This document shows positions 1 through 34,752 of a stretch of 34,752 nucleotides of DNA, one piece after another. Both the position numbers and the translations under genes were made by a program. The notes beneath the pieces are model-generated. The model was not told the DNA's origin, did not search any database, and worked only from the letters and a program-made list of their open reading frames with translations. The DNA is from Candidatus Bathyarchaeota archaeon. Lineage in GTDB: Archaea; Thermoproteota; Bathyarchaeia; Bathyarchaeales; Bathycorpusculaceae. The DNA lies in assembly GCA_903901015.1 (NCBI GenBank), contig CAIUPH010000072.1, positions 1-34,752 of the forward strand. The letters are read 5' to 3'. Position 1 is the first letter of the stretch; each line of letters starts with the position of its first letter.

Positions 1-137
1 AATGCGTTGCCATATTGCCTCTTTGGTGTGGGCGGATAGGTGTTTGCCTTTGTCGTCAACTTGGTGAAAGAATAGGCATGAAATTAGGAGAGTTTGAAGA
101 GAAGAAAGACCCAAATAGTCAAACTTCACATAGGTGT

Positions 138-321
138 TCTCGTAAGTGTTTGCAGGGTTTGGCTTAAAAGTTGGAAAGAAGAAGAAGGTTGAAAAATTTG
201 CGCTTCTTCTTTAGTTATCTGGTTGCTTCTTGCTACAACATTGCATTGCAATCGGTAGAACAAAAACAATGTGTTTTCCAGATTTTTGCCGTTGTTGTTC
301 TTCTTCTCGTAAGTGTTTGCA
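138..321 (+). repeat. Partial copy of the hairpin / HTH-fragment repeat family
   Basis: This stretch shares linkers and stem-loops with the two long repeats at 2121-2551 and 5100-5508. The 17-base word TCTCGTAAGTGTTTGCA occurs here twice (138-154 and 305-321), again at 5202-5218, and with a mismatch near 2234-2249. The first copy is followed, as in the long repeats, by a stem AAAGAAGAAG (175-184) with CTTCTTCTTT (203-212). A second, imperfect stem pairs AGAACAA-type sequence near 257-269 with TTGTTGTTCTT (292-302). Read as protein, the linker gives RKCLQGFGLKV, which resembles the C-terminal end of the small HTH protein at 5515-5697. No complete gene is seen in 1-411. Confidence 0.7.
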
Positions 322-411
322 ATCATTCTTGACTCAACCAGACACATCCTTTTTGCGAGAACAAGAAGATTGATAGAGTAGAAATGCGAAATAACAATAA
401 GTGGAAGGTTC

Positions 412-1809
412 ATGAAAATAAAATTCTTAGGCGCAACACATCAAGTGACAGGATCAAGCTACTTACTGGAAGCTGCTGGAATGAAGATCCTCGTCGATTG
501 CGGACTATTTCAGGAACGAGACTATTCCTACAGAAACTGGGCGGCCTTCCCTGTTCCTCCAAACCAAATCCAATATATCCTCCTCACCCATGTTCACCAA
601 GACCACTCCGGACTTATTCCCAAGCTTGTCAAGGAAGGATTTGCTGGAGAAATCCTGCTGACCCCTGCATCTAAAGAGTTGTTCCCGATAGTGATTTTGG
701 ATTCTGCTCGAATTCAGGAAGAAGATGCTGCCTTCAAGAAAAAACGCCATGATAAGGAAGACCGAAAGGGACCATACCCTGAAATCCCTTTATATACAGT
801 CCAAGATGCAGAAAAGTGCTTTCCCCTCCTGAAAGCTGTTCCATACGAAGAGTTTTTTCCTCTAAATGACCAAGTCAAGGTTTGCTTCCACGATGCCGGC
901 CACATCCTTGGCTCAGCCATGATTGAAGTCATCTTCCAAGATAAGAACGGGCCGCAAAACATAATCTTCTCTGGCGATATCGGTCAATGGGACAAGCCGC
1001 TTCTCAACAATCCCTCTGTCTTTGACAAAGCAGATTACGTAGTCATGGAGTCCACGTACGGAGACCGCGATCACGATAGTCCACAAGATGTTGATAATAA
1101 ACTCAGCAAGATTGTTAATGAAGCCATACAGACAAGGGGGAACGTCATTATCCCCACCTTTGCGATTGAGCGTGCCCAAGAACTCTTATACTACTTTAGC
1201 TCATTGGCGCGTGCAAAAAGAATTCCTTATATCGTGACCTTTCTCGATAGCCCCATGGCCGTCGAAGTCACGAAGGTCTTTGAACAAAGCAAGAAGTATT
1301 TTGACAAAGAAACTCTGGAGCTCTTCAAGAATGGTCAATCCCCCTTTGACTTTCCAGGGTTGAAACTCGTCGAATCCATTGAAGGGTCCAAAGCAATTAA
1401 CCTGATCAAAGGGTCAACAATCATTATGGCTGGTTCGGGGATGATTTCGGGAGGGCGAATTAAGCATCATCTGGTCAGAGAGATAACTCGCAAGGAATCC
1501 ACACTTCTTTTTGTGGGATACCAGGCAGTCGGGACACTGGGACGACAGATCTTAGACGGCTCATCTCCCGTGCGAATCCTAGGACAGGTCTATCCGGTGC
1601 GGATAAAGATCGAGAATATCGAAGGTTTATCTGCCCATGCTGGCATGAGCGATCTGCATCGCTGGCTAAACAACTTCAAATCCCCGCCGAAACATATTTT
1701 CCTAACTCACGGCGAAGAAGGATCGATGTTGAGCTTAGAGAACTATCTGCATTCAAAGGGCGGATGGGAAGTGACCGCTCCAGCATACCTGGAAGAATAT
1801 GAACTCTGA
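412..1809 (+). CDS. Beta-CASP metallo-beta-lactamase fold RNA-processing hydrolase (YSH1/CPSF-like)
   Basis: The 465-residue product is a complete metallo-beta-lactamase/beta-CASP protein, a family that cleaves or trims RNA in the cytoplasm with two zinc ions. The sequence shows the metal motif H60-x-H62-x-D64-H65, further ligands H164 (DAGHILGS) and D189 (SGDIG), and the beta-CASP motifs: acidic residue in MESTYGD (E213), GSGMISGGR followed by His (near 351), and LSAHAG (H409). A last ligand sits in LTHGE (H433). No N-terminal KH domains are present, so it is the short type rather than the archaeal aCPSF1 type. GGAAGG a few bases upstream supports the ATG at 412. It stands alone between copies of the hairpin repeat. 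The family is secure; the RNA target is unknown. Confidence 0.93.
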   Translation: MKIKFLGATHQVTGSSYLLEAAGMKILVDCGLFQERDYSYRNWAAFPVPPNQIQYILLTHVHQDHSGLIPKLVKEGFAGEILLTPASKELFPIVILDSARIQEEDAAFKKKRHDKEDRKGPYPEIPLYTVQDAEKCFPLLKAVPYEEFFPLNDQVKVCFHDAGHILGSAMIEVIFQDKNGPQNIIFSGDIGQWDKPLLNNPSVFDKADYVVMESTYGDRDHDSPQDVDNKLSKIVNEAIQTRGNVIIPTFAIERAQELLYYFSSLARAKRIPYIVTFLDSPMAVEVTKVFEQSKKYFDKETLELFKNGQSPFDFPGLKLVESIEGSKAINLIKGSTIIMAGSGMISGGRIKHHLVREITRKESTLLFVGYQAVGTLGRQILDGSSPVRILGQVYPVRIKIENIEGLSAHAGMSDLHRWLNNFKSPPKHIFLTHGEEGSMLSLENYLHSKGGWEVTAPAYLEEYEL

Positions 1810-2120
1810 CTCCTCTAAAGAGGTTAAGTGTATATGCTGATTAGTGTTTGTGTAACCAGGAGTTTGAACTCTCACAAACCATACTCTGAGGAGGGCTTCC
1901 ACCCCTGTACCCCAATGAGCGCACGTTACTGAATCCTTTCAACCCTAGCGCTTGCTTGGATTCAGGTTTGAAAATAAGAATTTGGAAAAATATGAACCAA
2001 AGAAAGCACAGCAACAGCAGGCTCCAACACGCAAACCCTCAAAAACATATTCTACAAAACCACCCAAACCACTAAACTATAACCTACACAACACGCTATG
2101 CAAACCAAGTTTCTTCGCGT
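1810..2120. other. Gene-free spacer with several inverted repeats
   Basis: No gene is seen here. Three inverted repeats are visible: CCTCTAAAGAGG at 1812-1823 just after the hydrolase stop; GTTTGTG paired with CACAAAC around 1844-1879, enclosing GAGTTTGAACTC; and CTGAATCC (1929-1936) paired with GGATTCAG (1958-1965). None is followed by a clear T run, so they are not obvious terminators. The last 100 bases are A/C-rich and lead into the repeat at 2121. Confidence 0.5.
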
Positions 2121-2551
2121 ACAAGAAGTAGTCGTCTAGTTGAAATTTGCAGCAACGACTACTACTACCGGAACCCGATTAAAGTATTACTTAAAGAAGA
2201 ACAGCACGTGTGTTGCAGCTGTTGATGGTTCTATTCGTAAGTGTTTGCAGCGGTTTGGCTTAAGAGTTGGAAAGAAGAAGAAGAAGAGTGTTTTTTTCTA
2301 TCTTCTTCTTCTTTTAGTTAATTGGCGGCTCAGAAAATACTTAAGCGCTTTGTCTGAGAAAAAAAGAACTTGGTTTTAGGGAAAAACCCGTTCTTCTTCC
2401 AAATAGAAGAAGTTGTTGTTCTAGGTGAAAATTTTAGGGTGAACAACTAGTACTTCTAACTTGACTTTGCCAAAAGGAAGTTATGCACCAAAAGATTAGG
2501 TGCCTCAGATTAGAAGTAGTCGGCGCTAAGGGGTATAGGACGACTACTTCT
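2121..2551 (+). repeat. Long hairpin repeat, copy A (left flank of the AbiE-like pair)
   Basis: This copy aligns along nearly its whole length, in the same orientation, with 5100-5508. It contains a chain of stem-loops with triplet-run arms: AGTAGTCGT (2127-2135) with ACGACTACT (2155-2163); AAAGAAGAAGAAGA (2271-2284) with its exact complement (2301-2314); GTTGTTC (2415-2421) with GAACAAC (2441-2447); and AGAAGTAGTCG (2512-2522) with CGACTACTTCT (2541-2551), a perfect 11-bp stem. Between stems are conserved linkers that translate as fragments of an HTH C-terminus such as IRKCLQRFGLRV. The stem sequences differ between copies while pairing is largely kept, which suggests selection for structure. 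Confidence 0.85.
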
Positions 2552-2557
2552 ATAGCC

Positions 2558-2665
2558 ATGCCCAAGGAGTTACCGAGTATTGGATCAGATGATTGCTTTG
2601 ATGAATGGGATTTGAGTGTTGGTGAGGCCAATAATTTGTTTCGAACTGTAACTGGAGGCCACTAA
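2558..2665 (+). pseudogene. Degenerate start of the small MPEELP-type HTH gene
   Basis: Directly after the 11-bp hairpin of copy A an ATG opens a 35-codon frame beginning MPKELPS. This matches the MPEELP start of the intact 60-residue gene at 5515-5697, which also lies directly after the equivalent hairpin. After the first seven or so residues the similarity is lost and no helix-turn-helix is readable. I take it as a decayed copy; a rearranged short gene cannot be excluded. Confidence 0.5.
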
Positions 2666-2666
2666 T

Positions 2667-2742
2667 AACAACACTAAGGCTTTGGGTGAGGTCATTAAGC
2701 GTGTAGGCAGCTTAATGATGCTGTTGTTGCGTCGCGAAGCGA
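2667..2742. repeat. Compound hairpin downstream of repeat copy A
   Basis: An outer stem AACAACA (2667-2673) with TGTTGTT (2722-2728) encloses an inner perfect 8-bp stem CATTAAGC (2693-2700) with GCTTAATG (2710-2717). A small stem TCGC-GAA-GCGA follows near 2732-2742. The GTT-type triplet arms resemble the stems in the long repeats. The remaining bases to 2827 hold no gene. Confidence 0.5.
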
Positions 2743-2826
2743 GGTACGCGGGTTAGTAAATTCATTATTTTTATTTCCATCATTATTAGTATGGTTGGTG
2801 TTTGTTGCTAAGGAAAAGAGAAACAG

Positions 2827-2835
2827 ATATAATTA
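2827..2835 (+). promoter_or_regulatory. Putative TATA box for the AbiE-like pair
   Basis: The A/T run ATATAATTA lies about 25-33 bases upstream of the GTG at 2860. That is the distance expected for an archaeal leaderless transcript starting at or near the start codon. No Shine-Dalgarno sequence precedes the GTG, which fits. Assigned by position and composition only. Confidence 0.4.
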
Positions 2836-2859
2836 TGGCTAGCGATATTACGGTTACAT

Positions 2860-4086
2860 GTGGTAGCTGTGGAAACAAGCTTAGAAGCATATATTTCTAG
2901 AGAGCTCATGAGAGTCTTTAAGGGCCACACTCTTGTTGCCACGAATGAAACTCTTCCAGGGCGTGTAGAAATTGACTTTCATTTCAAAGACAATAACGGC
3001 ATGGACGTTTTTGTTGAAGTATTGTCTAGCAAAATAGATCGCTCCAAGTTAAGTAACATTCTTGATCTTTATTCTTCGATCTCCAATATCTATCCAAGCT
3101 TGAAAAAATTTGAGCTCGTAATAGTAGGCCCTGGTGTTTCTTTGTCTACGAGAAGGGAGCTTGAGCGGCTTTCCATTAGACTTCTAACTTTTAAAGACCT
3201 GGGCATAACCCAAAGAAGACTCGGCAGGATTCAAGAAGATCGCAAGCAGATGCAAATTCGCAGTCTATCTCCGAATGAAGCAAGATTGGTAGTTAAGTGG
3301 GAAACAGAGAAGAAAACCATTATTCGTGCAGCTGATGTTCAAAACGCTCTAAATCGCAGCCTTGATTACGCATATGTTCTTCTGCACAGCTTAGAGAAAA
3401 AACGATGGCTTGAAAGAATAAAAAAGGGTACCTACCAGTTTGTACCGGCAGGGTATGGTGTGTATCCAAACAAGGTTGCGCCCGCTAATGCTTTTGCTGT
3501 GGGAGCTGCTTTTGTTAGTCCTTACTACTTTAGCTATCATACATCAAATAGCCATTATAGTTTTACCACTCAAATGCCTTTTACTTATTTTGTGGCCACA
3601 ACTAAAAAGAAGGCGAATGTTGAATGGCAAAGCGTAGTATTTGATTTTGTCACACTATCCAAGCAGAAGTTTTTCGGTTATCGCACTACAAAAGTTTTTG
3701 ATGTTGACGTTTGTATGGCTGAGCCTGAAAAATCGATTGTTGACTCTTTTGATAAGCCGCATTATGCAGGGGGCATTGAGCAACTCGTCAGGATTGTTTG
3801 GAGGGGGCTTCCCCAGATTAATCATGAGCGATTGGTGAATTATGCGTTGAGGATGAAGTCTCATTCTTTGGTTCAGCGTCTGGGTTTTGTTATTGATTTT
3901 CTTGCAAAAGAAGGTCTTGTAGAACCGTTTTCCCAAGATCTTAGAACATTGCTGGCTAGTTATGTTGGAAACACTGTAGTTTATCTTGATAAGCGAAAAC
4001 CGAAGAAAGGGACATTTTCTTCGGACTGGAAAATTATGAATAACGTTTCTATAGAACAATTACTAAGTGAAATTGAGGTTCGGTGA
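2860..4086 (+). CDS. AbiEi-like antitoxin with an N-terminal nuclease-fold-like domain
   Basis: The 408-residue product is the probable antitoxin and autorepressor of a type IV AbiE-like toxin-antitoxin pair. Residues about 138-195 form a helix-turn-helix ending in WLERIKKGTYQFVPAG, as in AbiEi winged helices. Residues about 205-345 match the AbiEi C-terminal layout, including AEPEKSIVDSF and HSLVQRLGFVIDFL. Residues about 30-115 look like a PD-(D/E)xK-type domain (TLPGRVEIDF, then VFVEVLSSK), but the usual ExK is not intact. The start is GTG; an earlier ATG at 2835 lies in another frame and gives only a 21-codon peptide with CGSCG. The stop overlaps the next gene in GTGA. The antitoxin role is from family and context; the extra domain's role is unknown. 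Confidence 0.8.
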   Translation: MVAVETSLEAYISRELMRVFKGHTLVATNETLPGRVEIDFHFKDNNGMDVFVEVLSSKIDRSKLSNILDLYSSISNIYPSLKKFELVIVGPGVSLSTRRELERLSIRLLTFKDLGITQRRLGRIQEDRKQMQIRSLSPNEARLVVKWETEKKTIIRAADVQNALNRSLDYAYVLLHSLEKKRWLERIKKGTYQFVPAGYGVYPNKVAPANAFAVGAAFVSPYYFSYHTSNSHYSFTTQMPFTYFVATTKKKANVEWQSVVFDFVTLSKQKFFGYRTTKVFDVDVCMAEPEKSIVDSFDKPHYAGGIEQLVRIVWRGLPQINHERLVNYALRMKSHSLVQRLGFVIDFLAKEGLVEPFSQDLRTLLASYVGNTVVYLDKRKPKKGTFSSDWKIMNNVSIEQLLSEIEVR

Positions 4087-4982
4087 GAGCATTGTTGGAG
4101 AGAAAATTTGTTGATTTCTATGCAAGATCTTCTATAGTTCCTTTGGAAGTTGCAGAAAGAGATGTTGTTCTAACTTATGTTTTGAAAATTCTTTCCGAAG
4201 GCGTCTTAGCGAAGCTTTCCTTTAAAGGAGGGACCTGTTTGAAAAAGCTGTTTTTCGGAGGGAGCGTTAGTGGTAGATTTTCTATGGATCTTGATTTTAC
4301 CAGCGCCGGTATTTCTGTTGAAGACCTCAAGAAGAAGCTTATGGAAACATTGAACGATAAAGAATTTTATGGTATAAAATTCAAGATTGAGGAAGATAAC
4401 ATTAGAGAAGGGTTTGGTAAGGAAAACGAGTCTTATGTGGCCGACATTAGCTACGTTCATCAATGGAATTCTTCAGATTTTATGTTAGAGGTTAGCTATA
4501 GAGAAAGCCCAATTTTACCTCAAGCTGCATTGTTCCAAATTGAGGAAATGTATTTTAAGTATCTGGAATTTTCGACTTTTCCGATAAATTGTTTACAAAA
4601 AGAAGAAATGTTGGCGGAAAAAATAAGGGCGGCTTTTCAGAGGATTCGAAGCCGTGATTTATATGATCTTTATCTATTTTCAGAAAAAAACATTGACAAG
4701 GCTAAATTGAAGAAGCTTGTTGTACTCAAGTGTTGGAATGTTCATGAGCCTTTTAACCCTGATGTGCTTTTTGAAAAAATATCTAAAGCCGAATATGACT
4801 GGGAAGACCTTGAACGCCTGGTCAGAAGAAAGAAACTGCCTCCATCAACCACAATCATAGAAAAAGTAGTTTCAGAGTACTCCTTTCTGAAAAACCTAGA
4901 CAGTGATCTATGTAAAATCGTTAAAGACTCCAAAGTACACAAAGAACAAGTCTTCGTAACAACCCTCAAGAAATCGCTATAA
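4083..4982 (+). CDS. AbiEii-like nucleotidyltransferase toxin
   Basis: The 299-residue product belongs to the AbiEii/MenT nucleotidyltransferase group, toxins that transfer nucleotides to cellular targets, tRNA in the studied MenT cases. The sequence shows FKGGTCLKKLF (GGT at 49-51), RFSMDLDF with the paired aspartates D69 and D71, then MLAEKIRAA (K180) and RSRDLYDLY (D192, D195). These are the expected nucleotidyltransferase positions in the expected order. It starts at GTG, overlapping the antitoxin stop by four bases, so the pair is probably translationally coupled. Base composition is A/T-rich, and the pair sits between two long homologous repeats, which suggests acquisition as a cassette. 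Target and activity are not shown. Confidence 0.87.
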   Translation: MRALLERKFVDFYARSSIVPLEVAERDVVLTYVLKILSEGVLAKLSFKGGTCLKKLFFGGSVSGRFSMDLDFTSAGISVEDLKKKLMETLNDKEFYGIKFKIEEDNIREGFGKENESYVADISYVHQWNSSDFMLEVSYRESPILPQAALFQIEEMYFKYLEFSTFPINCLQKEEMLAEKIRAAFQRIRSRDLYDLYLFSEKNIDKAKLKKLVVLKCWNVHEPFNPDVLFEKISKAEYDWEDLERLVRRKKLPPSTTIIEKVVSEYSFLKNLDSDLCKIVKDSKVHKEQVFVTTLKKSL

Positions 4983-5099
4983 CCTCAAGCCAATTGTTGA
5001 AACTAACGCGTTAAGATTAATGTCTCTCTTGTCTTTATGAAAAACTTGTCTGGCCCTGTATTTTGGGAGCTCCTATCCCCTACTTTTTTCAAGTTCTCA

Positions 5100-5508
5100 T
5101 CAAGAAGTAGTAGTCTCAACGCTGTTAGCACCGACGACTACTACCAAAGCTTGCCAAAACTGAAAGAACAACAACACGTGTGTTGCCGCTGTTGATGTTC
5201 TTCTCGTAAGTGTTTGCAGGGTTTGGCTTAAAAGTTGAAAAGAAGAAGAGTGTTTTTTTCTATCTTCTTCTTTTAGTTAATTGGCTGCTCAGAAAATGGT
5301 TACGCTCTTTGCCTGAGAAAAAAAGAACTTGGATTTTAAGGAAAACCCGTTCTTCTTCCAAATAGAAGTAGTTGTTCTAGGTGAAATTTTAGGGTGAACA
5401 ACAACTTCTATCTTCACTTTGCCAGAAGGAAGCTATGCGTCAAAAGATTATGCGTCTCAGATTAGAAGTAGTCGACGAAGAGAAAAAAACGCTTCGACTA
5501 CTACTTCT
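5100..5508 (+). repeat. Long hairpin repeat, copy B (right flank of the AbiE-like pair)
   Basis: Direct-orientation partner of copy A. Stems seen: AAGAACAACAAC (5164-5175) with GTTGATGTTCTT (5191-5202), one mismatch; AAAAGAAGAAGA (5238-5249) with its exact complement (5263-5274); AAGAAC (5323-5328) with GTTCTT (5349-5354); AGAAGTAGTTGTTC (5364-5377) with GAACAACAACTTCT (5396-5409), one mismatch; and AGAAGTAGTCGA (5464-5475) with a right arm at 5494-5508 carrying one extra TAC. Linkers translate as HTH pieces, for example RQKIMRLRLEVV just before the last stem. Stem lengths differ from copy A by whole triplets in several places. Confidence 0.85.
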
Positions 5509-5514
5509 TTGGTT

Positions 5515-5697
5515 ATGCCTGAGGAGTTGCCTATTGTTGAGGAGGCGCTTAAGGATCTTGTTGAAGCGAAAACTCCGCTATCTGTTGTTGCTAAAAAGTT
5601 GGGTGTTTCTGAGGAGTCGGCGCGTGCGAATATCCGCCGTCTTGGATTAGTAGTAGAAGAAGAACAGAGAAAAAAATGCGTGTTCATCTTCTTCTGA
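5515..5697 (+). CDS. Small helix-turn-helix protein of the hairpin repeat family
   Basis: The frame from the ATG at 5515 encodes 60 residues starting MPEELPIVEEAL. Residues about 19-43 (LSVVAKKLGVSEESARANIRRLGLV) read as a clear helix-turn-helix, so DNA binding is likely. The last 20 or so codons run into another triplet hairpin: AGAAGAAGAAC (5655-5665) with GTTCATCTTCTTCT (5682-5695). The tail EEEQRKKCVFIFF is therefore encoded by the stem-loop. The frame is open further upstream (to 5419), but the ATG fits the position of the MP-ELP starts in the other copies. It could be a real regulator of the repeat or a relic; I cannot tell which. Confidence 0.55.
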   Translation: MPEELPIVEEALKDLVEAKTPLSVVAKKLGVSEESARANIRRLGLVVEEEQRKKCVFIFF

Positions 5698-5715
5698 GTT
5701 AATTATGCCTAAGAG

Positions 5716-5818
5716 TTGCAAGGGGTAGATAGGCCTAGAAGCCAATGCAACGCAAGTAGTAGTCCGCGCCGTTTGCGGCTGGTCAACTACTACCAAATGC
5801 AACCTAAACCCCTTGCAA
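5716..5818. repeat. Nested compound hairpin between inverted HTH units
   Basis: A perfect 10-bp outer stem TTGCAAGGGG (5716-5725) with CCCCTTGCAA (5809-5818) encloses a perfect 8-bp triplet stem GTAGTAGT (5756-5763) with ACTACTAC (5786-5793), which encloses CCGC (5764-5767) with GCGG (5775-5778). An imperfect TTGAT/ATCAA hairpin around the palindrome CCGAATTCGG follows at about 5819-5857. The block lies between the plus-strand HTH unit and the minus-strand one, forming the centre of an inverted arrangement. Confidence 0.7.
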
Positions 5819-5854
5819 GTTGATAATGACCGCTCCGAATTCGGCTGGTTATCA

Positions 5855-6115
5855 TCAAGTAGCAATGCGCTCTAAGACATAGAACCCCTTGTAAGGCATG
5901 AACAAAAAAAAGAACTCTTTTTTCCGTTGTTTATTAGAAGTTGTTGTGGTGTGAATTTGCCGCACAACAACTACCAGCTTGAGACGATTAATTTTCATCT
6001 TGAGCCTTGCAGAAGATTTACCGAAAAACCCCGCGATCTCACTAAGCCTTTTATGCTCCTGCACCATCGCGCGAAGCTACTTTTCCTCATCAACGCTCGG
6101 CAACTCCTCAGGCAG
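5855..6115 (-). pseudogene. Inverted, broken copy of the small HTH gene
   Basis: Read on the minus strand from 6115, one frame gives LPEELPSVDEEK, then a single TAG, then LRAMVQEHKRLSEIAGFF and ARLKMKINRLKLVVVV. This aligns over its whole length with the intact product at 5515-5697, including the MPEELP start and the LGLVV end. The ATG is replaced by CTG and there is one in-frame stop, so it is a pseudogene. As in the other copies the LVV end runs directly into a triplet hairpin: GTTGTTGTG (5940-5948) with CACAACAAC (5963-5971). Downstream codons continue to a stop at 5855. The A/T-rich 6118-6155 next to it has repeated TATAC words but no gene. Confidence 0.65.
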
Positions 6116-6182
6116 GTTGCTGTTTATACAGTATGATATACACTATAATATACAGTTGGATGGGTGAGAATTCAGTTAGCGC

Positions 6183-7097
6183 TTATTCCACAAACTGCTC
6201 AAGATACTGAATTATCAAGCCATAAGCCTCAGCGCCATCGGGGCCAAACCTGTTGTTTGCTCGGTCACACCCAATTAGAACTTCTCCGCCAAATTCTCCA
6301 ACAGGTTCATTGAACTTAATCCTGAAAACACATCGAACCACTTCGCCGCTACAAGATTGAAAAGTCAACAAAGGATATTTCACCCCTGGCAAATGCAAAT
6401 CGTATTTTTCGTCAGCTCGGGCTTCAATGATAAAGTCTTTTGTTTCTTCAAGCCCAAGAAGACTCTGCAAAAGCGAACCTTTGTAGAGGGGAAAACACGA
6501 TTGAACCTCGCACTCAGCTTTCCTTATCACCTCTACAATCTTCGAGGCTAAGGTATCTCTATCCAAGAGTTCAACACCTAACGCCTCGGCATCGAGCCTT
6601 GCTTGCTGAGAAAAATACGCTGACGATACAACGAGCGCTCTTTGACATTCGCAGGCACGCTTTGACTCCGACGATTTTAAAACGATGGAGTTTGGGGCTC
6701 TGTTGGTCGTCGGATAACTTTTGACGTAAATTGCAATTTTCTCGCCGTCCTTAGCAACCACAAAGTTAACGCCTAAATCAACAGGGTATTTTTCTGGGAG
6801 GATTTCATAGTTTAATTCTTCAAGCAGCCATTTTGTAAAATGTTCAAGTTCCATTTCCGAAAGGCTCTCAACTGAATAAACACTCGTTTTTGGAGACGTT
6901 TCCAATTCTTCGGTTTTTTCTAAATTTGGTTCTGCTTTGATTTCTTTTAAATCAAATTCTTTTTCTATCCTTGCAGCTAATTCCTCTGCTTTATCCAGTG
7001 GAATCTGCAGTTTCTCCGATAGGAACCCAGCTATGTCGATTTGCGGATACTGTTCAATGATTTCTTTAAAGAAGCCGCTAAACTTGTGGTGGCTCAT
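6183..7097 (-). CDS. Mrr-like restriction-endonuclease-fold protein (third gene of helicase operon)
   Basis: The 304-residue product has an N-terminal helical part (1-55), a charged linker, and a central domain at about 82-190 with the layout of Mrr-type endonucleases: EHFTKWLLEELNYEI, VDLGVNFVVAKDG, IAIYVKSY, then ALVVSSAYFSQQARLDAEALG and VELLDRDTL. In active Mrr enzymes the metal site is D...(E/Q)xK; here the second Asp position reads N111, with D107 nearby, and the last motif is Y124-V-K126, so catalysis may be altered or lost. The C-terminal 100 residues are unfamiliar. ATGA overlap with the upstream gene indicates one operon. A role in recognising or cutting foreign DNA with the helicase is inference. 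Confidence 0.65.
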   Translation of the reverse strand: MSHHKFSGFFKEIIEQYPQIDIAGFLSEKLQIPLDKAEELAARIEKEFDLKEIKAEPNLEKTEELETSPKTSVYSVESLSEMELEHFTKWLLEELNYEILPEKYPVDLGVNFVVAKDGEKIAIYVKSYPTTNRAPNSIVLKSSESKRACECQRALVVSSAYFSQQARLDAEALGVELLDRDTLASKIVEVIRKAECEVQSCFPLYKGSLLQSLLGLEETKDFIIEARADEKYDLHLPGVKYPLLTFQSCSGEVVRCVFRIKFNEPVGEFGGEVLIGCDRANNRFGPDGAEAYGLIIQYLEQFVE

Positions 7098-8479
7098 TTT
7101 ACTGCTCCTTTACCTTTGTTTTTGGCGGCGTGTTTGGGGCATAATTGCCGTTTAAACTCGTCGGTGTATGAGAGGTTAAGTTTTGAGAAGACTTTTCCGC
7201 ATACGTCGCAGAGTCCATAATGGCTGATACATACGCTTGAGTTGTCATGGCTACATTTGAATTCCAGCAGCCGACTGTGCCTTTTTCCGCAGACTGCACA
7301 CGTAAAACCTGAGTCATGTGCAAAGTATTCATGCAAAGTTTCATCAAAAGTTAAAGCAGCTTTCTTTGAGTAGAATTTTCCGGTATCGATGGATTGCCTG
7401 ACGCAGTTTTTGCAAACATAGAGCGAATCCTGCGTTGCGTAACCCTCAGAGAAGGCTTTTCGGCATATGGGGCAAGTGACTTCTGAAGGGTAACTTATGC
7501 CTAAGACCAAAGAGGAATGCATGGTTGAGTTGTTGTCAAGTGTTAATTCCAGTTTAACCCTAGAAGTGTTAATTACGAGCAGGTTGACTAGTTTTACAGC
7601 TACGTTGGTTGTGAAGGATTCTTCTTCCCGTTTAAGAAGCGCCTCATGGTTAACATGCCATTGTTGAACGTCAAAATCGTGTTTTCTCGAAATTACTTTT
7701 TCGCGGCGCTCCTTTCTAAGTCTCTTATCGAAGCTCCTCAGCTTAGATTTTTTCTCTTTAGCAAGCTGTAAATCAAAAAGAACCAGTTTTTCCTTGAGAA
7801 TACCGCCCAATTTTTCTTCGGCAACCTTTTTGAGGTTATCAAAAACTTCAGCTTCGAGCTTTGCCTTAAAATCTTGAATCGCTATCTCTTCATTGCTTAT
7901 TCCATTATCTTCATTTAATTCTCCAACCCTGACAACACTGCCATCCTCGCCCACTATGATTGTGAGTGTTTCTTCGTTTTTGGGTCGCAGTTTATTCTGG
8001 AAAACTATGGAGTAGAAGAATTGGAAGAATCGAACAGATTCTTTTTTGATAACCTTCACTGAAGTGATTTTTCCATTGTTTATTTTATGGCGGCAGGGCG
8101 GAGATTTCAAGCATACACTAAACGTTTCTTCCCCAAGGGTTATTTTGTCGCAGTCGTCACAGGCAAAAGGCGAATCTCTAAAGTATCTTTTCGCCACTGC
8201 TTCAAAACTTTCCTTTGGGTTAAACGAAACCTGACACAAAACACCCTTTTCCAGGCATTCTTTGAGTATTTGCTGGAACGTTGGACTCCCTGGTGTGATG
8301 AGGGGTATTTTCTTTTCTCGGGACAAAGCAGGCAGATAAGTGTATTCTACTGCATCTGTTTTGCCTGGATAGGTTACTGTGAAAACCTCGTCTGATTCTT
8401 CAGTTAACGCTCCATCCCTTGATTTGACGTAGGATTTGATGAACTGGTGAATTTTTGTGTCAGAATATTTCGTACTCAA
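7094..8479 (-). CDS. Multi-zinc-ribbon, coiled-coil protein of unknown function (second gene of helicase operon)
   Basis: I do not recognise this 461-residue protein. It has an N-terminal cysteine group (C107, C110, C123, C129), a long charged helical middle (about 195-290), and a C-terminal half rich in zinc-ligand pairs: CPIC (336-339) with CKNC (356-359), CAVC (394-397) with C409/H411, C417/H420, CDVC (424-427) and C447/H450. Three or more zinc modules are therefore likely. The start is TTG, giving a TTGA overlap with the helicase stop; its own stop overlaps the nuclease-like gene by ATGA. The context suggests a nucleic-acid-binding adaptor between helicase and nuclease, which is inference. 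Confidence 0.7.
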   Translation of the reverse strand: MSTKYSDTKIHQFIKSYVKSRDGALTEESDEVFTVTYPGKTDAVEYTYLPALSREKKIPLITPGSPTFQQILKECLEKGVLCQVSFNPKESFEAVAKRYFRDSPFACDDCDKITLGEETFSVCLKSPPCRHKINNGKITSVKVIKKESVRFFQFFYSIVFQNKLRPKNEETLTIIVGEDGSVVRVGELNEDNGISNEEIAIQDFKAKLEAEVFDNLKKVAEEKLGGILKEKLVLFDLQLAKEKKSKLRSFDKRLRKERREKVISRKHDFDVQQWHVNHEALLKREEESFTTNVAVKLVNLLVINTSRVKLELTLDNNSTMHSSLVLGISYPSEVTCPICRKAFSEGYATQDSLYVCKNCVRQSIDTGKFYSKKAALTFDETLHEYFAHDSGFTCAVCGKRHSRLLEFKCSHDNSSVCISHYGLCDVCGKVFSKLNLSYTDEFKRQLCPKHAAKNKGKGAVK

Positions 8480-10479
8480 TCAAGGACCCCTTGCGTGAAT
8501 TTTTCTGATAACTCCTGATTTTTCCTTGAAACATTCAAGTCATTGGCTAGTTTTTCAAGTTCCTTTTTCATGTCCAGACGGGAGTTGCTTCTGAGCAAAA
8601 TTTCAACGATGGTTTTCTGTATGTCTTGGGATCCTTCTTTTAATTCGGCTAAGACCGTTTCCATTTTGCCGATTGTCATCGTGAATAACTCGATTTTTTG
8701 GTAGAGAATGTGGAGAACGTAGTCGTCGATGGTGTCTTTGACGCTTAAGTTGAAGATTGTGACATCGCGGTCTTGTTTAAACCTGTGGATTCTGCCTATT
8801 CGCTGTTCAATTTTCATGGGGTTCCAATGCAAATCATAATTGAACATTATGCAGCAGTTCTGCAGGTTCAAACCTTCAGCTGCCGCGTCGGTTGCGACTA
8901 AATATTTTATTTCGCCACTTTTGAAGTCTGCAATAACTTGGTCTCTTTCCGCTTGATTCATATCACCCAAATAGACAGCGGCTTTCCCGAATTCCGCCTC
9001 CAAAATTTCTTTGATTTTATGCGCTGTAATCTTGCGTAGGCAAAATATCAACGCTTGCTCATTTGGAATTTCGTGAAGAACGTTTCTTAGCAAATCCAGT
9101 TTTGCACCCTTAACTTTCTCCGCCATTGCGATTAAGTTGTTTGCGACTTCAGCCTCCATCGGGAACCGCTGCTGTCTTTTCTTTAACGATTCGATGGCGG
9201 CAAACGGTGAACTTGAGAAGGACTGCTGAAGAGTAATAGCTTGAAATACCAAAATTGCGTTGCTTTGGGATGCACTGATTCTTCTGTTCGGGTTCTCCGC
9301 CATCAAAGTTTCTATTGTCTTGTAATGGTTGTTACTCATGTCTCGCAGGTACTCGGTTGCTTGGTCAATGAATTCACGTTCGTCTGCGTTTGCTTCAAGT
9401 GTTCTTGAGTCTACACACCGCTTTGTAAATGGGATGCCTGTTTGTTCTCTGCGTGTACGGCACATTACATCACGAAGAGTCTGCCGTAGTTGAAATACCT
9501 CTTCAGATCTAACAACCCGGCTTTTTGCATCTTCAGCAAATCGGTCAACAAATGAGCGTTCACTGTCAAGAAGCCCCGGCTGGATTAAATCAACAATACT
9601 GTAGAGGTCAGTTAGCTTATTGCAAAGAGGCGTAGCCGTGAGCAGAAGGAAATGGTTTTTTCTAAGGTTAGAAAGGTAACCTCTGCCTTTGCTATGGGTA
9701 TTTCTGAATGCGTGCGCCTCATCAACTACAATTAAATCCCAAGTTCGATTTGCAAGCTCACTGTATTTTCGGGCTAAAAGGTTATGTGAGCAGATTATTC
9801 GGTTATCGGTCTTGAAATCCACGTGTTCTCGCGGGTTATTAGCTATCGAAAAGACTTCTCCGAATTTTTCAGACATCTCAGTTTTCCATTGAGTTAAAAG
9901 GCTTTTAGGCGAAATGATGAGGATTGAGTTAATTTCCTCTCTCAGAAGCATCTCTTTCATTATGATGCCGGCTTCGATTGTTTTTCCCAAGCCCACTTCA
10001 TCGGCGAGAATAGCGTTTCCGTTCATGTCGTTTATTACTTGGAGCGCAGTCTGCATTTGAAAATTGTAGGGAACCAAAGTTGTTTTTATAGCATCCAAAG
10101 CGATTAAGCTGTCGATTTTGCCCGTGTGTTTAATTTGCTGCGCTTCTAAGTTAAGCGTAAATTTAGTGAAGGGCTGAAACTTTTTTGTTTGAATCAAATC
10201 TTTTATGTTGTGGGGATCAGAAAAACTGCAGGTGTACTTGTGCATGGTTTTTTTTCCTGCAGGGGTTTGTTCTTCAAACTCGCACGATGCTGTTTTCTCG
10301 ATTAATTTTTCGTTTGTCTTTTTAGGGTTTTTTTTCTTAGATTTTCCAATTGTTGGTTTTTGTTCATTGACGACGGATGGTTGGTTACCGCATTTTTCAA
10401 TGACATTACCGTTTGAATCGTCTGTTGATGAATAAGATTGCCGGCACTCGCCGCAGTTGGCTTTGAAGTTTACAGGCAA
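8476..10479 (-). CDS. SNF2/RapA-type DEAH helicase-like ATPase (first gene of operon)
   Basis: The 667-residue product is an SNF2-family double-stranded DNA translocase. Motifs: Q-type lead-in near 140, Walker A DEVGLGKT (160-167), DEAH (253-256), LLLTATP (278-284), motif V ATDAAAEGLNLQ (529-540) and motif VI QRIGRIHR (559-566). The closest layout is the HepA/RapA-like group used in many prokaryotic defence systems. An N-terminal CGEC (9-12) with C30 may bind zinc. The start is TTG: the frame is closed by a TAG about 25 bases upstream and no ATG is available, and a TATA-like element lies 27-38 bases away. It leads an overlapping three-gene operon with the zinc-ribbon and Mrr-like proteins. 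Confidence 0.9.
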   Translation of the reverse strand: MPVNFKANCGECRQSYSSTDDSNGNVIEKCGNQPSVVNEQKPTIGKSKKKNPKKTNEKLIEKTASCEFEEQTPAGKKTMHKYTCSFSDPHNIKDLIQTKKFQPFTKFTLNLEAQQIKHTGKIDSLIALDAIKTTLVPYNFQMQTALQVINDMNGNAILADEVGLGKTIEAGIIMKEMLLREEINSILIISPKSLLTQWKTEMSEKFGEVFSIANNPREHVDFKTDNRIICSHNLLARKYSELANRTWDLIVVDEAHAFRNTHSKGRGYLSNLRKNHFLLLTATPLCNKLTDLYSIVDLIQPGLLDSERSFVDRFAEDAKSRVVRSEEVFQLRQTLRDVMCRTRREQTGIPFTKRCVDSRTLEANADEREFIDQATEYLRDMSNNHYKTIETLMAENPNRRISASQSNAILVFQAITLQQSFSSSPFAAIESLKKRQQRFPMEAEVANNLIAMAEKVKGAKLDLLRNVLHEIPNEQALIFCLRKITAHKIKEILEAEFGKAAVYLGDMNQAERDQVIADFKSGEIKYLVATDAAAEGLNLQNCCIMFNYDLHWNPMKIEQRIGRIHRFKQDRDVTIFNLSVKDTIDDYVLHILYQKIELFTMTIGKMETVLAELKEGSQDIQKTIVEILLRSNSRLDMKKELEKLANDLNVSRKNQELSEKFTQGVLD

Positions 10480-10505
10480 GATTATCGCGGTGTCACTTAC
10501 TTCCT

Positions 10506-10517
10506 AAGTATAAAAAG
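10506..10517 (-). promoter_or_regulatory. Putative TATA box for the helicase operon
   Basis: On the minus strand CTTTTTATACTT lies about 27-38 bases before the TTG of the helicase gene, so transcription would start at or near the start codon. No Shine-Dalgarno sequence is seen, in keeping with a leaderless message. Confidence 0.45.
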
Positions 10518-10657
10518 ATGAACTAAACAAAAACGTGGTTTTAGCAAGCGCACTTATGCCTTGGCGTTAATTCACTGCTTCGTTTGCTATGGATAAGTCT
10601 GGGAGGTTTCGTTGATGGAGCGTTTCAGATGATTATACATTGTTCAATCGGCAATCG

Positions 10658-10819
10658 CTGTGTGTATCCTTGAAAGACGCACACAGGGTTATCCAAAGAA
10701 ACACTCTATAGCATTATCAGCGGAAAGTTTCCGCATGAGACACTTGGAAACAAGTGCTAAGGGGCTTGCATTCCCCTTTTCTCCTCTCCAAAATGTGGGC
10801 CCAAGTTCTACGGGCCCAC
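10658..10819. other. Five consecutive stem-loops; candidate structured RNA
   Basis: In the divergent gap between the helicase operon and the gene at 10888, five stems follow one another: CTGTGTG (10658-10664) with CACACAG (10680-10686); GCGG-AAAGTTT-CCGC (10720-10734); CACTTG-GAAA-CAAGTG (10741-10756), which has a GNRA tetraloop; AAGGGG (10759-10764) with CCCCTT (10773-10778); and GTGGGCCC (10795-10802) with GGGCCCAC (10812-10819). All arms pair perfectly. It does not show the conserved words of RNase P RNA or SRP RNA, nor tRNA shape. Strand and function are unknown; a small RNA or a chain of regulatory hairpins are both possible. Confidence 0.5.
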
Positions 10820-10887
10820 CTTCTCCAAATATCTTGAACCACAAAAACAAAAGATAAAAAAACCAACCCACATACCTTTAGTGTTGA

Positions 10888-11442
10888 GTGATAAAGTTGG
10901 CGCTGGACTGTTTCTTACCCGACAAAACCATACTTATAGACGCTTCAGGCTGGAGCGACCTGTTGCTGGGCGTCGTAGTCGGCGCCATCAAACCCCCCCA
11001 TCCCATGTTGATGGAACGGCGAATCCCCACCGCTTCATTTCAACCGCCAAACTTTCAGAGCAAAAAATACTTGGAAGACGCAGTAAAAATCGGCAACGAA
11101 ATCATAACCGTGCTGCAGCCTGACTCAGAAACCTGCATCAAAATCTGCTCAGAATACGTCCTCTCCAGCCTCGCGTTGCACTTGCAGAATCAGGGATTCA
11201 AAGTTCAGAAAGTCGAATCCACAGGCGAGCTTAAGCCGCTAGTTGAAAAAGCCTACATCCGATGGTGCGTTGAAAAAGGCGTGCCTGAAGAAATGCTGCA
11301 GGATACGAGGCGTTTTTACAGGTTTTTGGAGTGGGTTGGGGAGCAGCCTCACCTACGGGAGAGCTTGGTGAAGACGGGGTGGGCAAGCTGGGAAAACAGG
11401 TGGCGGGCGGAGATTTTCAAGAAACCGTTAAACCTACGTTGA
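10888..11442 (+). CDS. Conserved-looking archaeal protein of unknown function
   Basis: The 184-residue soluble product starts at GTG and begins MIKLALDCFLPDKTILIDAS. It has a mixed alpha/beta first half and a helical, Trp- and Arg-rich C-terminal third (RRFYRFLEWVGEQPHLRESL). I recognise no catalytic motif. An A/T-rich element (AGATAAAAAAA) about 30 bases upstream fits a leaderless start. Codon use is regular and the frame is long with no competing frame, so it is a real gene. It is divergent from the helicase operon across the five-hairpin region. Confidence 0.7.
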   Translation: MIKLALDCFLPDKTILIDASGWSDLLLGVVVGAIKPPHPMLMERRIPTASFQPPNFQSKKYLEDAVKIGNEIITVLQPDSETCIKICSEYVLSSLALHLQNQGFKVQKVESTGELKPLVEKAYIRWCVEKGVPEEMLQDTRRFYRFLEWVGEQPHLRESLVKTGWASWENRWRAEIFKKPLNLR

Positions 11443-11535
11443 TAACCTGTCTGGCTCATTTGCATTTTTCTATTATCCACGGTGTTGTTGGGTAAGAGAT
11501 TTAGGTGTGTAAGCATCTGCCTAAATGGGAACTTT

Positions 11536-11739
11536 ATGAAACAGCAGCTTGAACAACGTTTGAAAGAACTCCGAGCCGAATACGCTTCTGGGCAAAAAGC
11601 CCTTGCTGAACTGGAAAACAAGCAGGCATCACTTAGAAGTACTCTACAGCGGATAAGCAGTGCAATTCAGGTTTTAGAAGAGGAACTATCAAACGAGGGC
11701 GGCAAAGAAGAAAATAAAGCAGCGCGGTTGATTAAATAA
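11536..11739 (+). CDS. Small coiled-coil protein
   Basis: From the ATG at 11536 the frame gives 67 residues, almost all one predicted coiled coil (QLEQRLKELRAEYASGQKAL and on). The frame is open further upstream to 11482 with a TTG, but that part is Cys/Arg-rich and unlike the rest, so I prefer the ATG. GGGAAC precedes it. Function unknown; prefoldin-like or structural small coiled coils look similar. Confidence 0.55.
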   Translation: MKQQLEQRLKELRAEYASGQKALAELENKQASLRSTLQRISSAIQVLEEELSNEGGKEENKAARLIK

Positions 11740-11877
11740 ACGAAGAAAATACCGAAAAACACTAAACCCTACAAGCAGTCAACGCTGGATAGCATACCAA
11801 CTGCGCCAAAGAAGGAAGAGACACAAGCGCATCTGCAAAAACAGGAAAAACAGATAGTCATCACTGAAATCGCTGTT

Positions 11878-12324
11878 TTGACTAAAGAGGATGAGTTGGC
11901 ACTCAAAGTCGGATTCAAACTGTTTCCTTCGAAGACCGCATTTTCAAGGGTTCAATCGGATTTATGGTTTGACAGCCAAAAAATCAAATCAGTACCAATC
12001 AGAATACTACAGGGTGCTTTGGCGACAGATGAATCTGAATATTCATTTGTTTTGGACATGAAAGGGGTACCCGCGGGCGCGCATAGCATAAGAGTAGAAA
12101 TGTATGAGTTGTGGTCTTCGGGCGAAAAACTCCTCCAAACCGCCAAAGAAGAAACCGTAGATTACGTGCCCCAGACCCGAGAATCCAGATTCGTTAAAGT
12201 CCCAACCGTCAAAAGCGTGGCTGGAACTGATTTAGCGGTTGTTTCTGAAGTTGAGAAGGAAGTTTACCGTGATTTTGAAGAAACAATGAAGAAAGAAAAT
12301 AGTAGTAAACGGGACAGCTGGTAG
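11878..12324 (+). CDS. Hypothetical beta-rich protein; true N-terminus uncertain
   Basis: The frame from TTG at 11878 encodes 148 residues with alternating beta-type segments (SEYSFVLDMKGVPAGAHSIR, a pattern seen in immunoglobulin-like folds) and a charged C-terminal tail. The same frame stays open back to 11740, directly after the TAA of the previous gene, and reads plausibly as protein there (PKNTKPYKQSTLDSIPTAP). That upstream part has no ATG, GTG or TTG; it begins ACG. Either the start is at TTG 11878 and the upstream reading is by chance, or a start codon was lost or is non-standard. No function recognised. Confidence 0.5.
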   Translation: MTKEDELALKVGFKLFPSKTAFSRVQSDLWFDSQKIKSVPIRILQGALATDESEYSFVLDMKGVPAGAHSIRVEMYELWSSGEKLLQTAKEETVDYVPQTRESRFVKVPTVKSVAGTDLAVVSEVEKEVYRDFEETMKKENSSKRDSW

Positions 12325-12335
12325 TTTTAAAAGCA

Positions 12336-12349
12336 GGCTTTTTTAAGCC
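12336..12349. terminator. Possible hairpin between convergent genes
   Basis: GGCTT-TTTT-AAGCC forms a short stem in the 26 bases between two convergent genes. Archaeal termination mainly uses T runs, so this is a weak candidate. Confidence 0.25.
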
Positions 12350-12350
12350 G

Positions 12351-12467
12351 CTATTTCTTTTTGCCTTTTGGAGGAAGCTGATTCAACATAGCCTTTTTCT
12401 TTGCTCCTTTTTCTCGTTCAAGTTTCTTTTTCTGCTCAATCTGTGTATTCTTGTTTTTTCTACTCAT
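12351..12467 (-). CDS. Tiny lysine-rich protein
   Basis: On the minus strand an ATG at 12467 opens 38 codons: MSRKNKNTQIEQKKKLEREK, then GAKKKAMLNQLPPKGKKK. An in-frame ATG at 12476 would add three residues. The product is strongly basic and has the look of small nucleic-acid- or ribosome-associated archaeal proteins, but I recognise no family. It is convergent with the gene ending at 12324. Its low complexity makes a chance frame possible, though the clean start and stop and the gap it fills favour a gene. Confidence 0.45.
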   Translation of the reverse strand: MSRKNKNTQIEQKKKLEREKGAKKKAMLNQLPPKGKKK

Positions 12468-12616
12468 AACGCTCATATATTCACCTTAGCAAGCAAACAA
12501 GAAACCAATACATACTCTAAAATGTTACGTTTCCAAACAAAGACAATTAGTGCTTCTTTTGGGTAAAGCTGATTAAAAAGTGAGTCTTTGCGGATTTAGC
12601 CGCGAGAGAAATCGTT

Positions 12617-12835
12617 ATGAGCGAACGATGGATTATGTATTGCTGGAAAAACATATTTGATTTGAAGGCGACAGGTTTGACTACTAAGACTTTGCTGTGC
12701 GGGTGCGTTTACGAGGATAACGAGTGGATGCTTGTGCGGGTGAAAGAGTGTGAGAAGCATTTTAAGGAGCGGCATAAGAAAGTTGAGTACCGCCCGAAAG
12801 CTGAATGCAACCGCAACGATACCAGAGGCGAATAG
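12617..12835 (+). CDS. Small cysteine-containing hypothetical protein
   Basis: The 72-residue frame starts with ATG and contains C9, CGC (28-30), C45 and C64, with KHFKERHKKVEYRP between. A zinc-binding role is possible but the spacing is not a standard ribbon. GATTAAAAAGTG about 45 bases upstream may be a promoter element. No family recognised. Confidence 0.5.
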   Translation: MSERWIMYCWKNIFDLKATGLTTKTLLCGCVYEDNEWMLVRVKECEKHFKERHKKVEYRPKAECNRNDTRGE

Positions 12836-12862
12836 GCGCCGTTAAAAGTTAGAGCGTCTAAG

Positions 12863-12896
12863 TAACCATTATTATTTTGACTTAACCATTATTATT
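12863..12896 (+). promoter_or_regulatory. Two direct repeats with 20-base spacing
   Basis: TAACCATTATTATT occurs at 12863-12876 and again at 12883-12896. The 20-base period is close to two helical turns, so a protein could bind both on the same face. The repeats lie 60-90 bases upstream of the gene at 12955. Probable operator or activator sites, by arrangement only. Confidence 0.45.
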
Positions 12897-12918
12897 CTAA
12901 CATTAGCGATGATAGTGT

Positions 12919-12943
12919 TATAAGTGCGTCTACTCCACTTATA
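12919..12943 (+). promoter_or_regulatory. Inverted repeat over the promoter of the 12955 gene
   Basis: TATAAGTG (12919-12926) is mirrored exactly by CACTTATA (12936-12943) with a 9-base spacer. The left arm, 29-36 bases before the ATG, is itself TATA-like, so a bound repressor would block the promoter. Confidence 0.45.
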
Positions 12944-12954
12944 GTGTGAAATAG

Positions 12955-13257
12955 ATGTCTAAACTAGAAAAAGTCAAAAGCAAACACATAGTCGCAAAAG
13001 CAACCCCAGTCAAAGAAATCCCCGAAGGAAGAAAAATCGCCAAAATCCCAGAGTACGACGCAGTCTTCAAACAGATAGTTGAAAGCCCCGAAAAAATGTT
13101 CAAAATCGAAGTCGAAGGCAAAACCGTACGGTCAATGTATGCACCATTCTCGTTTAGGGTAAAAAAATTCAACAAACAACCCGAAAGAAAATTCAACGTA
13201 GCGCTCAGGGTTCGCAACAAAGAAATTTATATCGTAAAGTTGGAAAAGAAGGACTAA
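12955..13257 (+). CDS. Hypothetical protein, 100 residues
   Basis: The product starts MSKLEKVKSKHIVAKATPVK and is basic, with a beta-rich second half (FKIEVEGKTVRSMYAPFSFR and FNVALRVRNKEIYIVKLEKK). The frame is well isolated, has an ATG start and two upstream operator-like repeats. I recognise no family; a small nucleic-acid-binding fold is possible. A T-rich stretch (13258-13300) follows, suitable as terminator for this gene and the convergent one. Confidence 0.6.
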   Translation: MSKLEKVKSKHIVAKATPVKEIPEGRKIAKIPEYDAVFKQIVESPEKMFKIEVEGKTVRSMYAPFSFRVKKFNKQPERKFNVALRVRNKEIYIVKLEKKD

Positions 13258-13306
13258 ATTTTCCTTCTCATCTTTTGTTTTTTAGAGAATAGTAAAATAA
13301 TATTTT

Positions 13307-14323
13307 TTAGCAAGCGCCCTTTTCGCTGTCAGTGATGCTACTGGATGTTTGTTTGCGGGATTTGTAGAAAAGCAATGGCAACGCAGCCAGCGGCAATGTC
13401 AGCATCCAAAGATCCATATTGTGCCCAAGGAACCACCGGTACCAATCGTTGAAAGTGGCGCCTGCAAAAATAACCCAACTTAGATAATTCCACAGGAAAT
13501 ACAGTCCAAGCGCCAATGTGATTGCGCCGACGGCTCCAAAATTGACGTCGTCTAGTGTTTCTGTTTGTCTGGATTTGAAGGTAAAGTAAGCGGAGTAAAT
13601 TACCAGCGCCAACAAACCAAACGCTGTTGTGACAAAACTTACCAGGTGTTCAGGGTGGTAAATCACTTGTTGTGCGCCGTTAACCGTTGCAGTTTCAACC
13701 CAGAGGTAACTGATCCCCTTCTGCAGAACAACCCCCACCCAAATGCTAGTGTTGGTCAGCCAGAACACAAAGATGAACAGTGTACCCGTGATTGACGCCC
13801 ACTTAACAGTTGTTTTGAAGGGTTTGGTATGATTCAGTTTGTAGGCGAAGATGAACAGGATTATTGGAAGAACGATTGCTTCCATAACAGTCGGGATTGC
13901 GCCCAAAAAAAGCGCTTCCGCCGAGAACAATAAAGAGTGACCGTGCAAAAGAACCTGCCAAGTGTTTTGAACGCTGTAGTATGCGGTTGTAATAAGACCC
14001 AGCCAATAGATTCCCTCAAAAACCAGGACCACCCGCAGAACCTTATACACTGTGGATTTGGCGAGTTTTTTCTTCATAAAATAGGCGAGGATGGCGGAGA
14101 AAGCGATTATGCTGCCTGCAAACCTGAATGCTAAACACACCACCGAAGTCATATCTTCCACAAAAATAGTGGTTCGCAACGGTTCACGCAGCGGCACCCA
14201 CTCGCCAATCCATGAAAGCGTAAACATGGTGTGAAGGGTAAATAGGAAATATGCGGCGGCTACTGTCAGTAACCCTATTTTTAGCGGAGTTATGAATTTC
14301 TGCTCTGTCATAAAACCAACCAT
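13307..14323 (-). CDS. Polytopic membrane protein of unknown function
   Basis: The 338-residue product has about eight hydrophobic segments separated by short loops, for example LKIGLLTVAAAYFLFTLHTM, VCLAFRFAGSIIAFSAILAY, MEAIVLPIILFIFAY and TLALGLYFLWNYLSWVIFAG. Conserved-looking histidines occur in LLHGHSLLF and FLGHNMD, but I do not see a known haem or metal pattern. The start is ATG at 14323; a second ATG four codons on is possible. It is divergent from the small membrane protein at 14450. Confidence 0.75.
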   Translation of the reverse strand: MVGFMTEQKFITPLKIGLLTVAAAYFLFTLHTMFTLSWIGEWVPLREPLRTTIFVEDMTSVVCLAFRFAGSIIAFSAILAYFMKKKLAKSTVYKVLRVVLVFEGIYWLGLITTAYYSVQNTWQVLLHGHSLLFSAEALFLGAIPTVMEAIVLPIILFIFAYKLNHTKPFKTTVKWASITGTLFIFVFWLTNTSIWVGVVLQKGISYLWVETATVNGAQQVIYHPEHLVSFVTTAFGLLALVIYSAYFTFKSRQTETLDDVNFGAVGAITLALGLYFLWNYLSWVIFAGATFNDWYRWFLGHNMDLWMLTLPLAALPLLFYKSRKQTSSSITDSEKGAC

Positions 14324-14449
14324 ATGCGCGCGTTTTAATGTTTAATCGGTTGGTTTTGTATATTATGCTTGCGGTCGGCGGCTTCGCAGAAAAAAGGAAT
14401 GGTTAGTGTTAAATACAAAAGTTAACTAAGAATTAGTGGAGATATCCTG

Positions 14450-14677
14450 TTGTTGACTGAAAAACGAATGCATAGTTTCCTGTTCGCCGTCCAAGGCGTC
14501 GGAGTCCTGTTCGCAGCAGTTTTCCTCGCCGCGTATCTTGGCGGGTTACCCACGACCAATGTGCTGCATATCGAAACGGCTTTCAGAATTCCGCTCGCCA
14601 TCATCGGGGCAGCCCTGTTGATTCTGGTGTTAGCCACAGTTATATTGTCGGTTTACAACAGACGCCAAAGCGTTTAG
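14450..14677 (+). CDS. Small two-span membrane protein
   Basis: The 75-residue product has two hydrophobic stretches (about 8-30 and 46-68) and a short basic tail YNRRQSV. The start is TTG at 14450 with GTGGAGA about eight bases upstream as a Shine-Dalgarno sequence; an in-frame ATG lies six codons later. The stop overlaps the convergent gene by four bases. Function unknown. Confidence 0.6.
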   Translation: MLTEKRMHSFLFAVQGVGVLFAAVFLAAYLGGLPTTNVLHIETAFRIPLAIIGAALLILVLATVILSVYNRRQSV

Positions 14678-15564
14678 GATGTTAAGCTAACTCGTGTTGT
14701 GTCTTCTTCATGCCCCAAAATATGCTTCTCGCCCCGAAGCCGCAACGTGTAATCCATGGCTGGTCCGTCGCAGAGCAAAAAATCGTTAGGCATGTAGTTG
14801 CCAAAAGAAAAGAAACTGGCTTTCGCGTCTGCACCCAGATACCTGAGGAAATCCACGAATTGCCCCGGACCCATGGTTGAGGGAGCAACTAGGGCAACAT
14901 CGAAGTTTCTCAGAAACGGTTTCCAAGTGAATGAATCCATTCCGGCGGCTCCCACTACGCCAATGACCTCTTCTATATGGGTTCTGCCCAGCTGACGCTC
15001 AAGGGAAACCTGCACGTTTTTGAAGCCTTCACCATGCGTTGAAACATACGCCTTTAACAGGCTTGCGTCGTTGAAGCCGGTTGTGCCGCTTTCAAGCTGC
15101 GCCACGGCTTGCGCTGAACCATGCATTATCGACAGCGGCGTCTTTTCCACAACTACTTTCAGGGGGAACCATGGTGAACGCAGAAGAAACACCCAAACGT
15201 CGGTTGCGTAGGGCAGGTCAAACTGGATTGCGGGCGCCTTGATTTGCCCAGTCAGGTTGGTTCTTACGATGCCTGCGGCTGGAAACATTCGGTTACCTAA
15301 GTCCACGTTGATGACTTGTGTTTGGTCGGCCTCCGCTTTGGTCTCGTTGTACTGCGCTGGGGTTGGGTCGATGAGTCTTGGGGTAAACTGCCAATGCGTA
15401 CTCTTTCCCGTTGATACCCACATGAAGTCTAAGGTGGCTGAGCCAACGTATACCGCTCGGGGCTTGATGGGTGAGGCGCTGCGGACGCTAACGGATGTGG
15501 TTCCGCCCTGGGAAACATTAACCCATGCTTCCTGTCCACCAGTCATGTTGTAAGAAGGTGCCAA
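14674..15564 (-). CDS. Hypothetical protein, 296 residues, beta-rich
   Basis: I do not recognise this protein. It has no signal peptide or membrane span and reads as mixed beta structure, with a first half rich in short strands (EAWVNVSQGGTTSVSVRSAS) and a second half containing LRNFDVALVAPSTMGPGQF. The start is TTG at 15564 with AGGAG about 11 bases upstream; the alternative is an ATG six codons in. It is convergent with the gene at 14450 and divergent from the one at 15701. Confidence 0.6.
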   Translation of the reverse strand: MAPSYNMTGGQEAWVNVSQGGTTSVSVRSASPIKPRAVYVGSATLDFMWVSTGKSTHWQFTPRLIDPTPAQYNETKAEADQTQVINVDLGNRMFPAAGIVRTNLTGQIKAPAIQFDLPYATDVWVFLLRSPWFPLKVVVEKTPLSIMHGSAQAVAQLESGTTGFNDASLLKAYVSTHGEGFKNVQVSLERQLGRTHIEEVIGVVGAAGMDSFTWKPFLRNFDVALVAPSTMGPGQFVDFLRYLGADAKASFFSFGNYMPNDFLLCDGPAMDYTLRLRGEKHILGHEEDTTRVSLTS

Positions 15565-15700
15565 CGATTGTTTTCTCCTGTGATAAGTCGCTATGCGGCT
15601 CTGGCGATTTATGGGTTTTGCAGTTTTCCTGTTTCAAAATATCTGATTTTGCATTGTAAATCTTAAATCTTATATTCCCAACCGAATCAATTACGTCTCT

Positions 15701-16435
15701 ATGTCATTTCCAAAGGGCATCACTTGGAGGCAGCCCGCGGTTTTTGCAGCGGCGACGCTTGTCTGTACTGTTTTGGCTATTTGGGCGGTTGTCGCTGCGC
15801 CAGTCGGGTCGTTTGCGGGTGTCTCGGGATTATACATTGCCGCGGCAGTCTATGTGCCGTTGGCGCTTTGGTTTGGAGTCTGGGGCTGCTTCGCAGGTTA
15901 CCTTAGCTGCATCTTCATGGGGTTGTACCTTGGCTACTCAGTTCCGTTTGTGATGGTTTGGGCGCTGGCGGATTTCTTCGAAGGGTTTATTCCCTTGCTG
16001 ATTTACCGGTCAATCAAAGCTAAACCAACGCTGCAGCTCAACCGCCCCAAAATGACTTACGGCTTAAACGCGCTCCTCGCAGTCGACTTGGTCGGCTCAG
16101 GCGCAGCTCTCATGCTGTCTTACACCACAATCTTCGTGGCTACCTTCATCGTCGGCATCCTGCTTCTCGTGGTTCAGGCGTCGGTTGAAGACCGCAAAAC
16201 ATGGATAACATGGTTAATCGTCGGTGTATTCCTGGCGAGTTTGGTTTCAGGAGTGTTCGGCGTCGGCGCATTGGTTGCGTTCGGCTTTGTTCCTGCGTCA
16301 GCTTTCACCACGGCCTTTTCTGGAAGGGTTTTCGGAGACATTATAGTGCTGGCAACACTTGGCACGATACTCACAGTTGCGTTAACGCCGATTATCATGA
16401 AGTCGCGGGTTTACGTTCGAAGATTCTTCTCTTAA
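15701..16435 (+). CDS. Integral membrane protein, possibly ECF-transporter S-component-like
   Basis: The 244-residue product has six or seven hydrophobic segments. The order, with an early GVSGLYIAAAVYVPLALWFG helix, a glycine-rich GCFAGYLSCIFMGLYLGYSV and VPFVMVWALADFFEGFIP, resembles substrate-binding components of energy-coupling-factor vitamin transporters, but no ATPase or T-component gene is nearby, so this is only a suggestion. A TTATATT element about 28 bases before the ATG fits a leaderless start. The stop overlaps the convergent peptidase gene by four bases. Confidence 0.65.
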   Translation: MSFPKGITWRQPAVFAAATLVCTVLAIWAVVAAPVGSFAGVSGLYIAAAVYVPLALWFGVWGCFAGYLSCIFMGLYLGYSVPFVMVWALADFFEGFIPLLIYRSIKAKPTLQLNRPKMTYGLNALLAVDLVGSGAALMLSYTTIFVATFIVGILLLVVQASVEDRKTWITWLIVGVFLASLVSGVFGVGALVAFGFVPASAFTTAFSGRVFGDIIVLATLGTILTVALTPIIMKSRVYVRRFFS

Positions 16436-17073
16436 CACGTTCCGTTGAATAGTTGCCGCTCGCCCTTATGGAACAAGTAGACGTTGTTAATGACGGATAA
16501 GGATCCGTTGTCAGAGATTATTGCTGAATCTTTCGGCACAGCAAAAATATCCGCAGACTTCGACAACGCTATCAGTTTTTCGTCCTTGCCCAACTTGTAA
16601 TGCGCCTTAAACGTCAGATCCACAAGCCCTAACCCATCGATAACGGTGACTTCCGAAGTGCTTCGGCAAGTTATCAGGCATTTTTTGCAAAGCGCCAACG
16701 CACCCGCGCTTCTGCCCACGATGACTCCTTCAAAATCCCTGAGTAAACTGCGGATGCCCGATTTTTTTAGGCGCTCAACCAAAACCGTGGGAACCCCACC
16801 CGTCAAGTAAACGAGGTCGGATTCAGAGAGTTTTTCTTTTATCTCATCAAATGTACAGGAGTAGTCAACTGTGTTTACTGTGAGGGCGCCTAGGCTTCTG
16901 AAGTAATCGAACATGAGTTTGCTTTTGGGGTAGGTTTTGTCAAACGATGCTCTTGCCCAAGCAAACACGAGGACCCGCGGCGTCTTTCCCGCATCGTCGA
17001 AGGCACATAGATTTATTTCTTCTGCGTCTCGTTTATGGGTGTTTTCTCCACCCAAAAGATAGTACTTGGGCAT
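16432..17073 (-). CDS. Peptidase S51 (dipeptidase E-like)
   Basis: The 213-residue product belongs to the class I glutamine-amidotransferase-like fold of peptidase E and cyanophycinase, serine peptidases that split aspartyl dipeptides or related substrates. Seen: DLVYLTGGVPTVL (87-99), the nucleophile elbow VGRSAGAL with S122, and FKAHYKLG with H158. In Salmonella PepE the Ser and His are at almost the same numbers (120 and 157). The acidic third residue is not certain. Length is normal for the family. The start is ATG. Substrate not predictable. Confidence 0.82.
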   Translation of the reverse strand: MPKYYLLGGENTHKRDAEEINLCAFDDAGKTPRVLVFAWARASFDKTYPKSKLMFDYFRSLGALTVNTVDYSCTFDEIKEKLSESDLVYLTGGVPTVLVERLKKSGIRSLLRDFEGVIVGRSAGALALCKKCLITCRSTSEVTVIDGLGLVDLTFKAHYKLGKDEKLIALSKSADIFAVPKDSAIISDNGSLSVINNVYLFHKGERQLFNGTC

Positions 17074-17122
17074 ACAAGGCTTGATGTTTTATGGTTTAAA
17101 AAAGTTAACCCTAAACTGAGGT

Positions 17123-17578
17123 TCAATTGACTATTTCCCGATAAGCTCTCAGCTGCGGCTCGCGGGATTCGTCCAGCATGTAAATGGTTTTTAAGCCCTC
17201 GTTTACCTGCAGCACAAACTCGGTCTTGCCCAATGTCTTCATTTGCCATGTCAACGCCTGCGAAGATATCGCGACTTCATCGGCTAACTTTCCATGCGAC
17301 AACTCCCCTTTGCAAAGGAGCGCTTCGAGGATTCTTTTCGCCGTCTTATGCCGCAACAGACAAATCGCCGATGTCTCGCGTTTTTAGAAGCGTTTAGCGG
17401 CAAAGAACCGTTTATAGCGGCCATCGCGGACAAACGAAACCAGCCCCGAGCTGACGAGAACGCCCAAATGGTACTCTGCCAACCCAAGGGGAAAGCAAAG
17501 CGCTGAACTTAATGCTCTGAATTGTACGCCGGGGTTCTGGCTGATGAAGTCGAAGATTTGGCTACGGGTGCAGTTTTC
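17123..17578 (-). pseudogene. Broken double winged-helix transcription regulator
   Basis: On the minus strand one frame runs from 17578 to a stop at 17123 with a single TAA at 17384-17386. Before the stop it reads ENCTRSQIFDFISQNPGVQF, later YHLGVLVSSGLVSFVRDG and YKRFFAAKRF. After the stop it reads KRETSAICLLRHKTAKRILE and LADEVAISSQALTWQMKTLG. This is the usual archaeal protein with two winged-helix domains in tandem, each ending in a wing. No ATG, GTG or TTG is found at the expected start (the codon before ENCTR is TTA). Loss of start plus one stop indicates a pseudogene; the second domain alone could still be made from a TTG at 17356 (77 residues). Confidence 0.7.
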
Positions 17579-17885
17579 TAAAACGGATTGGCTGGAGTTT
17601 GGCGCTTGAACCGAGTGGTTGAGGAAACTCCGAGCGAAGCAGGCGGATTAACCATTGAAGGAAAAAACAAATGGGTTACTTTGATACAGAACGCAAGCAA
17701 AAAAAGTTAGTATTCTATTCTTTTTTCTTTTCTCTAACATCATTATGAAAATTTAACTTTTAACCTAAAAACATAAAACATAATTTCACACAATAATAAC
17801 TTATGTCAAGAAAAATTGAATACCCTGTTTATAAACAGAAGGCAGTTAACCAAAGAAAATAAACCAGCTTGTTTGCTTTGTCAAT
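17579..17885. other. Gene-free spacer
   Basis: No gene is supported. It contains GAG-GAAA-CTC, a small GNRA hairpin near 17625, inside TGGTTGA...TTAACCA, but these do not extend into a known RNA. From 17690 the sequence becomes A/T-rich with T runs. Confidence 0.35.
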
Positions 17886-18050
17886 TTAGGCCCTCTTCAC
17901 AGCTTGAGAACACACACGATTTCGAGGATTAGTTTTATAGCCCAATTTACATCTAAAACCTTTGAAATGGCTGCAATCTACACAAAAAACGGGAATTTGA
18001 TACAGTGACTTTGCGGATTCCAAAGAATACTCCAAGTTGTTTTTCCTCAA
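17886..18050 (-). CDS. Small four-cysteine (zinc-ribbon-like) protein
   Basis: A minus-strand frame from TTG at 18050 encodes 54 residues ending FCVDCSHFKGFRCKLGYK and NPRNRVCSQAVKRA. The cysteines follow C-x2-C-x7-C-x12-C, and the CKLGYKTNPRNRVC part resembles small archaeal cysteine proteins that end in a PR-x-R/A-C block; this is from memory of the pattern, not a search. The frame is closed by TAG three codons before the first possible start. It is the only frame with protein character in the 850 bases around it. Confidence 0.5.
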   Translation of the reverse strand: MRKNNLEYSLESAKSLYQIPVFCVDCSHFKGFRCKLGYKTNPRNRVCSQAVKRA

Positions 18051-18409
18051 AAATGATTGTACCTATTGATGTATAGTACTTATGAACGGGTAATCTGAAT
18101 CAAAAATACACCTCTGATCTACTGCGCCCAATGAAAAGATAGCAAAACAAGAAGTTCTTTACGCAAGAATATGCCCTAACCCTAAATGCAATGTTGTGTT
18201 TTATGACCGAGAATATGGTGAAGCATTGAGACCTTAATCTCCCTAACTTTTTATTTTTGTCTCTCTGTAGTAAAAACGAGTATCCCACGAAAGTTTACAT
18301 GAACCCCCAAACAGAAGAAGAGTTGACAGAACCGAGGGGAGGTCGCCGAGAGCACTATAGCTCCTGTGACTACTCGGGTGCAATCACACATACTTAATTC
18401 CTTAAAACA
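18051..18409. other. Gene-free spacer
   Basis: No supported gene. The last third is G/C-richer than its surroundings (18330-18385) and contains GAGC-ACTATA-GCTC and CCGAG/CTCGG pairs, which might form a small structure upstream of the cupin gene. I see no tRNA or C/D-box pattern. Confidence 0.3.
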
Positions 18410-18427
18410 TCACCAGTCAAGTGGTGA
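18410..18427 (+). promoter_or_regulatory. Inverted repeat just before the cupin start
   Basis: TCACCA (18410-18415) pairs with TGGTGA (18422-18427), nine bases before the ATG at 18437. As DNA it could be an operator; as RNA it would hide the start region. Confidence 0.3.
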
Positions 18428-18436
18428 ATTGTTTTT

Positions 18437-18742
18437 ATGAAAGAAAATATGCTCAACCCCTTGGAAGTTGCAGGCAGTGTGTACAAGTTCAAGATGGAAA
18501 ACGACCGCGTACGCGTGCTCAACCCAACTTTTAAGCCAGGCGACAAAGCCGTAATGCACCATCACCCCGACCACGTTGTCTATGTGCTTGCAGCCGGAAA
18601 AATGAAACTGACTTCAATGGGCAAAACCGACGTTTTAGACCTTAAAGCTGGCGACGCAATCTTCATAAACGCTCAGTCGCATGAAGCAGAAAACATCGGG
18701 CAAACCACGCTTGACTTGCTTGTGGTTGAACTCAAGAAGTAA
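18437..18742 (+). CDS. Single-domain cupin
   Basis: The 101-residue product is one cupin barrel. Motif 1 appears as PGDKAVMHHHPDHVVYVLAAG with a cluster of His ligands, and motif 2 as LKAGDAIFINAQSHEAENIG with a further His. These are the metal ligands of small cupins. Such proteins range from isomerases to binding proteins, so the substrate cannot be named. The start is ATG. Confidence 0.85.
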   Translation: MKENMLNPLEVAGSVYKFKMENDRVRVLNPTFKPGDKAVMHHHPDHVVYVLAAGKMKLTSMGKTDVLDLKAGDAIFINAQSHEAENIGQTTLDLLVVELKK

Positions 18743-18783
18743 CGTAAAATAGTCGTTCTACTCTTTATTTTATAGGGATTTTT

Positions 18784-19143
18784 TTGTCTGCAACACTCGA
18801 TCAAGACACCGATTGGAACTACCGAAAAACGGACCAGCGGCTAATCATACTGAAAACCAGGAACGAACAGGTACGCAAAGCGGCGGCGCTGGATGTTTTA
18901 ACCAACTTGCCAATTGCCATAAACATTCCAGAAAGCATACCTATGGAAAGCCTGGAGCAGGAAAAAGAGTATTTGGCGCAGTTGAAAGTGTACACGTCAA
19001 AAGACCTCGAGGGAATCGACGTGGAGTTCGTTGGGTTTTTTGATGGATTAGATGTTGACCAAGCACTGGAAGATTTTATTAAAGCGTACTGGGTTTACCC
19101 AACCAAAATACTCTTCGAGTTAGCTGAGGTTGAAGAACCCTGA
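18784..19143 (+). CDS. Hypothetical acidic protein, 119 residues
   Basis: The product starts at TTG (MSATLDQDTDWNYRKTDQRL), is acidic and mainly helical, with a final FELAEVEEP. GGGAT about eight bases before the start may act as ribosome binding site. It follows the cupin on the same strand with a 41-base gap and a T-rich spacer. No family recognised. Confidence 0.55.
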   Translation: MSATLDQDTDWNYRKTDQRLIILKTRNEQVRKAAALDVLTNLPIAINIPESIPMESLEQEKEYLAQLKVYTSKDLEGIDVEFVGFFDGLDVDQALEDFIKAYWVYPTKILFELAEVEEP

Positions 19144-19154
19144 GCCATTGTTAG

Positions 19155-19682
19155 TTAAGTGAAAGTAACTGTTCCAGCAACACCAGATAACGCAGCAGTG
19201 GATAACTCGTAAGCCATAACGTATGGATCAGGAATTGGGGGAACATGCTTAACTCCGAAGAGAACAGACGATTTAAAACCAAACCTGCCGTAGTATTCGG
19301 GGGAGCCGACCACAAAAATGGCTTTGTACCCCATGTGTTTAGCTAAACGGAAGCTTTCATTGACGAGTTTTGAACCGATTCCACGTTTACGATACTCCAA
19401 CGCAACACAAAGCGGCGCTATTAGAAGCCCCTCAAATTTAGCGTCCACCATCTCGACGTAGGTTTTAGTCAGCATAATGTGCCCGACCAGTTTTGCGTCT
19501 TCTTCCGCGACTATGGCAAGTTCGGGGATGTAATTGCCGCTGGCACGCAGTTGGTTAACGTAGTTTTGTTCGTTTCCATTAGATACTTTGGCGGTTTGAA
19601 AAGCAACTTTAACTAAATCATAAATTTCTCGAAATTCAGAAGGCTTTTCTTGCCTTATCATCAAAAGTTCATCGTCCAACAA
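19155..19682 (-). CDS. GNAT-family N-acetyltransferase (YhbS-like)
   Basis: The 175-residue product is an acetyl-CoA-dependent acyltransferase. Motif A is LCVALEYRKRGIGSKLV (R-x-x-G-x-G at 98-104), followed by the AIFVVGSPEYYGRFGFK block, typical of the YhbS branch, where a Pro-x-Tyr-Y-x-RFGF motif follows the fourth strand. The start is TTG at 19682; an ATG seven codons on is the alternative. It follows FtsY by 12 bases, probably at the end of the same transcript. Substrate unknown. Confidence 0.83.
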   Translation of the reverse strand: MLDDELLMIRQEKPSEFREIYDLVKVAFQTAKVSNGNEQNYVNQLRASGNYIPELAIVAEEDAKLVGHIMLTKTYVEMVDAKFEGLLIAPLCVALEYRKRGIGSKLVNESFRLAKHMGYKAIFVVGSPEYYGRFGFKSSVLFGVKHVPPIPDPYVMAYELSTAALSGVAGTVTFT

Positions 19683-19694
19683 GAAGGAGGGTTT

Positions 19695-20600
19695 TTATCG
19701 GAGTACCATTCCTACGAATTTTTCTGGGTTAAACAACTCAAGGTCCTTGTAGGTTTGCCCAACGCCAATGAACAGGATTGGCTTTTGCGTCACGTATGTT
19801 ACGCTTAATGCTGAGCCGCCTTTCACGTCAGCGTCCACTTTGGTAAGGATTGTTGCGTCGATGCCGACGGCTTTGTTGAATTCTTCCGCCTGCATAACCG
19901 CGTCGTTGCCTATGAGCGAATCCACCACGAAAACCGTCAAGTCAGGACCCACCACACGTTTAACTTTGACGAGTTCATTCATGAGGTTCTGGTTAGTCTG
20001 CATCCTACCCGCAGTGTCTATTAAAACGATGTTTAACCCATGGGCTTTAGCGTGGCTGACCGCATCGTAAGCAACTGCTGCGGGGTCGCCGCCGTAGATG
20101 CTTTTGATAACTCGTATCCCAAGCCGTTTGCCATGCTCCTCCAACTGCTCAATCGAGCCAGCGCGGTAAGTGTCGGCGGCGGCAAGCACCACACTGTAAC
20201 TTTTGTCCCTAAGAAAATGCGCCACCTTCGCGATGGTTGTGGTTTTTCCTGTGCCGTTGATGCCAACAAACATCAAGACAAACGGTTCTTTCTTTTTACG
20301 TTTCTCTTCCGCCATCGTTAGCAGGTCGATGCGTTTGTTGGTTAACATGACATCCAAAAGCACTTGCCGCAAGTTGTCTTCAACAATTTTTTTGCGGTCT
20401 TCCAACCGTTTAACCTGAACACCCGACAACCTTTTTGCAAGTTCATCACAGATTTTATCTGCAACTGGATAAGCCACGTCGTTTTCGGCTAGGCTCATTT
20501 TAAAATCTGCTAAAATAGGAGATAAATTCTCGGTTTTAAGCTCAGTTGTCGTAACCTTAGTTACTAAGCCTTTAAAACCAGACTTTAGCTTCTCAAACAT
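19695..20600 (-). CDS. Signal recognition particle receptor FtsY
   Basis: FtsY is the GTPase that docks SRP-ribosome complexes at the membrane. From the ATG at 20600 the protein has 301 residues: N domain (1-100), then G domain with GINGTGKT (113-120), DTYRAGSIEQL (143-153), DTAGR (195-199) and TKVD (253-256), and closing IGVGQTYKDLELF. The frame is open 41 codons upstream but that part overlaps prefoldin alpha in another frame and is not FtsY-like, so MFEKLKSGFKGL is the start. The acidic A domain is minimal, as in many archaea. Four bases separate it from the prefoldin stop; this aIF6, LX, prefoldin alpha, FtsY order is common in archaea. Confidence 0.95.
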   Translation of the reverse strand: MFEKLKSGFKGLVTKVTTTELKTENLSPILADFKMSLAENDVAYPVADKICDELAKRLSGVQVKRLEDRKKIVEDNLRQVLLDVMLTNKRIDLLTMAEEKRKKKEPFVLMFVGINGTGKTTTIAKVAHFLRDKSYSVVLAAADTYRAGSIEQLEEHGKRLGIRVIKSIYGGDPAAVAYDAVSHAKAHGLNIVLIDTAGRMQTNQNLMNELVKVKRVVGPDLTVFVVDSLIGNDAVMQAEEFNKAVGIDATILTKVDADVKGGSALSVTYVTQKPILFIGVGQTYKDLELFNPEKFVGMVLR

Positions 20601-20604
20601 CGAA

Positions 20605-21042
20605 TTATTGTTTCCCTTCTCTTGCTGCAAGCAGGGTTTCAAGTCTGCTTCTGCCCGAGTTGACGCGTTCAGCCACTTGACTGAACTGTTGCTGCGCTGA
20701 ATGCATGGTTTTTTCGAGTTCATCTAAGCGTTCTTTGAGGGTTGCTTTTGCTTCTGGAAGGGTTTTCTCGACTGATACGCCTGCGCCCAAACCGATGATT
20801 ATTTTGTTTGAGTCTGCAAGCTTCACTTTGACGTAGCTGCTTCCGCCGATGGGAACGAGCATCTCGGTGTTTTCTTTTTCTTTTTCGATGCCGTCAAGCG
20901 TCATGTTGGCGTAGCCGATGTCGGTTAAGGCGGCGTTCACCATGCTTATACGCTGCTGAAGTGCCTCTGCGGTTTGCTCAAGATAACGCATTTCCATGCT
21001 GAGCTTGCGGAGTTCTTCTTCAGCTTTGTTACTGTGCGCCAA
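20605..21042 (-). CDS. Prefoldin subunit alpha
   Basis: The 145-residue product has the prefoldin-alpha layout: an N-terminal coiled coil (about 1-45), a beta-hairpin region with MLVPIGGSSYVKVKLADSNK and IIGLGAGVSVEKTLPEA, and a C-terminal coiled coil. Two alpha and four beta subunits form a jellyfish-shaped chaperone that hands unfolded proteins to the thermosome. The start is TTG at 21042. It lies between LX and FtsY with gaps of five and four bases. Confidence 0.95.
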   Translation of the reverse strand: MAHSNKAEEELRKLSMEMRYLEQTAEALQQRISMVNAALTDIGYANMTLDGIEKEKENTEMLVPIGGSSYVKVKLADSNKIIIGLGAGVSVEKTLPEAKATLKERLDELEKTMHSAQQQFSQVAERVNSGRSRLETLLAAREGKQ

Positions 21043-21047
21043 AACAT

Positions 21048-21275
21048 TTACTCTCCAGCGATAATCTTCTTCAGGATTGGGTTAGTGATTTGGTCGCCGG
21101 AAATTTCTTCTGAACTGATTATTTTTATATGGCATCTTTTCACGCGGTGTCTGCTGCCTATTTCAGCATAGACTCTTTCGACTGCGTGTTCGCTCTTGTC
21201 AGCTAAGAGTTCTCTTGCAAACGATGTAGATAACCTGGGTTTGTGGATTGTGCCGGTTACTTTGTAAGCTTTCAT
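21048..21275 (-). CDS. Large-subunit ribosomal protein L18a/LX (eL20)
   Basis: The 75-residue product begins MKAYKVTGTIHKPRLSTSFA and ends in DQITNPILKKIIAGE, the usual archaeal LX form with one ubiquitin-like domain, shorter than eukaryotic L18a. The ATG overlaps the aIF6 stop in ATGA. It belongs to the large ribosomal subunit. Confidence 0.92.
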   Translation of the reverse strand: MKAYKVTGTIHKPRLSTSFARELLADKSEHAVERVYAEIGSRHRVKRCHIKIISSEEISGDQITNPILKKIIAGE

Positions 21276-21955
21276 TTTTCTTCTTCCTGCACAACATCCA
21301 GTGCATTCCCAATTATAAACATCTCGGGTCCAGTTGTCATAGAACCAGCAACAGCACCGTGGGTATTCGCAAGTAAACCTGTGCCGACATATGGGACTCC
21401 ACAGTTTATTGTGCCGACGTCAACGGGGACTTTGAAGACGGATTCGAGGATTTTTCTTTCCTCGTCCTTGAGCAGCGGATGTGCCAAGACGCCTTTGTTT
21501 GTTGCAGCTGCCAAGGAGCCAACGTAGGGCAACCCAGCGATTTCGGTGGGCACCGCTTCTACGCCTAGGGCTTTGGAAATCTTTGCGATTTCCGTTTCTT
21601 TAAAGCGTGGATCAACCACCGCGCCTTTGTCGGTGGCTAAAATCAGGTTGCCGTAAGCGGTTTTCTTGGAATCCATAATTGTGATGTTGCCTTCAAAAAC
21701 CATTTTTAACGCTGATAATTCTTCTTCGCGGACGGCATGTGAAACCAGCATGCCAGTGGAGTTTGCGCAGACCAGTGAACCAGCCAAAACGGAGCCGGAG
21801 ATGGATGTGTAGGCAAGTTTCACTTGCAGGTAATCGGCGAATTCCTGGGCTTTCTCCAGCGGAACCATCCGTGGAATCAACACTATGTTCTCAGTTGCCA
21901 GTGCATACACGCCTATGCTTGCGCTTCCCACGATGCTTGATAAATAAACAGTCAA
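21272..21955 (-). CDS. Translation initiation factor aIF6
   Basis: aIF6 binds the large subunit at L14 and prevents early joining with the small subunit. The 227-residue protein shows the repeated pentein pattern of five similar blocks, for example SSIVGSASIGVYALATENIV, AAATNKGVLAHPLLKDEE and GLLANTHGAVAGSMTTGPE. Length is normal. The start is TTG with GGGGAT upstream. It is the first gene of the aIF6, LX, prefoldin alpha, FtsY operon. Confidence 0.95.
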   Translation of the reverse strand: MTVYLSSIVGSASIGVYALATENIVLIPRMVPLEKAQEFADYLQVKLAYTSISGSVLAGSLVCANSTGMLVSHAVREEELSALKMVFEGNITIMDSKKTAYGNLILATDKGAVVDPRFKETEIAKISKALGVEAVPTEIAGLPYVGSLAAATNKGVLAHPLLKDEERKILESVFKVPVDVGTINCGVPYVGTGLLANTHGAVAGSMTTGPEMFIIGNALDVVQEEEK

Positions 21956-22509
21956 GAATTAAATCCCCTAATGAATTTGTTGTTAGCGAAAGTCTCACGC
22001 GATACTCCTTTTTTTAGATTGCGGTACTTTCTACGGGTTAAAAAAATATTTTGATACTGATTCGGCATAACGGATGGCTTTCAAAATATTTAGCGTCGGC
22101 ATATTTGGCACTATTAGAAATTCATTGCACAAACCAAAAGGGGTAGGTACTATTGGCTGTTTTCGCGATAGTGTTTGAATTTCTGTGTTTTGGTTTGGCG
22201 AATGTGCTTTGCTGGTGCCCCGACTGCATTACGCTGTTCATTGATTCTTGCACAGAAAAAAACAAGCGATACATGCTTTCACAATCACACCGTAGCCGCT
22301 TCAACATGTACCCATGCCAGAGCATGTGAAGAAAAATGAATATCTCACATTGAAACAGGCGCTAGAAAACGTGCAGAACACAAAACAGGACGCAGGTACC
22401 AAGCAGTCTTGTGTCACCCTTAAAACCGCCCCACCCGCATAAAGACCAGAAAAATCTAAAAACCATGCCAATAAACGACAACAAAAAAACTACAAAAAAT
22501 AAAAAATTA
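21956..22509. other. Spacer between two translation operons, with one doubtful small frame
   Basis: The first 100 bases are the upstream region of aIF6, with an AAAATATTTTTTT element near 22048-22060 on the minus strand. A plus-strand frame of 58 codons runs from TTG 22153 to TGA 22329, preceded by AGGGGTAGG and rich in cysteine (NVLCWCPDCITLF), but it has no recognisable family and I would not call it a gene. The last 90 bases are A-rich on the plus strand, giving T runs downstream of the L31e stop on the minus strand, suitable as terminator. Confidence 0.45.
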
Positions 22510-22974
22510 TTATTGTGTTTCTGCGAGGTAAACGGTTACGTTCCCGTCTTTGTCTTTAGTTATGCGCGTCTTGATTTTACGCGGTGGCTTCTCTATGCCG
22601 CGGTCCCAAATTTTCTCGTTGACTTCTTTGCTAATGATTAGCTGCGGTAGCTCTTCTTCATCTTCTTCGGAAACCTTCAACGCCATTTTCATGTGCCTGT
22701 TAACGAATTCTTTCAGGAGCTGTATTGCGCGGGGGGCACGTTTCTTTGGTGGTCTAACCAGCGCGCGTGATAATGGAATAGTGTAGAATCGTTCTTCGAC
22801 GATTTCTTCGTCTTTCTTCTTTTTCTTAGGCTTAGTTTCCACGACAGCTTCTTCAACTGACGCTTCTGCTGGAGTCTGCTCAGCGGCAAGTTCTGTTCCA
22901 GCTTCTTCTGGCACAGCTAACTCTTCAATTTCTTCGTCTTTTGGTACTTGCTTAACTTTAGTTTCTTGGGCCAT
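22510..22974 (-). CDS. Ribosomal protein L31e with acidic/lysine N-terminal extension
   Basis: Residues about 60-154 are a normal L31e (ERFYTIPLSRALVRPPKKRA, ...DRGIEKPPRKIKTRI). The first 60 residues are extra: a Glu/Ala-rich segment ending in KPKKKKKDEEIVE. Archaeal L31e is usually about 80-95 residues, so the extension is notable; it begins with a clear ATG just after L39e, and no internal ATG precedes the core domain closely. The protein lies near the exit tunnel of the large subunit. Confidence 0.93.
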   Translation of the reverse strand: MAQETKVKQVPKDEEIEELAVPEEAGTELAAEQTPAEASVEEAVVETKPKKKKKDEEIVEERFYTIPLSRALVRPPKKRAPRAIQLLKEFVNRHMKMALKVSEEDEEELPQLIISKEVNEKIWDRGIEKPPRKIKTRITKDKDGNVTVYLAETQ

Positions 22975-22988
22975 TACTCTTTATCCCC

Positions 22989-23147
22989 TTATGCTCTTAT
23001 CTTCCTGGTTCTCCAGTTGCGTCGCTGCTTAGGGTTATTCCTAACTTTACCGTCTGTTCGGGCAATTACCCATGTTGGAACAGACTGTGATTCTTTGCCA
23101 GCTTTAGCTAATCTGAGTTTCTTTCCCGGTGGTTTAACTCTTGCCAT
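22989..23147 (-). CDS. Ribosomal protein L39e
   Basis: The 52-residue frame from ATG 23147 reads [20 protein letters not shown], then [20 protein letters not shown] and [10 protein letters not shown]. The WVIARTxGKVRxNPKxRxWRxxKI block is the signature of L39e, a tunnel-wall protein present only in archaea and eukaryotes. It sits between PDCD5 (two-base gap) and L31e, the usual archaeal order. Confidence 0.95.
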
Positions 23148-23149
23148 TT

Positions 23150-23479
23150 CTATATCCTTCTGATTTTTGTCTCTCGCTTCCGTGATTGAAGCTGAACTAA
23201 TATCTGTTTGAGCTGTGCATCTGAAAGCGGAATGGGCAACTTTCCCGTTTGCGCCATCTCAATCAACTGCATCTCAATGTTCTCAGCAAAGTCTTTTTTA
23301 ACCATTTTCAGGTTATTTAGCCTTTCCCGAGCTTCAGGCGCCAATATCTTGCTCATCAGCGCCTGTTTCTGCTGATCCATCTGTTGTTCTGCTTGGGCTT
23401 GTCTTTGCTCGTCACTTACGCGATTCTGCATCGACAAAAGTTTTCGTTTACGGATTTGCTCAAGCTGATCATCCGACAT
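23150..23479 (-). CDS. PDCD5-family DNA-binding protein
   Basis: The 109-residue product is the archaeal homologue of PDCD5, a small helical-bundle protein. It has the long charged N-terminal helix ([20 protein letters not shown]) and the conserved [20 protein letters not shown] block and ends basic ([10 protein letters not shown]). Archaeal members bind DNA; the cellular role is not settled. It lies five bases after S19e and two before L39e. Confidence 0.92.
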
Positions 23480-23484
23480 TGTAC

Positions 23485-23949
23485 CTATTCGCCTTGATAC
23501 TTCTTGAGCTCAGGGATCGTTTTAACCATTTCTTTCGATAAGTCCCCAGCAACTTCTTGGAGAAGCTTGCGTCCTTTAGGACTCATGATTCTGCCTTTAG
23601 GCTTTGCAGCCTGGATTAAACCTGCGGCTTCAAGCTGTTGCAGTGATTTACGTATACCGCTGCCGCCTGCTTTCTTTACGCGGTCAGGTTTGCTGCCTCT
23701 GTTCTTTCTTCCGCCGTAGTCAGCGCGGAGTTTTTCAAGTCCAATTGGACCGTAAATGTAGACTTTACGCAGAATTGATGCGCTTCTTGTGTACCACCAG
23801 TTGGGGTCTTGCGGCTGGTTTTCAACGTGCATGCCTGTTTTAGCGAAGGCTGCCCATGGAAGAGGCTGAATTTCGTCAACGTTTTCCATAAGATACTTTG
23901 CTAATCTATCAATGAATTTTGAAGCTGGAACGTCATGAGGAGTCGTCAA
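23485..23949 (-). CDS. Ribosomal protein S19e
   Basis: The 154-residue product matches S19e over its whole length: TPHDVPASKFIDRLAKYL, the WYTRSASILRKVYIYGPIGL block, YGGRKNRGSKPDR and KAGGSGIRKSLQQLEAAGLI. S19e is a head protein of the small subunit needed for rRNA maturation. The start is TTG at 23949 and a TATA-like element lies about 50 bases upstream, so it opens the S19e, PDCD5, L39e, L31e operon. Confidence 0.95.
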   Translation of the reverse strand: MTTPHDVPASKFIDRLAKYLMENVDEIQPLPWAAFAKTGMHVENQPQDPNWWYTRSASILRKVYIYGPIGLEKLRADYGGRKNRGSKPDRVKKAGGSGIRKSLQQLEAAGLIQAAKPKGRIMSPKGRKLLQEVAGDLSKEMVKTIPELKKYQGE

Positions 23950-23993
23950 GTTGCTCTAATCCTTTGTTTTTCCTTCCGAGTTAAACAATGAAG

Positions 23994-24008
23994 CCTAATA
24001 TAAATATT
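23994..24008 (-). promoter_or_regulatory. Putative promoter of the S19e operon
   Basis: On the minus strand AATATTTATATTAGG lies 45-59 bases before the TTG of S19e inside a 107-base spacer. It is the only strongly A/T-rich TATA-like element there and would give a leader of about 20 bases. Confidence 0.4.
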
Positions 24009-24056
24009 CTCTGGACAAGTAGGGTTCGTTAAACCAGAAAAGGTAGTTTAGAAAAA

Positions 24057-24362
24057 TTATGGTTCAGAAGGCTCTTCTTCTGCTTTGCGCTTCCTAAACA
24101 GAATGAATACGTGCCCTCTAACTTCAACCAAAGCTGAATTAGTTTGCTCTGCAGCCTTAGCGCCGATAATTTGAGCCGTGACCTCATCTTGCAACGCGGC
24201 GGGCAGAATCTTGACTTTAACCATCTTTGTTCTTTGCAGTTGCTTCTCGATTTCAGCAGCCAACTGCGGCGTCAAACCTTCTTTTCCAACCCAAATCGTG
24301 GGATTCTCATCTTTCAAAACATGCCTAACGTGGCGCTTCATTCGAGTAGTTATCTTGCTCAA
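24057..24362 (-). CDS. YhbY/CRM-domain RNA-binding protein
   Basis: The 101-residue product is a single CRM (CRS1-YhbY) domain, a KH-like RNA-binding fold linked to large-subunit assembly in bacteria. The GxxG loop appears as WVGKEGLTPQL, followed by VKVKILPAALQDE and GHVFILFRKRK. The start is TTG at 24362, which lies 38 bases inside the end of the Rnp4 gene in another frame, so the two are co-transcribed and probably coupled. Confidence 0.9.
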   Translation of the reverse strand: MSKITTRMKRHVRHVLKDENPTIWVGKEGLTPQLAAEIEKQLQRTKMVKVKILPAALQDEVTAQIIGAKAAEQTNSALVEVRGHVFILFRKRKAEEEPSEP

Positions 24363-24684
24363 GTTCCTTGTGCTCCATTTTCTTCTTTAACAGCATACGA
24401 GTTTGGTTGCCGCAGTTTAAACATGTTACTACAACGTGGGGCTCCCTTTTCTGCTTTATCCTGACACGACAGTTAATGCCATGCACGAAGAGGCTGTTGC
24501 ATTCTTTGCAGGTTTCACGCCGAAATTCGATGGGCAAACGCGTTCTCGCAGCCATGGCGATCTTTCTAGCGGACTCCACGTATTGAGCCGCCAGCTTCGG
24601 GTCTGTTCTGCGGACCTTCTTGGCTTGCTCAAAGAGGATCAGGATTCGCTGCATAGCGATTTGCTTAACGTTTGACGGATTCAT
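24325..24684 (-). CDS. Ribonuclease P protein component 4 (Rpp21/Rpr2 homologue)
   Basis: Rnp4 is one of the archaeal protein partners of the RNase P RNA, which matures tRNA 5' ends. The 119-residue protein has two N-terminal helices (IAMQRILILFEQAKKVRRTD, ARKIAMAARTRLPIEFRR) and a zinc ribbon with C59-x2-C62 and C88-x2-C91. R/K-rich loops between them fit RNA contact. The start is ATG. Its end overlaps the CRM-domain gene by 38 bases. Confidence 0.93.
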   Translation of the reverse strand: MNPSNVKQIAMQRILILFEQAKKVRRTDPKLAAQYVESARKIAMAARTRLPIEFRRETCKECNSLFVHGINCRVRIKQKREPHVVVTCLNCGNQTRMLLKKKMEHKELEQDNYSNEAPR

Positions 24685-24741
24685 TTAGCCTTCCCAATCA
24701 ACCAGAAAATAATGCGCCTCACACATAACACTTGTGCTCAA

Positions 24742-25632
24742 TCAGGTGCCTTTCTGGGAAAGCTCCAACTTTAATTGCTTAAGCGCCTGCGCCATCTCAA
24801 GCGGCTTCTTTTTCAGCGTTTTCTGGACCTGTGAGGTGTCGAGCGATGAATCCATTGGGCGCTTAGCTGGCCACGTGAACTGTGAAGATGAAACCTTGTC
24901 AATCAAACCCTTATCCAAGCCGAAGACATCTGCGATTTGCATAGCAAACTCTAATCGGCTAACCCGTGTGGCGCCGCATGTATGGTAAATTCCAGTTAAC
25001 CTGCGCTCAATAACTTCCAAGGTCATCTCTGCTAAATTAGTATTAAGCGTGGGCGTGTTCCATTGGTCAGTAACGATTTTGACTCGCTCGGCTTTACGCA
25101 GGGTTTCGATTAGCCAGAGTGCAAAGTTGACTTTTCCAGCTGCAGGAGTGGAACCGTAGATGACGCTTGGGCGCGCGATGAAGTATTCTTGTTGGGTTTG
25201 GACAATTTCTTCAGCTTTAAGCTTGGTTAACCCGTAATAGTTGATTGGATTGGGCTTATCGGTTTCTTTGTAGTTTCCTTTGTCGCCGCTGAAAACGTAG
25301 TCTGTGGAGATGTAAATCAGAAATGAACCTGCGCGCTTGGCGGCGTCAACGATGTTTTTTGTGCCTTCAACGTTTACTTGCCAAGCGAGCTCTTTGTTGG
25401 TCTCGCATTTGTCAACATCGGTCAATGTGGCGGCGTGAACAACCACATCTGGCTTTATGGTTTTGAAGGCTTCCTCAACCTGTTCTTTACCGGAAATATC
25501 AAGTTTAACACACTTACCGTAAACCGACAGACCCTGAATATCTGAAGAGTAAACCTCAATATTCTTGCCAAGCGCCAACTGGGCCAGTTTTGAACCGTAA
25601 AGACCGCTTGCACCCGTGATTAAAAGCTTCAA
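24742..25632 (-). CDS. dTDP-4-dehydrorhamnose reductase
   Basis: RmlD makes the last step to dTDP-L-rhamnose, reducing the 4-keto sugar with NAD(P)H. The 296-residue protein has the GASGLYGSKLA nucleotide-binding turn (7-17), STDYVFSG (109-116) and the catalytic Y133-GLT-K137. Length is normal. The start is TTG, sharing TTGA with the RmlB stop, so it is translated from the same message. Confidence 0.92.
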   Translation of the reverse strand: MKLLITGASGLYGSKLAQLALGKNIEVYSSDIQGLSVYGKCVKLDISGKEQVEEAFKTIKPDVVVHAATLTDVDKCETNKELAWQVNVEGTKNIVDAAKRAGSFLIYISTDYVFSGDKGNYKETDKPNPINYYGLTKLKAEEIVQTQQEYFIARPSVIYGSTPAAGKVNFALWLIETLRKAERVKIVTDQWNTPTLNTNLAEMTLEVIERRLTGIYHTCGATRVSRLEFAMQIADVFGLDKGLIDKVSSSQFTWPAKRPMDSSLDTSQVQKTLKKKPLEMAQALKQLKLELSQKGT

Positions 25633-26633
25633 TGTCCACTAAGCTTCCAAGGTGTTGGATGCAGAATCACTTCTGTGGCGAAGGGACTCCACCAGTGCTC
25701 GTTCTCAAGGTACCATTGAACCGTGGATTCCAAGGATTTTTCGAAACTAAACTTTGGTTTCCAGCCTAGTTCAGTTCGGGTTTTGGTCGAATCCAAGCTG
25801 TAACGGGTGTCATGTCCAGGGCGGTCTTCGACGAAGGTAATTAAGCTCTCGGGCTTATGGAGCAAACAGATAATTTTTTTGACAATTTCAATGTTCGCAA
25901 TCTCGTTTCCAGCTGAAACGTTGTAGATTTCGCCAGCTCTGCCCTTCTCGAGCACCGTACGGATTGCTTCACAATGGTCCTGCACGTAAATCCAGTCGCG
26001 GATGTTAGTTCCTTTACCATAAATTGGAATGGGCAAATCCCTTAGCGCGCGAATTACAGTTTTAGGAATCAATTTTTCAGGCAGTTGGTAGGGACCGAAG
26101 TTGTTGGTGCAACGTGTGATTGAAACGTTCAAACCAAAGGTTTTGTGATAAGATAGCACGAACATGTCTGCGGCGGCTTTCGCAGCTGAATATGGGTTTG
26201 AGGGTTTAGGTGGGGTGTTTTCTGTAAATGAACCTTCGAGGGCTTCACCATAGACTTCGTCTGTGGACACCTGCAGCAACCGGGCTTTATGGTTGTGTTT
26301 TCGGATAGCTTCCAAGATGATAAATGTGCCAACGGTGTTGTTCTGCAAGAAGAGGTTGGGGTCAGCGATGCTTCTGTCAACATGAGTTTCCGCGGCTATG
26401 TTAACAACCGCGTCCACCTGATGAATCAAGCGGTTCATGAGTTGCGGGTTGCAAATATCGCCTTTGATGAAGGTGTAACGTTTATCGTTCTCGATGTCAT
26501 GCAGATTCGCTGGGTTAGCGCCCATCCCTATTTTATCTACGTTTATCAATTCGCAGTCAGGGTACTTTGCAAGTATGAGCCTGCAGAAGTTGCTTCCTAT
26601 GAATCCTAATCCGCCAGTAACTAACAGTTTCAT
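25629..26633 (-). CDS. dTDP-glucose 4,6-dehydratase
   Basis: RmlB oxidises, dehydrates and reduces dTDP-glucose to the 4-keto-6-deoxy sugar with tightly bound NAD. The 334-residue protein shows GGLGFIGSNF (7-16), the TDE triad in STDEVYGE (T124, D125, E126) and catalytic Y148-x3-K152 in NPYSAAKAA. These distinguish it from UDP-galactose epimerases. The ATG lies six bases after RmlC. Confidence 0.95.
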   Translation of the reverse strand: MKLLVTGGLGFIGSNFCRLILAKYPDCELINVDKIGMGANPANLHDIENDKRYTFIKGDICNPQLMNRLIHQVDAVVNIAAETHVDRSIADPNLFLQNNTVGTFIILEAIRKHNHKARLLQVSTDEVYGEALEGSFTENTPPKPSNPYSAAKAAADMFVLSYHKTFGLNVSITRCTNNFGPYQLPEKLIPKTVIRALRDLPIPIYGKGTNIRDWIYVQDHCEAIRTVLEKGRAGEIYNVSAGNEIANIEIVKKIICLLHKPESLITFVEDRPGHDTRYSLDSTKTRTELGWKPKFSFEKSLESTVQWYLENEHWWSPFATEVILHPTPWKLSGH

Positions 26634-26639
26634 GGGTCA

Positions 26640-27143
26640 TCACTTGTTGGGTGGAAGGTTCCAATCCCAGGGTTTACCTACACGTTCATCGTCTTTCTTG
26701 CCGTTTATAATTTGCGGAATAATTGCCGGGTCATTCCATGGTCGGCGTTCTTCGTCAGGGTTCGCGGGGTCGTACATGTTGGTGGCGAAGTACAGCAGCA
26801 TAACGGGTTCATTACCCAAGGCTTTGAAGCCATGCCAGTATTGGCCAGGCATCCGCACCACTTGCATGTCCATACCGCTGGATATAATCTCGTCAGCCTC
26901 GTTTGTTTGGTCGTCGAAAGCACAGATTTTTATCAGTCCCTTGAGAGCCAAAAAATAATCCACCTGCCCCCTAACATGGCGGTGCCAGGCACGAATTACA
27001 TTGGGATATGTAAATGAAAAGTTTGCTTGAACCACCGTGTCTTCGCCAAATAGGTCTTTCCAATCCTTACGCATTACTTCAGTGAAGAAACCTCTTTCGT
27101 CAATAAATCGACGTATCGGCTTAACCCGTATCCCTTGTAACAT
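26640..27143 (-). CDS. dTDP-4-dehydrorhamnose 3,5-epimerase-type cupin
   Basis: RmlC inverts C3 and C5 of the keto sugar. The 167-residue protein has FIDERGFFTEVMRKDW, the NVIRAWHRHVRGQVDYF block with H54/H56, and MPGQYWHGFKALG with H104; the usual RGLHYQ is replaced by RAWHRH. The divergence at this motif leaves open a related epimerase or a 3,4-ketoisomerase, but the position between RmlA and RmlB supports the rhamnose role. The start is ATG. Confidence 0.82.
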   Translation of the reverse strand: MLQGIRVKPIRRFIDERGFFTEVMRKDWKDLFGEDTVVQANFSFTYPNVIRAWHRHVRGQVDYFLALKGLIKICAFDDQTNEADEIISSGMDMQVVRMPGQYWHGFKALGNEPVMLLYFATNMYDPANPDEERRPWNDPAIIPQIINGKKDDERVGKPWDWNLPPNK

Positions 27144-27181
27144 AAGTCATCCCTTGTTTACTCAGACATATCGTTTTAAAA

Positions 27182-27192
27182 TCTTTATAAAC
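27182..27192 (-). promoter_or_regulatory. Possible promoter of rmlC-rmlB-rmlD
   Basis: In the 68-base gap between rmlA and rmlC the minus strand carries GTTTATAAAGA, about 40-50 bases before the rmlC ATG. The three genes may therefore have a promoter of their own besides read-through from rmlA. Confidence 0.3.
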
Positions 27193-27211
27193 AGTTGCTT
27201 TTTTTTGGGTT

Positions 27212-28270
27212 TTAAACTTCTATTTCTGAGTAATCGCCAACATGCAGCTTTATAGTTCGGGTTCTCTGGTTACGGGTTACCTTAGCATTTTTACCCATTA
27301 ATGAGTCTTCCAAGCGCTCAATATCTTTCACTGTGACGTTTTCTTGTATAACGCAGTATTCAACGTTCGAATTAAGAATTCTAGAGTTATCGCCTATGCT
27401 TGAATACGGCCCGATGAATGAGTTTTCAACAAGAACGTTCTTTCCGATGACGCAGGGTCCCCTAATCGTGCTGTTGATGATTTTCGCTTCGGGCTCCACT
27501 TTAACTCTGCCGTCCACAGTGCTGTTAGTCAAGGTTCCTTTAACATCAAGTCGGATGTACTCATCCAATATTCTTGCGTTAGCGGATAAAATATCGTCTT
27601 TTTTGCCTGTATCGAGCCACCAAGAATTCAAGATTTCAGCTTTGACCGAAAAGCCCATGTTAATCATTTCTTGGATAGCGTCGGTAATTTCGAGTTCGCC
27701 GCGCCATGAAGGCTTGATTCGCTCGATGGCTTCATGGACTTTGTTGGAGAACAGGTAGGTACCGATAATGGCTAAGTTGCCCATTGGTGTTTTTGGTTTC
27801 TCCACGAGCCTGATTATGTTGCCTTTTTCGTCAAGTTGAGCTATTCCGAAGCTTGATGGGCTATCAACTTCTTTGAGAATAATGAGGGCGTCTAGGTGTT
27901 CGTTCTTGAATTTTTTGACAAAGGTGTCCAAACTTTGGCCTGTCACGTTATCGCCCAAGCACATAACAAAAGAATCATTGCCCAAAAAACGCTTAGCAGT
28001 CTTAACTGCATGGGCTAAGCCAAGTGGTTCCTGAGGGATATATGAGACCTGCAGGTTCCAGTTGGAGCCGTCTTTAACGTAATCCTCGACAAATTGACCA
28101 GTCTCGTGTGCGGTGATAATGCCGACTTTTTTAATGGTGGTAGATGCTACTTGGTCAAGAACGTAGCCTAAGATGGGTTTGTTAGCTACAGGTATAAGTT
28201 GTTTAGCACAGGTAAAAGTTAAAGGTCTAAGGCGGGTTCCTTTTCCGCCGCTGAGAACAAGCGCTTTCAT
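27212..28270 (-). CDS. Glucose-1-phosphate thymidylyltransferase, long archaeal type
   Basis: RmlA joins glucose-1-phosphate with dTTP to open the rhamnose pathway. From the ATG at 28270 the protein has 352 residues, with LSGGKGTRLRPLTFTCAKQL at the start (nucleotide-binding loop) and ALIILKEVDSPSSFGIAQLD and GELEITDAIQEMI in the catalytic domain. The C-terminal 110 residues (about 240-352) are hexapeptide repeats forming a left-handed beta helix. The frame is open a further 60 codons upstream, but that stretch is not RmlA-like and carries the upstream region. The long form with beta helix is frequent in archaea and may use other nucleotides. Confidence 0.92.
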   Translation of the reverse strand: MKALVLSGGKGTRLRPLTFTCAKQLIPVANKPILGYVLDQVASTTIKKVGIITAHETGQFVEDYVKDGSNWNLQVSYIPQEPLGLAHAVKTAKRFLGNDSFVMCLGDNVTGQSLDTFVKKFKNEHLDALIILKEVDSPSSFGIAQLDEKGNIIRLVEKPKTPMGNLAIIGTYLFSNKVHEAIERIKPSWRGELEITDAIQEMINMGFSVKAEILNSWWLDTGKKDDILSANARILDEYIRLDVKGTLTNSTVDGRVKVEPEAKIINSTIRGPCVIGKNVLVENSFIGPYSSIGDNSRILNSNVEYCVIQENVTVKDIERLEDSLMGKNAKVTRNQRTRTIKLHVGDYSEIEV

Positions 28271-28465
28271 GTCTATCCCTAACTCAGTAAAGAAAAACGG
28301 GGTATTATTACTTACTGTTCCCGTCGCTAAATATTCTCTATAATCTATTGTTGTTGTACTGCCACAACCACATAGTTCTATTAACGAACAAAAACTAATA
28401 CAATACACCGAACCCTCACCAGCCAGCTGTAAGGGATATATTATGGACACATCTAAAGAAAAATT

Positions 28466-28654
28466 TTGTTTTCTCTAATTAACCGAAAAGCAAAATGCAA
28501 GTTTACTTCGGCGTGCAACCTGTACTCAAACGTTAGTTACCCATGCACTCATACTGGCGGTAGCTACTGTGAAAAATACAGAAAATTAAAGGAACAGCAT
28601 GAAGAAAACTTTGGAGCGCAACCAAACACACCTCTGATAGAGATTCCGCAGTAA
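28466..28654 (+). CDS. Small cysteine-rich protein
   Basis: The 62-residue frame from TTG 28466 contains CKFTSACNLYSNVSYPCTH and SYCEKYRKLKEQ, a compact group of four cysteines with a histidine, then a Glu/Lys helix. This looks like a small zinc-binding protein. It lies between the divergently placed rmlA (minus) and the convergent flippase gene. An ATG at 28443 is in another frame. Family from memory of the pattern only. Confidence 0.5.
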   Translation: MFSLINRKAKCKFTSACNLYSNVSYPCTHTGGSYCEKYRKLKEQHEENFGAQPNTPLIEIPQ

Positions 28655-28717
28655 AAAACTGATTCTTCGATTTTCCCAGCAGGCAACGGTCAGTAAATTA
28701 ATTCTAACGTTAGGGTT

Positions 28718-30298
28718 CTAGTCGCTGCCCGCTATAAGCATCAATTTTTCAAGCAGATTAATCACTATGGTTAATGGTTTTCGCAAAGGACCAAGGGCAT
28801 TCCCGATTTCTCGAACGTTCACCAAGTCAGATTTGTTCAGGGTTCGAGTACTTATTGCTAAGAGCAGAAAAGCAACCACGAACACGAATACGCCTATGAT
28901 TAATTGTATTAAACTACTGAAGGGTAACTGAGGGATTACAGCGTAAGTTATCACTCCAGCGGCAGCTGAAGATAACATTATCTTCGCCGAGGAAACCCAG
29001 TCAAGGGACACCCCAAAATTCTTTTTAATAAACCTCAAGCTTAAAAACAAGCTAGGCACTCCAACCACGGTGGTAGTAATTATTAAACCAATAATACCAA
29101 ATAAATAAACCAAGGCAAAACTCAGAGGAAAACCGATCGCAACTGTGAGAATTGTCAACTTTAAATTATATTTTGTGTGCCCTTGCCCGTTTATAAGGTT
29201 GCCAGTGCTTAAGCTTCCAAAAGCAGAAAAAAGGTAAATCAGGGACAGCAAAGCAAGGTACAGAGGAGCTTGAACATATTTATCTGCAAAGATAGTGTCG
29301 ATTGCAGGTTGGGCAAGAGCCATGACTAAAACTGTAACGGGCACCACGATTAGTGATGCGTACTTAACTGAATATTGATAAACGTTCTGAAGAGTTTCCT
29401 TGTCTTTTTGGGCATCCAACTTGGAGAAGGCGGGAAATAGCATGGTTGTGACGGGAGTCGCGAAGAAAGTTATTAAAACCACGAAGTTAAGCGCCACAGA
29501 ATAGTTGCCGATAAGAGCGTTATCGAGGACGAAAATAGCCATTATGGTGCTGTAGAATTGAGTTAGGAACCCTGATAAAATGGCGCCGATAGAGAGCGGG
29601 AGTCCATACTTGAGCATGGTTTTAATCGTTTTAATCAACTCTAATCCGCCTGCAGTTGGCTTAGGCAGAGAACGATACATGATGTACATCAACAGCACTC
29701 CAACGACCCCAGCAAACAATATGCCAACGGAGAAACCGATGACAGCGCCCAGAGTGCCCAAGCCTAAAGCTACGAGACCAATTATCACTATGGTTTTGAT
29801 TATGGATTGAACGATTAACATAACGCTGTTTAGATGCATTTTTTCCATGCCGGTGAAGGCGGCTGTGGCTGTGTTAACTAATGCTCCTGTTAAAATGAAC
29901 AATGAGGCTATTTGGATTAATTGAACTATTTGTGGACGTCCGTAGAAGTTTGCTAGAAAGCCTGAAAGGGCAAAAGATAGGACTGTAAGTACTAAACCAA
30001 CAATGATTTCGAAGGCAAGTCCTGAGACGAATACGCTTTTTATTTTTGCTACGTCGTTTGCGCTGTTGTATTCGGCAGAGTATTTTATCATGGCTGTTGT
30101 GACGCCCCAGTCTCTGAATGTGGAAATCAAGTTGGGGGCTGCGAGGGCGATTGCGTATAATCCCATGTTGGCTGGACCGAGAAGTCGTGCAATAACTATG
30201 GTGCCGATGGCTGAGATGACAGTGGATATGACTAGACCCCATAGTAGGTGAAAGCCGCCTTTTGCTGAAACCTTCGCCATTTGTGTTGCTTTGGTCAT
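28718..30298 (-). CDS. Wzx/MATE-like oligosaccharide flippase
   Basis: The 526-residue membrane protein has about 14 hydrophobic segments and the N-terminal block AKGGFHLLWGLVISTVISAI, IVIARLLGPANMGLYAIALA, typical of polysaccharide exporters that flip lipid-linked sugars. TTMLFPAFSKLDAQKDKETL in the middle is the usual cytoplasmic loop region of the family. Its place between dTDP-rhamnose and UDP-sugar genes fits export of a lipid-linked glycan for the cell surface. The start is ATG. The 149 bases upstream are G/T-rich and hold no gene. Confidence 0.92.
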   Translation of the reverse strand: MTKATQMAKVSAKGGFHLLWGLVISTVISAIGTIVIARLLGPANMGLYAIALAAPNLISTFRDWGVTTAMIKYSAEYNSANDVAKIKSVFVSGLAFEIIVGLVLTVLSFALSGFLANFYGRPQIVQLIQIASLFILTGALVNTATAAFTGMEKMHLNSVMLIVQSIIKTIVIIGLVALGLGTLGAVIGFSVGILFAGVVGVLLMYIMYRSLPKPTAGGLELIKTIKTMLKYGLPLSIGAILSGFLTQFYSTIMAIFVLDNALIGNYSVALNFVVLITFFATPVTTMLFPAFSKLDAQKDKETLQNVYQYSVKYASLIVVPVTVLVMALAQPAIDTIFADKYVQAPLYLALLSLIYLFSAFGSLSTGNLINGQGHTKYNLKLTILTVAIGFPLSFALVYLFGIIGLIITTTVVGVPSLFLSLRFIKKNFGVSLDWVSSAKIMLSSAAAGVITYAVIPQLPFSSLIQLIIGVFVFVVAFLLLAISTRTLNKSDLVNVREIGNALGPLRKPLTIVINLLEKLMLIAGSD

Positions 30299-30447
30299 TT
30301 ATTCACTGTCGTAGGTGTCTTTGTGAGTTAACTGTTGTTGATGATGTGCTGTTTATCGGTTTTGGTTTGCTTGGTGTGTGGGTTGTTTGTATGGTTTGTT
30401 TTTATTGTTTGTTTGGGCGGTGGTGGGATTGTTTTTGGTGTGTGGGT

Positions 30448-31803
30448 TTATGGTTCTTGTCCTAAGCCTATGGCGGTGTATTTTAGTTTGGTTTTGTAGG
30501 TTTCTGGGTTGTATATTCTTCTTCCGTCGATGAGTATTGGCTGCTTCATGTTCGCTATGAAGTCGTCGGGGGTTAGTTTTTTGAATTCATCCCATTCGGT
30601 TACGATGATGCAGGCGTCGGCGTCCTTGATGCATTCAAGCGCTGAAGAAGCATACTGGATTTTAGTGTTAAAGATGGATTTTGCAGCTGGAATCGCTACG
30701 GGGTCGTAGGCAAAAACTTGAGCGCCTTCCTTTAGCAGTTGGTTGATTATGGGTATGACTCGTGCTTCTCTCATGTCGTCGGTGTCGGGTTTAAATGCTA
30801 AACCTAAAATTGTAACTTTTTTGCCTTCAAGACTTCCGAGTTGTTGTCTGCAGAAATCTACTGCTTTTAGGGGCTGCTTTTTATTAACGGCTTCTGTGGA
30901 TTCTAAGAGTTCAGGTTCGTAGCCGAATGCTTTGGAGCAGGCAATCAATGCCTTGACGTCTTTGGGAAAACATGAGCCGCCATATCCTAAGCCTGCGTCG
31001 AGGAACAGGGGACCGATGCGCCTGTCTAACCCCATGGCGGTTGCTACGACTTTCACGTCTGCGCCGGGGATTTTTTCGCACATGTTAGCGATGGTGTTTA
31101 TGAAGCTGATTTTTGTGGCAAGCATGGCGTTGCTGGCGTACTTGATAAGCTCCGCGGTCGATAGGGTGGTTCTGATTATTGGTGGAACGTGTCCTGTGTA
31201 GAAGTCTTTGTAGAGGTCTTCTAATTTGTCGCCTGATTGCTTGTCAAATGAACCGATGACTACGCGGTCCGCGTTTACAGTATCTTGAAACGCGGAGCCT
31301 TGACGCAGAAACTCGGGGTTCATGCATAACCCGAAGTCGACGCCGCATTTCTTCTTTGATTCCCTCTCAAGCTCGGGTTGAACAACATGCTGGGTTGTTC
31401 CCGGCACAACGGTGCTTTTAATTATTGTAACATGGTAAGAATCTTTGTGCGTTAGCGCTTTGCCGATGCTGCATGCGGCAGACTCTATGTACGTGAGGTC
31501 TATGCTGCCGTCGGGTTTACTGGGTGTGCCCACAGCAACAAACGTTAAATCCGTTTCCTCAACAACCTGATCTACCCGGCCAACCACCCCTTTCAGGCAT
31601 CCTTTTTGGATGCTCTCGGAGAGTTTTTCTTGCAGACCCGGCTCATAAAAAGTAGGAATCCCACTGTTAATTTTTGTTATTTTAGCTTCATCTACATCAC
31701 AGGCGACTACGCTGTAACCTTTGCTTGCAAACCCAACAGCCGTACATAAACCCACATAACCCGCGCCGATAACCGATATTTTAGGTTGTTTTTTCAAAGT
31801 CAA
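30448..31803 (-). CDS. UDP-glucose 6-dehydrogenase family protein
   Basis: The enzyme oxidises UDP-glucose to UDP-glucuronate in two NAD-dependent steps. The 451-residue protein has VIGAGYVGLCTAVGFASKGY (11-30), VGTPSKPDGSIDLTYI (91-106), STVVPGTT (130-137), NPEFLRQGSA (162-171) and the catalytic cysteine C278 in GYGGSCFPKD. Length and motifs match UDP-glucose rather than GDP-mannose dehydrogenase, though UDP-N-acetylmannosamine dehydrogenase is related. The start is TTG at 31803 with GGGGT just upstream. It is divergent from GalU, its substrate supplier. Confidence 0.92.
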   Translation of the reverse strand: MTLKKQPKISVIGAGYVGLCTAVGFASKGYSVVACDVDEAKITKINSGIPTFYEPGLQEKLSESIQKGCLKGVVGRVDQVVEETDLTFVAVGTPSKPDGSIDLTYIESAACSIGKALTHKDSYHVTIIKSTVVPGTTQHVVQPELERESKKKCGVDFGLCMNPEFLRQGSAFQDTVNADRVVIGSFDKQSGDKLEDLYKDFYTGHVPPIIRTTLSTAELIKYASNAMLATKISFINTIANMCEKIPGADVKVVATAMGLDRRIGPLFLDAGLGYGGSCFPKDVKALIACSKAFGYEPELLESTEAVNKKQPLKAVDFCRQQLGSLEGKKVTILGLAFKPDTDDMREARVIPIINQLLKEGAQVFAYDPVAIPAAKSIFNTKIQYASSALECIKDADACIIVTEWDEFKKLTPDDFIANMKQPILIDGRRIYNPETYKTKLKYTAIGLGQEP

Positions 31804-31841
31804 ACCCCAAGTTAAATGTCAGTTTGAATTCAATTAGCATA

Positions 31842-31854
31842 TTAAATATATATT
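31842..31854. promoter_or_regulatory. Shared A/T-rich promoter region of ugd and galU
   Basis: TTAAATATATATT lies midway in the 87-base divergent gap, 37-49 bases from both starts, and could serve as TATA box on either strand. On the plus strand GAGGG (31880-31884) before the ATG acts as ribosome binding site for galU. Confidence 0.4.
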
Positions 31855-31890
31855 GGTTAACATAAGGAAAGCAGGGCAAGAGGGCATCTG

Positions 31891-32760
31891 ATGATACGTA
31901 AAGTCATAATTCCTGCAGCAGGTTTGGGAACACGCCTATTTCCAGCGACCAAAGAACAACCAAAAGAGATGCTTCCGATTTTTTCGCGAACAGCACATGG
32001 CGACATTATGGTCAAACCCGTAGTTCAATTAGTTTTTGAGCAAGTACATAATGCGGGATTACGAGAATTCTGTTTCATCGTCGGCAGAGGAAAACGTGGT
32101 ATAGAAGATCATTTTACACCAGATTCTAATTGTATTAAAACTCTTGAAGGCTTAGGCAAAAACGGGCAAGCCAGTGACCTGGGAGATTTCTATGAAAAAC
32201 TGGAGTCTTCAACGGTTATGTGGGTTAACCAGCCCGCTCCAAAGGGGTTCGGTAATGCAGTTTTGATGGCTCAACCTTTCGTTCAGAACGAGAGTTGTTT
32301 GGTTCATGCAGGAGACAGCTGCTTAATATCAAAAGACATGGATTACCTAAAAAAACTCATAGAAACTTTTAATCGGTTTAGCGCCGACGCGGCATTTCTT
32401 GTAATAGAAATTGAGAATCCCAAGCAATATGGAATCGTTGAAGGCGAGGAAATAGAATCTGGAATAATAAAAGTGAACTCAGTAGTCGAGAAACCCGAGA
32501 AACCTAAAACAAACTGGGCAATTATGGCTATGTATGTTTTTCACCCCATCATCTTCAAAGCCCTAGAAGCGACAAAACCTGGAAAAGATGGAGAAATCCA
32601 ACTTACTGATGCAATACAGAAACTCATTGAGTGGGGATTAAAGGTGTACGCTGTAAAGTTGGATAAAAGCTATTCACACCTAGATATTGGAAGCCCTGAG
32701 AGGTATTGGGAAGCCTTAGAATTATCGTATAAACAATTTTGCAAGAGAAAAACGTCATGA
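31891..32760 (+). CDS. UTP-glucose-1-phosphate uridylyltransferase
   Basis: GalU makes UDP-glucose from UTP and glucose-1-phosphate. The 289-residue protein begins with the GalU signature IIPAAGLGTRLFPATKEQPK and shows FCFIVGRGKRGIEDHF, VEKPEKPKTNWAIMAMYVF and DGEIQLTDAIQKLIEWG. These are the nucleotide and sugar-phosphate sites of the family, and length is standard. The ATG has a good ribosome binding site. The stop overlaps the following epimerase gene in ATGA. Confidence 0.93.
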   Translation: MIRKVIIPAAGLGTRLFPATKEQPKEMLPIFSRTAHGDIMVKPVVQLVFEQVHNAGLREFCFIVGRGKRGIEDHFTPDSNCIKTLEGLGKNGQASDLGDFYEKLESSTVMWVNQPAPKGFGNAVLMAQPFVQNESCLVHAGDSCLISKDMDYLKKLIETFNRFSADAAFLVIEIENPKQYGIVEGEEIESGIIKVNSVVEKPEKPKTNWAIMAMYVFHPIIFKALEATKPGKDGEIQLTDAIQKLIEWGLKVYAVKLDKSYSHLDIGSPERYWEALELSYKQFCKRKTS

Positions 32761-33764
32761 TAGATGCTATAATTAGCCAAGACCTTGAAACCATAAAGAA
32801 CGCTGTTACCAGCGATGCCCTCGCAGAAAAGAAAGTGCTAGTCACGGGCGGTGCTGGTTTTATCGGCAGTTGGCTCTGTGATGTACTCATAGGTTTTGGG
32901 AATGAAGTAACTGTTATTGACGATTTATCTACGGGAAGAATCAAGAATATTGACCATTTAACTGAAAATTCCAAGTTTAAACTGATTAAATCAGATGTTT
33001 GCAGGTTTAAGACCGCGGACAAGTTTGAAATTATTCTCCACATGGCAGGTCATGCTTCACCAGATGAATATCAACAGCATCCAATCGAGACACTGCGAAC
33101 CAGTGCTAAAGGCACGGAAAACATGGCAGAGATAGCTAGAAAAAACGATGCCTTGCTGTTATTTGCCTCAACTTCAGAGGTTTATGGAGATGCTGAAGTT
33201 GTGCCCACACCTGAGAGTTATTGGGGAAAAGTAAACCCCATAGGTCCACGCTCATGTTACGACGAGGGTAAACGTTTTGCTGAGGCCTTACTTATGGCAT
33301 ACGGCAAGCAATATGGGTTGAATGTGAGGGCTCCAAGAATCTTCAACTCATATGGTCCCCGTTTAAGAGAAGATGGGCTTTACGGCAGAGCAATGTCCCG
33401 TTTCATATTGCAAGCCCAAACAAATCAACCAATAACAATCTATGGTGATGGAAAACAAACAAGGTCGTTCTGCTACATAACTGACACAGTTACAGGTCTA
33501 TTACTTTTAACTAAAAGTAAAGAAGCTAAATGTGAAGTTGTAAACATTGGAAATTCACAGGAAAAAACCATTTTAGAACTTGCAAACAAAATCAAAGAGT
33601 TAACTAAATCCAAGTCTCCAGTAACATTCTGTGCCTTGCCAAAGGACGACCCCAAAAGACGGTGCCCCAACACAGATAAATTGGAGAAACTTGTCGGCTG
33701 GAAACCAAACGTAACTTTTGAGGATGGATTAAAAAGAACAATCAAATGGTTCGCCCAAAAATAG
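32757..33764 (+). CDS. UDP-glucuronate decarboxylase-like SDR (UDP-xylose synthase type)
   Basis: From the ATG at 32757 the protein has 335 residues: TGGAGFIGSWL (30-40), ASTSEVYGDAE (137-147), and NPIGPRSCYDEGKRFAEALL with Y168-x3-K172. The PIGPR-CYDEGKR block with RIFNSYGPRL is the mark of UDP-xylose synthases, which convert UDP-glucuronate to UDP-xylose. The N-terminus carries about 23 extra residues before the Rossmann fold. An earlier TTG at 32739 is possible, but ATG overlapping the galU stop is the better start. With GalU and the dehydrogenase it would complete glucose-1-phosphate to UDP-xylose; related C4-decarboxylases or epimerases remain possible. Confidence 0.87.
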   Translation: MIDAIISQDLETIKNAVTSDALAEKKVLVTGGAGFIGSWLCDVLIGFGNEVTVIDDLSTGRIKNIDHLTENSKFKLIKSDVCRFKTADKFEIILHMAGHASPDEYQQHPIETLRTSAKGTENMAEIARKNDALLLFASTSEVYGDAEVVPTPESYWGKVNPIGPRSCYDEGKRFAEALLMAYGKQYGLNVRAPRIFNSYGPRLREDGLYGRAMSRFILQAQTNQPITIYGDGKQTRSFCYITDTVTGLLLLTKSKEAKCEVVNIGNSQEKTILELANKIKELTKSKSPVTFCALPKDDPKRRCPNTDKLEKLVGWKPNVTFEDGLKRTIKWFAQK

Positions 33765-34106
33765 TTGTTAATTCCATCAAACTATTAGTTCCATTATTTC
33801 TGTTAGTTTGTTTATACGTTTTTTTAAGCTTTTTTTGGTGTTGAGCCTTTGCATTTTTTGGGAGGCTTTTTGAGTTTTCTATAAGAAGAAAAAATTTGCG
33901 TTTTGTAGAGGGCTTTGTTTTGGGTTGCTTTTTTGGTTTAGCGTTTGGGGTTCTTGCGGGTTGCGTCTGGATTAGTCACTAATCGGTCAGAAAAGTTGGG
34001 CAACAATAATAAATGTAGGGTTAACTTGTGCACGCTGTGGTCACACTTATGTGAGGATTTATTTTCTTGAAATTTCTTGTTGGAGAAGTTTAAAATAACT
34101 TGGCAT
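33765..34106. other. Gene-free spacer, G/T-rich
   Basis: No gene is seen. T runs near 33820-33880 can end the galU-epimerase transcript. AGAAGAAAAAATTTGCG around 33884-33900 resembles the linker at 183-202 of the hairpin repeat family and may be a scrap of it. Confidence 0.4.
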
Positions 34107-34122
34107 AATATCATATAATATT
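34107..34122 (+). promoter_or_regulatory. Palindromic TATA region of the RelBE-like pair
   Basis: AATAT-CATATA-ATATT is a perfect short inverted repeat 24-39 bases before the antitoxin ATG. It overlaps the probable TATA box, as expected for an operator bound by the antitoxin for self-repression. Confidence 0.4.
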
Positions 34123-34145
34123 GAATAATGTGAGAGCTGCAACAA

Positions 34146-34382
34146 ATGGTAAAAAGCTTAATAGACTTAGATGAGCGCGAAAGCAGGATAATCAATATAG
34201 TAAAAGCAAAATATGGTCTCAAAGATAAAAGTCAAGCTTTAGGCTTAATCCTTAAACGTTATGCAGAATGTGAGCTTGAGCCTCAGTTTAGGCCAGAATT
34301 TATCAAGGAGATAGAGGATGCTCGCAAGCAGGGCAAGTTTGTAAAGATAAAAGACTTCGCTGAAGAGTTTGACATGAAGTGA
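34146..34382 (+). CDS. Antitoxin of a RelBE-like pair
   Basis: The 78-residue protein begins MVKSLIDLDERESRIINIVK and YGLKDKSQALGLILKRYAE, a short ribbon-helix-helix DNA-binding domain, followed by a charged tail (RPEFIKEIEDARKQGKFVKI) of the sort that wraps the toxin. Size, order and the toxin four bases downstream support the antitoxin call. The start is ATG. Confidence 0.82.
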   Translation: MVKSLIDLDERESRIINIVKAKYGLKDKSQALGLILKRYAECELEPQFRPEFIKEIEDARKQGKFVKIKDFAEEFDMK

Positions 34383-34386
34383 TTCC

Positions 34387-34647
34387 TTGTATAGCTTAGA
34401 GATCGAAGAAGAGGTTTTTAGAGCATTTAAAAAGTTGGCGAAAAAGGATAAAATACAGGTAGAAGCGATAAATAAGAAAATTGATCAAATACTAACTGAA
34501 CCGTTCCAGTTTAAACCTTTAAAACATCCATTGGAGGGACTTCGACGAGTTCACATTGGGTCGTTTGTTCTTATTTACGAAGTGCTTGAAAACCCCAAAA
34601 CAGTGAGAGTTTTAAAGTATAAACATCATGACGAAGCTTACCAATAA
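34387..34647 (+). CDS. RelE/ParE-type toxin
   Basis: The 86-residue protein has the compact RelE fold pattern: YSLEIEEEVFRAFKKLAKKD helix, then FKPLKHPLEGLRRVHIGSFV, LIYEVLENPKTVRVLKYKHH. R and H residues in the last strands (RRVHIG, KYKHHDEAY) match the ribosome-dependent mRNA-cleaving type; a ParE gyrase poison is not excluded. The start is TTG, four bases after the antitoxin stop. Confidence 0.85.
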   Translation: MYSLEIEEEVFRAFKKLAKKDKIQVEAINKKIDQILTEPFQFKPLKHPLEGLRRVHIGSFVLIYEVLENPKTVRVLKYKHHDEAYQ

Positions 34648-34699
34648 CAAGTCTATACTTATGAACCGCTTGTTAAAAACGGTAATCTAAGTCTTTCTT

Positions 34700-34752
34700 T
34701 GTTTAATAGAAGAAGAACAACGCTTTTTTGCTATGTGATTGCTAACAAACAC
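34700..34752. repeat. Possible edge of another hairpin repeat
   Basis: AATAGAAGAAGAACAACG near the window end carries the same AGAAGAAGAAC arm as the stem at 5655-5665 and is followed by a T run, as loops of this family are. The matching right arm would lie beyond the window, so this is uncertain. Confidence 0.35.

Follow-up and report, generated by a model that had tools for sequence, protein, structure and literature searches.

The repeat locus

The window considered here, 34.7 kb long, is contig C72 of the archaeal genome G000 (2.05 Mb), which was compared with a set of Candidatus Bathyarchaeota MAGs. Hairpins were scored at +1 for a match and -1.5 for a mismatch, with a cut-off of at least 10 in the window. 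Sixteen reach this cut-off and nine of these lie within positions 2100-6115, against 0.57 predicted when that stretch is shuffled with a first-order Markov model; all five of the window hairpins scoring 12 or more are found there. Six window hairpins folded as single-stranded DNA have energies of -6.3 to -12.3 kcal/mol, with z scores of -2.5 to -6.4. An earlier sequence-only reading had described stem-loops with arms made of GTA, GTT or GAA triplets, which this clustering of the strongest hairpins bears out; a fourth arm type, CAA, at 5164-5202 had been missed. The same reading placed codons for the end of a helix-turn-helix (HTH) domain ahead of the stems, and these are indeed present: LRLEVV at 2496-2519 and 5449-5472, LGLVV at 5641-5655, FGLKV at 5221-5237 and, on the minus strand, LKLVVVV near 5972-5990. 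Much of the repetition arises because two copies of some 440 bp, 2121-2583 and 5100-5540, are 82-84% identical. They flank an AbiEi/AbiEii gene pair (Table 1).

Table 1. Hairpins, gene relics and intervening genes of the repeat locus
Position	Strand	Feature	Basis or match
137..367	+	Array block A, at contig start: GAA-type hairpin 175-212, degenerate CAA-type hairpin ~252-305, HTH-end relics	
2124..2166	+	GTA/GTC-type hairpin, first in array block B	Hairpin scan
2189..2237	+	Degenerate CAA-type (Gln/Cys) hairpin	Counterpart of 5164-5202
2271..2314	+	GAA-type hairpin after HTH-end relic SIRKCLQRFGLRV	Hairpin scan, ssDNA fold
2404..2458	+	GAA/GTT-type hairpin	Hairpin scan
2474..2581	+	TerS relic KEVMHQKIRCLRLEVVGAKGYRTTTSIAMPKELPSI: HTH end, hairpin linker, core start; hairpin 2511-2552	73% over 30 aa to IMG/VR TerS
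2860..4086	+	AbiEi-like antitoxin (type IV toxin-antitoxin), outside the unit, between arrays	Below curated cut-offs
4083..4982	+	AbiEii-like nucleotidyltransferase toxin, outside the unit	E 4e-25
5107..5144	+	GTA-type hairpin, first in array block C	Hairpin scan
5164..5202	+	CAA-type hairpin	Matches KEQQQ...CCCST linker of proviral TerS
5238..5274	+	GAA-type hairpin after HTH-end relic SRKCLQGFGLKV	
5362..5411	+	GTA/GTT-type hairpin	ssDNA fold
5426..5508	+	HTH-end relic KEAMRQKIMRLRLEVV with GTA-type hairpin 5464-5508	
5515..5695	+	Core start MPEELPIVEE and further HTH (to RRLGL at 5649), GAA-type hairpin 5652-5695	
5755..5794	+	Degenerate GTA-type hairpin	
5932..6115	-	Viral TerS N-terminus relic (LPEELPSVDEEK*LRAMVQEHKRLSEIAGFFGKSSARLKMKINRLKLVVVVRQIHTTTTS), hairpin 5939-5972	61% to IMG/VR TerS

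Three of the window pieces (2474-2581, 5426-5695 and 5932-6115) are recognisable N-termini of a viral small terminase (TerS); the remainder consist of a hairpin alone or of one accompanied by a short HTH end. The pieces contain stops and frameshifts. In viral loci, the window matches the HTH-hairpin-LPSVEE segment of terS alone; the remaining genes of those loci are not clearly represented, and a decayed whole provirus was therefore rejected. A CRISPR array was likewise rejected, as the hairpins differ in sequence and a constant repeat is absent. Directly to the left of the arrays the plus strand encodes an aCPSF1-like Beta-CASP nuclease (412-1809), which also matches a Cas14/type VII model below its cut-off. 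Adjoining the arrays on the minus strand (6183-10479) are genes for an Mrr-type endonuclease, a 461-aa protein of unknown family and a DISARM DrmD-like SNF2 helicase, and these genes together with AbiE probably constitute a defence island.

The HTH belongs to a TerS-like viral protein

Protein searches revealed that relatives of the HTH piece are proteins of about 150 residues in which the same HTH is followed by a linker and then by the motif LPxELPSVEE. Looking for the HTH in related archaea, as the sequence-only reading had suggested, led to a TerS-like family encoded in 39 of the 163 genomes of the order (full-length search). The TerS gene runs up to or into the start of the gene for TerL in 62 of 63 distinct viral copies and in most MAG copies with enough sequence. 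An alignment query recovered 65 loci of the family from IMG/VR, a first viral scan with a single TerS as query having given no match, and no relative was found among 50,697 phage records. One MAG copy lies on the same contig (JAAKEZ010000002) as BATPV1, a published Bathyarchaeia tailed provirus (PMC11705971). AlphaFold predicts an HTH at residues 9-46, a disordered linker (pLDDT below 50 at 52-61) and a helical core. Foldseek matched the HTH to the DNA-binding domain of GcrA (probability 1.00, 1.7 A) and returned no TerS structure; no Pfam or PHROG TerS model matched the family either, the hits being to HTH families and GcrA only. The assignment to TerS is therefore made from position, size and architecture. 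TerS sequences diverge strongly, and a match to a curated profile is not strictly a defining feature, but its absence limits how firmly TerS can be named.

The HTH is thus the N-terminal domain of a TerS-like family whose gene lies directly upstream of that for TerL, and these comparisons show the HTH-hairpin unit to be the 5' half of a terS-like gene found in tailed viruses and proviruses of Bathyarchaeota. Two proposals of the sequence-only reading change in consequence. The ATG opening 'MP-ELP', previously taken for a start, is an internal residue of LPxELPSVEE in intact relatives; since this motif opens the TerS core, 5515-5697 is a tandem-repeat joint, a TerS core start fused to a new HTH, and not a separate 60-residue gene. 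The joining of HTH codons and hairpin in one mobile or regulatory unit stands in the evolutionary sense, given that the stem follows the HTH and not the core and that compensatory changes occur. It does not stand as an independent small gene or an autonomous mobile unit, the protein piece being the DNA-binding domain of viral TerS. A stand-alone small HTH gene and a transposase were rejected on the same grounds.

A palindrome encodes the TerS linker

Of 128 distinct TerS genes, 97 have a near-perfect palindrome (score of at least 9) as the DNA coding for the stretch that links HTH and core, the figure for the IMG/VR subset being 59 of 63, whilst no hairpin of that score occurs in 357 other segments of equal length taken from these terS genes. 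The palindrome usually exceeds what the amino acids require: when these were held fixed and the codons redrawn, 91 linkers gave p<=0.05 and 47 gave p<=0.005. Across the 4-6.5 kb covered at each of 54 viral loci, it is also the strongest hairpin in 50. Its two arms of 9-21 nt are separated by a spacer of 10-26 nt, and the stems are of three unrelated kinds, with GTN arms (Val/Thr), GAA arms (Glu-Lys/Ser) or CAA arms (Gln/Cys). Quick trees from short alignments imply, by parsimony, 24 changes of stem class on the core tree and 19 on the HTH tree. About 20 TerS genes, mostly with the signature KC[QK]RLGL, have no hairpin and still have TerL downstream, so the palindrome is not indispensable. Both the spacer and the whole palindrome range in length over more than one helical turn, which is odd for a rigid dimer site.

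The sequence-only reading had remarked that pairing is kept whilst stem sequence varies and had called for folding and covariation of the copies; compensating changes were found once the terS stems of relatives were added. Across 44 distinct arm pairs of the GTN type, both sides have changed in 8 of 11 base pairs. The covariation score of these stems is 0.233, compared with 0.098 for shuffled pairs (0 of 500 reach 0.233) and at most 0.128 for slid structures. At the wobble position of the first valine codon, pairing with the threonine partner is intact in 38 of the 44, where independence would give 50%. Of 885 pairs, 6 are G-T mismatches and 9 are A-C mismatches; that the two are equally rare fits DNA better than RNA. 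The linker palindrome is maintained by selection at the nucleotide level.

Coupling of the stem to its flanks was examined by partial correlation in 51 hairpin-bearing sequences of less than 80% identity, using flanks of equal length and 300 permutations. Stem similarity is associated with HTH identity after removal of the core (partial r 0.33-0.35; 0 of 300 permutations), the last 14 HTH residues alone sufficing for the signal (0.34). With the adjoining core, after removal of the HTH, the values are 0.03-0.05 (p 0.14-0.27). Pairs with a similar HTH and a different core share a stem class in 99 of 126 cases, those with a similar core and a different HTH in 49 of 454. The stem therefore follows the HTH and not the core, as would be expected if a DNA-binding domain co-evolved with its target. 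Alternatively, recombination breakpoints could usually fall downstream of the hairpin and partly explain the link. That HTH and hairpin behave as one evolutionary unit is well supported.

Arrays of mixed hairpins in Bathyarchaeota chromosomes

Mixed-class arrays flank the AbiE toxin-antitoxin pair of the window on both sides. In G013, G022, G029, G107, G108 and elsewhere, GTN, CAA and GAA hairpins stand together in related arrays at a spacing of ~60-200 bp, and some arrays of other genomes align to the window at 70-91%. Further copies in G000 lie at C110:1-720, C111:13900-14030 and C39:14196-14496. In G068 there are eight dispersed multi-hairpin elements of ~300 bp (L143-L150) with the common right end CTTCTATGTTG, one module of which matches the TerS linker of the same genome (L064). 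Searches with GTN- and CAA-type patterns found TerS genes, TerS-derived ORFs and non-TerS sites and arrays, the sites having been inspected in part. Degeneration, in the form of stops and frameshifts, is common among the chromosomal copies, and there are hairpins at which no HTH can be recognised. Dispersal of the units is evident, yet no enzyme or insertion mechanism was found.

Two regularities were considered and set aside. Strict co-orientation of hairpins within arrays was not upheld, a CAA-type loop in one G108 array (L155) being reversed. An AbiEii fragment accompanies hairpins at G000:C39 also, but triplet hairpins lie near only 2 of the 24 AbiEii loci of the genus, so an AbiE cassette bounded by hairpins is not general.

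Interpretation

The account we favour, at a little better than even chances, is that the 5' half of viral terS carries, in its palindrome, the cognate pac-like site of the protein, and that the window is a decayed mosaic of such units. The linker palindrome would be a candidate recognition site for the HTH encoded beside it and, judging from the sequence comparisons, is probably an address read by that HTH. Binding of the hairpin by its own protein, as the sequence-only reading had put forward, is a good hypothesis. TerS would assemble on this intragenic pac-like palindrome and headful packaging would then be started by TerL, with specificity domain and target palindrome moving together as one cassette. 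The window would hold no working gene, its units, of several specificities, having been captured from viral terS, duplicated and for the most part decayed; its array would be one of a family of multi-hairpin arrays scattered through the chromosomes of Bathyarchaeota. Such arrays, we infer, derive from pieces of terS that were subsequently amplified. Decay does not by itself explain mixed arrays common to different species. The arrays may be debris. Host arrays might instead gather the TerS-target palindromes of several virus groups, with GTN, GAA and CAA classes next to one another, acting as decoys that titrate the packaging proteins of many viruses or as island packaging signals for multiple helpers. 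This seems unlikely, and less likely than the location of pac in terS; were the multi-helper version true, an island such as the AbiE island of the window could be packaged by several viruses.

Several other explanations have to be weighed against a pac-like site in terS. A selfish palindromic element, RPE- or REP/BIME-like, might have inserted in frame into terS linkers and be present in intergenic arrays too. Hairpins without recognisable TerS flanks, multi-hairpin arrays in many genomes, the eight dispersed copies in one of them and mosaics 70-91% identical between species would all accord with this, and in-frame palindromes are known from Rickettsia, Wolbachia and Methanocaldococcus (PMC2996958). 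Against it, the palindrome has a constant place in a single viral gene and not in varied genes, its stem follows the HTH, the compensatory changes indicate drift at a fixed place and not recent insertion, and no transposase, target duplication or empty site was found; we regard a selfish element as rather unlikely. TerS might alternatively repress transcription of its own gene through the palindrome instead of starting packaging. Operators usually consist of an inverted repeat read by a cognate HTH, and the stem-HTH co-evolution would support this equally. The palindrome is nevertheless mid-gene, ~150 bp into the coding sequence, and a pac inside terS has direct precedent (PMC9611059), which makes an intragenic operator a still weaker candidate.

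Lower again in probability is a hairpin in the terS mRNA which slows translation between the domains or regulates terS/terL. Its position at a domain boundary, the strong sense-strand folding of the window copies and the keeping of structure as sequence changes are what such a hairpin would show, but the coupling of stem and HTH would be unexpected and G-U is not in excess over A-C amongst the mismatches. The window has no Rfam match, and for this and the missing wobble bias an RNA element was rejected. It is very improbable that the palindrome is a functionless product of mutation, owing its origin and upkeep to template switching by which imperfect palindromes are corrected. Such correction would yield both perfect arms and compensatory changes, and the triplet-run arms may point to slippage; against this stand the confinement of the palindrome to linkers (97 of 128, versus 0 of 357 other segments), its persistence although stem class has changed, by parsimony, at least 19 times, and the tie between stem and HTH.

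Relation to known systems

The pac site of P22 is located inside its TerS gene (PMC9611059) and that of SPP1 spans the start of its TerS gene (PMC4737164); both resemble the present case in that a cis-acting packaging signal lies within the gene for its presumed reader, an HTH protein. The P22 site is a 22-bp asymmetric sequence, however, whereas the putative pac-like site here is a coding palindrome whose sequence changes freely with the HTH. The Rickettsia palindromic elements, the palindromes of Wolbachia and M. jannaschii and the PARCEL repeats are also in-frame palindromic DNA with an unstructured product, but they occupy many unrelated genes or tandem surface repeats and not one place in one viral gene family. 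REP/BIME sequences similarly form dispersed mosaic arrays of several palindrome types outside genes, as in the Bathyarchaeota hosts, and their linked transposase is RAYT (REP-type Y1). The units described here differ in matching viral terS linkers and bearing HTH-end codons. REPs are mentioned in PMC10969869. Integron attC cassettes, defined by an integrase and attC core sites, came into consideration because in them too structure is conserved above sequence. The HTH is alike in sequence and fold to the CRISPR-repeat-binding protein Cbp2 (PDB 2lvs) and to the GcrA DNA-binding domain (5yiu). Cbp proteins bind repeat arrays, but CRISPR repeats are absent here and CRISPR adjacency is limited to G108, in which at least six GTN/GAA/CAA-class hairpins directly follow the last CRISPR repeat (L155, G108:C23, 1390-2010); there was no second case among the loci examined. 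A search of mostly open-access literature found no report of a TerS-linker palindrome or of such arrays.

How small terminases choose their own genome is an open question. The mechanism of DNA binding by TerS is still unclear and controversial, specific binding in vitro being hard to demonstrate (2022 review, PMC9611059). Nearly 100 natural HTH-palindrome pairs which change together would permit direct tests of TerS recognition by swapping stems or domains, and are a likely route to sequence-based prediction of packaging sites in archaeal viruses that have not been cultured. The mixed arrays of host chromosomes may record past viruses or serve as defence.

Other loci bring TerS units or hairpins together with further genes and repeats. 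Tandem HTH-hairpin-LPSVEE units at L035 (G005:C47, 5208-6480) have long open frames running into ABC-ATPase-like sequence, and related ATPase-like sequence lies near a hairpin array in G068 (L148). At L036 (G018:C14, 164-2664) a full-length TerS without TerL adjoins an AbiE pair, with a second hairpin beyond AbiE, and this locus could be a satellite element. In G013:C12 a 176-bp repeat, 97% identical between its copies (L153 2010-2185 and L311 1684-1857), lies near both arrays of the contig.
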